Assembly (NCBI GenBank): GCA_002077065.1
Contig: NAJO01000042.1
Location: 124,001 to 188,000 of the forward strand
Direction of reading: 5' to 3'
DNA from: Cryoendolithus antarcticus
Taxonomy: Eukaryota > Ascomycota > Dothideomycetes > Cladosporiales > Cladosporiaceae
Length of the DNA stretch: 64,000 nt
The translations under genes and the position numbers were made by a program. Positions 1 through 64,000 of the stretch are shown here, piece by piece. Numbering within the stretch: position 1 is the stretch's first letter; each line of letters opens with the position of its first letter. The notes below the pieces were generated by a model. It ran no database searches, was not told where the DNA came from, and saw only the letters and a program-made list of their open reading frames with translations.

Positions 1-1092
1 CAGTGAACGACGAAGCGTACGTTTTCCTTGTCGATGCCCATACCGAACGCAGTGGTGGCGACGATGACATCGTAGCCTTCGCGATTGGCAACCCAGCCCT
101 GTAGGTGATCATCCTTCTGCTCGTTGGTAAGACCTGCATGATATGGCTTTGCGCCAATGCCATCAGACTGCAATCGTGCTGCCAGCGCTTCTGTGTCCTT
201 GCGGTAGAGCGTGTAGATGATGCCAGGCACATTCGTCGCCCGTTCAGCTCGTTGCGTCAGCTCCTGTGACCGCACGGGATTGTTTGCTCTTCGCTCATGC
301 GTACTCCGCAGCCAAGCGAGGAAGTCCGGGTAGTGATTTTCTTCATCGCACTTGAACCGCACTTCGAAATGCAGATTCGGCCGGCTGGTGGTCATCGTGA
401 ACGACTTGATCTTCGCAGGATCCATACCAAGCACACTAATGACATCCTCACGCACGCGACTCGTAGCAGTAGCAGTGCAGCAGATGATCGGAACATCTGG
501 GAACTCTTTGCGGAAATAGTCGAGCTGCTTGAAGCTCGGCCTGAAGTCGTGGCCCCATTCCGAGATACAATGAGCCTCATCCACTGCGATCCTCGCCAAT
601 TCGCGTTGCTCGTGCACCATACGCAAGTGCTTCCGGAAATTGTCGAGGGCGCAGTACTCTGGCGTCACGTAGAGCAGTCGAATCTGGGGATGACCGCATT
701 TGAGATCGTCCAAGATGGCTGTCTTGATAGAAAAGGGCGTTGTGCTGTTGATTGTTGCTACGTTGATTCCAGCTGCTCGTAGTGATGCGATCTGGTTGTT
801 CATGAGGGCCAGCAGAGGCGAGATGACTATCGTAATGCCATGGTCCACGATAGCTGGCAATTGAAAGCAAAGACTCTTACCGAAGCTGGTGGCAGCTTGG
901 AGGAAGACATCATGTCCTTCAAGCGCAGCTTCGATGACTTCTCGCTGAGTTGGTCTTCCGTGTTGTCAGCGTTGTTTGCTGCCTGGAGACGAAAATATGA
1001 TCTCACCTGAAGCTGTTCTTGCCGAAAACTTTCCGTAAGGTCAGCTCCAACTCCCAAGTCTGACCAAGCCTCTTGACAGGAAGACCAGGCAT
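1..1092 (-). CDS. RecQ-family ATP-dependent DNA helicase, 3' part cut by window edge
   Basis: A superfamily 2 3'-5' DNA helicase of the RecQ family, expected to unwind recombination and replication intermediates in the nucleus. Two exons are visible on the minus strand: 1092-1007 and 954-1, with a 52-nt GTGAG...GGAAG intron whose removal gives SFRPTQREVIEAAL, the standard motif 0 region. Then come motif I (TSFGKSLCFQLP), motif Ia (SPLLALMNNQ), motif II (DEAHCISEWGHDFR), motif III (CCTATA) and motif V (ATTAFGMGIDKENVRFV), where the window ends. The start at 1092 (MPGLPVKRLGQ) is the first in-frame ATG after an upstream stop; a further 5' exon cannot be excluded. The zinc-binding/RQC and HRDC regions, if present, lie outside the window, so BLM/Sgs1 type versus short RecQ type cannot be decided. 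Family assignment is very safe; exact orthology is not. Confidence 0.88.
955..1006 (-). other. Intron of the RecQ-like helicase
   Basis: 52-nt intron with donor GTGAGATC and acceptor GGAAG, preceded by a CTGAC branch-like element. Removing it joins AG|A into an Arg codon and restores the conserved FRPTQREV motif. An ORF reading through the donor continues in a wrong frame, so a naive ORF call here is misleading. Confidence 0.8.
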
Positions 1093-1401
1093 GATCGAAG
1101 CGGCACTTGATTGAAAAGTACCCCTGGCCGAAGGTACGGTCAAGGGTAGTGAGGCGATGGTCACATGATCCGGAGTCCAGGTCTACAAGGGGCCAGCAAG
1201 TGCGACGACGGACTAGGTGGATGTGCATTTATCGCGTGTTGATGCATGTAAGAAGGTGAAAGTGCTGAGACGCGTGCCCGGACCGAGCCGGCACACGAGA
1301 TTGAGACCGCATCACGTGCAAAACATTTGTCTCGCAGAGGAAGCCGGATGATAGCATGGTGAGAGGCAGAGCAGTTGGTCGGTGCTGGAATCGCACATAC
1401 C
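1093..1401. other. Intergenic: helicase promoter and rsm25 3' flank
   Basis: Lies between two minus-strand genes. It must hold the helicase promoter and 5' UTR and the 3' UTR of the ribosomal protein gene. I see no conserved ORF or repeat. Confidence 0.5.
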
Positions 1402-2235
1402 TTATGGATGTACAGCAGCTCCTCCCCTAGCACTTTTGCCAGCTCGACTGCCAGGCACATCCCGAGCAAGCTCTTGGACTTCCTCCTCGGCGACCTCAGG
1501 CGCATCCAGCGCCGGGTCCACCTCCATGCCAGTATATGCGCTGCCCTGCAAAGCCTTGAGAGCTGTCGTCTCTTTCTCTGCCCATGCCTTCCAATTCTCC
1601 CACTGTGCGTCCTCCAATTGCATACCCACCTCAAGCGGCGATTTACCAAAGTAGGCACCGTAGTGCAGTGCCTCTTCCTTTGCGACTCGTTGCTCAGTCT
1701 CCTGCAGATGCCGTGCCCGGTAGAGCTCCTTCCTCGCAGCATCATACGCCTTCGCCTCACTCATATCTTCATGCCTCATGAGCCACATCTGTCTTTGTAC
1801 CACAGCCTCTCCATTCAGCGGTCGACTCGCTTGACTGCGCTGCTGCATTCGCATCCAAGCATTCACGCCAGCCTCGCCCACGTCCCTCGTCTCTGGTTGA
1901 CATAACGCATGACTCCAGTCCCACTTCTCGTGATCCCGTCCGTCGTTCTCTAGCACTACCCGAGGTCGCGCTAACTCCCAAGGGTGATCATTGAAGTACT
2001 CCCATCGTAATCTGTCTTCTTCGTAGCCTAGCTTGACTGGACTGAAGAGCTTTGAGGGCTTTTTTATGCCTTTCCGTACTGTTGGTCTTTGGAAAATGGG
2101 GCGGACGAGTATGGCTGAAGGTGGGAAGGTGGCTATTGTGTCATACCATGGAGGTGGCGCGGATATGCGATTGGCTTCGAGGAGTTGGGAGGCATGCTTG
2201 TGTACTCGTTGGGCGGAGAGGTTGTAGCGGCCCAT
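1402..2235 (-). CDS. rsm25: Mitochondrial small-subunit ribosomal protein mS23 (Rsm25)
   Basis: A 277-residue single-exon protein of the fungal mitochondrial 37S ribosomal protein S25 (Rsm25/mS23) family, a component of the mitoribosome small subunit. The N-terminus MGRYNLSAQRVHKHASQLL followed by a PPPWYD motif is the family's hallmark, and a downstream LVRPIFQRP segment fits too. The middle carries the charged helical stretch (WLMRHEDMSEAKAYDAARKE) and GAYFGKSPLEVGMQLEDAQW, also seen in family members. The C-terminal ~50 residues are low-complexity and acidic. Length is slightly above the usual ~250. It shares a 351-bp divergent promoter region with a mitochondrial PPR gene, a plausible but unproven co-regulation of two mitochondrial expression genes. 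Confidence 0.85.
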   Translation of the reverse strand: MGRYNLSAQRVHKHASQLLEANRISAPPPWYDTIATFPPSAILVRPIFQRPTVRKGIKKPSKLFSPVKLGYEEDRLRWEYFNDHPWELARPRVVLENDGRDHEKWDWSHALCQPETRDVGEAGVNAWMRMQQRSQASRPLNGEAVVQRQMWLMRHEDMSEAKAYDAARKELYRARHLQETEQRVAKEEALHYGAYFGKSPLEVGMQLEDAQWENWKAWAEKETTALKALQGSAYTGMEVDPALDAPEVAEEEVQELARDVPGSRAGKSARGGAAVHP

Positions 2236-2586
2236 CGTGGGTGGGGTTTCGGGAGAGTGTCTCTCTCGAGATGGCGCAGCCCGGGTGTGCGGTCCTGTGG
2301 GATGAGCTCTGCGATCGCCTTGAGATGCCGAAGATCGCTTTGAATGAGGACAGCAGTTCTACGTTCAGATCATCCTATGTATACAATAGGTCATCATGCA
2401 TTGATCTCGTCCACCATCGAAGCAGCGGACTTCGGGGGAGCTTTCAATGTCTTGGCATATCTACCCTCCCATTGGCGGCCATCTACAGCATCCAGCCCAT
2501 CACGCGACTATGCATTCGTAGCAGCCTACGACATTACAATGCAGCTGCGATGCCCTTGAGTCCTGGTACACCATGTCCGGCGCTTC
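2236..2586. promoter_or_regulatory. Divergent promoter region rsm25 / PPR gene
   Basis: 351 bp between two head-to-head genes, both predicted mitochondrial. It must contain both core promoters. I recognise no specific operator. The plus-strand ORF that overlaps it is not conserved-looking. Confidence 0.45.
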
Positions 2587-4653
2587 ATGTCCCTCCTCGG
2601 CTCCCACATTCGACCACAGATCATACTCGCTGCATCAAGGACGCTAGTGGGCGTATGCACATCGAGGACAGAGCGTTTCCTGCGACGGCGGAGCGGCGAC
2701 GCCAAGACACAGCATGTTGCGAGAAGATTTGATGCGGGCGAGGCGGTCAGGCGGCGACCCGTGAGGGAGAAGAGCTTCGAGGAGATCTTCATTGGGGGAT
2801 TAGTAGTGGCGGGGAGCTGTGGAAGCCATAAAAGGAGCGCGGACCAGCACAGTGCTACTCAAGTAGCCGCGCGACGATGGTACTTTGGAAGTGAGGCTCA
2901 GTGTGGCAAGAGCAAGAGATGCTTCTCGACCACGCGACCACGAGCAGAGCTTGCATCAGCAGCTGCCGTGGTTGTGGACGACAACGACACAGAGCCGACA
3001 ATCACGAAGGACGAGTACCTCGACCTAGTCAATACCTATGGGCTGCCCTCTGACATGTGGGACAAGCCCAAGTTCGGACTGCAACGCCCGCCAACGACAA
3101 CGAAGCAGGACTATCCACTCGCGCCTCGACTAGTGCTCACAGCAGAGCAAGAAGACATGCCGCCGTATGCACCGCGCAAAGTGCTGCAGCTGAAAGGTGC
3201 TGCGCATGTGTCTGCCAAACGCGAACTAGACAGGCTGCGCCGCCGCCTTCTTCGCGAACCCGGGACGATTCAAGTCTATCAACTCTGGGAGAACTACCGA
3301 CGGCTGCCCACGCCTCGACCAAGATATCTGAGCGACAAGGAGCTCCGAGCGCTCTTCGCGCACCTTGCTTTCGTCGAGTTTACCTGGGCAAACGCAAAGG
3401 TGCCCAGGAATCCATATCTTACACTCCTGGAGGAATGCGTCGCTGAAGACATCAACATGGAGGTCCTGCAATGGAGCACAGCCATCAACTTCACTGGTCG
3501 GGGTTCGAGACATATCACAACCGAGGAAGTCAAGGCTGCTGTAGAGCTGTGGATGCGCATGGAGCAGAAGGGTATCGAAGCCAATCACGTCACGTTCAAT
3601 ATTCTATACTATATCGCGATCAAGGCAGGACGCTTCGCGCTCGCTGACACGATCTTCAACGAGCTTCGAACGCGAAAATTTGAGCTTGACAGGTACTTCC
3701 GCATCACACAGATCTACTACGCAGGCATGCGCGGCAACGGCGATGAGGTGCGTCGAGCGTTCAACAACCTCGTGAACGCTGGCGAGATCGTCGACAGCGC
3801 AGTCATGAACTGCGTGATCCGCTCACTCCTTCAAGCAGGCGAAGCACCCGCAGCCGAGCACGTCTTCGAGCGCATGAAGCGACTGCACGAAGAGAAGTAC
3901 GGCACGCACGGCCCAGCTCACTGGCAAGGCCAGCGCAAGCTCGCGAGGCTACTGAACGAGACTAGCAAGCAACTGCGCGAAGATCGCACGACACACGAGG
4001 CATCCTTCTTCGGCGGGAGCTTCGCTGATGTGGACAAGCGCGAGGCGATTCAGCGACAGAGTCCGATTGCGCCGACGCCGAGGACATATCGCACACTGCT
4101 TCGACATCATGCTCGGGAATCCGGAGATATGGGCAGGATTCTCGAGCTGCTCGAAGAATGCAGAGAGCTTGGCATCCCCATGCTCGGCTCGGTGTATTAC
4201 CACATCTTCTTTGGCTTCCGCGTGCACGGCGGCTATTCTTGGACGCTCTGGAGTCCGAGCGCGCTTGAGGGCTTCTGGCAGGACTTTCTCGATGCCATGT
4301 CGGAGACGAAGCCAGCACCTGCTTCTCCGCAGCCGGCTCCAGGTGAGCTCGATCATGAACCTGAACCCCGAAATGGAACGCTCGCAGATATCGAGGCTGC
4401 GGAAGGAGTCTCGGAGATGGAAGATCAAGACTTCGCTCCTGACGATGATGTGGACGATTCATACGATCGACGCACTCCTGTCATTACGGCGGCGATGGCT
4501 ACGACTGTGCTGAGAGCTTTCTATCAGTGTAAAGGTAGGGCGCGCATGCAGGAGGTGTACGAACAGATTCAAAACAGATGGCGGCCTGATGATTCGAATG
4601 AGCTTGCGAATGTTAAAGCTATGGTGGACGAGATCGCAAGGACGGCTATGTAG
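2587..4653 (+). CDS. Mitochondrial pentatricopeptide-repeat (PPR) protein
   Basis: A 688-residue single-exon protein. The first ~130 residues are Arg/Ser/Ala-rich with almost no acidic patches until a short acidic segment (VVVDDNDTE), as expected for a mitochondrial presequence. The central part carries degenerate PPR helix pairs, for example ATTEEVKAAVELWMRMEQKG-like, ANHVTFNILYYIAIKAG, and EIVDSAVMNCVIRSLLQAG followed by APAAEHVFERMKRL. A further repeat region begins PTPRTYRTLLRHHARESGDM. PPR proteins bind organellar RNA and act in mRNA stability or translation. The arrangement resembles fungal Cya5-like translational activators, but I cannot assign a target. The tail (about 560-600) is acidic and low-complexity, followed by a final helical repeat. 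The N-terminal Met could lie further downstream, since the presequence is poorly conserved. Confidence 0.75.
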   Translation: MSLLGSHIRPQIILAASRTLVGVCTSRTERFLRRRSGDAKTQHVARRFDAGEAVRRRPVREKSFEEIFIGGLVVAGSCGSHKRSADQHSATQVAARRWYFGSEAQCGKSKRCFSTTRPRAELASAAAVVVDDNDTEPTITKDEYLDLVNTYGLPSDMWDKPKFGLQRPPTTTKQDYPLAPRLVLTAEQEDMPPYAPRKVLQLKGAAHVSAKRELDRLRRRLLREPGTIQVYQLWENYRRLPTPRPRYLSDKELRALFAHLAFVEFTWANAKVPRNPYLTLLEECVAEDINMEVLQWSTAINFTGRGSRHITTEEVKAAVELWMRMEQKGIEANHVTFNILYYIAIKAGRFALADTIFNELRTRKFELDRYFRITQIYYAGMRGNGDEVRRAFNNLVNAGEIVDSAVMNCVIRSLLQAGEAPAAEHVFERMKRLHEEKYGTHGPAHWQGQRKLARLLNETSKQLREDRTTHEASFFGGSFADVDKREAIQRQSPIAPTPRTYRTLLRHHARESGDMGRILELLEECRELGIPMLGSVYYHIFFGFRVHGGYSWTLWSPSALEGFWQDFLDAMSETKPAPASPQPAPGELDHEPEPRNGTLADIEAAEGVSEMEDQDFAPDDDVDDSYDRRTPVITAAMATTVLRAFYQCKGRARMQEVYEQIQNRWRPDDSNELANVKAMVDEIARTAM

Positions 4654-4891
4654 ATAGTGTACAGTCGAATATGATGTCCAGTGTTTAAAAGTCACCTCAC
4701 TTTGCTCTGCCAAGCGCCGGAGCTCATATCTGGCTTCGACCTTCAAGCTCAGGTCATAGTCTACTGACTCTCGTATGTTCGTACATACATACATGCGCAT
4801 ATCATCCTCTCCACTGCGCTCAAGTCTCACATCCGTCTATCCTTCTCGATCCAAATCCCCACCTCGACTCCTCACCCGCCTCCTCACAACC

Positions 4892-5574
4892 ATGGCACCC
4901 ACCCCCTCCCCCTCCTCCAAACGCCCTCTCGTAGTCTCCGGCCCCTCCGGCTCCGGGAAATCCACCCTCCTTTCCCGCCTCTTCGAAGCGTACCCGCAAG
5001 ACTACACTTTCAGCATCTCGCACACCACGCGCGCCCCGCGAGGTGCCGAGCAGAATGGGAAAGAGTACCATTTCGTGACGAAACCGGAGTTCGAGAAGAT
5101 GATTGAGGAGGGGGGTTTCATCGAGCATGCGCAGTTTGGGGGGAATCGGTATGGGACTAGTTTTCAAGCGGTGCGAGAGGGTGGGAAGAAGGAGGGAGAA
5201 GGGGAGGGGGAGACGAGGAGGGTGGTGTTGGATATTGAGATGGAGGTAAGCTGTACTCTTCCACCCTAGCCCATGGGCTGGAGCATCAGGCGCTGACAGG
5301 TGGACTACAGGGTGTGAAACAAGTCCACAAAACCGATCTCAACGCACGCTTCGTCTTCCTGCAACCTCCCAGTGTGGAGATTCTGGAGCAGCGGTTACGA
5401 GGCCGAGGTACGGATAAGGAGGAGGCTATTGTGGGGCGGCTGAAGCAGGCGGAGAAGGAGATTGAGTATTCGAAGACGGAGGGGGCGCATGATCGGATTA
5501 TCGTTAATGATGATTTGGAGAAAGCATGGGAGGAGTTTAGGGAGTGGGTGAGGCAGGATGAGCAGGTGAAATGA
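4892..5574 (+). CDS. guk1: Guanylate kinase
   Basis: Phosphorylates GMP to GDP with ATP in purine nucleotide metabolism. There are two exons, with a 65-nt intron at 5246-5310 (GTAAG...CTACAG, CTGAC branch site). The product shows the P-loop GPSGSGKST, then SISHTTRAPRGAEQNGKEYHF (the GMP-binding region), FIEHAQFGGNRYGTS, VVLDIEM at the exon junction followed by GVKQVHKT, and the lid/C-terminal region with RGRGTDKEEAI and EYSKTEGAHDRIIVNDD. The start used is the ATG at 4892, giving a product of normal length (~204 aa). An in-frame ATG at 4775 would add 39 Ser/Arg-rich residues resembling a mitochondrial presequence. The insertion KKEGEGEGETRR before VVLDIEM is a lineage-specific acidic/Lys loop. 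Recognition is firm. Confidence 0.92.
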
Positions 5575-5891
5575 AGAGCATAGACGGTGATTGGAGCGTA
5601 GCTTATTTCAGAGCGAACGATAGGACAAGCGGATCACAGTACGGCTGTCAGCATGACTAGCGACACAACAGCACGAGATCCACTTCAGGAGTGGCATGGG
5701 TTGCTGCCGCCGCTCTACGAGCCATGAAGCGCTGCGGCGCAGATGCACTTGGATGGGAACATGTAGTCTGGCTAGGTTCAATGAGCAGATCTGGACACTG
5801 AGTACATAGACGCCATACACCACCAGCGCCTTGCTAAACCAATAATCCAAATGGCCAGACGATGCCACATCAACCTGCTCACCTCCCGTCC
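5575..5891. other. Convergent 3' flank of guk1 and swc4
   Basis: 317 bp between two convergent genes, presumably both 3' UTRs and polyadenylation signals. I see no gene. Confidence 0.4.
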
Positions 5892-7061
5892 CTACTGCGC
5901 CACCTCCGCTTCCCTCACCCTCAACTCCTGCTCCTCCTTCTCAGCCACCTTTCTCATCTCAAGCAGCGCATGCACCTTTCCCATCAACCCATCAAAAGCC
6001 TCAATCACCGCCGGCGTAGGCAACGGAATCAAATCCGGCACGCCGATATGCTGCAGAATCGCAGCGATCTTCTCAGACTGGATCGTGCTCTTCGCGATGC
6101 GAGGTTTCGATAGCCGGTCAGAGGCGAAGGTAACGCCAGCCGGGAGTTTCTCGTTGCCTGGCGCGAGCAAGACGCCGAAGCGGGCCATGTCGCGTTCTGA
6201 GAGGCGGGATGCGCTGCCAGATGTCGGATCTTGGGAGTTACGTGTCATTGACTCGCGGGCGCGGGCGGAGGTGGGGGTTTGGCCTGGGGCGTTGGTACCG
6301 TCTACTGACATGGCGGATTGAGGACCGATGGGGCGAAGACGCTGGGTCTTGCGCATGCGATCGGCGGATATGAGTTGCTGCCAGAGGTTGCTGAGAGCTT
6401 GCGAGGTAGAGTACTGGTAGCTGCTTGATGTTGCTTTGGGATAGTCCAGTCTGCGGCGGAGGTCTTCGCGACTTTCGTCTAAGGAGGCTTGGTTGGCCAT
6501 GATGCGTTGGAGCTCGGCTAGTAAGACAGCTTCTTCGTCTGCTTCGTCTTTCTTACGGTGAAGCAGGTTTTCGGCAAGGCGTTTGCGTGAAAGCTCCTGC
6601 TGTGGATTGAAGTTCGTGAGGGTTTCGTAGAGGGTGTACTCGGGTGCTGCCATTGATTGAATCGGAGTGTCGAGTTGAAGCAAGATCGCGCGCAGCTTGT
6701 AGAAGCGCGCCTTCAGGTCCTCCATCGTGCGATCGGGTCGGCCATACCAGTCGATGATGACTGGCCATTTCCCGCTGGCTTCCTGATAGACGTTTACAAG
6801 ATGCCTGGTCTCCTCGAGAGTCCAGTTAGGGTCCGTAAGATGCGCTTCGTACGTATCGTCGTCGAATATCGGGACGTCGAGCTCAACATTATACTTTGCG
6901 AATGACGGTGCTTCTGTGTTGGCCTTCTGCCAGTGTGTGATGGTTGGTAAGTCTGGCCTGTTCCCGGCTTGTGATCGCTCCCAGTGCGCCGGCGGACGCG
7001 AGACGCGTGCACGCTTGAATGTGCGCACGCCACTTGTTGGCCGCTTCTCGACTGCTGCCAT
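5892..7061 (-). CDS. swc4: SWR1/NuA4 complex subunit Swc4 (DMAP1 homologue)
   Basis: A 389-residue nuclear protein shared by the SWR1 remodeller, which exchanges H2A.Z, and the NuA4 acetyltransferase. The signature is the SANT/Myb-like segment around residues 78-130 (DPNWTLEETRHLVNVYQEAS, then WPVIIDWYG and RTMEDLKARFYKLR). It is preceded by a conserved ITHWQKA motif and DVPIFDDDTYEAHL, and followed by the QELSRKRLAENLLHRKKDEA helix. The C-terminal DMAP1-like region includes RFGVLLAPGNEKLPAGVTFAS and IAAILQHIGVPDLIPLPT. The N-terminus is shorter than in most family members: the expected MxxxDVRDML-type start is missing. An in-frame stop (TAG) sits just upstream of MAAVEKRPT, so either the protein is truly short or a small 5' exon lies beyond 7100. 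Confidence 0.87.
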   Translation of the reverse strand: MAAVEKRPTSGVRTFKRARVSRPPAHWERSQAGNRPDLPTITHWQKANTEAPSFAKYNVELDVPIFDDDTYEAHLTDPNWTLEETRHLVNVYQEASGKWPVIIDWYGRPDRTMEDLKARFYKLRAILLQLDTPIQSMAAPEYTLYETLTNFNPQQELSRKRLAENLLHRKKDEADEEAVLLAELQRIMANQASLDESREDLRRRLDYPKATSSSYQYSTSQALSNLWQQLISADRMRKTQRLRPIGPQSAMSVDGTNAPGQTPTSARARESMTRNSQDPTSGSASRLSERDMARFGVLLAPGNEKLPAGVTFASDRLSKPRIAKSTIQSEKIAAILQHIGVPDLIPLPTPAVIEAFDGLMGKVHALLEMRKVAEKEEQELRVREAEVAQ

Positions 7062-7312
7062 CCCGTCCAGCAGTACTGATTGCGCCTACTCAATCTGTGT
7101 ACGAACTCAAGTCGATGAGGCAAGTCAGTGATTGATAGGAGTGTTGTCTCGTGTTCTTGTCTTGTCACAAGATCGCGAACTCCGCGTTTCGGTGCTCGCT
7201 AGCGCGACGTGAAGGCAACAGGTGAATGTAGACTTCGCAACTAAACAGCTTGCCAAATGCTTGATGCACATATGCCATGAGATCTTTCGCTACTGGGCGA
7301 TAGACAGCTCCA

Positions 7313-7937
7313 ATGATCATGGCGGCTACACGCCTCCGCAAGACCTTCGCCTATCCCGACTCGGACTCCGAGCCTTCTGATTTGGACGACGAGCACCAGG
7401 AAGCCCTACTGGCCTCGCTCAGGGACCAAGACGATGCACGGAGCCAGCTGTACCTCCGACTCTACCTAGCTGTACCCATCATTGCTGCTTTGTACTACCT
7501 GATCGCAATCTTCACAGCATCATCAGCGAGGCAAACATTGATCTCTGTCTTAAGCTTGAGTAGTCTAGTATGTACGATCGGCATCCTGTACTTCATCCCG
7601 ATTTGCGCCGCGATTGGCAAGGGCAAGAAGCCTGTGTATCTCGTGGAAGCGGAAAGGTCACCAATGGAGAAGTACCTCCCAGCCCTGAACGCAGCGCTCA
7701 GCGGATTGCTCTGTCTTTCGGCGCTTGCATCATGGAGGCGGGGTGCGATTGAAGATGCTCTGAGAGAAGCTGGACCCGCAGGTACGCTCACATCCAGTCG
7801 GAGTTGATATCTGAAATGATGTAGAGCTGAGATACGTACTAGTTGTGTTGGGTTTCACGATGCTTTTCAGGCAGCAACTTCGGCCGCTCGATCTAGAGGG
7901 CTTGAAGCAAGCTCGCTACGAATTGAAGGGCGCTTGA
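7313..7937 (+). CDS. Small conserved fungal membrane protein, function unknown
   Basis: Two exons, 7313-7781 and 7843-7937, with a 61-nt GTACGC...ACTAG intron. Splicing restores GPAVVLGFTMLFRQQL and ends ...LEGLKQARYELKGA, giving 187 residues. The N-terminal ~45 residues are acidic and Ser/Asp-rich (DSDSEPSDLDDEHQEALL). Predicted membrane segments are at roughly 47-68, 74-98, 121-140 and a weaker one at 155-166. The closing YE-KGA is reminiscent of a family of short fungal membrane proteins, but I know of no function. Without the intron the ORF would end at TLTSSRS*, so the short version is probably an artefact. The start could also be the second Met (7319). It lies tail to tail with PHO81, 158 bp apart. 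Confidence 0.7.
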
Positions 7938-8095
7938 CACTATGCGCGCCGAAACCACCTCCTAGCTTTATATATCCCGCAACAACGGCTGAAAGGGATC
8001 CTGTGTGTATCCTTCGAAACCGTTCACCTCCTCCGCCGTGATGTATCACCTACTGACCCGAACCGCCGGGGGTGTCCCCTTGAGGTGATCAGACC

Positions 8096-11000
8096 TCACT
8101 GATCGACGGTATCTTTGAACCGCAGCACCGCATTGCCTTTCACCAAGCCGTCAACACTCTGTTGGAGATTCAGTACACTCGGTCTCGTCTCCCGAGTGTC
8201 ATACGAGTAGTCGGCAATCAATACCAGGCCAGCCTCCTTGATCGAGTCAATCAAGGCCGGTACTAGCTTGAGCAGCCGGGACGTGCAGATGAGCCCCATC
8301 AGATTGTTGGCCTGGGCGATGCGCACGGCTTCTTTGATGGAGATATCTGTTCGACCGCAATTGGCGATGACGCTAAAGGTTGTGCTGGTCTGCGCACTCT
8401 GTGTGGGGTCGAGACCAAGCTCGTTGCAGAGCAGGACGGGATCTGGAAGATAGTCAAACATTGCAGGAGAGAAGTGGTTGAATGGATGACTCACAATTCG
8501 GCTGCTTCCAATTGAGCGCAATGCATATATCAGCGTTGTAGCTCGAGAACACGAACGATCTTAACGGACTGTCCTGAACCTCCCGCAAATGTCTTGCATG
8601 ATCGAAGGCCACCTTCAGCACAGCATCCACTGTGATGTTGATGTTTTGCGTGGGACCCAGTTGGAGCGACTCTTCAATAGCTCTTGTCGGGTAGCACACG
8701 TGCAGCTCCAGATTGACAGCAGCGGGTAATAACGTGAGCGCATCGGCAAGCGAAATGTACGCCTTCGTCACATGATACTGAAGCGAAGGTAGATCATCGG
8801 GCGTCATTGATTGAGCGAGCGCAGACTTTAGTGCGTCCAGCCCCTGACCGGCGCCGCCGGCAGCTGCAGCAAATTCCGCAAATGTCAGACGACTGATTAG
8901 CTCGTGCCGACTTGATGGCAACGCCCAATCAGGGAAAAGCACTGGCACTCCGTCGCGGGTCACCTGGACGAACAGCCGTAGAAAGTCACCACTCAGACTG
9001 CTGCCAGTGATGAGATTACTCGGATGATTATCCAGCTGGCTAGTCGCCTTCCAGTATGTGGCGAAGTGCGTGATTTCGAGGGGGATGCCGTGGAAGGGTG
9101 TTATGACAGAGAAGCGGAAGTTGATGCGGCCGATAGCTCGAAGCCTCGGATCAAAGAGCTCGAGATGCCACATGCCGGAGCTGCTGGACTGGTCTGTAAA
9201 GACACGACTTGAAGCTGCTGAGCGTGCGATGACTTTACTGCCGAAAGTGGGAAAGATGTCGAAGTCGATGCTGAAGGTGTTGAGATTCTCGATCTGGAAG
9301 GAGATGACTTTGAAGTCGTCTTGGATGGGCAGGGGCACGTTCCGGGGAATGAGATCGGATGACTTGGAGGAGATTGTAAGCCGGGCGGCCGGATACTTGC
9401 TGTCACCGTAGAACTCGATCGCTTCGCTGTCGAGATTATCGAAGGAAAGCAGAATGAAGGTCTTGGTGGTGTCGAGGAAATTGTGGCCGTATCGCCGCAA
9501 GGGTATGATAGGTGGTGGCAGCATCAAGGACGGGATCATTTCCGGATCAGACTCTTGTATCGAAGGCGTTCCTCCACTCAGCGGTGGTGGCGCTCCGAAA
9601 CTTGATGTGGCAGGCTGTGAGGTACGCAGTTGTGGTGCTTGGCCGGCTCGCGCAAGCAGCTGCATGCAGTCCAGGTGACCTTCCCATGCAGCGTAGTACA
9701 TGGCTTGCAGGCCCTTCTCGTCTTCCACTACCGCGTTCACTCGGAACTCTAAAAGCTGTTGCAGACAGTGTAGATGACCTTCGCTCGCGGCATGAAAGAT
9801 CGGAGTCCATTGATACAGCTTGTCAGCCTGGTCCATGTCGACCCCAGAGTCTCTTAGCAGGCATAGGATCTGCTTGCCTCGTCCGAAGCGAGCGACGATG
9901 TGCTGAGCATACAGACCTTCTGCATCTGGTAGTATGCGTGGCTTGTACTTAAGCATCAAGTCCACGATTGCCACAGAACCGTACTGACATGCCAGATTCA
10001 GCGGTATGTGCTCGGACGATCCAGTCGGGTCCACTACAGCGCCGTGCTTCAGCATCTCCTGTACACTCTCTGCCTGCGAGTGCACTATGCCATGGACCAG
10101 AGGACTGAAATTGTCGAGATCTCGTGCATCGACTGTATCAGGTGCAGCTGCGATGAGAGTCTGTATCATAGCAGCTTGCCCGTGCATGCAAGCATAGTGA
10201 AGTGGTAGTCTTCCGTAGACATCCGGCGTCCGTACGTTGGCACCGCTAGTCAGCGCAGCGTCCAAGACTTCTACCTTCCCACTGATCGCTGCCTCGTGAA
10301 TGCAATTACGTTCGTTGATCGGGTCCGAGAAGTTGAAGTTTACGAGGCCAGTCTCAAAAAGGACCTTCTGCGCAGAGCTGGTCGCGGTATTGACGGTGTT
10401 GAGGAATGCGCGACTGATGCGATCGCTGGCTTCTTCATGTGTTGCTGTGCGTGCGGCCCACTCACTGACAAGCGCCACATTGCCAGCATTGACGGCCTGT
10501 ACGACTTGAGCCTCGACTTCAAGATCGTCCTGAGCTTCCGGTCGTGCGCGATTCTCGAGCTCAACGGCTGGTGTGTAAGTGATCTTCTCGCCTTCCGCCC
10601 ATGCTTGAAGTTCCAGTATTCCAGTAGTCGCCTGATCGGACAGCTCACTGATCACGTCTCGATTGAAGCATGGTTGGACCTCGACTGCGCGAGAAAGGTA
10701 AATCTCCTTTTCTCGTGACTATATCTAGATTAGTGACACATAGTATCGACACACCGGCAAGGGCAATACCTTCGAAGTTTTGTCCCACTGCAGACCGTCA
10801 GCGCCTGCATCATCGTCCACGATCCAGCGAGTACTCGCACCTTCTTCAAGATCTTCGAGAATGCTGTCTGATTGACCTCAACAAACTGCTGAAGCTTGTC
10901 GAGATCACTCCCGAACAGGCGGAACCCTTCGTCAAGCGTAACGTAGCTGCTGCTCAATTTGCTGGCCGGTGTCGCTCGGCTTTGCAGGCCGCGTTTCTTA

Positions 11001-11461
11001 TCGAGGAGGGTACTCAGCCGGAGCTTGAGCTAGAGTAGGATCGTCAGAGCTGGAGTGTTGGAATATACAATGTTGGACTGCGAACGAACCTCGGCCTCCT
11101 TCTGCAAGTAGAAGATGTTGACTTTCTCGAGCTCACGCTCGAGTCGGAAGAAGAAGGTCGCTTTGTTGGCCTGAAGCGCGGCCTGTGTCTCTTGCAGATG
11201 TGAGGTATGGGAAGAATCTTTGTGATTTGCTGTGAGAACCGGAGTGGCGCTCAATTTCTTGATGAGCTATCGAAGAGTAGTCAGGATCTGTGGGAATCAT
11301 CAATGCGAGTGGTGATAATCACCTTCTTCAGTGCTTTGTAGTCTACGAAGCTCGCCGCATACTCGGGTATGTCAAGTTGACGCTTCTGAATGTGCTTGCC
11401 GAACTTCCTGTCTCTACTCAGTCATACGCCTGGAATCGCGGATCCATCGCAGCGCTCACAT
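8096..11461 (-). CDS. pho81: Phosphate-starvation regulator PHO81/NUC-2 (SPX, ankyrin, GDPD-like)
   Basis: CDK inhibitor of the phosphate-sensing pathway, which inhibits the Pho80-Pho85 cyclin-CDK when phosphate is low. I reconstruct seven exons (minus strand): 11461-11460, 11407-11323, 11266-11090, 11029-10841, 10787-10770, 10718-8495 and 8442-8096. They total 3042 nt, 1013 residues, all in phase. The SPX domain opens with KFGKHIQKRQLDIPEYAASF, then LIKKLSATP and EGFRLFGSDLDKLQQFVEVN, and ends near WDKTSKSREKEIYLSRAVEV. Ankyrin repeats occupy about 305-520 (YGRLPLHYACMHG, EHIPLNLACQYG, WTPIFHAASEG, LQAMYYAAWEG). The C-terminal GDPD-like part holds DICIALNWKQPN|YPVLLCNELG across the last intron. 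NUC-2 is of similar size (~1066). Oddities: an intron splits the ATG, exon 5 is only 18 nt, and intron 3 has a non-consensus GTTCGT donor. Confidence 0.9.
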
Positions 11462-12054
11462 GTTGGCGAGTCGACGGGCACTCTACGACTTTCGTGACCG
11501 GAGCTAGCTCCAATGCAGGTGACTGCAGTGATCAACCGAGTCCAGGTCAGACCCGTCTGCTGCAGTACGCATCAAAAGCAGTACGCGAGCAGGAGACTCC
11601 CATTGTAACGACAGTAGATAGCGAATGATTCACAGAAATGGTAAAGTGACGTCTCACTTCGCCTGTTCCAGAACGTCGATGCACGAGCAGAGGCCGGGAC
11701 TCAACACATAGGCGCGTGTGAGAACTCAGCAGAGCGCGTGAACCTACGAAAGCAGCCGGACTATCGATAAGCCGTCGAGGGCCACGCGAAATGATGGTGG
11801 GGGACTTTATTCATGCCTACATGACATCTCCAGCACCAGACATGAGACGGCCGTAAGCAACGAATGGAAGCACTGTTTCGGACACGTGCGGTGCTCTCGA
11901 GTCATGGCGATGAAGAACATCGGATATAGAGGATGTTCCCGGCTAGCCACTACGGCAGGTAATGCAGGTGTGCCGAGTCTGCATGACCTGCAGCAGCTCG
12001 AGTAAGGAGAGGGTGAAGGATCATGTAGCGACTCTGGGTACACTGCTTTGCTAC
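11462..12054. other. Intergenic: PHO81 5' region and AXL2 3' flank
   Basis: 593 bp. It holds the PHO81 promoter/5' UTR and the AXL2 3' UTR. I see no conserved ORF. I did not identify a convincing CACGTG phosphate-response (Pho4/NUC-1) element by eye. Confidence 0.4.
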
Positions 12055-15000
12055 CTAAATGAAAGCCAGACCACTCAACGCACTCCTCCCACTCCGCCCT
12101 GTCCCCGCCCTCACACTCCCACTACACTCATTCCGCAAACCCCTGCCGACGCCCAGTCCTGCCCCATCGGCTTTCCCTTGGAGAGTGCCCTCCTCCCAGA
12201 CATCACCTCCTGCAACCGCATCCTCGAGATCCAATTGCCTCTCAGCTCTTAGACTGCTAAGTCTCTCGACCTCCTCCACGCTCACCGGCCGCCCACTACT
12301 GGTCTGTGCCAATCTCGGCCGTTCAGGGCGGGACTTATTCAGACTGTCGTTACTGACCATCCCCATCGGCTCACTTAGCTTGCTCCGTCTCGCTGCGACT
12401 TTGGTCGCTGCAGTACCCGCTGAGCCGGTCGCAAGAGGTGACGAAGAGTACGTCTTGTTCGTCTTCTGACTAGATGCGCAGCGGGAGTTCGGCGGCAGAG
12501 TGGGCGGAGGTGTAGGTGATGCTTCGCCGGGGACAACCCAAGATCGTTTGTGCCGTGGCAGTGCCATTTGACTTGCCAGATCTAGACCGGAGGATATTCG
12601 AGACTGCATGGAATATAGATTCGTCCTGCTTGCGCTTGTCGAGGAAGATGCCGATGGCCAATCTGTGTCTTCCTCTTCGGCCACTGCATGTACGTCAATG
12701 ACGCGAGGGTACTCAGGAGCGAACGTGTCATCGACTTCTTCGTGGATGTCGATCGCTCGAGGATACTCCGGCGCAAAGGTAGTAGACCACGTCCGCTTCG
12801 GCTGATCTGCGCGCTTAAACTGCTCGGATGGCTGTTGTGGCGCGCCTAGTGATGAGGACTTGGAGTAGCTCGTCAACTGCTTGCGTGATTGGCGTGCACT
12901 ACTAGGACCAGCGAGGATGTCTATATCAGTCACCGAGCCGGTCTGTTTACTGACCATTGATAATCTTGAGCCATGTGCGAACAGTGGACTTGGCCCGCTC
13001 TTGCGTTTGCTGATGAAGCTTTGTCGCTTGTCTTGCATTGAGCGGCCATCCACACGGCGATCGCTGCGTCCGACCAGCCAGAGGCTGCGACGCTGGAAAC
13101 CTTCTTCAGGTATGGACGTGCTCGGCTTCGAACGGGCACGATGCAGCGTCGAACCTGTAGGTGGTCGCGGGAAGGTATCTGCAAGCACACTAGTGCCTCT
13201 CGTGCTGAACGACCCGTAGCTACTTCGATCCATCGTAGGAGATAGCATCGTGCTTCTGCGTCTTTCCTTGCCATACCAAGATCGATCTCTCTTCACTGGC
13301 GAACCTTCACCAATGCCGATGCCTAGGCCGATGTCATCTAGGGACCCTCTGAGGCTCCGCTTCGCGCGCAGACGTCTGAGGGCACGCTGGTTGGGCGACA
13401 TCTGCTGCGACTGCTGTCTCGATACTCGCGCGATCTCTGCCGGTACCGAGAAGCTACCATGTGGCCGCTGAACCACAGCATTGTCGTCTCCCCACTCTGG
13501 AATGTTTTCAGCGACCCGAATCGCGTCCTCGCCATTGCCAAGCGAAGATACCAGACTGATTCTACTGAACCTGCTTTTCCACTTTGAGCTCCGCTCTGAA
13601 TGCCTGGGCAAAGTGAGCGCAAGGCGAGGCGGTAGATGCGAAGGCATCCGAGAGCCTTCTCGTCCGGTTACGTCGGTCTGCGGCCCCTTCTCAACATCGC
13701 CTTGTGCGTTTGCATGCTCTTCTGCGCCGTAGAGCTCGGGAGCTGCGATGGGTCGCGATAGATCCCGCTTCTCCGGGCTGAAGTGCTGCTTGTAGCCATG
13801 TTGTCGTCTTCGCCGCAGGCACAACAGCAGCAGCGCAAGTAATGTGACGGCAGCCACGATCACGCCAACGACAATCCCTGCTCTGGCACCTCGCCTGAGT
13901 CCAGATTTCTGTCGATCGTAATTGGCTACTAGCAGAGGCGACGAAGTTGCCGAATTGGTCTGGGAGGTCCGCGATACTGGATGTCCTGGCGAAGTGGTTG
14001 TAGGGTCAGTCACAGCCTTGATGTCGATGCGGAAGATCTGCGAGTCAATTTTAGGAACCCCTGAAACGCGCGCTGTGAGTGTGGCAGTGATAGTTGAAGG
14101 GGCAGTCTGCGTCGGCGCTAGACCGGATAATTCTCTTGACGCGGAGTCAAAATGTAGCCACGTCGCAGAAGTGGGCAAGATCACATTGAGGTCTGCGTCA
14201 CTTGCTCTGAGGACATTCGTCGGGATGGTGTATTCAAACTGTTCACCCGTGGTTGCTGTGAGAATGCCAATCTCGCCGCCGAACACATCTGAACTGGCTG
14301 TGCTGAGTATGAGCTGTAGACTTGCAGTTGCTGTATCGCCATCGGTGTCGGTCACTCCGACAGTCACATTCTGCGCCACAGCATCACTCGGCGTTATGCC
14401 AGATATTGCCAGAGTGCCCGCATCGAATTGCACCCATGCCGACGCATTCGAGATCTGTGCGCTCTTGATCTGATTTGCCTCCAATGGCTTCCCGTCCTTC
14501 GACAGCGTGCTCAGAAGGTCTAGCGCCTGAATCTGAGACCCTGGCGTAATGTATACACTTTGCTCTTGTGGCGAGAAGACTAGCTTATTCAGCGCGATGA
14601 TCATGCTGAACGCCGAAGACGATCCAGCGAAGCCTTGCACGTCCGATGCTATCAATTCCACCTGCCACGTCTGCGGGAATGCGCTGAGCTGTGGTGTCGT
14701 GCCTGAGAAACCCAAGCTCCCAGCATCGAAGTGTAGCCATGCAGGCAGTGGTGTGTGATCTGTCAGAGTCGCATAGTAGTATAGCGTGCGCTGCACAGCA
14801 TCGATGAACGAGTCCTGGCGAAAGTGGAACTGAAAGGTGTCACCTGGCCGCAACGTGATCGTAGCCGGATCTGAGCTTGACAGGTTTGTGTCTGCTGCAA
14901 GCTGCTCGCCTAAGGTGCCTTGGAGCTGCGGCACAGGGTCTGGGGATACGACAAGTGTGCATTGCATATGCGCCGCACCTGTTCCGTCTGCTGCAGTGAG

Positions 15001-15279
15001 CAAGAAGATGCTCGAGCCTGCATCTGCATCCCCGGGTGCGCCTGACAGAGTCCGCGTGTCGCTGTCCAACGACAGCCATGCTGGCTGGCCGGAGAGGGTG
15101 TACGAGTACTTGGTTCCAGTTGGCGCGAATGTCGAGTCCGTGAACTGAAAGATGTACGCCTGTCGTACTCGAGCGACGGTCGGGACCTGAGAGTTGAAAG
15201 GAAAGTTGACAGCGGGGATCGCATAGCTAGCTGATATAAGGAGACTTGCAATCAGTGCAAGACCGAAGTTGCGCGACAT
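12055..15279 (-). CDS. axl2: Axl2-like cadherin-domain polarity protein
   Basis: Type I plasma-membrane glycoprotein of the Axl2/Bud10 family, a cell-polarity and bud/conidiation-site landmark. It is one long exon. I start at the ATG at 15279 (MSRNFGLALIASLLISASYA), a clear signal peptide; the longer ORF adds 21 residues with no signal-like character. The ectodomain has four cadherin-like CADG repeats, each ending in a motif like QPAWLSLDSDTRTLSGAP, PLPAWLHFDAGSLGFSG, ASAWVQFDAGTLAISG or SATWLHFDSASRELSG. One transmembrane helix follows at about 467-488 of this product (AGIVVGVIVAAVTLLALLLL), then an RRRR stop-transfer and a ~590-residue Ser/Arg-rich cytoplasmic tail. The tail contains a near-duplicate FAPEYPRAIDIHEEVDD / FAPEYPRVIDVHAVAEE. 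About 1074 residues in total. Confidence 0.87.
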   Translation of the reverse strand: MSRNFGLALIASLLISASYAIPAVNFPFNSQVPTVARVRQAYIFQFTDSTFAPTGTKYSYTLSGQPAWLSLDSDTRTLSGAPGDADAGSSIFLLTAADGTGAAHMQCTLVVSPDPVPQLQGTLGEQLAADTNLSSSDPATITLRPGDTFQFHFRQDSFIDAVQRTLYYYATLTDHTPLPAWLHFDAGSLGFSGTTPQLSAFPQTWQVELIASDVQGFAGSSSAFSMIIALNKLVFSPQEQSVYITPGSQIQALDLLSTLSKDGKPLEANQIKSAQISNASAWVQFDAGTLAISGITPSDAVAQNVTVGVTDTDGDTATASLQLILSTASSDVFGGEIGILTATTGEQFEYTIPTNVLRASDADLNVILPTSATWLHFDSASRELSGLAPTQTAPSTITATLTARVSGVPKIDSQIFRIDIKAVTDPTTTSPGHPVSRTSQTNSATSSPLLVANYDRQKSGLRRGARAGIVVGVIVAAVTLLALLLLCLRRRRQHGYKQHFSPEKRDLSRPIAAPELYGAEEHANAQGDVEKGPQTDVTGREGSRMPSHLPPRLALTLPRHSERSSKWKSRFSRISLVSSLGNGEDAIRVAENIPEWGDDNAVVQRPHGSFSVPAEIARVSRQQSQQMSPNQRALRRLRAKRSLRGSLDDIGLGIGIGEGSPVKRDRSWYGKERRRSTMLSPTMDRSSYGSFSTRGTSVLADTFPRPPTGSTLHRARSKPSTSIPEEGFQRRSLWLVGRSDRRVDGRSMQDKRQSFISKRKSGPSPLFAHGSRLSMVSKQTGSVTDIDILAGPSSARQSRKQLTSYSKSSSLGAPQQPSEQFKRADQPKRTWSTTFAPEYPRAIDIHEEVDDTFAPEYPRVIDVHAVAEEEDTDWPSASSSTSASRTNLYSMQSRISSGLDLASQMALPRHKRSWVVPGEASPTPPPTLPPNSRCASSQKTNKTYSSSPLATGSAGTAATKVAARRSKLSEPMGMVSNDSLNKSRPERPRLAQTSSGRPVSVEEVERLSSLRAERQLDLEDAVAGGDVWEEGTLQGKADGAGLGVGRGLRNECSGSVRAGTGRSGRSALSGLAFI
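12715..12790 (-). repeat. Internal ~16-codon duplication in the Axl2 tail
   Basis: Within the cytoplasmic tail two adjacent copies read (T)FAPEYPRAIDIHEEVDD and (T)FAPEYPRVIDVHAVAEE. The DNA copies also share GCTCGAGG/GCGAGGGTACTC-type sequence, indicating a local duplication. Position is approximate. Confidence 0.6.
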
Positions 15280-15920
15280 CTCCTCCACACAGACCGACCT
15301 TTGTGAGATGACAGTGTCGAGATCGCATGAAGCCGTTTGCACATCCGTCGATCATGATCCGCGATTCCTCCCTCGCGGACCCGTTGCATTTCGCGCACGC
15401 GTCCGCATTTCTGAATCGAGCCCTTGCGACTCTGGGCAGGATGGGAAGGAATGATGTAGTCGTGCGTCTGCAAGGGAGCGGATGAAGCCCAGCCTCTGGT
15501 ACGGACAGTGCCGAGCCCATGTCTTGAACCTCACTCCTCTTGATACCCGCAACCTCATTGACTCCAGGATACTTCGTATCTGGCCGGACAGTATCGAAAC
15601 AGAGCCGCGAGCGTGACTCTGCACCCGTAACTCCAAACAATGACGCCGAACGCGGTCTTGCGATTGTCCAAAGGTACGCCATACGACCTGGAGCTCTCAG
15701 CCACCAACTGAGGCCTTGCGGCAGATTCCCTCGGACACCGTGACGTCCATCTGTTCTGCACGCAGCCGCCGCCGGAGCACACGTAAAGAGTCTGTGTCTT
15801 CGTCAATGCAACACGCAGTCTGGCCGCGCGACCCCGGTGACTGAGTGTCGCTCGACCGAAGTAGCGTAAGTAGGCCCGCATTGACTGGCTATACTTCTGT
15901 TACTATTGTTCCTGCCATCC
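15280..15920. other. Intergenic: AXL2 promoter and coa1 3' flank
   Basis: 641 bp between two minus-strand genes. Several overlapping ORFs occur, but none shows a recognisable domain and all have shadow-like Arg/Ser composition. I take it as AXL2 promoter plus coa1 3' UTR. Confidence 0.4.
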
Positions 15921-16545
15921 TCACGCAGCTGTCCCTCCGCTAGCCGTTGTGCGATTCCTGAATGGATCATTGCCTTGTATTAGGGACACCTTCTCTCCGC
16001 CATCAGGCTGTAGACTCCACTCCACAGTCTCGAACTATAGTGATCATTAGCATTACCCTAGTCATATCATCATCTACAGCGAAACTTACAAAGCCCATCC
16101 TCTTCCTCCTCTCACTTCGAAACTTCATCGTTCCGGTGGTCTTATTCCCCTTCACCTTGAACTCAATATCTATCTTGCCGTGCACCTGATCAATGCTCCC
16201 CCAAATCCACGGCAAGCTATTCGCAAAGTAGATCTCATCGCCCAGCATACTTCTGGCTTCCTCGTTCGTCCGTAGAGCGTACATTGTACTCGTCACCACT
16301 GAAGAGTTGGAATTCTGGTAATTGAAGATCGCAAGTGTGGACGTGACCATGATGAATACGAAGAGAGGCGCTGTGCGAAGCCATCTATTCGAGGTCTTGA
16401 GGGAGGGCAATTCGCGGTCTGCCCGCCGCTCCATCAGGACGGAGCCGGCTTTGGGTGCGGCAACGAGGGTGCGGCGGCGACATTGCGAAGGGCGTTGAAA
16501 GAGCTGCCGCAAGGGCGAGAGGCGAAGCCGTGGGCGAGACATCAT
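15921..16545 (-). CDS. coa1: Cytochrome c oxidase assembly factor Coa1
   Basis: Mitochondrial inner-membrane factor needed for complex IV (Cox1) maturation. Two exons, 16545-16090 and 16034-15921, with a 55-nt GTAAGT...CTATAG intron. The spliced protein of 189 residues ends MGF|FETVEWSLQPDGGEKVSL and IQGNDPFRN, the typical Coa1 close. The unspliced ORF reads a meaningless VSFAVDDD tail. The N-terminus (MMSRPRLRLSPLRQLFQRP) is a strong mitochondrial presequence. Next come ADRELPSLKTSNRWLRTAPL, one transmembrane helix (FVFIMVTSTLAIFNY), and the conserved LGDEIYFANSLPWIWGSIDQ plus VHGKIDIEFKVKG intermembrane-space part. Start is either of the adjacent ATGs at 16545/16542; a farther ATG at 16590 is less presequence-like. 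Confidence 0.86.
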
Positions 16546-17291
16546 GATTGCGCGTACAGCTATGATGAGATGGAAAGGGTATGAGTACAACAGTTCTGTA
16601 ATTCGTTATGTCTGGTGATGCTCTTCGGATCTTGATGGCACACCTCCGCTTGCACCAAAAGTCTGTCCTTCTTGAGTACTCCATCTGCATGCAGCAACAA
16701 CTTCGCTCCTTCTTCGCACAGTCTTGACATGGCAGAATCCACTCATACTACATACATGCCATATTGCGGAGTATATATGAATACTGACATGTCCTTGGAA
16801 AGAAATCTTTGCATCGCGAAGCGAGGCTTCTCTCAGATCTGCATTGCCGCCGGCGGGGAGATTCGAGCACTTAAGCTGATACATGACTGCAACACCCCGG
16901 CTCTTCAAGATGTATCTCGAAACACTCGTGACGGCCTACGCCAACTCGCCCAAGCCTAGATCACACGGCTCTACGACTTCTTCAATACTAATTTGCTCGA
17001 TGCAGACCACGTGCAGACGGCACGGTACGGCGGGCGCCCTTCCTCACAATGTTCCTGACCGGATGCAGCTCCTCCGCCCAGCCCGGCACTCATATGGCTA
17101 GAAATTGATTACGGTGCCACGGAGTTTCATCTTTGGAAACCACATGTCCTCCGCGCGGGAAGTAATACAACGCCATTCCATACAAAAGGTAAACAAGCCA
17201 TCTCTTCTGCGTGTTGCTTGTCCTCGTCAAACGCTTGGTACTTTCACTTCTCTCACTCGCTGTGTTCAATTTCAACATTCGATCTGTGATC
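16546..17291. promoter_or_regulatory. Divergent intergenic region coa1 / cip1-like gene
   Basis: 746 bp between head-to-head genes. It holds both promoters. AT-richer patches near 16740-16800 and 17165-17200 could be core promoter elements. No conserved ORF is visible. Confidence 0.4.
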
Positions 17292-18400
17292 ATGTTCCGC
17301 TCATTAGCACTCACGGCCGCTGGCCTCTCACTTCTCAGCCCTGCTCTCGCGCAGATCACGAACGACTTCGAGTCCGGCTGGGACCAGACTACGTGGGCGA
17401 CATACGCGCCCGACTGCAACCAGGGTGGTACTGTAGCTCTCGACTCAACAGTCTCCCACAGCGGCAAGAACAGTATCAAAGTCACGGGCGGTTCCAACGG
17501 ATACTGCGGCCACATCTTCTTCGGCACGACTGCAGTCCCGAGTGGGGATGTCTACGTCCGCACGTGGTTCAAGGCCGACAAAGCCTTCACGAACGACCAC
17601 ATCTCCTTCATCATCATGCCAGATGCCGCTGAGGCGACTGGCAAGCATCTACGCTTCGGCGCCATGGACCAGATCCTGATGTACAACCGTGAGGACAACG
17701 ACGCCACGCTACCCGACCTCTCGCCCCAGGGTATTGCCTCGTCTGTTGGCCCGGCTGCGCAGACATGGCACTGCCTCGAGTACCACCTCGGCACCGACGG
17801 CTCGATCGAGACGTGGGTTGACAGCGCTGCCGTCTCTGGCCTCTCCACCGGCGGCAGCAGCACGAACACCAACAACCAGGGCTGGTCGCGCGCCGCTTAC
17901 ACGCCCAAGATCAGCGCCGTATACTTCGGCTGGGAGGCCTACGCTGGCGCTGTCAACACCCTCTGGTACGATGACATTGCCGTCTCCGGTAGCCGCATTG
18001 GCTGCGGCGCCGGTGGTCCTTCGTCTAGCGCTGCGCCCACCACGACTGCGAAGCCCACGACCACTGTTGCGCCGACAACGACTGTGAAGCCCACGACTAC
18101 TGCTGCGCCGACAACGACTGTGAAGCCAACAACGACTGCTGCGCCGACCACGACTGTGAAACCGACCGCTACGACTACGAAGCCCGCTTCGTCAACCACA
18201 ACGACTGCTGCGGCGACGAGCAGCAGCTGTGCATCGCCCAAGTACGGACAGTAAGTAACTTTCCTCACGGACTAAAGCCATGCGAACACATGTCTGACTC
18301 TCATCACAGATGCGGTGGCCAAGGCTGGGGTGGATGCAAGTCCTGCGCTTCGGGCTCGACTTGCAAGGTGTCGAACGACTACTACTCGCAGTGCTTGTAG
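17292..18400 (+). CDS. cip1: Secreted Cip1-like protein with C-terminal CBM1
   Basis: Secreted plant-cell-wall-associated protein of the Cip1 family (cellulose-induced protein of Trichoderma; related to polysaccharide lyases). Exons 17292-18250 and 18310-18400, intron 59 nt, total 349 residues. Signal peptide [20 protein letters not shown] precedes [20 protein letters not shown]. The core then shows [82 protein letters not shown] and [20 protein letters not shown], all characteristic of Cip1. A Thr/Pro linker of four 12-residue repeats leads to a CBM1 split by the intron ([16 protein letters not shown], ending YYSQCL). The CBM1 has six Cys, rather than the common four, and Trp/Tyr binding residues, so binding to cellulose is likely. 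Ignoring the intron would lose the CBM. An upstream in-frame ATG (17211) would bury the signal peptide and is rejected. Confidence 0.9.
18033..18185 (+). repeat. 12-codon tandem repeat encoding the Thr/Pro linker of the Cip1-like protein
   Basis: Four copies of a 36-nt unit encoding APTTT(A/V)KPTTT(V/A), the last degenerating into PTATTTKP. It separates the catalytic-like domain from the CBM1. Such linkers are O-mannosylated, and copy number is expected to vary between strains. Confidence 0.8.
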
Positions 18401-18765
18401 GCGGTCAGAAGCACCAACGTGGGTGGAAAAGGTTGGATGAGTCGATTCAGTTCATAGCGAGATCATTGAGGATGTTGATCATCCAGCCAAGCGTTCTCCG
18501 CAATCCATGAAATGTCAGACCACGATATACAATCAGAAGACGCATAGAGTTGCATCTCCTGGTAGGACAGGTGAGACTTGAACTGACCAGTCGCTGTTAG
18601 AGTCTGTGGCCTTGGATACCTACAATGTCTGTGCATTCGCCTGATGCATCGTTCTCCCAGTAACCTCCAACGCCTTGCTAATTCGACTAATTCGCTATGC
18701 CCGTGATGACCCAAGATGCGCCATAGCCCTTCAGACGTCTACAAAGTCACCATCTCGCAGACCCA
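18401..18765. other. Intergenic, nothing recognised
   Basis: 365 bp: 3' flank of the Cip1-like gene and of the convergent hypothetical gene. No gene seen. Confidence 0.35.
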
Positions 18766-18951
18766 CTACCAGCCGTCCTGACATGGCTTACTGTACATGT
18801 CTGGGTCCGCCATCTCCAATGCCTCCTGAGCCATCGCTGCCAGGTGGTGCTCATCGAGCTCGTTGTCAGGCGTGCCTTGCTCACCAGCGACCATGACAAA
18901 GTCCTCCATCCCCGTCCCGGCGTCCGCGTACGGCGACTCGTCAGTCATCTG
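18766..18951 (-). pseudogene. In-frame continuation beyond the TAG of the coiled-coil gene
   Basis: Sixty-one further sense codons in the same frame, acidic like the upstream tail (TGMEDFVMVAGEQGT, ELDEHHLAAMAQEALEMADP). It looks like the original C-terminus of the neighbouring ORF, not a separate gene. Confidence 0.4.
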
Positions 18952-19731
18952 CTAATAAACACCTCGCTCCCACGCATCATCGCCGTCCACCTCCATCATT
19001 GCGCATGTTTCGATGACCTCATCAGTCACCACCTCAATAATCTCGTCAGTCGTCTCCTGATGAACGCCTTGCGACCACGCCTGGTCTTCGGCCTCAGCAG
19101 CTTCAGCATCAGCAGCCGCCTCAGCAGTGGCCTTGAGCCTCGCTTCCCACTGCCGCATTTGACTCTTGACTCTCAATCGCTTCTCATGAATCCTGCCTCT
19201 TCTGCACGTCGGAGGAGATACATCAGCAGTGACTCCCTGATCAGCGAGCATTTCAATTTGCGCCTCCTCAACTCGCCTGCGCTCAATCCCAACCTCAGCT
19301 TCAGCTTGCTTGCGCTCTCTGAGTCTCGCCTCCCAAACATCAACCTCAATCTGAACAACCTCGGCACCTTTCTTCTCGCGGAAATACCGTGCCTGCTCAC
19401 GATTCCTTATCGATCTCCCCACGTACTGAAAAGTCGGCAGCCGCAGATCAATAAGCTGCATTTCAACTTCAGGTAGCTCGTCGACCTTGGTCCTGTTGTG
19501 CGGAGTGCCCCAGACGTGGATGCGCATATTGTTGACCACGCGACGGCGATCTTGATGATCTTCGAAATATTCCAGGGGTGTTGGAGGAAGAACTGGGATC
19601 AAGGTGTAGGCTTTGTTTGTGTTGAGAGGGAGAGGGTGGTTGGCGGGGTTGGTGAGGAATGTGGCGAGAGATGAGTTGTTCGTCGCTGTTGTTGCGCGGC
19701 GAGGCGGTAATATGGTGAGAGTCGAAGCCAT
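18952..19731 (-). CDS. Hypothetical acidic coiled-coil protein, possibly truncated by TAG
   Basis: I do not recognise this protein. From the ATG at 19731 (MASTLTILPPRRATTATNNS) it is 259 residues. It has a globular-looking N-terminal part with NKAYTLIPVLPPTPLEYFED, MRIHVWGTPHNRTKVDEL and LIDLRLPTFQYVGRSIRNRE. A long charged coiled coil follows (REKKGAEVVQIEVDVWEARL onwards, rich in Glu/Arg/Ala), then an Ala/Glu segment and an acidic tail. The frame stays open for 60 codons after the TAG at 18952-18954 (next residues QMTDESPYADAG, ending at 18766). The stop sits inside a duplicated 15-residue motif at a position where the first copy has CAG. The gene may therefore be nonsense-truncated, read through or mis-spliced. 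It is likely lineage-specific. Confidence 0.55.
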   Translation of the reverse strand: MASTLTILPPRRATTATNNSSLATFLTNPANHPLPLNTNKAYTLIPVLPPTPLEYFEDHQDRRRVVNNMRIHVWGTPHNRTKVDELPEVEMQLIDLRLPTFQYVGRSIRNREQARYFREKKGAEVVQIEVDVWEARLRERKQAEAEVGIERRRVEEAQIEMLADQGVTADVSPPTCRRGRIHEKRLRVKSQMRQWEARLKATAEAAADAEAAEAEDQAWSQGVHQETTDEIIEVVTDEVIETCAMMEVDGDDAWERGVY

Positions 19732-20142
19732 GCTGACTTTAGTGGTGATGAGGGACAATTCGAAGGTGTCGTATGAGCAGACGTGTGAAAGGAACGACCA
19801 AGGTGATTGCCGGTCCCCTGAAGGTGGTGTGTAAGGCGGGTAAGAAAGCATCGGTGAATGCGTGAACGAGTGTCGCAGCATCTAGACCTGAGGTGATTCA
19901 TAGCGGCGATGCGACGAAGCGTCCTCATTGTGCATCGATAACGCCTTACGAGCGACAATAGGATGTGAGCCTATTGATCGCGTGTAATCATTAATGCGCG
20001 TGCGGTCAGTGGTCGGCGACAAGAGCACACAGCGTGGCGTCCTCTTCCATGATCCACTCGAGACTCTCCTCTGTCAAGTCAAGACATCGTTCTCACGTCC
20101 GGGCCTGCGCAATCGCCAGACACCTGAGAGATGTCATGAGTT
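19732..20142. other. Intergenic, nothing recognised
   Basis: 411 bp: 5' region of the coiled-coil gene and 3' flank of the next minus-strand ORF. No supported feature. Confidence 0.35.
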
Positions 20143-20634
20143 TCACCCAATGGTGTCGAGCTCCCCACAGTACCCTTCGCTCCCGTCACTGAAGCTACTA
20201 AGCACCCTCATCTTCCTCTCAAAGTCTGCTTTCTTCCTCCTCCCAAAGTCCTCCGCACTGACCTTCATATCAACGTCGTTCTCATGGAAGACCGCGAAGT
20301 TTCTCCAGTCTCGACAACCCTTTGCAGCTTTCATGTCTCCCACAATGTCGCTGTAGATTCTCGGGTATGACACTCGCAAGCATCGAGGAGGACCGCGTTC
20401 GTCTGGTGGGAGTGGCATCATAAGGGCTTCGATTTTGGGGTCTGAGCTACGATCTCGCGAAGGTAGCGCGGCGATGGAGGAGTTCGAGCTGCTGCGGGAG
20501 GCTGTACTCGACCAGGTGCGACCCAGGGTCGACTTCTTAGAGCGAGATGAGGTCAGGACGGGGCGTGGACATGGGTCAGGAATGGAGCTGATCCCGCTGT
20601 TGGTGCGCGGGGAGCGGAAGCAGTTGATCGGCAT
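20143..20634 (-). CDS. Hypothetical protein (163 aa)
   Basis: Unrecognised. From the ATG at 20634 (MPINCFRSPRTNSGISSI) the protein begins with a Ser/Arg/Pro-rich disordered half. It then has a more ordered segment with RGPPRCLRVSYPRIYSDIV, GDMKAAKGCRDWRNFAVFHE and DVDMKVSAEDFGRRKKADFE. The second half has a balanced hydrophobic/charged composition, unlike the Arg/Ser-rich shadow ORFs of this window, which is my only reason for calling it. The longer ORF (from 20760) adds 42 residues without clear character. It may be an orphan or part of a larger spliced gene. Confidence 0.4.
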   Translation of the reverse strand: MPINCFRSPRTNSGISSIPDPCPRPVLTSSRSKKSTLGRTWSSTASRSSSNSSIAALPSRDRSSDPKIEALMMPLPPDERGPPRCLRVSYPRIYSDIVGDMKAAKGCRDWRNFAVFHENDVDMKVSAEDFGRRKKADFERKMRVLSSFSDGSEGYCGELDTIG

Positions 20635-23060
20635 GGTTGCGGTGATTGTCGTGTAAGGCGAGTACGACAGTGCGAGAGCGTAGATCCCCTTTGTATAACA
20701 ACGCTCTAGGACAGGCGCGATAGTCCAAGAAATGCAGTCGAATGTAGCCTTCCTCAGCACTCTCGCGCAATCAACTTGTGCGAACTAGGCGATCTCCCAT
20801 TCACTGCTTTGGTTGGCGAATCCATGGTTCGTGTTACCGAGATTCCATACTGTCAAATAGCAAGTCGCTAATAGTGATTGTCAATCGAAGGCAAAATGCT
20901 AACAACACAACGTTGGACCAAGGCTAACAGGACGAGGGGCAGATAGAAAGCATATGTTGAGAAGGCAGGGTAGAGGGTACAAAAGCGTGGGAGGCACAGT
21001 GTGGTTCGGCAGGACTACACGAGTGAAGTCAATGCCCCACGGCTGTGCAGCCTGTGCCCGTACTTCAGAGCGCACTATGGCGTTATCCGGCAAAATCGGC
21101 AGCGCGAACAGCATCCTGCAGCGAATCGGTGGGCTGCGCAGAGACAAAGGATGGCGCTAGGATGTGTTCAAGCACTACAACTGTGTGGGGCGCATTCGTC
21201 TGTGCAGCGCGCTTTGTTTCGAGTGTGCACCGTCGGGAATTCGGGATGTGAGACACCGATTCATTGCACTGGCCCACAGCGCTTCCTTCTCGGTGGCATC
21301 GGTTTCGGGCGCAGCAAATCGCAACGAGCGGCAACGAGACGCTGACGTGGATCCTGCTCTAGAATCGACTTCTTCGTAATGATGGCCGACACCCGAGGGT
21401 ACCAAATGCCGCTCCTCCCACCTTTCGCCCAGCCAGGTTCGTCATGCCGCAGCTTACACGAGGTCGACACTTCTTCCAGCCAGTTCCCCCGTCGCGGCCC
21501 TCGCAACTCTAGGATACCAAGCCTTGGGCGACATCGCTTGGCGTCAGAATATGGCGAATGCGGCGCGGTCGTTCATGCATGTGCCCCGCCAATTGCTGCG
21601 CGAGCGCCCCCACGCCGCTGCTGAAAGCTCATGACTAGAGACGGGTCTCGGGTAAATTAGGCCTTGGTGAGTGCTTGTGGTGGTCCTGGGGGAGGTCATC
21701 GTGCGTGTGGGCGGAAAGGCGCCGTCGATATGCTCTCAATATGGCTAGAGTGCAATACCCAGTCGATTCAGCAAGCCTAGCAGTCCGCGACACTCTCACT
21801 CCCAGGACAACCTCGGCAGCCCTGCGATCCAGTGCAGCGCTCACTGGTTGTACTCTCACCACCGAGTCCGGACTGAATCTGCTTGCAATGGGTATGGCTA
21901 CGAAATGGATGGTATGCTACCAGTTCAGCACCAATATGCGGTCACGATGTTGTGTATTTGGCCACACGCCCTTTGAGCAGTATGGTTGATGTGGTCACCG
22001 CGGCCTGGTGCCGCTGCCCTGTCCAGTACGCCCAAACACATTCAAAGTTTTTGCTGGACTCTGCAGATTCTGGGAGTGCCGGGAGGGCTGCCACCTACTG
22101 CATCGCCCGCATACAAAAGTCCGCTATGGCGACCACGCATCGTGCTGTGGGTAAAGGCCATACGCTGATGAGCCTTCCGACGTGGTTGGGAAACATGAAG
22201 CGTTGTGAGCAGCAGCAGGACCACGGTGAGTCTGTTGCCTGGGGCAGTCTCTGACACCTGACTCGAGCAACGGGCCCTATGCCTCACTTCAATCCTCGTC
22301 TCTTCCTTTTGTCCATCGACTCTGTCACATGACGCATTCAACGTGCAGTACCTGAATAGCCTAGGGATCACTTCAAGATACAGCGCAGGCATCATCGCTC
22401 GGGTCGCTTCTTTAACGTCGATCTCTTGCTGTTCTCAGAGCCAAGGCTGCGCTTGCGTTCCGGATGAAGGCAAACGGGCGTTCAGCCACCATGCAGAAGA
22501 TCCCGCACATCACGTCTAGAATCATATCATCGACAGTCCGATCCTGAGGAACTCATCCTCCAGAGAGACTGCACGGTCACTCAATCGCGCGACGCAGCCT
22601 TCTTCGTCGTACGAATGCATTTCCTTTTTCTCGTTTCGAAGTATCTCTCCAGTATTGAGTACGTGCGCTAAAATCTCTATATAGGCGGCACAAATAGCAC
22701 GTGGCTTGGCATGCTCCGCCTACGGTATATGCAATACGGCCGTTGGGGCTTGGAGATAAGACAGCTCTAGATGGCTCTCCGTTGAAACTTTCAGTGAGGA
22801 GAACAAGCGTCTCGATAAACGTACATCTTCTCGAAATCGCTGACGCAATCGTAGCTGTTCATCAAGCTGTGCGACTAGGCGGCTGTGTACATTGCAAGGC
22901 GCAGGCATAGCCATCCTCCACTGGCGAGATCTCATATAATAACGCAAAATCTGGACTCGGGAGCATACCCTGGCACTCGAAACCTCCCCTAACAACGCCT
23001 AGTATCATCAAGGCACCCCAACTTGCGTCAACCCTGATCGACGGTCCTCAGACATAGAAG
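20635..23060. other. Gene-poor stretch (2.4 kb)
   Basis: I find only short overlapping ORFs with shadow-like composition, no recognisable domain, no tRNA-like cloverleaf and no obvious repeat. The last ~350 bp must hold the promoter of the membrane-protein gene at 23061. Confidence 0.4.
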
Positions 23061-24866
23061 ATGAGTTCGCCGCCCATTACGGGCGAGAGAGATGTTGCGA
23101 CTATCGAGCTCGGAACTGAACTGTCGAGCAAGTCCAATAACAAGTCCTCGCGCCAATGGCCTCACTGGCTGCAATGGGGCCCCCTAGCGGGCATAGCTGC
23201 ACTCTGCTTGACTATTGGTTGCTCAGCCTTCGCCCTTGCCATACTCATTGCCTCGAACAATCAGCCCGTAGACTCCTGGACCGTTCAGCCGACGGTTTAC
23301 ATTGCCGTCGCTGCTGCCATCGCCAACACGGCGATCACGTTCGCGTACGGCCGCGCAGTTCCCGTTGCGTGGTGGTATCAAGCTTCGAAAGGAACGACCA
23401 TCCGCACGTTAGAACAACGATGGCAAATTGGGTCCAGTGTCAGTCAAGCTGTACGTCACGGACGTAAGCTGACTTGGGCTACTTTGGCTGCAATCCTTGT
23501 AGCAGTCATGGTTGTCGACGGTCCACTGCTTCAACGGGCCTCAAAGGTTGTGTCTGCCACGCGAACGAGCATGGTCGATCTACAGCTCTCGCTCGCACCC
23601 GAACTTCCGACAGGGTTCGGCGGAGAGGTCCATGGCGGCTCCATTTTCGGCTCCGATATCATTTGGGAGACATGCACAGATTGGCTGAATCAAAAACAAA
23701 TGTTGCTTCCCAGCCATCCGTCTTGCAAAGGGTTCTGTGCTGGCAAAGTCATCGGTCCTGGGATTACCAAGACCAATTGCACCACTCAGACCCGCATGAT
23801 ACCCAAAGAAGATGCTTACAATCCGAACGCCACATGGAGTAATATAACGAATGGCCGCTTCGGGAGCTACGGAGCAAATCCAGCTTTTGTGATTGGTATC
23901 TCAACGTATGATCGCAGCAGGAGTGATGTCTCAGTACTATCTTCAGAAGCTGCGATGCTTTACGTCGGTCTACTAGATATAGCCGATTTTGATACGTCCG
24001 GGGGCAATTACACAGTAATGGAATGTTATCTGGTACCTGCGCTTCTAGAATACGATGTTCGACTCGACGGCGATAATCATGTCACAATCAACACGGAGGG
24101 GGATTCAGTTGGCCGCGTGATTTCGATCGCTAACAACACGGATCCTGGCTGGGATACAGTACAGAAAGACGGCGCGCCTCCAGTGTCGAATGCATCTTAC
24201 CCAACCACTTTAGGCTTGTTCACAATCTACCTCGGAGCTGTACTCTTCGCCAACGTCAGCGCGTATCCTCCAGACCCGAACATCCTCGACGGTTATTGGG
24301 CCGTTTCCACCCTCGACTTCAACGCTCAAACCATGAAGTATATGACGAAAGACGATACTTACCTCGACCCCACCAACGACATCATTCGAAGCTACAACGA
24401 GTTGATGATCCGTGGAGCATTGAAAGCCGTTGACTGGTCCAACCTTACTCAACTCATGGATCTAGGTCTGAGCGCCAACCAGACCATGCTGGCAAATCAG
24501 ACGCTGACGCAGAATATCTTCGTATCGGACTATCGCTGGTTTGCTGGTGCAACGGTCTTGGAGGTCATTGTCGTCCTGGCCGTCCTGCCCATGCTCTGGG
24601 GCTGGTGGACTCTCGATCGGGACCTCGATCTATCACCATTCGCACTTGGTATGGCTCTCAATGCACCACTCTTTCGCGACGCTGATCCAGCGGAGGGTGT
24701 CAAGGGCATGCTACGCACACATGGAGATACTAAGGTGCGATACGGAGTCGTGGTAGCGGAGCACGATGCCACGGGCGAGAAGGACGAGCTTGGTCGTCGC
24801 GCCTCGAGTGGGACATGGCGAGTCGGCATTGGAGAGAGCTGGGGGGTTGTGCACTTGACCAAGTAG
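23061..24866 (+). CDS. Polytopic membrane protein of a large fungal family (DUF3176-like), function unknown
   Basis: A 601-residue single-exon protein. A short cytoplasmic N-terminus leads to membrane helices at about 42-65 (GPLAGIAALCLTIGCSAFAL), 78-96 (TVYIAVAAAIANTAITFAYG), 139-155 (LTWATLAAILVAVMVVDGPL) and 495-515 (FAGATVLEVIVVLAVLPMLW). Between the third and fourth lies a ~340-residue extracellular domain. It has several N-glycosylation sequons (NCT, NAT, NIT, NYT, NNT, NAS, NVS, NLT, NQT) and paired Cys (CTDWLNQK, HPSCKGFCAGK). The layout of three N-terminal helices, large glycosylated loop and one C-terminal helix matches a multi-copy Pezizomycotina family often labelled DUF3176-like or, without evidence, formylmethionine deformylase-like. 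I see no enzymatic motif. Confidence refers to it being a real gene; function is unknown. Confidence 0.75.
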   Translation: MSSPPITGERDVATIELGTELSSKSNNKSSRQWPHWLQWGPLAGIAALCLTIGCSAFALAILIASNNQPVDSWTVQPTVYIAVAAAIANTAITFAYGRAVPVAWWYQASKGTTIRTLEQRWQIGSSVSQAVRHGRKLTWATLAAILVAVMVVDGPLLQRASKVVSATRTSMVDLQLSLAPELPTGFGGEVHGGSIFGSDIIWETCTDWLNQKQMLLPSHPSCKGFCAGKVIGPGITKTNCTTQTRMIPKEDAYNPNATWSNITNGRFGSYGANPAFVIGISTYDRSRSDVSVLSSEAAMLYVGLLDIADFDTSGGNYTVMECYLVPALLEYDVRLDGDNHVTINTEGDSVGRVISIANNTDPGWDTVQKDGAPPVSNASYPTTLGLFTIYLGAVLFANVSAYPPDPNILDGYWAVSTLDFNAQTMKYMTKDDTYLDPTNDIIRSYNELMIRGALKAVDWSNLTQLMDLGLSANQTMLANQTLTQNIFVSDYRWFAGATVLEVIVVLAVLPMLWGWWTLDRDLDLSPFALGMALNAPLFRDADPAEGVKGMLRTHGDTKVRYGVVVAEHDATGEKDELGRRASSGTWRVGIGESWGVVHLTK

Positions 24867-25320
24867 CGCGAGCACTCGGTGATCTTGATCTTGTTTCTAT
24901 AGGGACAACGGTGTCTTCACGATCATGTCACGGACATAGAAACTACGGACATTTTCGAGTACACAGCGTAGGATAGACTATCCTATGAGCCGACGACTGA
25001 ACTTTTGCGACAAAGAGTGCTGGCAACCTTTTTCTGCCCACCAGCTACATTCCGTCTACTTGCAATGCAACACGAATCACACGCCGCTCTTGGAGCAGAC
25101 TGCCTTCCCCACGATCGTTGCCCCATGGGCTGAATACTGCAGCCGACCTCGGTCTCCACTCTGCAGAACCTGAAGCACGGCATGCACGCTATTCATGCAC
25201 TTCTCCACGCGCTAACATAAAACAGCAGTTGCTCCGCTGCCTTTACTCTACCTCGTGGCATGCTCCGGGGCGATCTGAGCCTAGGCAATCCCATATGCGC
25301 CTTCTGCATTTTCGTGCTCT
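24867..25320. other. Convergent 3' intergenic
   Basis: 454 bp between the convergent membrane-protein and efm6 genes. Nothing recognised. Confidence 0.35.
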
Positions 25321-26265
25321 TCATCGCTCGATCTTCGTCCCTTTCTGTTGAATCACGTACCTGCAGCATGTCAGTAAGTCACACATCTCCTCGGCAACAC
25401 AGCGATCCAGCACGCACAGGAACACACTCTGCCTCCTCCACTTCTCCCCCACCGCCCCTCCTTCAACGACTTCCTCCACACTGAACGCCTTCTTCATCTC
25501 CCTCACAAAGCCCAGGTCGGCTCGTCGCCGCTTCTTGAAGCAGAAGTAGCATGTCGTGTTCGGTGCGATCAAGTCCCGTAAAGTCTGCAGCAGGAGTGGA
25601 AAGGCAGGCTCGAAGTAGACGCAGTCGGCTGCTAGGAGGATGTCTGAGTGAGCGGGGAGTGAGGAGGGGACGGGTGAGCCCCAGTCGCAGATAGAGGGGA
25701 TCACTGGGGTGGTGAGGGAGGGATTGAGAGTGATGTTACGCCGCATCAGGGAGAGCATGGGGAGCTGGTCTGTGAGGTGGATCGGGCAGGCTGGCTTGAG
25801 ACCCAGTGCGACAGCTAGGCTGGTAAGGATGAGATCAGCTCGGCAAGGCGAATGCGGCGGCGAGAGTAGTCGTATGGGTGCTCGAACCTACCCTCCACGC
25901 CTTTGTCGCGGACGAGGACTCACCCAACGAGACCGCCTCCTGCACCTAGTTCAACGCTACAGTGAAACAGTCAGGATGGACAAGAATAGGAAGACCAATA
26001 CCCGTACTACATACATGCTCTCCGCCGCTCTAATCTCGTTCCCCCTCTTTCGAAGTAGGTAGCTAGCCAACATCATGCCAGCAGGCCATAGCTGTCCTCC
26101 GCAACCTTGCGCCAAGTCCTCATGTAGCAGTAGAGGCGGATTGAGCAAGCCATCGAAGTCTACAGATGTCGTTGACGCTGCTTTGTACGTTGGGAGTGGT
26201 GCGAGCTCCAGGTCGAGATCGAAGATGGAGGTCGCTTCCTCGTCCGCCTCTGTTGGGGCCGTCAT
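25321..26265 (-). CDS. efm6: EF1A lysine methyltransferase Efm6 (METTL21-type)
   Basis: Seven-beta-strand SAM-dependent protein-lysine methyltransferase of the Efm6 family, which modifies translation elongation factor 1A in yeast. Three exons (minus): 26265-26015, 25956-25924 (33 nt) and 25819-25321, introns 58 and 104 nt. They total 783 nt, in phase, 260 residues. The short middle exon supplies the SAM-binding motif IVELGAGGGLVG, joined to LAVALGLKPACPIHLTDQ. Upstream GGQLWPAGMMLASYLL is the family's N-terminal GxxxWxAG-type motif. Downstream, LLAADCVYFEPAFPLLLQTL (the D-x-x-Y motif region) and CYFCFKKRRRAD are diagnostic. Without splicing the methyltransferase motif I is lost. The C-terminal ~25 residues are the least certain, since a GTACGTG near 25355 could be a further donor. 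Confidence 0.85.
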
Positions 26266-26929
26266 CTTGGATATGTTTGTCGGTTGAAAGATGAGACAAG
26301 TGACAAGTAAGGTTTATAGGTCGGTCTGTGTCGATCAGCGGGTACGAGATCTTGACACGCGGGAAGGGCGAAGCTTGGAGGCGATTTGCAGAGGCTTGGC
26401 GCTTTGATGTCGCGATTGACGAGGAAGGGACGACCGAGGAGCAAGTGATGAGGATGGGCTCATCTCTTACAGGCTACGAGTTGTGATTCCACAATCATGG
26501 TGATCGTTTCGCACGATCTCCATCCACGCCTGCTACGTTGATAACCTTCGGACAATGATTATGGCTATGAAACGCATGCGATACTGGCGGTGAGCACAGC
26601 AGTAGTGTGTAATCTCCTCGTGCTCGTCCTTCCACTCCGTTCTATGCCCGTAGAGCGCCTTACCCAATCCACAGCACGCGTACGATCTATCCCTCCGCCA
26701 TCGGGCAAGGAGGCCAATGCACCAGGGCGGACTTCCAAGTACCGGGCTGGCCCAGGGCGTCCGGCAGAATGAAATGTCAAAACACTGGGGCCAAGCAATG
26801 GCCGCCGCCGCCGCCCAAAGGAACACACGCGTTCGCGTAACTGCATGAAATACATCATCGTTATATTACAGTCTCAGCTTTGAGGTCTGAAGAGAATCGA
26901 TATACAGACCAAGTCACGAAGAATGTCCA
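26266..26929. promoter_or_regulatory. Divergent intergenic region efm6 / agx1
   Basis: 664 bp between head-to-head genes, with both promoters. No conserved ORF or repeat was noted. Confidence 0.35.
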
Positions 26930-28330
26930 ATGTCTGCGCTCCGCCATAGCCGCATTCTTCTCCGATCTACCCCTCGGTCCCCTCTCCATTTCGTCATGGC
27001 TCCAGCTGCTCCAAAGGAACGACTTTCGCTCATCTCCCGGCATTTTAGTACAGACAACCACGTTCCCTTGAATACGCCCTTCTCGATAGAACGCAACAGC
27101 AGCCGCAGCGACGACCTGCCTTCAGCACAGCAATCTCGAACCCACTCAACCCAAACGACACCCCCTCCCGCCACGAAAATGTCGAACCAAGCCCCCCATC
27201 CTGCACTCCTCATCCCAGGCCCCATAGAATTCGACGATGCAGTCCTGCAGTCCATGTCTCACTACAGCGAGTCCCATGTCTCTGCACCCTTCGTCAACAC
27301 TTTTGGCGAAACCCTCACAATGCTACGGAAACTCTTCCAGACCTCCGACCCGGCCTCGCAACCCTTCGTGATCTCCGGCTCAGGAACCCTAGGCTGGGAC
27401 CAAGTCGCTGCGAATCTCGCCGAGCCAGGGGATGATGTACTTGTGCTACACACAGGCTACTTCGCGGATTCATTTGCAGACTGCTTCGAGACGTACCGCG
27501 TCAAGGCTACGCAACTCAAAGCTCCGATTGGAGACCGGCCACAACTGGCTGAGATCGAGAAGGCGTTGAAGGAGAAGGACTACAAGCTCATAACCGTGAC
27601 CCACACCGACACCTCGACCGGCGTGCTCTCAGAGCTCAAAGACCTCTCCGAGCTCGTGCACCGCGTCTCCCCGGACACACTCCTGATAGTCGACGGCGTG
27701 TGCTCCGTAGGCTGCGAAGAAATCCGCTTCGACGACTGGAAGATAGACTGCGTCATCACCGCTTCACAGAAGGCCATAGGCTGCCCAGCAGGACTGAGCA
27801 TAGTGATGGCTTCCGGACGGGCGATTGAGAGGTTTCAGGCGAGGAAGACGCCGCCGACGAGTTACTTCGGGAGCTGGAAGAACTGGCTGCCGATTATGAA
27901 GAACTATGAGGCGAAGAAGCCGTCGTACTTTGCTACGCCTGCGCCGCAGCTTATTCATGCGCTGCACACCTCGCTTACGCAGATTCTTTCCAGACCACTT
28001 GAAGAGCGCTTCAGGATACACCGCGAGGCGAGTCAGAAGGTCAAGAAGGCTGTCACTGATCTCGGTCTCAAACAACTCGCATCGAAGCCAGAAAACCAGG
28101 CTAACGGCATGACGGCCATCTACTTACCCGAGGGCCTGTCGCCACCGGAGATTCTGCCTACGCTGCTGAAGAAGGGTGTGGTGTTTGCTGGGGGTCTGCA
28201 CAAGGAGATCGCAGGTAAGTATATCCGCTTTGGGCACATGGGTGTGAGCGTCACGGATCCGGCGAGAGGGGATATCGATCGGGCATTGGAGTACTTGAAA
28301 GAGGGCTTGGCGGAGGTGAAGAAGGTATGA
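26930..28330 (+). CDS. agx1: Alanine-glyoxylate aminotransferase (class V, PLP)
   Basis: Transfers the amino group of alanine to glyoxylate, giving pyruvate and glycine. It is a fold-type I, class V aminotransferase of 466 residues in one exon. Catalytic core: HPALLIPGPIEFDDAVLQ, SGSGTLGWDQVAANL, HTGYFADSFADCFE, LITVTHTDTSTGVLSEL, the cofactor Asp in LLIVDGVCSVGCEE, and the Schiff-base lysine in ITASQKAIGCPAG (Lys281 counting from the first Met). The C-terminal domain includes GKYIRFGHMGVSV. The first ~40 residues (MSALRHSRILLRSTPRSPLH) form a clean mitochondrial presequence. In-frame Mets at 26996 and, just before the catalytic core, at 27179 could make a shorter, cytosolic or peroxisomal form. 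The C-terminus KKV is not a canonical PTS1. Confidence 0.92.
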   Translation: MSALRHSRILLRSTPRSPLHFVMAPAAPKERLSLISRHFSTDNHVPLNTPFSIERNSSRSDDLPSAQQSRTHSTQTTPPPATKMSNQAPHPALLIPGPIEFDDAVLQSMSHYSESHVSAPFVNTFGETLTMLRKLFQTSDPASQPFVISGSGTLGWDQVAANLAEPGDDVLVLHTGYFADSFADCFETYRVKATQLKAPIGDRPQLAEIEKALKEKDYKLITVTHTDTSTGVLSELKDLSELVHRVSPDTLLIVDGVCSVGCEEIRFDDWKIDCVITASQKAIGCPAGLSIVMASGRAIERFQARKTPPTSYFGSWKNWLPIMKNYEAKKPSYFATPAPQLIHALHTSLTQILSRPLEERFRIHREASQKVKKAVTDLGLKQLASKPENQANGMTAIYLPEGLSPPEILPTLLKKGVVFAGGLHKEIAGKYIRFGHMGVSVTDPARGDIDRALEYLKEGLAEVKKV

Positions 28331-29279
28331 TGAGCCAGGAACGGCTGACGGCAGCGAGAGGTATGGGGTGTATGTATAGAAAAGCACACATTATCGAACC
28401 TGACGTGATTCCGAAGATCATTCAGGTCAGAGACTGCGTGGTATTGGTACGTAATATTGCAGATTTCATCTCGCCTCGTCATGTAACTTTGATGCCGTCT
28501 CCCCTACCGCGTGCGTTGCGCCCCGATCAAAATTGTGATGGTGGCTCGAGCGATCAACGTCTGCCCACTCACTCTTGAGACTTACTGTGCAATCCGAAAG
28601 ACTGCTTGAATAACGCTGCGCTGCATACCTGGTGTAGGACGGTGATCGGGCCAAATCAGAAATGCAGCGCACCATCTCCCTGTCTCGATGTAATGTGTGG
28701 CACTCCCCCTGTCCACGCCCGTAAGACAAATCGTAGCGCTGCGCGAGTGATATGTCATAATTTCGGCAAAAGACCAAAGACCTGTGATCATCCAGCCCGC
28801 TGCTCATGTGAGGCTATTGGGATCGTTCACGCACGTGACATGTACCGCCCAGACTGCCCCGGGGAGTGACATCAACAGATTGTTCAGACTGAGTATGCTG
28901 CACTCCGACTGCATTCTAGCGAGTCCATGCTCGACGAAGCGTCGTCAGGATCTGAGCAGCCGACGCCGACTGTTCTGGTTCTAGTGCTTGGTGTTGGAGG
29001 GAACCGATGAGATCGACTTTGATGTCCAAGAAATCACGTTTGCGAGGTGACGATCGGGCGGAGGCGAATGGTTACGTGTTCACTTCGTGCACATACGTCA
29101 ACCTCGCAATACCAATGCCGTGCTGTGAAGGTCGCCACGTCGCCGATTTGAGCGTCATTCGTGCTGCACTGAGGCTGTCCTTGGATACTCGGTGGGCAAG
29201 AACGGACGCTTCTCTTAGGGGGGAAGGCGATGCGATGGATGGAACCAGATGCCAACTCCATTAGGCGTTTGTGGCCCGG

Positions 29280-29720
29280 TCCATGTTCGTCTGTCGGCAT
29301 GTGGCTTCGGGCATCAGCATCATGCTTGCGATTCGGATCATAGGCTTGCCGCAACATCACTGTCATGCTTACGATCATCTGTACCATGCCTGCCATCGTC
29401 AGTGTCATGCCTGCCCTCGTAGTGGCCAACCAACGTCGACGTTTGGCCGTCGTACGTACTGCATTGAGGTGACATCGAGCCTCGTGAAAGCAGATACTTG
29501 CCATGTGCTATAGCGCGATGATCGTCCTGATCTTTCGAGAGGCTCGTAGCGATATGCTCTCAAACGATGGTGTTCCTCGGTCGACGATCGGATGGCGGGC
29601 TTCGCGCCTTCACGTAGTAGTACCATACTTGCTGTTGAACCAGCATATGCTTGCCGTAGATAGCTATCATACTTGCCATCGTGTCGACTATTAGTACGCA
29701 GTTACGAGACGAGGGTGGCC
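29280..29720 (+). repeat. Degenerate short tandem-like repeat (TGCC(A/G)TCGT family)
   Basis: Many irregularly spaced variants of CAT(G/A)C(C/T)TGCC-type units occur, e.g. CATGCCTGCCATCGT near 29387, CATGCCTGCCCTCGT near 29407, CATACTTGCCATCGT near 29670, plus ACTTGCCAT near 29498 and 29722. It looks like a decayed minisatellite. Confidence 0.45.
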
Positions 29721-29759
29721 ACTTGCCATAGGCGACATGTCAACACAGCATCCATCAGA

Positions 29760-30020
29760 ACTCGACCGATTCCTCTGCTTTCAGTCTCCTTTCTTTCATT
29801 CATCCCATCTAAAGCTTTTCTGCTGATCTCCTCGACTCACTCTCTCCGCGCATCTCATCCCATCGACTCACCTCCTCTGCCCAAGTCAAATTCTCTCCCC
29901 GCCTCCTTCGTACATCTCCCCCGCTCGAAACGTTCGCTCGACTCCTCTCATCGACCCATCTGCTCCACTCCTCAAGTCCTCTGGTCATCCTCTTCGCACG
30001 GCTCCTCTCGCCCACCTTTT
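29760..30020 (+). other. Long pyrimidine-rich tract
   Basis: About 260 bp with strong C/T bias on the plus strand (runs such as CTCCTTTCTTTCATTC and CTCCCCGCCTCCTTC). Such tracts are common in fungal promoters and 5' UTRs, but no supported gene follows. A second, shorter tract lies at 32110-32200. Confidence 0.5.
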
Positions 30021-30468
30021 CACAACTTCATGCTCCATCTTTCAAGTTCTGGCACTCGACCATGTACCGTGCATACCGCAGCACACCTGTCTGGACCTGT
30101 ACACTCATCAGCATTCTGCGATCGGCCACCTTGAGACTGAATCGTCCGCCATGTGCACTCCACACTGCTCGGCCGGCGAGGGAATAGCATCATCGTCTGT
30201 CCCCCCCTTCCCCCATGCATCACACAATGTGACGCTGACCTCACCATGCAGAGTGATCATGCACATCTGGACCGGTCTCTCTCTAGCATACCATGCGCGA
30301 CAGGACCTCAGACTTCTTCGCTTTCTTCAGGAGTTCCATTGCTGGCACGCCTAGGTACTTGCTCTTTGCCGTCATCAGCAGTCCTGCCGCCGCGACATCG
30401 CTCATGACTGGTGTCCGGTTCCAGTCCGATGTCTCGACATTGCAGCCTTGTCGCTTTCGATCCGACAG

Positions 30469-30625
30469 ATCCCTCGAACCCACAACACCCCCGAAGCTAC
30501 AGAGCCCTCGAATTCCACAGATTCCTCGAACCGCACTTGAATCCACCACGATGCAATCGAACCCGTCAAAACGACTGCTCCGCTGCTTCGCCTTCCCCTG
30601 GCTCCCACTTCCGACCCCACTTCGA
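30469..30625 (+). repeat. Diverged direct repeat A, copy 1
   Basis: Starts CCCTCGAACCCACAACACCC and continues through CGACTGCTCCGCTGCTTCGC. The partner copy is at 30796-30925. Confidence 0.65.
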
Positions 30626-30730
30626 AGATAGGTATCCCCATTCCGATGAAGCGTATCTTTAATCCTTGCTTCGATCTGATCTTCTGTGATGACAAAAGCA
30701 TGTCCCTCTGGGTGGTTTGGTGGCTTGGCC
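30617..30730 (+). repeat. Diverged direct repeat B, copy 1
   Basis: ACTTCGAAGATAGGTATCCC and the following ~90 bp match 31193 onwards, including GATCTGATCTTCTGTGATGA against GATCTGATTTGTTGTGATGA. Confidence 0.65.
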
Positions 30731-30795
30731 TGCAGGGTGGTCCGGTTTAGGCCGCGGCTAACCCTGCGAACGCTTTCCTAGATCTCTCCGCCGAC

Positions 30796-30925
30796 AACCC
30801 TCGAACCCACAACACCCCCGAATCCACGGCACCCTCGAATTCCACTCGGATCCAACACAGTGCACACCGTCCTCGTTAGAATGACCGCTCCGCCGCTTCA
30901 CTGTTCCACGCTTCCCCACTCGAGC
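30796..30925 (+). repeat. Diverged direct repeat A, copy 2
   Basis: Shares CCCTCGAACCCACAACACCC exactly with copy 1, then ATGACCGCTCCGCCGCTTCA against ACGACTGCTCCGCTGCTTCG. Those differences are all transitions. A third, weaker relative lies near 32590-32640 (CCCTCGATACCACAACAACG). Confidence 0.65.
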
Positions 30926-31190
30926 GCTTGAACGAGCCACCGTCTCGCCAATGCTTTGCGGCACTCGAGCGACCACGTCAAATCTTGTCTTCGCCGATTT
31001 GCAGATTCATCGATCTCGCACTCATGCGCTCACATCTGTTCGTGTCTGTCTCGGATCCAACAGCTCGACGACGCTCATCTAGCCCACGCGCTCGCACTCG
31101 ACTCGGTCACATATATCGCCGACAAGACTACTTCCTTCGCCACACGCAAACCGGCTTTGAACGGCCGATCAGGCACGGCACTGCTTGACA

Positions 31191-31305
31191 CCACTTCAAA
31201 GATAGGTGTTCCCATTCCGGTGTGAAGAGATATCTGACCCTTGTTACGATCTGATTTGTTGTGATGACACAACTTGTCCGATTGGAGGCTTGGTGGTTCG
31301 TCCTT
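31191..31305 (+). repeat. Diverged direct repeat B, copy 2
   Basis: ACTTCAAAGATAGGTGTTCC and the following ~90 bp correspond to copy 1 at 30617. A weaker third copy just upstream of ufd2 (about 34775-34835) shares the antisense peptide pattern EV-SS-A-P. Confidence 0.6.
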
Positions 31306-34300
31306 GTATGGTAGCCTTTTGGCTGACCTGCAGAACATCTTCCAGATACCTTCGAGAGCGTCGATCCAGAAATCGGCCGACAACATCATCCTTGCAGCTG
31401 ACTTCGATTTCGATCCGAGCGGCGGAGTCTCAACCTTCGGCTTTCACCAGCGCCTCCACTGCTAGGACCGCTGGCTACTTGCTTCGACGTCATCACCGAC
31501 AACGCCGCTACGGCACTTTTCCCAGTCAACGATCATGTCCTTGCGCCGGCGTCATCAACACCGCCGCCTCGACACCTCTCAGTCGCCGTTCAGCGCAATC
31601 AACCGGTTCCAGGCGCCAGCGACGTCTCTAGCCAGCGCTACGCGATCCTCGGTAGGTCTCACAGCCGCATCTGTTCAGGACCTGCATCTGTGCATCACGC
31701 TGACACACTCTCGCTTTCTTAGTCGCACTTCGGTCGGTCAAATTGGCCACCCAAGTGAGAGATATGCTCGGGCGACGGAGTTGGAACAGAGCACATGGCG
31801 ATGCTGGCTTCTCTTCGGCAGATCAACTTCTCTTTCGGCTGCTGCGGTCGTAGGTGCGGGCGCGGTGTTTTCGAATCTCTGGCTGCAGAGTCAGAGACGT
31901 TCATATACTTGTATATGGCCTTTGCATCTGCATCTGTATCGTCTGATGCTCGTATATATCAACATCGGGCTTTCGCAATCGATCACCATGTGTGGTTCCG
32001 AAGCTCCGGCTCAGTCCCGCTGAATGTACTGTGCCTGCCATATGTATGTAAGCCCGGGAAGGGGAAGTCGCGGAGCCATGTTGGCCACCTGCCAGCTGTG
32101 CAACTCCAGCGAAGACTCTCACTTCCCACCTCTGCTCTCTTGTCTTCTCTCATTCGGGTTTCGTCTCGTCTTCCTGCACTCACCTTTACACGGGTTTGTC
32201 CTTGCTTCGATATCCTCGCTCGATTCGAAATGCACAGCCATCATTGACGTGCTCTGATATTTTCAAGGACCCTCGCCCGCCTTGTCACCTTCGCAACACT
32301 GCATCATGACGAAGGTGACGCTTCATTCACTCAAGTCTCATCCATATCACACAGGACACTTGCTGATGATGCTCCGCAGGCAATGTGCCACTCGCCCGCC
32401 ATCGAAGCCTACATCTCCGACGGTAGCACCGCTCGGCGAAGTCTCAGACTTGCGACTTTCACCGGCGGCACCATCTTTGGCACAAGCGGCTACTCCCCGA
32501 TTGTCATCACCAACCCCGCCTCCGCGTTGATCGACCCGATCCCCGCCAGCAACACCGACAGGCTTGCCCGCCGCAGCTGCTCGGTAAACCCCAAGACCAC
32601 GATACCCTCGATACCACAACAACGCCGAGCCAAACTGCCCCCGAGCCCACAAATCCCCAAATCCCAACAAAGCCTTCGATTTCCTCTCAGGTACGTCACG
32701 AGGAAGTCCGATCTAGTCAAAAAGATCAACACTCGCATCACCCACCCCTTTGCACTCTCATGGACGCGTCAGGACAGTATCTGTAACCCACGGGAAGATC
32801 GCCAGCTCGCTGACCAATAGCTTGTCTGGTCATTGAGGCGTCCTAGATCAAACAGTACCGACCACTCAGCACAGGCGTGTCAGATCTTCAAGATCCCATG
32901 CAGTTGCAGGCTGGAGCGTAGACTCCTTCCAGAGTGGCCAACAAGCTTCATCGGGCACTCATTCCTCTTCGCACTCGCACTCCACCGCACTCGTGGCGTA
33001 CGTCCCACTGTCAGCTTTTTGCTGACGGTGGTATTTCGATCTGCAGGTTCTCGAGTTCGCACTCAGTCACCGACTCATTGTTGTCTCCGGTGCGACTCCT
33101 TCGCCTCGACGTCGCCCGTCCCAGGCACGACATCTCCGCTCTAGGCTATCCCATCATCGATTTGTATTTCCCCGCGCGACATCAATCTCTGCCGCGGAAG
33201 ATCACTACCATATCGACACCTCGGATGGCCTGCTGGAAGCTCTTCGCTGCCCAGCCCTGGACATCACCAAAGCAAGTTTCTTCCATAGTCCCAATGTCCC
33301 ATCTAGCGCACGATGATGAATTGTTACGACTTTCTGACCCCTTTCATTGCCTGCGGGCTTGTTGGACTTGGGGCGTTGCCAGATATGGGGGTGTTTGAAT
33401 CTGGGGGATATCATCTGGGGATTCCATGATGACACACAGAACTGGCGATCGTCACATTGCCCTGATAAAGTGCTTCTGCTTTTTTGATCCGGTTGTTTTC
33501 CTTTGCTGGCGGCCCCTGGCTGACCAGCTAGACTCTCATCTAGGTTTTCTCGAACGGAAGGCTTCGGCGCTGAGCCACCTGTGTCGCTCCACCTTTTCCG
33601 AGATAGTCCGTCGAAGCATCGATGATCCGGGCTCCAGTGGCAAGTCAGCCTGCAATGCTCAATGCTCGGTGAGTCTTCCCCCTTTCTTTCCCTCGTCCGA
33701 TGGACAGTGTACTGTCATTCTCACATTTTTATTCGCGAGCCTCCACGCCAGCGACGGAATCTGAAGTGTGATAGGAGCGGCTCGGGGGTTCTCTTCCTTA
33801 CATGTCGCTGCATTGCAGAGTTGGCTGACTTGATACACCTTCGTCCAGGATCGCCGAAATTCGACGGACCGCTCACCTACGGTAGAACCGTCCAGACCAT
33901 CGAAGTCCATCATTGATCGCGTGGCAAGGGCCGATGACGCTACGAAGTGAAGGCTGTGGTGAGGAGGCTTCGCACGCAGACTTTGATCTGTCGACTCGGC
34001 GGCTGACTAGTGCCATCATCAACCGGCTACTCGACAGTCGACAGATCGTACCAACTGCCCAATCATGTTGCGGCGAGACCGTCCACATCGTGCAAAACCG
34101 CGACGTTGTACCCCGACCGCGCGATCGGCATCGTGGCTGTGGTGAAGAGGCTCCGCGCGCATGTCTAACCCAACAGGAAGAACCGTAGCGCGGTGGAGAG
34201 TTGGAGGAGTCACAGTGATGGCGAAGGGTTATGTATATTGAATGCAGATGGCGGTAGCGGATACTTGTGCGCTCGGTAGAGCGGGAAGTCGTGTACTGGT

Positions 34301-34835
34301 AGCCAGTAGCCGTAGCCTCAACGTGCATCGTACCATCATCTCGTCTGACAGCCATCCAGTGGTGATGCACGCTCTGGTCATGATCAGCAATATGCGATGG
34401 CCTCATCTCATTTACCTTTATCTTCGGGGGAAAATCAGATGTGAGTGCAACCACAGTTGATGTGAAGATGCTTCATCGAGCAGCTGAGCAAGTATGCTAC
34501 ATCACCGCAATGACCGTAACGCTCCTTGCGCACGTTACTCGCATCATTGACTTCATCGCGAGTTTCGTTCGGGTGGGAGGTCTTGCTGATGATCCATGCG
34601 CTTCCATGTGTGTTGGCGGCATGTGAATGACTAATCAGGCAACATCTCCAGCCTAAGGCATGATCACATCAACGTCAATCAAACAGCTCTCACTCGCCCG
34701 CTTCTGCCTTGTCACCTTTGCTTAGTGAGGCTCCTTGGTCGATAATCCGTAGCATCATCTCCTTTTGCTGTTTCCATACATTGATCGGAATCGCACCACT
34801 GGACTCCACTTCCAACACACTGATCCCACTTCGCA

Positions 34836-37800
34836 ATGGCGGATCAAGAGATGACAGACGCGGATAAGGTATATCTCGTGAGGTATACCATGTGACTTCG
34901 TGCGCTGACAGGCGATCAGATCCGTATGAAGCGTCTTGCAAAGCTGGGTGCAATACCGAGCAATAGTGCACCCTCCACATCGACTTCACCTCCAGAGCAA
35001 TCGAAGCCTAGCTCGCCACCTGTCTCGCAATCCAACGCAGCGCCAGTCCCCGCAAACCTCACAGCAGCAGCCAAATCTGAGTCACCACGACCTCAGATCA
35101 AGATCTCGCCTCGGCCATCGAGTCCGCCGAAGCGAGAGAGAGATGGATCCGAGAAGCCACGGGTGGCTTCGGCCGCAAAGCCAAGCGAGTCGCTGGAGCT
35201 GTGGCAGGATAGGATGCTGCGACAAGTATTCCGTGTGACGCTCAAGCTGGAGGAAGTAAGGGACACACATGGTCATGCACTTGTGCTTCTGGCCAGCACA
35301 CGTGACGATCTGGAGCAGGTCGGATCGCCACTACTGCTGGATGTTGAGGTCGTGGAGTCAGCCATATCGGAAGCGGCATCTCATGCGCCGAAAGGCCAGC
35401 CGTTTGAGTACCTTCTCACATGCTTCAAGCGGATTTCGAGAGCGATACGCAGTACGAAGTATACTGGACCAGAGGATCCGAGGCACAACGTTCTTGCTGA
35501 GACGAGACGACTATGTATGAGCTACTGCATCTTCGCAGTGACGATGCCGGATATGTTTGGCGATAATGTGCCGTCTGGAAACGTGCTGGTCAATCACATG
35601 CTGAACGATCCAGAGTCGGACTCTGGCATCTGCTTCGATTTCCTGACTGAAGTCAGCTCGCGGATGGACGAGGACGACAGCATCAAGGAAGAAGTGGTGC
35701 GCGCAGTCGAGGAGCTTAGTCGGCAGCTTTCGACAAAGAGCATGCTGGGCGAGGAGAGGATGTACGTGAATGCATTACGGAACTTCTTGCGCTTCCCGAA
35801 GATCGTGGAGGCTATCACGGAGTCGCCGACGTTCTTACCGGACAACATCGCTGCACAGGATATCGAGACTGCGTCGCTACTGGGTCCGTTCTTCAGACTT
35901 TCGCCCATGCAGCAAGAGGTGGCGAGCAACTACTTCTCAGCACCGAAGACACGAGATCGAGGCTTCATCGCGAACGCACAGGATGCGATACGATTGACTC
36001 TGCGGACATATCAGCTCGATCTCTTCCAGATTGCGAACACGATCATACGTGCAGGCGCAGCTCCAAGGGAGCGTCTTCTAAACTGGTTCGCGCTGTGCGT
36101 GAACAAGAACCACAAGAAGCGAGCTATGCGGGTAGACCACAAGATCGTGTCAAGTGATGGCTTCATGGTCAACGTCACCAATACACTCGACCAGCTTTGC
36201 GATCCGTTCATGGACGCGTCATTCGGCAAGATCGAGAGAATCGATGTCGATTACCTCCGCCGATCGCCTCGAGTGGACATTACGGAAGAGACGAAGATCA
36301 ACATGGATCAGAAAGGGAGTGATGAATTTTACGCGAGCAAGGCTGATGGGACGAGCAACTTCATATCCGAGCTGTTCTTCTTGACTGTGGCCGCACATCA
36401 CTATGGTACTGAGGCTGCGCAGACGAGGATGGGCAATCTCCAGAAGGAGACGAAGCACCTTGAAAAGAATCTTGCCGGGTTTGAAGCGGAGAGGCACAAG
36501 TATGCTAGTGTATGTTCCCATCAACCATGGTGCATTCCGAGCGAGGAGCTGACGAGTGGTACAGGACCCGCGATACCTTACTCGATTCGAGGCTGAGCTC
36601 GCGAAAATGAAGAAGATGATAGACGACAACTGGTCGACCATTCACGCGACTAACGGCGTACTTCTGGACGACCTCAATCAAGCTCGATCCATGCAGTTCA
36701 TGCGCTACGTGATTGTCTGGCTCCTCCGACTAGCGTCTGGCCGCGAACTCCCGAAATCCAAGCTCGAGCTACCTCTGCCAGCACAACAGTCAGAAGTCTT
36801 CAAAGCTCTGCCTGAGTACTTCCTCGAAGACATAGTCGACAACTTCAAGTTCATCACGCAGAACATCCCGCACATCCTCACCCCGCAACAATGCGAAGAG
36901 ATCGTCCAAATCTGCATCACCTTCCTACGCAACTCAGAGTATGTCAAGAACCCTGGCGTCAAGCATGGTCTGGTGTCCATCCTCTTCTACGGCATACAGC
37001 CATTCGGACATTACTCTCGCGGCGTACTTGGAGACATCCTCATCGGCTCACCCTTTGCGCAAAAGTATCTCCTCCGCGCGCTCATGAAGTTCTACATCGA
37101 AGCCGAGTCTACTGGGTCCCACACGCAGTTCTACGACAAATTCAACATTCGCTATGAGATCTTCCAGGTGATAAAGTGTATCTGGGCGAACACACTTTAC
37201 CGGGAGAACCTACGCAAGGAAGCGAGCGTGGATACAGACTTCTTCGTCCGCTTCGTCAACATGATTATCAACGACGTCACGTTCTGCCTCGACGAATCCT
37301 TCTCCCGCTTCGTGAAGATCCACGATGTCAGCAAAGAGATTGCCGAATGGCCTGTTCTTGCCTCGATGGATGAAGCCGAGACAGAGCGCCGCAAGCAGCG
37401 CGAAGAGCTGCTGGAGGAGAACAAGCGGAGTGCAAAGTCCTACATGGGTCTCGCGCGCGAATCGATGGAGACGACCATCCTCTTCACCTCCACCCTCCCC
37501 GAAGCCTTCACCATGCCCGAGATCGTGCAGCGCCTAGCAGATATGCTGGACTACAACCTCGACTCGCTCGTGGGCAGCAAGCGCAAGAACCTCCGCGTCG
37601 ATAATCCAGCGGAATACGGGTTCAATCCGAAACAACTCCTCTCGGACTTCATGGCAGTATACGTCAATCTCAGTGAGCGGCAGACATTCATCACCGCTAT
37701 AGCGAGGGACGGGAGGAGTTACAAGCCCGAGAACTTCACCGAAGCGCCCCGCCTCGCAGCTGGCCTGAAGTCGCCTGAAGATCTCGCCACTTTCGCATCC

Positions 37801-38133
37801 CTCGCCTCCGCAATTGCCATAGTAGCCGAAGCAGATGCGCAAGAAGAAGACGACCTCGGCGAGATTCCGGAGGAGTTTCAGGACCCGCTCATGGCGACGC
37901 TCATGTCCGATCCCGTCATCTTGCCCACTTCGAAGAACGTCATCGATCGCAGTACGATCAAGAGCTACTTGCTGAGCGATTCGAAGGATCCGTTCAATCG
38001 GCAGGAGCTGAAGATTGAGGATGTTATTGACGATACTGTAATGAAGGCGAGGATTGACGCGTGGAAGGTGGAGAGGCGGGAGACGGTGAGGAGGGAGAAG
38101 GAGGAGGGGAAGATGGATGTTAGTGAGGGGTGA
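34836..38133 (+). CDS. ufd2: Ubiquitin chain-elongation factor E4, Ufd2 (U-box)
   Basis: U-box E3/E4 ligase that extends ubiquitin chains for Cdc48-linked proteasomal degradation. Three exons: 34836-34868 (MADQEMTDADK), 34920-36509 and 36565-38133, introns 51 and 55 nt. They total 3192 nt in phase, 1063 residues (yeast Ufd2 is 961). The first tiny exon supplies the conserved start leading into IRMKRLAKLG. A disordered Ser/Pro stretch follows, then the large helical Ufd2 core with NPRHNVLAETRRLC-like, GPFFRLSPMQQEVASNYFSA, FVNMIINDVTFCLDESFSRF and NPKQLLSDFMAVYVNLSERQ. The C-terminal U-box (about 977-1047) reads EFQDPLMATLMSDPVILPTS, VIDRSTIKSYLLSDSKDPFN and RQELKIEDVIDD, with the ring-less U-box pattern intact. 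Both introns are needed to keep the frame. Confidence 0.93.
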
Positions 38134-38568
38134 ATGATGACTAGTGCTGGATGTCGAGAGCGGGAAAGACGGCTAGTATGAGGCGGGCGTGATGACGAGC
38201 AGTTGATGATGACGAGCACGAGAGACGAAGGCATTCGGCATATATTGGCTAGATCAGGTCACGAATGCCTTGCGGCTCAATAGACCAGCGTACCATCGCG
38301 CTGCGATGCCGTTTCCACGACATGCACGCGATATGCCGAGCTTGCATCCTTCAGTGTGGCGCTTCGTCCACCCACCGCGCACAAGTAAATGATGAGCGGG
38401 CAATCTCCGCGGCGGTCTATGCCAGCCACTGAGATCTTGCCCGCTCGTACACCCATCATCATCCCCAAAGCCCAGCCCAACGCCATCGCACAAAACGCTC
38501 GTCGAATTCCGCCCAAGATCTGAGCAACCGCTTCTGAAAACTCCACAGCACAGAAAAGAGTCTTCCTT
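38134..38568. other. Convergent 3' flank ufd2 / J-protein
   Basis: 435 bp. ORFs on the minus strand overlap here, but they start inside the J-protein terminator region and look non-coding. Confidence 0.35.
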
Positions 38569-39834
38569 CTAATATCTATACCCATAATTAACCTGATACC
38601 CCATCCCCTCCAACTTCCTGCAGCTTGGGTTCTCAATCCTCATAGCCCGCTGATGCCTCTCCTCGTCCCTAAAAAAGAACCCTTGCGCCTCCTGCACAGC
38701 CCGTTGTTTCTGCGCCTGCTCTCTTTCGCAATCCGCGCTCAAGACTTGCACGTACCGTCCTTCCACGTATTTATCCAGCTCTTTCCACTTCTTGCTCGTG
38801 TACTCCGCCACGTCGCTCGGGTTGACGAAATAGTTGACGCCCATGCGGGGAGTGGTGTGGGCGTATGTTTGCGGGGGAACGGCGGCGTCGAAGCGCACGG
38901 AGGGGTAGGTTTCTGACGCGCCGGAGAGGAGGGACGACAGGAGGGGCAGCAGGAAGAGGAGGAGTAAAGGGAGGAGGGATTGCAGGGCGCGGAGGGGTGA
39001 TGTGGCTTCTGCGTTCGCGGCGTGGGCGTCGCCTCGGGGTCGCCGCTGTGGGTTCTGGCCGCCAAATTGGCGCACGCGGACGCCAGGGCCGCCGCCGACA
39101 TTGAAGACGAAGCCGGGTTGGCCTAGACATTTGTCAGTCCCTGCTTCACAACTCCCACTGCTAGCTGATCACTTACCGAAACCTCCGAATGGGCCCCCAA
39201 ATCCGCCACCTCCACCCCCAAAGAATTGTCGGAAGAGTTCCTCCGGACTTATCTCCTCTTCGTTCATTCCCCTTCCTCCGCCTCCACCTCCGTGTCTTTG
39301 CGATGCGAAGCCCGAGAACGGCGATGCGCCTGATGCACTGCTTTGCGAGAAGCGCGCGTCCGGGTCACCGCCGTATTTGTCGAACTTCGATTTCTTGTCG
39401 GGGTCTGATAACACTTGAAAGGCTCGGGATACCACTGTCAAAGTCCGTCAGCGCTTCGCCCTTTGCAAATCCTTCAGAATCTGTCGCTCCAAGCCCTGTT
39501 GCTCTCCAACGCCCCCTCCCCCTCTGCTCCTCCATTCTCCTTCCCTCTGCGTGCCTGTTCACCCTACACTCAACGATCCAATCCACTTACACTTAAATGC
39601 CTCATCACTCCCCGCAAACCCATTCTTATCCGGATGCGTCAATAGACTCAACTTCCTATATGCCTTCTTGATCTCCCCATCACTGCACGTGCTCCTCACA
39701 CTCTCCAAACCCAGAATATCATAAAACTCCGTCACCTTGCAGCGCTTCACTCTCAGCACCGCGGCTTTTTGCTCGGGAGTGTAGGACCGTGTGGAGGAGC
39801 CGTCGTTGTGGGTGTGAGGTTTCGAGGTGGACAT
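38569..39834 (-). CDS. ER-membrane J-protein (Hlj1/DNAJB12-like, DUF1977)
   Basis: Hsp40 co-chaperone anchored in the ER membrane, acting with Hsp70 in ER-associated degradation. Three exons (minus): 39834-39591, 39434-39177 and 39122-38569, introns 156 and 54 nt. They total 1056 nt in phase, 351 residues. The J domain (about 30-110) begins [20 protein letters not shown] and contains the HPD triad in [11 protein letters not shown]; it continues over intron 1 into [21 protein letters not shown] Gly/Phe-rich linker follows ([16 protein letters not shown] across intron 2), then a hydrophobic anchor ([19 protein letters not shown]). The DUF1977 lumenal part has [31 protein letters not shown] and the closing [14 protein letters not shown]. 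The ATG at 39834 is preferred; an ORF extension to 40062 is unlike any J-protein N-terminus. Confidence 0.88.
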
Positions 39835-40346
39835 CGCAGGAGGGGTGGAGTGTGGTGTGCGCCGCGGCGCGGGGTGGAGGGTGTGGGGTCCGACGCAATG
39901 GGCGGCTGTGGCATAGAAGTAGGAGGGAGGAGTGAGGGAGTCTGGCAAAGTATCGAGGTAATGGGAGAGTGCAATGCCCCAGATCGGCGTAATTTCTGTC
40001 GCCTTATCGACACGAGCGAGACGAGGCCAGATCTCGAGTCGCATGCGCTTGACATCGGCCACGGAACGCTACTTCTCCGTGCACGGGAATCTGACTGAGA
40101 CATGCATGGGAGTCTCACATATTCCGACCATCTCCCAATGGCTGCAGGCCATCCTCAACCTCATGTACAACGATAGTCATGACCGAGTGTGGAAAGAGGC
40201 ATACTGGCGCATGCCCTTCTATGCTTCGTCAATGGCGCCATGAGTGATCCCTAAAGTTTCTAGCCAGAGAGGCCTTCCCACGAGAGCATTGGTTGCTCAG
40301 GACGACCCCTATACACGTGTACATACTCTCAGGGCAGATTACGACC
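39835..40346. promoter_or_regulatory. Divergent intergenic region J-protein / DMT transporter
   Basis: 512 bp between head-to-head genes. Both promoters lie here. No other feature was recognised. Confidence 0.35.
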
Positions 40347-41675
40347 ATGGAGCCAACGACCGAGACCCAGCAGCCCTTACTGGACGATGATTCCTCCTCG
40401 GACTCCGGAATCGAAATGACCCGCCTGCACAATGGCCTGCCCTCACCGTCCCTCTTGAGCACTCAAATAACCAAGCCGGTCCCAATCCTCCACATCGCTC
40501 TAGCATTACTGGTCACCATCGCCGGCTTCGTGATCAATACGGAGTCCGCGGCGTATTATGAGGATGTTTTAGGCTGGAAGAAACCCTTCTGCAGTCTCTA
40601 CATAATGCACTCCTCGCTCGCCCTCCCCTGGGCCTGCCACCTGCTCTACAGCCGCCTGTCCTCACAGCGCAAAACTTACAAAACCTGGGTGCGAGATTAC
40701 AACAACGACTTACGCGCTGCGATCTCGGGAATTGAGGCATTCGCCACAGCTGGGCCGGCTATGGTTTGGAAACGCAGTGGCTCGCTCGGCGGACCGCTAG
40801 ACTACCTCGCTACAGCCATGGCGTTGGTGACGGTTGTTTTGACTGTGAGTGGTATGGCATGGTTCGTTGCCCTGGTCTGGACGACTCCGGGGGACCTCAC
40901 GGCAATCTACAACTGCTCCACTTTCTTCGCCGCTGTGTTCTCGGTCCCCTTACTACGGCAAAAGTTGAGCGGTGCGAGTACTGGTGCTGTCGCGCTGTCG
41001 ATCATAGGCACGTTCATCATAGCCTATGGCGACACGACGGCTGTTCACATCGAGAGCGAAGGGGAGGGAAAGGTGGGCACGAGGAGACTGCTGGGAAATG
41101 TGGTGAGTTCGGTGGGCGCTGTGGCGTTTGGATTGTATGAGGTGCTGTTTAAGAAGTATGCGTGCTCTTCCAGACCTGCCGGGTCAGTGGCGAGTCTGCA
41201 TCTCACGTTCGCCGCCTCGGCGTTGACAGGGATGTATACTTTCTCGACGTTTTGGGTGGTACTGCTGGTGCTGCATATAGTTGGGATTGAGACGTTTGTC
41301 ATTCCGAGTCTGTACGTGGCTCTGTGGATTGCTATCTCGGTGCTGTCGGGTGCTAGTAAGACTTTTACTGCTGTGTCCATCGCTGAGAAACAAGTCATGC
41401 TGATTGAGATGCAGTTGCCATGACCTCGCTGCTCATCCTGGTAACATGGACGAATCCGGTCTTCTCGTCCGTCGCTTCTGTGTAAGCAGGACAGGAGCTT
41501 CCTCGGCGAGGCATCGTGCTGACAGTGCCACAGGCTGAGCGTCTTCTTCGTTGCGATAGCAGACTGGCTGCTGTTCGGTCTCGTGCCTTCGGTTCCGACG
41601 TACGCCGGTGGCTTGATTATCATCGTCGCATTCGTTCTTATGGCTAGAGAGGAGGTTGGCCATGGCAAGCGATGA
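40347..41675 (+). CDS. Drug/metabolite-transporter (EamA-like) membrane protein
   Basis: Multi-spanning transporter of the DMT superfamily. Exons 40347-41355, 41415-41481 (67 nt) and 41534-41675, introns 59 and 52 nt, total 1218 nt in phase, 405 residues. After an acidic N-terminus (MEPTTETQQPLLDDDSSSDS) about ten hydrophobic helices follow, e.g. LHIALALLVTIAGFVINTES, MALVTVVLTVSGMAWFVALV, ALSIIGTFIIAYG, VVSSVGAVAFGLYEVLFKKY and FSTFWVVLLVLHIVGIETFV. The spliced C-terminus reads LSGAIAMTSLLILVTWTNPV, SVASVLSVFFVAIADWLLFG and PTYAGGLIIIVAFVLMARE. The YNCSTFFAAVFSVPLLRQKL segment is typical of EamA repeats. Substrate is unknown; metabolite, nucleotide-sugar or thiamine-type transport are all possible. 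Without splicing the last two helices are lost. The upstream ATG at 40293 adds 18 non-conserved-looking residues. Confidence 0.8.
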
Positions 41676-43225
41676 GACGCTCATCAGGAAGTTCGTCAAC
41701 GCCATGACCTCAAGCCCCGGGAACATGTACTGTGGAAGCCGGGTCGAGAAAGCCTGGAGACTCAACACAGTATGCGGGGCAACTTTCGGACTCCTAGGTG
41801 CGACATGGTAAAGAGAGGGATTCCGATTCAAGCCATCCCGGTCCGAGCGCCTGCTGAAGCCATCAAGTCGTATAATCGTCAGGTCCTCTACGTCAAGACA
41901 ATCTCCTCGGGCAGGTCAAGACCAGGCGACTCTGGCTCCGTCGCCGCTCGGGAATCAGATCGAGCCGACTAGACCGACTCCGGGCTCGAGTACCACATCC
42001 TACTGCCGTTGCCGTCGGTGCTCGCCTTGCGCTCGGGCTGGAGCACTCGCGGGAACGCGAAGGAGAAGTATGCGAGGAGTCCGAGGAGCGCGAAGCTTGA
42101 GAGAACGTTTCCGTCGCGGCGTCCAGCTGCGGCGGTGCAGTGAAGATGTCGAGTTGCAGCATTGTAACTGGGAAAGCCATGTCTGTTGTACTGCTGATTG
42201 GCTAGCCGCAGATGTAATGCAAGGTGGAATGCGTGAGTAGGGTCAAGCTTGGAGACCTGAATGGTGCTAAGAGGGGCTTTTGCTGAGAAGAATGTTCCGT
42301 GAGAAGGACCTTTGCCGAGAGGGAGCTTCGCTACTACGTTGATTCACATATAGAGAGCTGGCAGTGAAGACGAGGTTGAAGATAAGGCTAGCTGAGTGGC
42401 AGAAGCTCCTGAGCGGTCACGCGCGAGGGTGGTCAGAGCTATAAAGCTACCGTGCAAGCCACACGAGAATGGCGGTGTTCCGAAGTCAAGGCTCGCGGGA
42501 CTCCGATGCATGGACATTTCATATTACCACCTGCACTGACTGAAGATCACGACTAGGTATGGCACGTTGATTAATGACGCAGGTAATGGCCATATGAATG
42601 TGTGCGTGGCCTCGCGCTTACAATTCGTTTCACGCGTTCGCGGCATGTTTCAGGCGTCGGCGATGTGATAGTCCCTGAAGAGGTATGTGTATGCGGCGAA
42701 GTTATTCAAGTCGCAGTGCCATTTCGATCAGCAGTCTGGATGTAATCCGAGAGTCGAACCTCGGGCTCATGATCTGGTGGTCGTCTTGGAGTTGAGGTCT
42801 GGTCGTGGCGTGAGGCGGTTGTAAGGTCTGGCGTGGCGGTTCCATGATCTGGGCTCGCCTGCGGATTGTCTCACTGAGGCACGTGTTGATGTTCACGTAA
42901 GTCTAGATCAGCATAGACGATGGCATAGACCAGGGTCGCAAGACTTCTGACGTACAGGCGTCGTAGTAAGGCTGCACATGAGACGATTTGTCCGTCTTTG
43001 TCTGCCCGGCCCTCTCATCAACCAAGCTTCCGCCGCCTTCGGCTGCTCGGTGCCAAGACTCGCGACATCAAAGCGTCCCGCACTGAGGTGCAGCAGCACC
43101 CAGTCCTTGAAGCAATCTTGATCTTCATTCACTACAGTCTCCTTGGTGAAGCACACAACATCACGCCAGACTGCAGGACAGTCACAACACATCTAGGATC
43201 GGATTCCATCGGCTTGCTTGTCGCC
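41676..43225. other. Gene-poor stretch (1.55 kb)
   Basis: No supported gene. On the minus strand (about 42110-41965) a frame encodes a short hydrophobic helix (NVLSSFALLGLLAYFSFAFP) followed by RVLQPERKAS and a stop. No start ATG is visible in that frame, so a spliced micro-protein is possible but not supported. The last ~200 bp are the sts1 promoter. Confidence 0.35.
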
Positions 43226-44236
43226 ATGAACACGCTGATCTTCAACCACCCGCTGGGAGCTCCTCACCTCTTCCAGAACCCGCACCTTAGTCCGATTCAT
43301 ACCGGTATGCTGCATGCTGCCCTCCACCCTGTCAGCCCACGCCATACTGACACAGCAGCAATAGACTCCCTCCAGCCTCCCACAATGTCCTCATCCTCCG
43401 CCTCCCGCAAGCGCAAAGCCTCCGAAGACCCCGATCACGAACCCGACCGCATGTCCCTCTCCCCCTCCAGCTCGCCCTCAGCACCTTATCACCGCCTCCT
43501 TCCCACAGCCTCCCAACGAAGCCTCAAGCGAACCCGCACGCACTTCTCCTCCGGACGACCTTTACCGCTCCCTCGCCTCCTGCAAACCCTGTCCGCAGAC
43601 GAGCTCCGCACCCTCCTTCAGAATGTCTGCGACTCCCGGCCCGATATCCGGAACGAGATCATCACGCGAGTTCCGCGGCCCAGCGTGGAGAGCACGCTAG
43701 CAGTGCTGCAGAAATACGAGACCGCGTTCCGAGACGCCTTCCCCCTGGGAAACCGCCCAACGTCAGACTACAGCTATAACCGCGTACGACAGCACCTCTC
43801 GAACCTCCTCGAAGCACTGCGAGACTTTACACCCTACTATCTCCCTCCACAAGAAACCTCCACCCGCTTATCCCTCACATATCTGGATGCTGTGACAGAT
43901 GTGGTACACCGCCTCCCCGACTGGGATACGCCTCAACACCAACGACATAAACACGACGCGTACGATGAGATTGGCAAGGCTTGGGCGCTGGTCATACGGG
44001 AAGCGGGGAAGACGGCAGGCGGGTTCAGGCTGGCGTTCGGGGGATGGGATGCGAAGTTGGCGGAGCATGGGGAGCGGAGTGGAGGGAGGATGGAGGATGC
44101 GTTGCTGGCGCTGAGGGAGGCTGTGGGCTTCAGTCCCGTGGCTCCTGGGGTGAGTGCGGAGAGGGCGGCGGTGAGGCAGAGCCTTTTCTCAGGAGGGTAC
44201 GGCGAGGGCTTGGGGGTCGGGCATGGGTATCATTGA
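43226..44236 (+). CDS. sts1: Tethering factor for nuclear proteasome Sts1/Cut8
   Basis: Binds proteasomes and tethers them in the nucleus. A single exon of 336 residues. The start at 43226 (MNTLIFNHPLGAPHLFQNPH) matches the family's N-terminal pattern of a short hydrophobic lead followed by HP-x-SP motifs. It is preferred over the ORF's first ATG (42998), which adds 76 residues with shadow-like composition. Next comes a Ser-rich stretch with the basic nuclear signal SRKRKASEDPD and LKRTRTHFSSGRPLPLPRLL. The Cut8/Sts1 fold begins at LQTLSADELRTLLQNVCDSR and continues with TRVPRPSVESTLAVLQKYE, YSYNRVRQHLSNLLEALRDF, SLTYLDAVTDVVHRLPDWD and AYDEIGKAWALVIREAGKTA. The C-terminal Gly-rich tail is typical. 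Recognition is confident. Confidence 0.9.
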   Translation: MNTLIFNHPLGAPHLFQNPHLSPIHTGMLHAALHPVSPRHTDTAAIDSLQPPTMSSSSASRKRKASEDPDHEPDRMSLSPSSSPSAPYHRLLPTASQRSLKRTRTHFSSGRPLPLPRLLQTLSADELRTLLQNVCDSRPDIRNEIITRVPRPSVESTLAVLQKYETAFRDAFPLGNRPTSDYSYNRVRQHLSNLLEALRDFTPYYLPPQETSTRLSLTYLDAVTDVVHRLPDWDTPQHQRHKHDAYDEIGKAWALVIREAGKTAGGFRLAFGGWDAKLAEHGERSGGRMEDALLALREAVGFSPVAPGVSAERAAVRQSLFSGGYGEGLGVGHGYH

Positions 44237-44832
44237 GGGGAGGCTTGAGCGCAGTGTGGCTTTTATTACGCAGCGTTCTGCATGGCGTTTGCTTGTGGGC
44301 TTGTGCGCGGCATTTGGGGTTCATGAGCATTGGGCGAAGGAGTCTGTATATGGGCGACGGATACGCATTCTGGCGCAAGTAGTGGCTCGCACGCGACGTC
44401 GCTGGACCGGATGATAGACTGGAGACAGCGAGCATAGGGGTATACAGCATATGACACCGAGACGACGAACAGACTTTGCTTGCTATCTCCCGTAATCCTC
44501 TCGAAGTCCTGTTCTCAGTCGTGAGCATGTGCCAGGGGCGTTCGTAGGCCCGTTGGAAGCGTATGACTTCCAACGCCTCCAGTACCAATTTGCCTAGACT
44601 ATCGGCATCGTTGCAACATCGCTGAGGAGAATGGTTCCGACCAAAGTCGACGACCTATGCCTTGTAACATTTACTTGACTCTACGACATGAACGGAGCGG
44701 GCCGTCTGAACCGCGTCTCACTTAGCTTTATCGACGACGTGGGAAACTTTTCGAGCCAGGTTTTACATGTAAACAATCTGTACCTTGCACACTGCCCTCT
44801 CGCACTTTCATACAGAGCGCAAGGAAGCGGAG
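44237..44832. other. Intergenic: sts1 3' flank and mtr4 promoter
   Basis: 596 bp between two plus-strand genes. Nothing else recognised. Confidence 0.35.
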
Positions 44833-47800
44833 ATGGACGGCGACCTGTTCGACGTGTTCGACGAGAGTGCTGCGCGGCCGAAGAAGGAGAGGAAGAACCG
44901 CAAGCGATCGGCGAATGGAGATATCAAGAAGCTCGATGCTTCGAATGGCGATGTTGAGATGCGGGAGTCCGAGGCTCAGGTCGCGAACGGTGATGGTGAG
45001 GGCGAAGCTCGTGACAGCAAGCGGCAACGAAGAGCAGCAGAGGCGGAGGATCCCGTGATCACGGACACATTTGAGACGGAGCAGTCGCGAGAAGTCGCTG
45101 CGTCGGCTGGGTTGCAGGCGCAGCAGGACGACAAGGCTGTCATACTTTCGCATCAAGTGCGCCATCAGGTCGCGTTGCCGCCAGACTACCCCTACACTCC
45201 CATCTCGAAGCATCAACGACCTGCTGAGCCTGCGCGAACATGGCCGTTCACTTTGGATCCCTTTCAGGAAGTGTCCATCGCCTCGATCGAGCGGAACGAG
45301 AGTGTGCTGGTCTCTGCGCATACCAGTGCTGGCAAGACGGTGGTAGCCGAGTATGCAATCGCGCAATGTTTGAAGAATAACCAGAGGGTTATCTACACCA
45401 GTCCGATCAAGGCGTTGAGCAATCAGAAGTACAGAGAGTTTAATGCTGAGTTCGGAGATGTTGGGCTGATGACTGGAGATGTCACGATCAATCCCACGGC
45501 GACGTGTCTGGTCATGACGACGGAAATTCTGCGGTCTATGTTGTATCGAGGATCAGAGATCATGCGTGAGGTGGCTTGGGTTGTGTTCGATGAGGTGCAT
45601 TACATGCGAGACAAATCACGTGGAGTGGTGTGGGAGGAGACGATCATCCTGCTGCCTGACAAGGTCCGATATGTCTTCCTGTCCGCTACGATACCGAATG
45701 CTATGCAATTCGCGGAGTGGATCACGAAGACACACGCACAGCCATGTCACGTTGTCTACACCGATTTCCGACCCACGCCGCTACAGAACTACCTCTTCCC
45801 TGCTGGAGCTGATGGCATACACTTGGTGGTGGATGAGAAGGGCGTCTTCCGCGAGGACAACTTCAACAAGGCGATGTCGACGATCAGCAACAAGGCAGGC
45901 GACGATGGCTCAGACCCGACGGCGAAGCGGAAGGGAACTGGCAAGAATAAGAAAACGAACAAGGGCGGTAGGCAAGAGGGACCTTCAGACATCTACAAGA
46001 TCGTTAAGATGATCATGATGAAGAACTACAACCCGGTCATCGTCTTCTCGTTCTCCAAACGAGATTGCGAGACGTATGCCCTGCAAATGAGCCAGCTTGC
46101 CTTCAACGACGACTCGGAGAAGGAGATGGTATCTAAGGTGTTCAACTCTGCGATCGAGATGTTGTCAGAAGAGGACAAGCAATTGCCGCAGATTCAGCAT
46201 GTGCTTCCATTACTACGACGAGGCATAGGCATCCATCACTCCGGTCTGCTACCAATCCTGAAAGAGACGATCGAAATCTTGTTCCAAGAAGGTCTGATCA
46301 AGGTGTTGTTCGCGACAGAAACCTTCTCCATCGGACTCAACATGCCAGCCAAGACCGTGGTCTTCACATCAGTGCGCAAATTCGACGGCGTGGCCATGCG
46401 CTGGGTCACCCCGAGTGAGTTCATCCAGATGTCTGGCCGCGCTGGTCGAAGAGGTCTCGATGAGCGAGGTATTGTCATCATGATGATTGACGAGCAGATG
46501 GAGCCTGGAGTTGCGAAGGGTATTGTGCGAGGTGAGCAGGACAAGCTGAATAGTGCGTTCTACCTCGGGTACAACATGATTCTCAACTTGTTGCGAGTGG
46601 AGGCGATCAGTCCCGAGTTCATGCTTGAGCGATGCTTCTTCCAATTTCAGAACGCGTCATCCGTCACTGGATTAGAGAAGAAGATGGTCGAGCGAGAAGA
46701 GAAGCGACGCAGAATGATTATCGGAGACGAACCCTCGATCAAGGAGTACTACGACCTGCGACAGAACATCGCAGAGTACACCTCTCAGATGCACGCCGTC
46801 ATGACCGACCCGCAATACATGCTCCGTTTCTTGCAGACCGGTCGCCTGGTCAAGGTCAAGGCAGGTGAGCAAGACTTCGGCTGGTGCGTGGTAGTCAGCT
46901 ATATCCAAGAACGACCATCCAAAGGCCAGAAAGAGGAAGACATCCCTCGCTCCCAAGCCGCTCGCATAGACGTCCTCATGCACATCGCAGACGACTCCAC
47001 CATCCCCGTCCGCGGCGCGAAGCCCGAAGGCGACATCCCCACTGGCGTCCGCCCGCCTGCGACCGGCGAGAAAGGCCGTATGGAAGTCATACCCGTCATG
47101 AACGGCTGCGTAGACTCGATCGCGCACGTCCGGCTGTTACTAGACAAAGACATCCGCTCTCCAGAGCAGAAGCAAAAAGTCCGCCGCCAGCTCGAAGAAG
47201 TCAAGACCCGCTTTCCCGACGGCATCGCAGTCCTAGACCCGATAGAAAACATGGATATCCGCGACGACGGCTTCAAGAAGATTCTGCGTAAAATCGAAGT
47301 CCTCGAGCATAAACTGCTGAATCACCCCTTGCACAACTCCGACGCGCTGCCAGGGTTGTACGATCAGTACGCCGCGAAAGTCGAGCTGGGGTTGGAGATC
47401 AAGGGGATTAGGAAACAAATCTCCGACGCGCATTCAGTGCTGCAACTCGACGAGCTTAAGAATCGCAAACGTGTCCTGCGGCGGTTGGACTTCATAAACG
47501 ACTCCGATGTCGTGCAACTCAAAGCGCGCATCGCGTGTGAGATCTCCACCGGCGACGAGCTAGTCCTCACCGAGCTGCTTTTCAACCGCTTCTTCAACGA
47601 GCTTTCCCCCGAGCAATGCGCCGCCGCACTGTCATGTTTCATCTTCGAAGAGAAGACTAAGGAGGAAGTGGCGCTGAAGGGCGAGTTGATCAAGCCTTTC
47701 AAGGAGATTCAAGCGCAGGCGAGGAAGATTGCCAAGGTGAGCGTGGAGAGTAAGGTCGTCGTTAATGAGGAGGAGTATGTGCAGGGTTTCAAGAAGGAAC

Positions 47801-48092
47801 TGATGGAGGTTGTGTTTGCGTGGAGTAATGGGGCGAGTTTTGCGTCTATATGGTATGTTCTCTTCTCCGGCTTGCTGCTTCGGTGTGAGGAGTACTGACA
47901 AGACTGTGTAGCAAAATGACGGATGTGTACGAAGGCAGCTTGATCCGACTGTTTAGGCGACTGGAGGAGCTGCTGCGGCAAGTCGCGCAGGCTGCCAAGG
48001 TTATGGGCAGTGAGGAGCTTGAGCAGAAATTTGAAATCGCACTGGGGAAAGTGCGGAGGGACATTGTCGCCGCACAATCGCTGTACCTATAG
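44833..48092 (+). CDS. mtr4: Nuclear exosome RNA helicase Mtr4 (Dob1)
   Basis: DExH RNA helicase of the TRAMP complex that feeds RNA to the nuclear exosome. Exons 44833-47852 and 47912-48092, intron 59 nt, 1066 residues (yeast Mtr4 has 1073). Motif I is [14 protein letters not shown] (about 162), then [15 protein letters not shown], motif [13 protein letters not shown] (about 253), motif [17 protein letters not shown], the [20 protein letters not shown] stretch and motif [14 protein letters not shown]. The arch/KOW region follows ([16 protein letters not shown], and [18 protein letters not shown]). The DSHCT domain closes the protein: [20 protein letters not shown], then across the intron [20 protein letters not shown] and [14 protein letters not shown], ending VAAQSLYL. 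The start [11 protein letters not shown] is chosen over an upstream in-frame ATG (44785), which lacks family resemblance. Confidence 0.95.
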
Positions 48093-48322
48093 AGATAGAC
48101 CCGCTGCCACTGCTCCATATAATGCTTCAACGACCTCATTCTGCTCTGCTGACGGGCTGCAGATCTTACGTCAAGGACTTCCGGGCTCAAGCAATGGAAG
48201 CAATGATCCAGTGCACTATAACGCGATGTAGTCTGAGGCCATGATATCACAGCCCTCTTACGGTCGCAGCGGGTGCATGACGGTTTCGCCGCAACGATGG
48301 TAGTATTACAAGCGTTGTCGGC

Positions 48323-51300
48323 TCAGTTCTTACGAGCAAATAAGCGACCCATACTGCGCCGCCAGGATCGGCCTTGTTCTCTCTCAATCTGAAAGCCCGT
48401 ATTCCTCTCTTTTCCGAAATGCCACTCCTCGTTCGCTCGACTTGGACCAACATTGGCAGGCCTCCGTCCGTCATCAGATTCCACATAGTCGTCACTGCTA
48501 CCAACAGGCGAAGGCGATCCATCGCTATCTCTAAGCTGATAAGGATAGACATCCTCCCCATGCATCTCCGAGTCTTGCAACCCACATCGTTGCGCGTCGT
48601 CAAAACTACCGCGCACCGACGTGTCTACCGTCTTCTCGAAAGCGTAGGCCTCGCTGGACGCTGGTGCTTCGGCTGGATCGAATGGAAGAGGCGGCGAGAT
48701 GCCACGCAGTGACACTTGCATCGTTCTTGTGAACTGATACCCTTCGTTGGCTACCCGCAAGTCTGACATCATGAAGTCCGGAGAAATACCACGCACCGAC
48801 GACTCGGTCGTTTTCTCGAACATGAACGAGTCGTCGGCTCGAGATATCCACCGGCTTTCACGAGCATCGATTCGCGCGTCTTGTGAAATGCCGCGTACCG
48901 CAGTCGTCCCAGTACCTTCGAACGAGTACGGCTCTCCGAAGCGGTACATGTCCGGGTCCATGTTGCGCCTTCCACGCCCGCGTTGCGAAGAAGCGCGTCG
49001 ATCTGTGTACCGTGAACTAAGCGTAGAGCCAAATTCGTACTCGCCACGGTGGCGGCGGTTCATCTCATGCGCTTCGCGAGGGTCGAGATACAGATCTAGG
49101 TCCGGAGAAGACGTGGCTGTCGCACGGACAGTCATGCGTGCAAGTTGCTTGGCTGTCACCTCCAGTGTATTGAACATGATAGGCTCCGCGGGGAGCACAT
49201 GGCTGAGTAGGAGCGCTTTTGGTGGTTGAGGTATGATGAGCGCAGGATCAAGAGCCACGGGTCTGGGCACCGGTGGGGCGGCCAGTTCCCCGCTTCCAGC
49301 ATTTGTGGACGCAGTATTGGAGTTCGGCATTGAGTCCACGGGCGCGGGAGTCATGGTCCCCTGGCGGGTCTCATCGGTCCACTCGATGTCTCTCCTTGTG
49401 CGAGTAACGCTCGAAGGATGATCGTCGCCAAGAACTGCACATGTGGCGATAGCGCAATCATGGTTCAGTGTATATGCTTCAGTCTTCTGGCCAGCATCGT
49501 GCAAAATCAGGGCGAGATTCGCCTTGCTGGTCAAAACATCCGGATGCTGGCCGCCCAAGATCTTCTCGCGGGATCGCAGAGCTGCTCGTGCCATACTCTC
49601 AGCTTCTGTGAGATCTCCTCTGAACCGCAGCACGCCAGCGAGACTGTCGAGACTGGTCAAGGTGTTCAGGTGTTCTTCACCCAGAACCTCCCTGCGCTTT
49701 TCGAAAGCTGATCTAAACAGTACTTCTGCTTCATCATGGCGCTCGCTCGCCCAGTAAGACACTGCCAAGTTGTGCATGTTACTGATGGTGTGTGGATGGT
49801 CTGCGCCCAGACTTGCTTGTCGAGCATATAGAATTTCTCGATGTAGCTCGGCAGCAACATCATGCTTGTCCTGATAAGCGTACAAGACGGCCAGGTTGTT
49901 CTTGCTGAGGAGCGTGTTCGGATGAGTGTTACCTTGCGCGCTCTCGAATCTGCGTAGTAGCAGCCGATGGAGACGTTCCGCCTCCCGCCATCTGCCTTGG
50001 GAGGTGTACACCAGCGCGAGATCGTTGGTGGCATCGAGGGTGTAGAAATGCGTTTCGCCCAAGGAGGCGCGCATGATCCCCAATAGATCCTCGCCGTTCT
50101 TCTGCGCAGCTCTGTAGTTCCCTAGACTCCAATCTGCTCGCACTGTCAAAGCAGTACTTCGGAGAGTCGCCTGATGTTGGGTACCCAATGTGTGTGCCCG
50201 TACCAGCTGAGATTCCTCTGCCATACGCAAGCCATCAGATGGCGATCCTCGCTGCAGGGCGTATTCAGCCGCTCGAAACAGTACAGCTGCCCACACTATG
50301 TTCGCCTGCCGTTGCGCGAAGTTCATAGTCATCGCAGATTTGACATGGGGAAATAACACCTCACACTCAGACCAGTACTCGTACAGCCCGTCCCGAGGAA
50401 ATGCGTCGTATAACCTGTCCACAAATACCGACTTCCAGTATTCTTCCTTCGCTTCAGACCTCAACCAGGTTTGTGCAGCCTTTTGTACAAGTCGGTGCAT
50501 ATCAAATGTTGTAGCCACAGCCGTGGTCACGGAGATGAAGCTGTAGTCCCTCAGCATGGTAATATCGGTCTCGAATCTATCATCAACTATCGTAGGCCGC
50601 CCGTAGTTGAGTGGCGATACCTCGTGAAGCGCGCTCTCAGGTATGGCCTGTCGATCGAAGAAGCACATCAAGGCCAACAGATCCGCCGCCGAAGAGCGCA
50701 AGGTGCGAATGTGATCGAAGGATATCTGCCAGGCCTTGAAAATCGCGTTTTCGGACTCTGGATGACGTCGTAGATCCCGCATACCATGTGTTAGCAGATT
50801 GGACGATGTTTCGTCGAGAGCTGTCAGGGTTTCAAGGTAAGCTGCTACGGAGAACCTTGGCGCTCTCTGTCTGATGTACGCAGCTGCTTGCGTCAATGCG
50901 AGAGGCATGTAATCCAGCGCAACTGCAAGCTGATCGATCTTGTCATCTGTACTCGCGGAACCCAGTCGAGTAGTAAGCAATATACGGGCGTCTTTTGCCT
51001 CCATCGGTCCGACCTCAATGATCTCCTCAATGTCCACCAGATCTAGTGCAGTGTCCCGATCCCTACTTGTCACAACGACACAGCCTCTGGTGCAATTGGA
51101 CAGTGCCGTCATGAAATCTGCGACGACAGAGCTCCCACCTGCGCCGTCGTAGTCATGTTCACACCTCAGCAAGGTCCGATCGTCGAAATTGTCGATAATC
51201 AGTAACCAATTGCCGTACTCGGCGGCAGTCAACCAATTCTGTAGAAGTACGAACATGTTCGCGTCAGGACGCCGGCGGCCGGGCACCCTGAGCTTCGCAA

Positions 51301-51782
51301 CGAGTTCTTTGACATTCTGTTCGAAGCGAGCAAAGGTGCTCGCATGGATCCATAGTACGAAAGTCGTAGGATCCTGGCCTCTCAAACGATAGGCATACTC
51401 CAGTGCGAGCTGGGACTTCCTGCTTTGTATTAGTGGTTTACGCATAGTCACTGTCACGCAGCGAGACTTACCCTGCGCCGCCTAGCCCGCAAAGCGCAAC
51501 TCTAGCATTTGGCTTGGCTAGCTCCTCGAGCTGTGCGTATAGCAGTGTGCGATGCACGTAAGCTGGGTCACGGCGGTATGGCAATATGGCGCATGGTGCT
51601 GGTGGTGACTCGGGTTGCTCTGCAATGATGCGATCAGCGTCGCTATGACAGCGAGATCACTGTACCGATGGTGGAATACCTGGCGCCGGGTAGACGTTGT
51701 TATTCGAGACGCCATAAAGTGTCCCAATCTGTGAGCCTGAATTCCTGTCGCCGAACGTGTTGATCTGCTGAACGGCCGCCAT
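48323..51782 (-). CDS. NLR-like NB-ARC/TPR protein with N-terminal PP (RHIM-like) amyloid motif
   Basis: Fungal STAND/NLR receptor, predicted to switch on cell death through amyloid templating. Three exons (minus): 51782-51680, 51619-51472 and 51419-48323, introns 60 and 52 nt. They total 3348 nt in phase, 1115 residues. Exon 1 encodes only a 34-residue head with the motif core NTFGDRNSGSQIGTLYG (residues 8-24). The NB-ARC domain follows: PYRRDPAYVHR, P-loop VALCGLGGAGKSQLALEYAY (Lys85), Walker B WLLIIDNFDD (about 155-164), sensor VVVTSRDRD, YMPLALTQAAAYI, and the MHD-like FDMHRLVQKA (about 389). About six kinesin-light-chain-type TPRs span 500-760 (HPNTLLSKNNLAVLYAYQDK, HPHTISNMHNLAVSYWASER, HPDVLTSKANLALILHDAGQ). 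The tail has a degenerate repeat (877-1026) and a possible third motif copy (about 1082-1104). It is divergent from the effector gene at 52031. The ORF from 51457 alone would miss motif and P-loop. Confidence 0.88.
48360..48430 (-). other. Possible degenerate third PP-like copy at the NLR C-terminus
   Basis: The segment HFGKERNTGFQIEREQG aligns with TFGDRNSGSQIGTLYG of the same protein: F-G, R-N-[ST]-G, Q-I and a trailing G are all kept, with one inserted residue. The core Gly is replaced by Glu, so if real it is probably inactive. Confidence 0.4.
48593..49042 (-). repeat. Degenerate tandem repeat in the NLR C-terminal tail
   Basis: Four clear copies spaced about 29-34 residues apart: PYSFEGTGTTAVRGIS, SFMFEKTTESSVRGISP, GYQFTRTMQVSLRGISP and AYAFEKTVDTSVRGSF. 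A fainter one is at EYEFGSTLSSRYTDR. Consensus is [YFM]-x-F-E-K-T-x-x-[TS]-[SA]-[VL]-R-G-[IS]-S, separated by acidic, disordered spacers. I do not recognise it as a named motif. Confidence 0.75.
51696..51761 (-). other. N-terminal PP/RHIM-like amyloid motif of the NLR
   Basis: Residues 8-29 encoded by exon 1. The order is N-x-F-G, then NSG-x-Q-I-G, then G-V/I and an Asn cluster. The Q-I-G core resembles RHIM ([IV]-Q-[IV]-G) and the fungal PP motif. It aligns with the C-terminal motif of the adjacent effector (52829-52894). Confidence 0.78.
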
Positions 51783-52030
51783 GTGAGTAGAGGAATCCTT
51801 GGAGCGTAGGACATGTCGCAAGGATGGAGTCGGTCAGTAGGTACAAGCTCGCAGGGCTGTGCAGCATGTCACCATCTCAGGTGAGAGGTGCGGCCTCAGA
51901 TGCAGGTGTGGCGTGAGTGCTAAGGCCCAGACTAACGCCAGTGGAGGCGGTGCTCCTAACGTCGTGGTATACATTTCGAGAGAAGCTCTGATCCTCAAAG
52001 CAGTCCTCCCTCGCAGCACCGAAGTTTAAT
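51783..52030. promoter_or_regulatory. Shared bidirectional promoter of the NLR/effector pair
   Basis: 248 bp between the two divergent start codons. A compact head-to-head layout suggests co-regulation. No specific binding site was recognised. Confidence 0.6.
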
Positions 52031-52918
52031 ATGGCGGAAGGTCTAGGTATCGCAGCCGCTGTGGTCGGAATTGCAGGAGCCGCGCTAGAAGTGAGTAAGG
52101 GCCTTTACGAAGACCTAAACGCCATCTCCAACGCGCCAAAGACACTGCAAGCACTCAAAGCAGATATCTCAACCTTGACCACGAGCGTTGAAGCGCTTGA
52201 AACAATCGAAGCACCTGACTGGCAGCAGCTGGGAACGCAAGCAGCAGACCACACTAAGTCTATGCTTCGGCAGTGTCAAATAGCCTGCACAACATTCCGC
52301 AGCGACCTTGCTCGATGGACAAAACACTCGCCGCCGAATCAGCTGGCGGCCCGTGATCGGGTTGTACTTGGATTCTATAGGCAAAAGGAGATCGCGTCTG
52401 TCTCTCAGCAGGTTCAGAACTGGAAATTAAGCTTCACAAGCATCGCTAGCTTAGCGGCAGTGTAGGTCTTGACGTATATCAACAACGACAACACAACCTA
52501 TACTGACATCACTTCCAGGAAGAGCTCACTTCGCAATGGTCGCACGAGTGAGAGCATCAACACCACGCTTGTAGCCTTCCGCGAGGAGGCAGCTACGGCC
52601 AACACTCAGATGCAAGAAAGGATTGCAACTATTACCACTACCCAAACCGAGCTCAGCCAGGTGCACCGAGACGATCTCGACGAGTCCGACATTCAAGACG
52701 CAGACGCTACCCTCGCACTCCTCACAATCGAGCAGGATACACTAAAGTCGTCGGTGTCCTTACTCCAAGATCTGCTGACCAAGTCTGAGGAGACAGCCAA
52801 GTCGCAGGGACTGACAGTCACGCAGCACAACGTGTTCGGAGCGCATAACAGCGGTGTGCAGGTTGGACAGAGCTCCGGGGCTATTACCAACAACACAACT
52901 GCTCTGCCAGCCAAGTAA
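52031..52918 (+). CDS. HeLo-like/SesA-type cell-death effector with C-terminal PP amyloid motif
   Basis: Predicted membrane-targeting cell-death executor partnered with the adjacent NLR. Exons 52031-52461 and 52519-52918, intron 57 nt (donor GTAGGT, acceptor TTCCAG), in phase, 276 residues. Both exons happen to lie in the same frame, separated by a TAG inside the intron, so they would be misread as two ORFs. The N-terminus MAEGLGIAAAVVGIAGAALE then VSKGLYEDLNAISNAPKTLQ is characteristic of the fungal HeLo-like/SesA N-terminal domain: hydrophobic first helix, Ala/Gly-rich, then helical. The rest is helical, with long Thr/Gln/Asp-rich coiled coils (TNTQMQERIATITTTQTEL-like, LLTIEQDTLKSSVSLLQDLL). 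The end carries HNVFGAHNSGVQVGQSSGAI, the amyloid motif. No transmembrane helix apart from the hydrophobic N-terminal one. Domain family moderately sure; motif match strong. Confidence 0.8.
52829..52894 (+). other. C-terminal PP/RHIM-like amyloid motif of the effector
   Basis: Residues 248-269: N-V-F-G, NSG-V-Q-V-G, then S-G-A-I and an N-N pair. Compared with the NLR motif, N, F-G, N-S-G, Q-[IV]-G, the following G and the Asn pair are shared. The V-Q-V-G core fits the RHIM pattern. Confidence 0.8.
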
Positions 52919-53255
52919 TGCGAATGTTCAGCGAGCGTGATCAACAAACGTAAGGCCTCTGTTGGAATTCCTCAGCCCAGCCTAACGATAGAGTGAGCAG
53001 TCTCCGTTCTGACGGATGAAGCTGCTGGGAAGTGAGTCAATGTAATATACATGATTGCTATCTCCTCGTCAGTAACAATAACATCCCCACAGCGCCTCGG
53101 CCGCTCTGCAAGCACGCGCGAACTGGTCTCCTCAACTCTTGCATCAACCAGCAGCACATTTGCAGCGCGCAACAGCATCAGCATCCTCCATAAGCGCCAC
53201 ATTCCCCACCATGTATGTTTCGCAGCCAAGAGCGGACCGGACGAGCGTATTACCA
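52919..53255. other. Convergent 3' flank effector / mannosyltransferase
   Basis: 337 bp between convergent genes; 3' UTRs. No feature recognised. Confidence 0.35.
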
Positions 53256-54676
<1,421 letters not shown>

Positions 54677-55969
54677 GGCTGATACTCCTCCCGCGCCCTC
54701 GCGGCGCTCCTCCAGGGTGGGCTAAGCGAGTGGGGTTGTCCTTATGGTGGAGCGGCGGGTGGTTGGGAATAGGGATCCGTGGCGCTTTCTGGGTAGGCAG
54801 CAGGCAGGTCCCCAGGGGAATTGTTGGATCTCTGTGTAGTTGAGTTTCCAGCGGCAAACGAGTGACTTCACGTGACAAGAGCCGGTGGTGATTGGGTGGA
54901 GGGTATAAAGATTTGACGTCGCTTCTGTCGTTCGGGGTCCTTCGCTAGCACGGGATGGGATGCGGTTAAGGACAAGGATGGTGGCGGGCGGCGTTCCGCG
55001 TGGCATATGTCTTGGCACTTCGCGAGTAAGCACCGAAGACTTCCTTCAACCTTCATCACGCTTCACCTTATCATTACGTGATTCCGCGGTGAGACCTTTC
55101 GACTAGTGGAGGCAGCACTGCCAACTCGTCGGTCACCATGGGTTAGTTGGCACACTATCACTACGTTGCAGCAGATATGTATGAGCGCACATAGAGTGCA
55201 CGCCGCACTTCGTGTACAGACAGCACCTTAACCCGTCTTCGACCGTCGAGACGGCTCGGCGATCTTCTCCCATTTTTATATGTCCATCGCTCCTCCATGC
55301 TGTACTACTCGGGGAGACGGACATATCAAATGTCAATTGTGATACAGATTCCGTTTTGCAGCTGCTGTGCCGCAGAACATGGCCCATGACTCGGCATATA
55401 TGCCTTGCTTTGGCGAAGCTCGGAAGAGATCACATGCATATGACACCAGCGTCGCCTTGCAGATCTAGTCAGCTTGGCCAAGGCTTCCAGAGTACCCTCC
55501 AAGACCTTTAACAGGCACGAGCAGAAGTCGAGAAACCTGGACGGTGGAAATGTGATGGTGAATTCAAATTTGCTCGACGGGCTGACGTATACAAAACTAC
55601 CTCGTCTGCTATGTGTCCCGTGTATTTTGCCCTTCATACTCTCTCATGCAATGCGTTTCTGTATGCTCATTCGTGATTCACATTCTCATGCCGTATCGTA
55701 CTGTAACCAAAAAGTCGCACGTGTGTATGCTGTTCACTACGCTGTGAGGACGTCACTGACCGCCTGCGCCATGCTGGAAATGACCGAAAGAGCCTGCCGT
55801 GTGCTTGTGCTGATGTGCTACGAAGCAATGTTCAGAGAACCGCCGTGCGCCCTGATGATATGCCGAAAGGTGATCGATATGCTCGCTGGCCGTAACGCTC
55901 GAAACTTTTGATGTACTATAGAAAATGACCTCCGTGAGCGCCAAGAACGTATTGTGGTAATGGATACAT
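54677..55969. other. Gene-poor stretch (1.3 kb)
   Basis: Holds the promoter of the mannosyltransferase gene and the 3' flank of the next minus-strand gene. ORFs present are short and have no recognisable domain. Confidence 0.35.
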
Positions 55970-57208
55970 TCAAAGCTTGCCCTTTTGTCGAGAGCTTGAT
56001 GACGATGATGCAGGTGTACGAGTTGAAGTCGGGGTACGCGAGGAGGATGCCGGACGCTCTGCAGGTGCGGCCGAGCGCGAATTGTGAGCTTGCTGAGCGA
56101 AGAAGTCTGCATAGCCCTTAGCCCTTCGCTGCTTGCGGCACGTGATCTTGTCGGCACAAGTGCAATGACCTGTGGCGTCGGCGTGCGGACAGATGTCAGC
56201 ATCACCACGAGGTCCGGCCATAGGATCACCAATAGGCAAAGCACGAATGGGATCTCTCTGATCTTGATCTTCAGCGATTCCGCTACGCATGTCTTGGATG
56301 TACTGTTTGTACTGATCAGGACTGCAATTAGCCCTGACCCACTGGCTTGAGCGCGAGCCAATGCTGTACCAGGCATTGTCGTTCTGCTGTTTCGAGCGCT
56401 CGAGACCAGACTTCTCGCGGTTGCCGTTGGCCTGTATTTTCACAGAGTCATGGTCGAAGTCTAACTTCAAGCGGTCTTCAACGTTCTCATTGACAGTCTG
56501 TTGTTCGCGTCGACTGTCTTTCTCGTTGCGGATCTTCCGATGACGCGCACACATCACGTCGACCGTGCAAGGTATAACGGAGCAGCGTTCGTCGTCCGAA
56601 GACCCACGCTTCTTCGCCCTGCCCGAGCTACCAGAGTCCTGTGAGCCTCGCTTGGCCGGGACGCTGGCCCTGATCTCGGGTGACGAGTGGTGACTACTTA
56701 AGGGCGTGTAGAGCTGGCTACCACACTCGCTGACAGTAGGAGATGCGGTTGAGGACGCCGAGGAAGCGTTGAATTGCGCGCTCGTCGATGACGGCAATGA
56801 TGGCGCGATCGGTACGGTTCTGATGGAGAGTGAACCTCGGCCAGCTTGGTCGATTTGACCGATCGCTGCTCTTCGTAGCCGAAAAGCGTCCGGGCATGCA
56901 GCTGCCAATGTCTCTCGGTTAAGAGTGGTATAGCCCGAGGATGGCAAGATGTGCGGCGGAAACACAGATCGAATGGGTGGAAGTGTGTTGTTCGAACTGT
57001 GTGGAAGTCAGCTTGGAACCTCGTGGGCAGATGGGTAATGCGGCACGCACCTCGATGACGATCGGTTGTCCTGTTGGTGATAGTGCTGGGTCATCGTAAT
57101 GGCGCTGTATGAGTTGATGGGTAGTGGGCTGCCGGCTGAGACACGCACGTGCTTAGATCGACTAGGTGTTCCTGGTGTTGCGAGTAATGGAGTGTAGTAA
57201 CTAGACAA
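55970..57208 (-). CDS. Hypothetical Ser-rich protein with C-terminal Cys/His cluster
   Basis: Unrecognised. Two exons, 57208-57051 and 56996-55970, with a 54-nt GTGCGT...CACAG intron; splicing gives 1185 nt in phase, 394 residues. The N-terminus (MSSYYTPLLATPGTPSRSKH) and the junction segment (RSSSSNNTLPPIRSVFPP) are disordered and Pro/Ser-rich. A short ordered stretch (TTLNRETLAAACPDAFRLRR) follows, then a long low-complexity region with a basic patch (SGRAKKRGSSDDERCS). Charged helices include VEDRLKLDFDHDSVKIQ and QYIQDMRSGIAEDQDQ. Near the C-terminus, ICPHADATGHCTCADKITCR carries four Cys and two His that could bind zinc; the end is Ser/Thr-rich. Basic and disordered character suggests a nuclear protein. 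Probably lineage-restricted. Confidence 0.6.
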
Positions 57209-59595
57209 AGAGCCAACGCAAAGTCAATAAGCCGCTCCACAAGTGGTACGATGAACACAAGAGTAAGCGGATATGAGCAATGGAAAGCGACTGGATGAGA
57301 GGAGCAGGGCCGTTCGACTTATGCTTTTCGATCCCTGCTAGATCCATAGATGTCAACAACGGTGTTCGACACTCCACAGTCCTCAACGGTCACTTATGCA
57401 GGTTCGAGGGTCGATACAGCACACAGTGGTGGTGCAGCATCGAAGCGGAGTTTTCGACAGAGACACGCTCGCTATCCGATACTGCTAGCATGGTTTGCGT
57501 GCATCGGGGCCACGGGCCCGGTCGGGGGGAAGCCTGACCGTTCATCAGGCTAAGCCATGGTGAATCTCGAAATGGCATCTCTGGAGTGGGATGGTTGACA
57601 GATGTGGTCCGGCACCGCGAGGCATGCGAGGGCTGCTTCCGGAGCAGATGAACCGGAGTTCTGTGAGTGGCTGCGAGGTTGGCGCCTGCGCGGAAGATCA
57701 GTCATCCCTTGCTTGATGCTATGCAGCAGGCTTCTGGAGCAGATGGTGGCTGTCGTTGACAGTACGCCGCGCAGTGCCCTCTGGAGAAGGTATGGTCGTC
57801 ACGGTTCTGTCGTACAAGATGATGGAGTCTTCCGCGCTTTGACTGAAACCATTGGCTGAAAGTCATCGACAGACGTACTGCACAGCTCGCACAGCGTGTG
57901 CCAGTCAGTGAACACACACTGCTTCTTCCAGTGACACAACCAGCGTGTTTTGATCAAGTCGAGATCGTTCTCGCACGCGTAACCTAATCGACGACTCATC
58001 GAACACAGATGTCCAACAGCTGCAGTCAATCTGACCGGCGGGTAGATCACAACGGCAACCTACTTTACCACGCGGCTATGCAACTGCCCAACGCGCTAAT
58101 CTTGCCAGTGCGGTCGCCGTCAGCTACGTCAACGGGGTCACCTATTCTGTGCTTCGTTAGTGTCCAGTAGGAACGTCTCACAAGCGAAGCGCCGAGCGAT
58201 GCTTAGCGCCACTGAGGCCGATGCCGTATTGCGTTGGAGAACAAGTCACATTGTCGTTGCTGCACGCGTTGGCTTCGCGAGTGGACTCTTGAGCCGGCGC
58301 TACCATGTCAGCGGGGGCTGCGACAGGCGAGCACACCAGGCCATTAGAATGACGCCTTCTGCTTCGCGCTCACGATCTGCAGAATGGAGCATGATCGCTT
58401 CAGTGACCAGACATATTCACCTGCACAAAGCCGTCGGTTCACAAGACTGTACTATCCTCAAGCACACTCTATCGTCGTCCCAGACCCAGTAATCGGTGCT
58501 CGTTAGCCTTGTGATTGCGTCCTGTGATGCCCATGCGCCTTCAATGCTCACGTTAAATGATCGCCGTTGGCCAGTCCTCCCGAATCCGATTTCGCTTGCG
58601 CCTCTATGTCAACCCGTAAACGGTCTTTGCTACCTGGACACCTGCGCCGTTTCATCCAGTCGATCAGAAGAGGTCGCACGATCCAGGATGCTGCTGGCAC
58701 AATTCCTCGAGCCAGACGCCTTGCCGCGGCGGGCCTCCATACCGCAGCCGCCCCGTGTGACGTGCCGGAACACGATCGTATAACAGATCTCGAAGGTCAA
58801 ATATGAAAGCGGAGCAACAGACCGTCCGATCGAGCGTTTCGTTGCAATGCCCTGGTGATGTGCGTTGTGTGTCTCTGGGCGTAACAAGAAGTGACAGGTC
58901 ACATTGCCTCCATGAGACACGTGAAACCTGATCATTCTGCCGTAGCGGTCCAGATACGGCAGATCCTCGCTCCAAGTGACTACAATCCCTCGTGTCCGCG
59001 GAGAAAAGTCCCTCGATTTGAAGCAATGCTATGCAAGGGCATACCGCTGCTGCACCGGCTGCACATCCCGCGGCCAGCTCAGAGTCGTCAACCGGGTCCA
59101 AGAGTCGACATCCCACGTAATTCGCTGTGAGCGTTGCTGACGTGATTAGGTTTGCATTGGCCTGCAGCTTTCACGTCGCATCGGGGAGTCCGGCATCAGG
59201 CAATGAAGAATACACAGCATGTAGTTGAAGCATGCTGTGTCCACTGACCGTGCGCGAGCCGTGTGTGTTTTGCCGCTGTGAAAACGAATATGCAGGAACA
59301 ATCACTGCTCTATCAACAGAGGGGGTGCAGAAGGTAAGATCTCAAGTACATGATCACATTGCCTTGTGGGGAGGATATCATGGTTCACTTGTTTGATAAA
59401 TCACACAAAGGTGGACTGCTTTCGGTTGTCCCGGGCACACTTGCACCAAGACACCGCCGGACTAGGATCATCATTACCAATATCGCGCGCTCGACAGTAA
59501 TACTGGGACATTCATGCTGCAATATCAGCGTCGATCTTATCATACATAGCGACCGCCAGCGATATGTAATCTGCATCTCGGTAATCTGCACGATG
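57209..59595. other. Gene-poor stretch (2.4 kb)
   Basis: Only short overlapping ORFs without domains. No repeat family, tRNA or other structured RNA was recognised by eye. Confidence 0.35.
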
Positions 59596-60550
59596 TCACA
59601 ATTGGCTGTCTTTCAGCACAGCTTTCAACACATCTCTCACATCCTTCTTCGCATTGATAACAAATCTGTTATGCCCAGCGTCACCCCGTGCCTGGTAGTC
59701 GCTCAGCCCGCGCTTCGACAGCTGCAAAGCCTGGAGAACGGGCAGAACCTGCGGTGATGCATCCGCGTAGACCTCTGCCGAGTCAAACTCGGTCACTGCG
59801 AACTTCTTGGCCGTGATGGCCTCGGCTGCGGCCAGGATCTCGTTCTGCGTAGTCTGCACGGACGAGACGTAGATATGCTGGTTCTTGTAGTGCTCGCGAG
59901 CAGATGGATCGGTGACGAGAGTCACTACAGAGGCAGCAATGTCGTCCATGTTAGCTGCTGAGAAGACAGTATCGCCTCCGTCCCATATAGTCGCTTTGCC
60001 GGCCTTATAGTCGATGTCGAAGGCGCCCCGAGGTAGTCCCTAGGGAGACTGGCTTAGCTTTGGTTGCTGCGAGTGCATGATCAAGGAATTGACGCCGCAC
60101 CCAGTCAAAGAACAGCGCAGTAATGATGCCTGTCCAGCGCAGCCCATGTTTCTCTCTCTCTCGCAAGTACTCAACAATCCCAGCCTTTGCCCCGAATACT
60201 GGCAAAAGCCTCGACACATCCTCATTCGTAGTGTCATGGCCAAACTCGCTAGGGATGAATAGGGTGGCTCCTGCTTCGACAGCGGCATCGATGATGTTGA
60301 TTTGCAGCTCCAGTACACCGGCGCTGAGCAACGAGACGACGGATGCGTGACCACGGATGATAGAGACGAGATCGGACTGGGAGGCGTAGTCTGTCGTGGC
60401 AGTCCTGGCGAAGTCGTAGGATGATGCAATTTTCGATCCTGTACGTGAGACGACCGTGATCTCAAGTCCAGCTCTGTGCAAGGCGGGGACGACGAATTGA
60501 CCTACGTTGCCGCTGGCGCCAAAGATGACCACGCGGTTGCTGCTTGTCAT
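59596..60550 (-). CDS. NmrA-like/isoflavone-reductase-type NAD(P)-binding protein
   Basis: Atypical short-chain dehydrogenase of the NmrA/isoflavone-reductase type. Exons 60550-60101 and 60039-59596, intron 61 nt (GTGCGG...CCCTAG), 297 residues. The Rossmann motif is at the N-terminus (NRVVIFGASGNVGQFVVPAL), followed by LEITVVSRTGSK and, in the middle, the family motif TLFIPSEFGHDT. LRWTGIITALFFDW ends exon 1, and GLPRGAFDIDYKAGKATIWD plus GGDTVFSAANMDDIAASVV open exon 2. The start at 60550 (MTSSNRVVIFG) places the GxxGxxG motif at the usual distance from the N-terminus; the ORF's earlier ATG (60619) does not. Members are either NAD(P)H-dependent reductases or redox-sensing regulators; which applies here cannot be told. 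No biosynthetic cluster partner is visible nearby. Confidence 0.83.
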
Positions 60551-61872
60551 GCTTGGTGAATTGAGGTAGTTCCTACCGATCTCGAGACCGTCGAGCGCGT
60601 TTATATACAAGCCTAGCAAGCCTTACGTTATCCAGATATCGAGGTGGCAAGCCATCTCGCTAATACCGATCAGTAACCATTTGAATCGTCGCGGCGGTGT
60701 GGATGACAATCCTTTGATTACTGATCACCTGATCATCCAGGTCCTATAGGCTGTCGCATTGCGTACGTCTGCATAACTTCCACGACCAACTTGCTGTATA
60801 CAATGAGCGAACGCAAATCGCCTCTAGACGATAGCGGGAGTGCTCTTCGCGCGTCGCAGCGGTAGATGGGTTTGATGCCCTGTTTGGCCGTGTGGGAAGC
60901 AACTCCAGACATTGAGAAGCGCTGACTGATCCACAGCGCGAATCCGCGGCTACGATCTGGACAGGCCTTGAGGTCGAGTGTCGGTCGAGATGAGGCGTAG
61001 AAGCATGCATGGGGGCGTGGTACGTCGAGAACGGCCTGCTTGCAGAAATCCGAGGGAGATTCCGACTGCAGTGTGCACCCGAAGCAGTGCGTTTGTACTC
61101 GCTATTGCCTCTGATCTAGCGCAGCCAGCAATCGTTCCCCGCCCTCATATCACATTGCCTACCTAGGTGGAGTCGATCAACGTGCAATGGCTCTGCAGTG
61201 ACTTGTCGACGCGGAAGCTTGAACGGACGCGGACCAAACCGGTCGCGAGTGTAGCTAGGTTGGCAGGCTACCTTAGAACAACGGAGCTCTTAATGCTCGA
61301 ACCATCTGCTATGACACTGTACACGCTCCATCTGGCACGTAAACCGAATTATGTGTGGTGCATCTCGTGACTGACGTCCATGCCGCTAAGGCACAATATC
61401 AGGCATCCAGGCATCCGGCTGTGACCGTGTAGGAGATAGAGGGTACATCAGTAGTTGCTGTAACAAAGCAGTAAGCTATCATGGCCGAATGAATTGCCTC
61501 CCGCACCTGTGGAGCTAATCGACGTGAACAGAAATATACAAAGCAACGAATATACACTTCTATACGCCTCTACCACGAGGAGTCCAGCACCACTATCACA
61601 CTATTACTTTATGCACTACTACCCCTGACCGTTCCCATCCCGTGCCCACGAGAAAGAAGCGAAGCTGCGAAGCAAAACGCACCGCCTCTTCGACTTTTTC
61701 CACCAAGCAAACAGAACGCCCTGATGCAGAACCAATTATGGCGACGCGCAAGAACGCTTACGCAGAGAGAGTAGCATAGCGAAAGACGCTCGCTTTCGTG
61801 ACTGGGTGTATGCAGGAATCCTCCGCCCTGGTGTATCATCTCCTCAATCCCACGTAACACCTGATCCATCTC
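60551..61872. other. Gene-poor stretch (1.3 kb)
   Basis: Promoter of the NmrA-like gene and 3' flank of ecm33. No supported ORF or repeat. Confidence 0.35.
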
Positions 61873-63183
61873 TTACAACATGCCGAAGATGGCTGCGACC
61901 ACGCCGAGGAGGCCGGTTGCGCCGGTGATCGTAACTGCGGTGGAGGCGCTGGATGAGGTGGTGCTGCCGGAGGTACCGCTGCCGGAGTTGGTGCCGGATG
62001 GGAGAGTGCCACTGCCACCTGGAGTGGACTCACCACCGGAGCATGAGTACGTACCCTTGATCACGTTGTTCTGGCCGGACAGCGGCTGGAAGTGGTTGCA
62101 GGTGTTGGTAAGATCCTTAGATGACTGCAAGTTGAACGCTCCACGAACATCCATGAGCGAGGGCAACGCAACGCTGTGAGAATGTCAGTACTCTGAATAT
62201 CGTAGTCCTACCACAAGACGACTCACTCAGAGAAGTTGCCGTAGAAGTCGAGGGCACCGCCGACAGTCTGGAGCTTAGGGAACCCATCGATCTTCTCGAT
62301 ATTAGTGTTGTTGGCAATCTGAAGACCACCACCCACTGAGGTGAGCTGAGGGAACGAGGCGTTGTTGAGCTTCTGGTTGCTGACGAACGAGAGTGACTGG
62401 CCGACCGTGGTGAGGTTAGGAGCGTTCACAGACTCGAAGAAGTTGCTGTAGAACCCGAGAGATCCGTTGACTGCGGCAAGCGAGGGCATGCTGATCGCGG
62501 ACACGTTGCGGAGGGTGATGTTAAAGGCCCACTCAAGGTTGGGGAAAGTCACGGCGATGTTGCGTCCATTGGCCTCAATTGCAAGCGCATTGCTGATGTT
62601 ACCGAGCTGCATGTTGACTTCCTGGAGGTAGGGGTTGTTGGAGATCATCACGGACGCCGCAGTCTGCAGGTTGATGCCGCTGAGCGAACCGAGCTGGGTG
62701 TTCTCAATCAAGAGACTCTGCGTCTGTTGCAGGCCAGTGGTGAAGCTAAGACCCTGGAGCTGAGGAAGTGCTACCCAGTTGATGTTTTTGGCGGTAGCCA
62801 GCCTTGGGAAGCTGAGCGTCGTCAGGACGGTCATGCCGTTGAGTATGAAATCTCCGCCGAGAGTGGTCAAGCTATCACCCGAGAGCTGAGTCACTGAGGT
62901 GACATTATCTGCAACGAGGTCGCCCGTGATCTCTTGAATGCCGTTCAGCGCGATGACACCGGTCGTGCCTGTGGCCAACGCGATGCTGCCAGTGAACGTT
63001 TGGCACCCTGCCAATGCTGCGGCGTCACCAGCATTCTGGATGGTCTGTGTTGCGGAAGCGCTGCATTGTGCTGCGAAAAACGCGTCAGCTGTGTTTCCCT
63101 GGATGCGCGGACGGTGTTCATCTCTTACCTGCTGCGCGGCCAGCGATGGCGAGCGCCGGTACCACATATCTGAAGACCGACAT
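61873..63183 (-). CDS. ecm33: GPI-anchored cell-wall protein Ecm33
   Basis: Abundant GPI-anchored surface glycoprotein needed for cell-wall integrity. Three exons (minus): 63183-63129, 63070-62227 and 62173-61873, introns 58 and 53 nt. They total 1200 nt in phase, 399 residues, the usual Ecm33 length. Exon 1 encodes the signal peptide MSVFRYVVPALAIAGRAAA, joined to QCSASATQTIQNAGDAAALA. The body consists of leucine-rich receptor-L-like repeats (ITGDLVADNVTSVTQLSGDS, LTTLGGDFILNGMTVLTTLS, GSLGFYSNFFESVNAPNLTT, VGGALDFYGNFSD|VALPSLM) with several NxT/S sites. The C-terminal part has CNHFQPL, IKGTYSC, a Ser/Gly/Thr linker and a hydrophobic GPI signal ending LLGVVAAIFGML. Any model lacking the first exon would have no signal peptide. 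Firm identification. Confidence 0.93.
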
Positions 63184-64000
63184 TACTGTGATTTCGTGTC
63201 GTGGGGATAACTAAAGGGGTCGTCAGTAGCTTTTCTGTAGACGCCTGCAAGACTTGCGGCGCGACACGGAGGTGCTAGTGGTGCACTGGCGATGATGGCG
63301 ATGTGCATTGCTGATGATGGGGAAGGTGTTGCGATAGTCTCGGATGAACGTGATGGTTCGGACGCGAGGAAACAAACCTTTCGTAAGACTATTGCTGCTG
63401 CACAAGACGGGTTGAGCTCGTGTAGAAAAGCCAATGTATGATGAACAGGCGTTTGCGGTGAGCCTGAACTCTTTCAAAGATGTGGCAGCGAGTGTGTGAA
63501 GAGAAGCAGGAAGTGGTAATGGTCGATAGGAAGCCAAGATTACTAACGACAGAAAGTGCGTGGCGGCTCGGGCGTTTGTTGCTGGCGGAGGATTGCTGGC
63601 GACTTTTTGGAGCACCGACCAACATAAAGGGAGACGGTTGGGAGTGAGCTTGGACGCGCAATGCGGCAAATGCGCCATACCCAAGCTGCTCTAGTGCACA
63701 TGCAGCTCCATGAAACAAACTCACTTCATTGGGCCGACGGCGATTTTGATGGATATCGAAGCACACCAGCCAAGTGTGGCCAGCCCGTGGGCTATCAATG
63801 GACGTTCGAGGTACACCTAGATGATACCAATTTTCTAGCTTCCGCGGGAGGCAGTGGTGAACAACGACTATTGCCTCCATACGCGTAGACGCCGGAGTAT
63901 GATGTACACGAAACAACGCCACAGCATCGCGCCGCGAAGCCACCTTGAAATCTTGTGACGATAACCTATGAATCTGTACGTCCTTCGACGATGATAGCCT
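63184..64000. promoter_or_regulatory. Upstream region of ecm33
   Basis: 817 bp to the window edge. It must hold the ecm33 promoter and 5' UTR. ORFs on both strands here lack recognisable domains. Confidence 0.4.

Follow-up and report, generated by a model that had tools for sequence, protein, structure and literature searches.

The locus considered here raises the question of whether two neighbouring genes, one encoding an NLR and the other a HeLo-like effector, form an amyloid signalling pair of the type known from Podospora anserina as PNT1/HELLP (the [pi] prion). They lie within a 64,000-nucleotide stretch of the Cryoendolithus antarcticus genome, referred to as the window, and are divergent neighbours in the window sequence, the NLR gene on the minus strand and the effector gene (52031-52918) on the plus strand. 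Their start codons, at 51782 and 52031, are separated by a shared intergenic region of 248 bp (51783-52030), the same spacing as that given in the initial annotation. A scan of this region for sigma-70 promoters and terminators, of a type not designed for fungi, gave nothing. The block is present as two diverged copies within one duplicated genome. The second, on contig C69, is laid out alike and retains the two genes with their introns and the two motifs. Its ATGs are at L003 6258 and 6505, with 246 bp between them, and 162 of the 245 aligned intergenic bases are identical between the copies. The host and the occurrence of two diverged copies within one genome, with a proline in the motif core of one effector copy, are what is new here.

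The NLR gene illustrates how a short first exon can conceal a signalling motif from plain ORF calling, as had been pointed out from the initial reading. This exon (51680-51782, minus strand; 103 bp, 34 codons and 1 nt) encodes MAAVQQINTFGDRNSGSQIGTLYGVSNNN (51782-51680), holds the N-terminal PP motif and has its ATG and donor site conserved in the C69 copy. It is followed on the same strand by intron 1 (51620-51679; 60 bp, GT..AG, branch CTGAT), exon 2 (51472-51619), which encodes the initial portions of the nucleotide-binding domain and Walker A, intron 2 (51420-51471; 52 bp), which interrupts the Walker A motif GLGGAGKS, and exon 3 (48323-51419), which includes the remaining NB-ARC-like domain, a DUF7779 domain, the TPRs and the C-terminal tail. 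The effector gene, on the plus strand, is composed of exon 1 (52031-52461), an intron recovered exactly where it had been placed before (52462-52518; 57 bp, GT..AG, branch CTGAC) and exon 2 (52519-52918). Comparison of the copies lends indirect support to these exon-intron models. Three GT..AG introns are found in each copy at equivalent places, and in all six CTRAY occurs as a branch site 11-15 nt ahead of the 3′ end, compared with 6.5% of 5000 random 55-nt window stretches having CTRAY 8-30 nt before the end. Identity between copies is 0.48 for NLR intron 1 and 0.60 for the effector intron against 0.77-0.85 for the exons; NLR intron 2 (0.77), unlike the other two, is as alike as the exons.

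The joined window NLR is 1116 aa long, with Walker A starting at residue 79. With the cut-off at 23.5, the NB-ARC profile scores 11.5 bits in one NLR copy and 16.6 bits in the other, whereas a 41% identical paralogue exceeds it with 27.5 bits; we infer a divergent NB-ARC as the nucleotide-binding domain. A PDB sequence search with NLR residues 1-403 returned just two matches, at E 0.17 and 0.32, with unrelated names. Pfam also recognises DUF7779 (33.2 bits, cut-off 27) and the TPR sensor (TPR_12, E 2.9e-43; TPR_10, E 1.5e-42), an array of about six 42-residue units chosen by eye (approximately 49430-50185, minus strand). The tail contains loosely repeated [YF]xF(E)xTxxxSVRGIS segments (approximately 48590-49045, minus strand), and the self-match score of the tail is attained by one of 200 shuffles. 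A second motif at the C-terminus of the window NLR, HFGKERNTGFQIE, which has a faint likeness to the first, was rejected as a conserved feature: it is absent from the C69 NLR, in a region that is barely alignable.

The effector is 276 aa long. Its first exon encodes a HeLo-like domain, PF17111 (named PigL_N in the Pfam copy used), predicted to form a four-helix bundle, and the second encodes two long predicted helices followed by a tail, modelled with low confidence, which contains the motif and ends in NVFGAHNSGVQVGQSSGAITNN. The earlier assignment of this protein holds with Pfam profiles, both PF17111 and PF17046 being above cut-off in the window copy. PF17111 scores 55.8 bits with window exon 1 alone and 58.2 bits with the joined C69 protein (cut-off 27.2). 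PF17046 (Ses_B), which we take to represent the PP motif, scores 24.2 bits at the window C-terminus (cut-off 23.2), and its only two matches over the whole genome are the two effector copies. In a fold search the top PDB matches were unrelated helical bundles (IncA and others), the MLKL rows being compatible and not decisive. Foldseek with the effector model gave no match at E <= 0.001 in the PDB or the viral library and a PDB sequence search gave none at E <= 10.

The two proteins are linked by their motifs, located as initially proposed at the N-terminus of the NLR (residues 8-29; 51696-51761, minus strand; core G-S-Q-I-G) and the C-terminus of the effector (residues 248-269; 52829-52894, plus strand; core G-V-Q-V-G). 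PP motifs of NLRs are mostly found at positions 5-9 (PMC9815663), and that of the window NLR begins at residue 8. Identity between the NLR and effector motifs is 11 of 25 columns (44%), which falls inside the 32-48% given for the PP motifs of the two studied clusters (PMC7885112) and counts for the PNT1/HELLP type. The best ungapped alignment covers 31 residues with 14 identities and a score of 63. Among all 1595 stop-free stretches of at least 25 residues in the six frames of the window, the 25-residue NLR motif scored 132 with itself, 55 with the effector C-terminus and 38 with the third. The C69 NLR has the complete published PP core, NxGxQxGxN (as N-Y-G-T-Q-I-G-T-N), while the other three copies each lack one N; the central Q with flanking G is present in the NLR motif of both copies. 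The G-phi-Q-phi-G core, as seen in the window effector (G-V-Q-V-G), is shared with the RHIM of human RIP1/RIP3.

Several described systems share this organisation to different degrees. PNT1 and HELLP are encoded by adjacent genes, the first being an NLR with an N-terminal PP motif, NB-ARC and TPRs and the second having a HeLo-like domain and a C-terminal PP motif. HELLP, at 271 aa, is close in size to the effector here (276 aa); PNT1, at 971 aa, differs from the NLR here (1116 aa). The first intron of pnt1 follows nt 94 and that of the NLR gene nt 103, both in phase 1, and the introns of hellp and the effector gene follow nt 428 and 431, both in phase 2; pnt1 has a single intron whereas the NLR gene here has two. 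The motif match, the retained second copy, the presence of PF17111 and PF17046 and these intron positions and phases make a PNT1/HELLP type the most likely reading, and we consider it very probable that the pair is a two-gene PP-amyloid signalosome of this kind. Domain order, motif placement, adjacency and introns favour the PP (RHIM-like) NLR/HELLP system proposed in the initial annotation; the two-gene version that it suggested is not new, since pnt1-hellp of P. anserina is already described as a two-gene cluster in PMC7885112. CgPNT1/CgHELLP/CgSBP of Chaetomium globosum also combines a PP motif, a HeLo-like effector and an NLR (PMC7885112). HET-S/NWD2 and HELLF/FNT1 follow the same logic, with an N-terminal motif on the NLR and a C-terminal motif on the effector, but their motif appears to differ from that found here. 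Judged by their sequences, the present motifs appear to fit the PP rather than the HET-s type; no HET-s family was among the Pfam matches listed for either protein, although such models easily miss short motifs. A HET-s-type motif in a paralogous NLR was discarded (15.3 bits, cut-off 24.3), as were seven matches genome-wide, none above cut-off, 4 of 14 control genomes also giving matches.

The C. globosum cluster includes a third gene, encoding a PP lipase, and none adjoins the pair here. Genes of the MTR4 and Anp1 families flank it directly, in agreement with the earlier remark that no lipase-type partner was visible. Of the 22 window ORFs of at least 220 aa, 10 besides the NLR were scanned and 11 left out; no lipase family was found in these 10, two of which gave no match at all. 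Over the genome, N-x-G-x-Q-[IV]-G-x-N has two matches, the C69 NLR and one on contig C95, rejected as a partner since its context does not match by eye. The shorter N-x-G-x-Q-[IV]-G has 23 matches against 9 for the reversed control; three are genes of these pairs, one (L069) gave no reading frame under the position filter applied, and the flanks of the other 19 show no similarity by eye. These patterns would miss even the C69 effector (S-S-G-P-Q-V-G), so that a lipase with a diverged motif could escape them.

By analogy with what is described in P. anserina and C. globosum, the NB-ARC-like/TPR receptor would be inactive until a ligand is sensed. Its oligomerisation would then gather several N-terminal PP motifs, which could fold into a cross-beta amyloid seed and template the matching motif that the adjacent HeLo-like protein carries in its C-terminal tail. 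The four-helix domain of the effector would in turn reach the membrane, leading to permeabilisation and cell death in what may be an immune role. HeLo-like domains are related to the four-helix domain of MLKL (PMC7885112). In necroptosis, kinases take the place of the NLR and the motif is carried by the kinases and not by MLKL, the membrane killer (PMC5485727). The pair has the appearance of one more member of an already known class of prion-like switches for cell death, with a relationship to necroptosis in mammals, and adds a well-supported PP/RHIM-like NLR pair to those known. As its gene structure is nearly that of pnt1-hellp, the switch may be old in filamentous ascomycetes.

Motif sharing by itself does not demonstrate that amyloid forms or that seeding takes place. 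The motif could be an ordinary pairing tag, with no self-propagating amyloid, by which the NLR recruits the effector stoichiometrically. The computed results do not distinguish seeding from simple pairing, and the first hydrophobic place of the core is S or T in two of the four motif copies and P in one. We nevertheless regard such a tag as unlikely: in the most similar pairs described, prions form and the partners cross-seed (PMC7885112), and the four motif copies agree in 9 of 25 columns, N, Q and G residues among them, which fits a cross-beta stack.

It is less likely still that a once functional pair is now decaying in one or both copies, with the motifs as a residue of ancestry. The effector tail evolves faster than the remaining protein (dN 0.244 at the motif end, about 0.08 elsewhere), and the C69 effector has a proline in its motif core and only 14.6 bits with PF17046, under the 23.2 cut-off. 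The faster change of the tail and the low C69 score also count against a PNT1/HELLP-type signalosome. The NLR 3′ tail also aligns poorly between copies (171 of 308 identical, 86 gap columns; dN 0.30). However, all frames are open and all introns GT..AG in both copies, and dN/dS is far below 1 for NLR exon 1 (0.06; Sd 16.0/23.5, Nd 8.0/78.5), the NLR body (0.16), the whole effector (0.11) and its motif end (0.155), while dN of NLR exon 1 (0.110) is near that of the NLR body (0.091). Finally, a chance likeness between two ends rich in N, G, Q and S can be practically dismissed, since none of 2000 composition-preserving shuffles attained the observed score in any of the four motif pairings (top shuffle 39 for the window pair), the match is retained in a diverged copy, PF17046 is above cut-off and the introns are placed as in pnt1-hellp.

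The two diverged copies retained in this genome provide a natural test of how far the PP motif may change before two amyloid pathways stop cross-talking. Motif pairings score 63 and 65 within copies and 57 and 65 across them, a resemblance which gives no sign of pair-specific co-divergence. It is conceivable, if rather improbable, that two signalosomes which diverged in separate parents share the cytoplasm of a hybrid duplicated genome, that the receptors seed either effector, the four pairings scoring alike, and that the C69 effector, with the proline of its core (G-P-Q-V-G), converts poorly and serves as a brake on the window copy or a decoy for it; the asymmetry of HET-s and HET-S would then have a natural parallel inside one nucleus. 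The number of TPRs, which differs among P. anserina strains, is equal in the two copies here, the units being identical to one another at no more than 16 of 42 positions.

The minus-strand receptor gene (NLR, 48323–51782) and the plus-strand HeLo-like effector gene (52031–52918) are divergent, with ATG codons at 51782 and 52031, in agreement with the 248 bp between starts reported in the initial annotation. The RHIM-like PP motifs that it had described at the NLR N-terminus and the effector C-terminus were both recovered there. They have 11 of 25 residues in common, and the best ungapped alignment of the two ends includes 31 residues with 14 identities. The gene pair is present in a second copy on another contig, C69, and in each of the four resulting NLR/effector pairings the observed score was reached by none of 2000 shuffles of both ends. 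When the NLR motif was compared with the 1595 segments free of stops in the window, the effector tail ranked second after the motif itself (55; next 38). The published PP core, NxGxQxGxN (PMC9815663), is complete in the C69 NLR and lacks one N in each of the other three motif copies.

The joined products are predicted to be 1116 aa for the NLR (minus-strand introns 51620–51679 and 51420–51471) and 276 aa for the effector (plus-strand intron 52462–52518). A CTRAY branch site is located 11–15 nt before the 3′ end of all six introns (three in each of the two copies), against a background of 6.5% of random stretches with such a site within 8–30 nt. For comparison we used Bardin et al. 2021 (PMC7885112). 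The Podospora anserina PP cluster is composed of two genes. One encodes PNT1, a receptor with NB-ARC and TPRs whose N-terminal 31 residues form a prion; the other encodes HELLP, a HeLo-like protein of 271 aa with a C-terminal PP motif (PMC7885112). Their introns, identified using intron prediction programs together with EST and RNA-Seq data, occupy nt 429–475 of hellp and nt 95–148 of pnt1 (PMC7885112); the effector intron here follows nt 431 (phase 2 in both genes) and an NLR intron follows nt 103 (phase 1 in both). Since intron positions and phases, motif and domains agree, common descent of the P. anserina and window pairs is the simplest reading. PP motifs were described in 296 fungal NLR sequences, mostly at positions 5–9, and for 37 sequences adjacent proteins had motif-like stretches in their C-termini (PMC9815663); that of the window NLR starts at position 8. 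No two TPR units, as delimited by eye, share more than 16 of 42 residues, and the two NLR copies have the same number of them; the repeat variation reported for pnt1 is therefore not seen in the two copies compared.

The search of the genome (47 Mb, 149 contigs) showed that C69 carries the same block, in three aligned pieces: an MTR4-like helicase gene (91% nucleotide identity), the NLR and effector (81%) and an Anp1-family gene (87.5%). Both C69 frames are open, with introns at the same places. The two motifs are kept (NLR N-terminus, MAAVQQRNTFGDTNYGTQIGTNYGVSNNN; effector, NVFGAYSSGPQVGQNSGNITNN), the evidence for conservation comprising this one second copy and the published gene structure. 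In size and duplication the genome resembles that of diploid Hortaea werneckii (mean 48.51 Mbp; subgenomes 88.31–91.92% identical; PMC5952469), whose reported genome-wide GC of 53.1–53.6% is a little below the 55.0% of the window.

Between copies, NLR exon 1 has 16.0 synonymous differences per 23.5 sites and 8.0 replacement differences per 78.5 sites; these counts are small, with dS near saturation, but their direction is clear and argues that the exon is translated and constrained. For the whole effector, dN/dS is 0.11. By contrast, its last 26 codons, which include most of the motif, are constrained yet less tightly than the domain, since their dN is 0.244 (dN/dS 0.155) and that of the remainder is one third of this (0.083 and 0.078).

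The genes, their motifs and their domains are thus present and retained. By analogy with work on P. anserina and C. globosum, a putative ligand would drive NLR oligomerisation, the NLR PP motifs would template effector amyloid and the effector would attack the membrane. Motif scores do not favour same-copy (63, 65) over cross-copy pairings (57, 65), and PP motifs of P. anserina and C. globosum cross-seed at 36% identity (PMC7885112), so that cross-talk between the two pairs would be expected. A proline in the C69 effector motif core may weaken this effector. Only the duplicated state is uncommon, this genome having two PP pairs that have diverged from each other. Among the open-licence PMC matches listed, no title concerned a PP/HeLo amyloid NLR system in this lineage (Hortaea, Dothideomycetes). 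A paper on extremophile Dothideomycetes suggests that NLRs are few in fungi of restrictive niches, and its passages on NLR numbers name no PP pair (PMC11412873). The novelty is a gap in the literature for this lineage, as judged by title in open-licence PMC, rather than a new kind of system.

Unlike the flanking genes (87.5–91% identical), the NLR 3′ end (48323–48706) is barely alignable between copies (171/308 identical, 86 gap columns), which suggests that it has been replaced or is fast-evolving. The NLR C-terminal tail (48590–49045, minus strand) contains four to five loose [YF]xF(E)xTxxxSVRGIS repeats spaced by 29–37 residues, with a self-match score reached by 1 of 200 tail shuffles; in C69 the first repeats are kept and the last part is not.

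A paralogous NLR pair (loci L036, L035 and L049; C89 from 156012 and C92 from 133535), with 38–41% identity across the NB domain, has another short segment at the N-terminus in place of the PP motif (SGNSQLHIGNNINNY on C89, SSSGDSRTHIGDIYNN on C92), and related receptors therefore seem to carry different signalling tags. Four much stronger matches (96–151 bits) to PF17111, the Pfam family matched by the effector domain, occur on other contigs (L008–L011; C19:3758–4428, C120:47779–48446, C44:10023–10614 and C15:4302–4896), those on C44 and C15 with internal stops. C120 also includes an NLR-like stretch at 56833, less than 10 kb from two PF17111 places.
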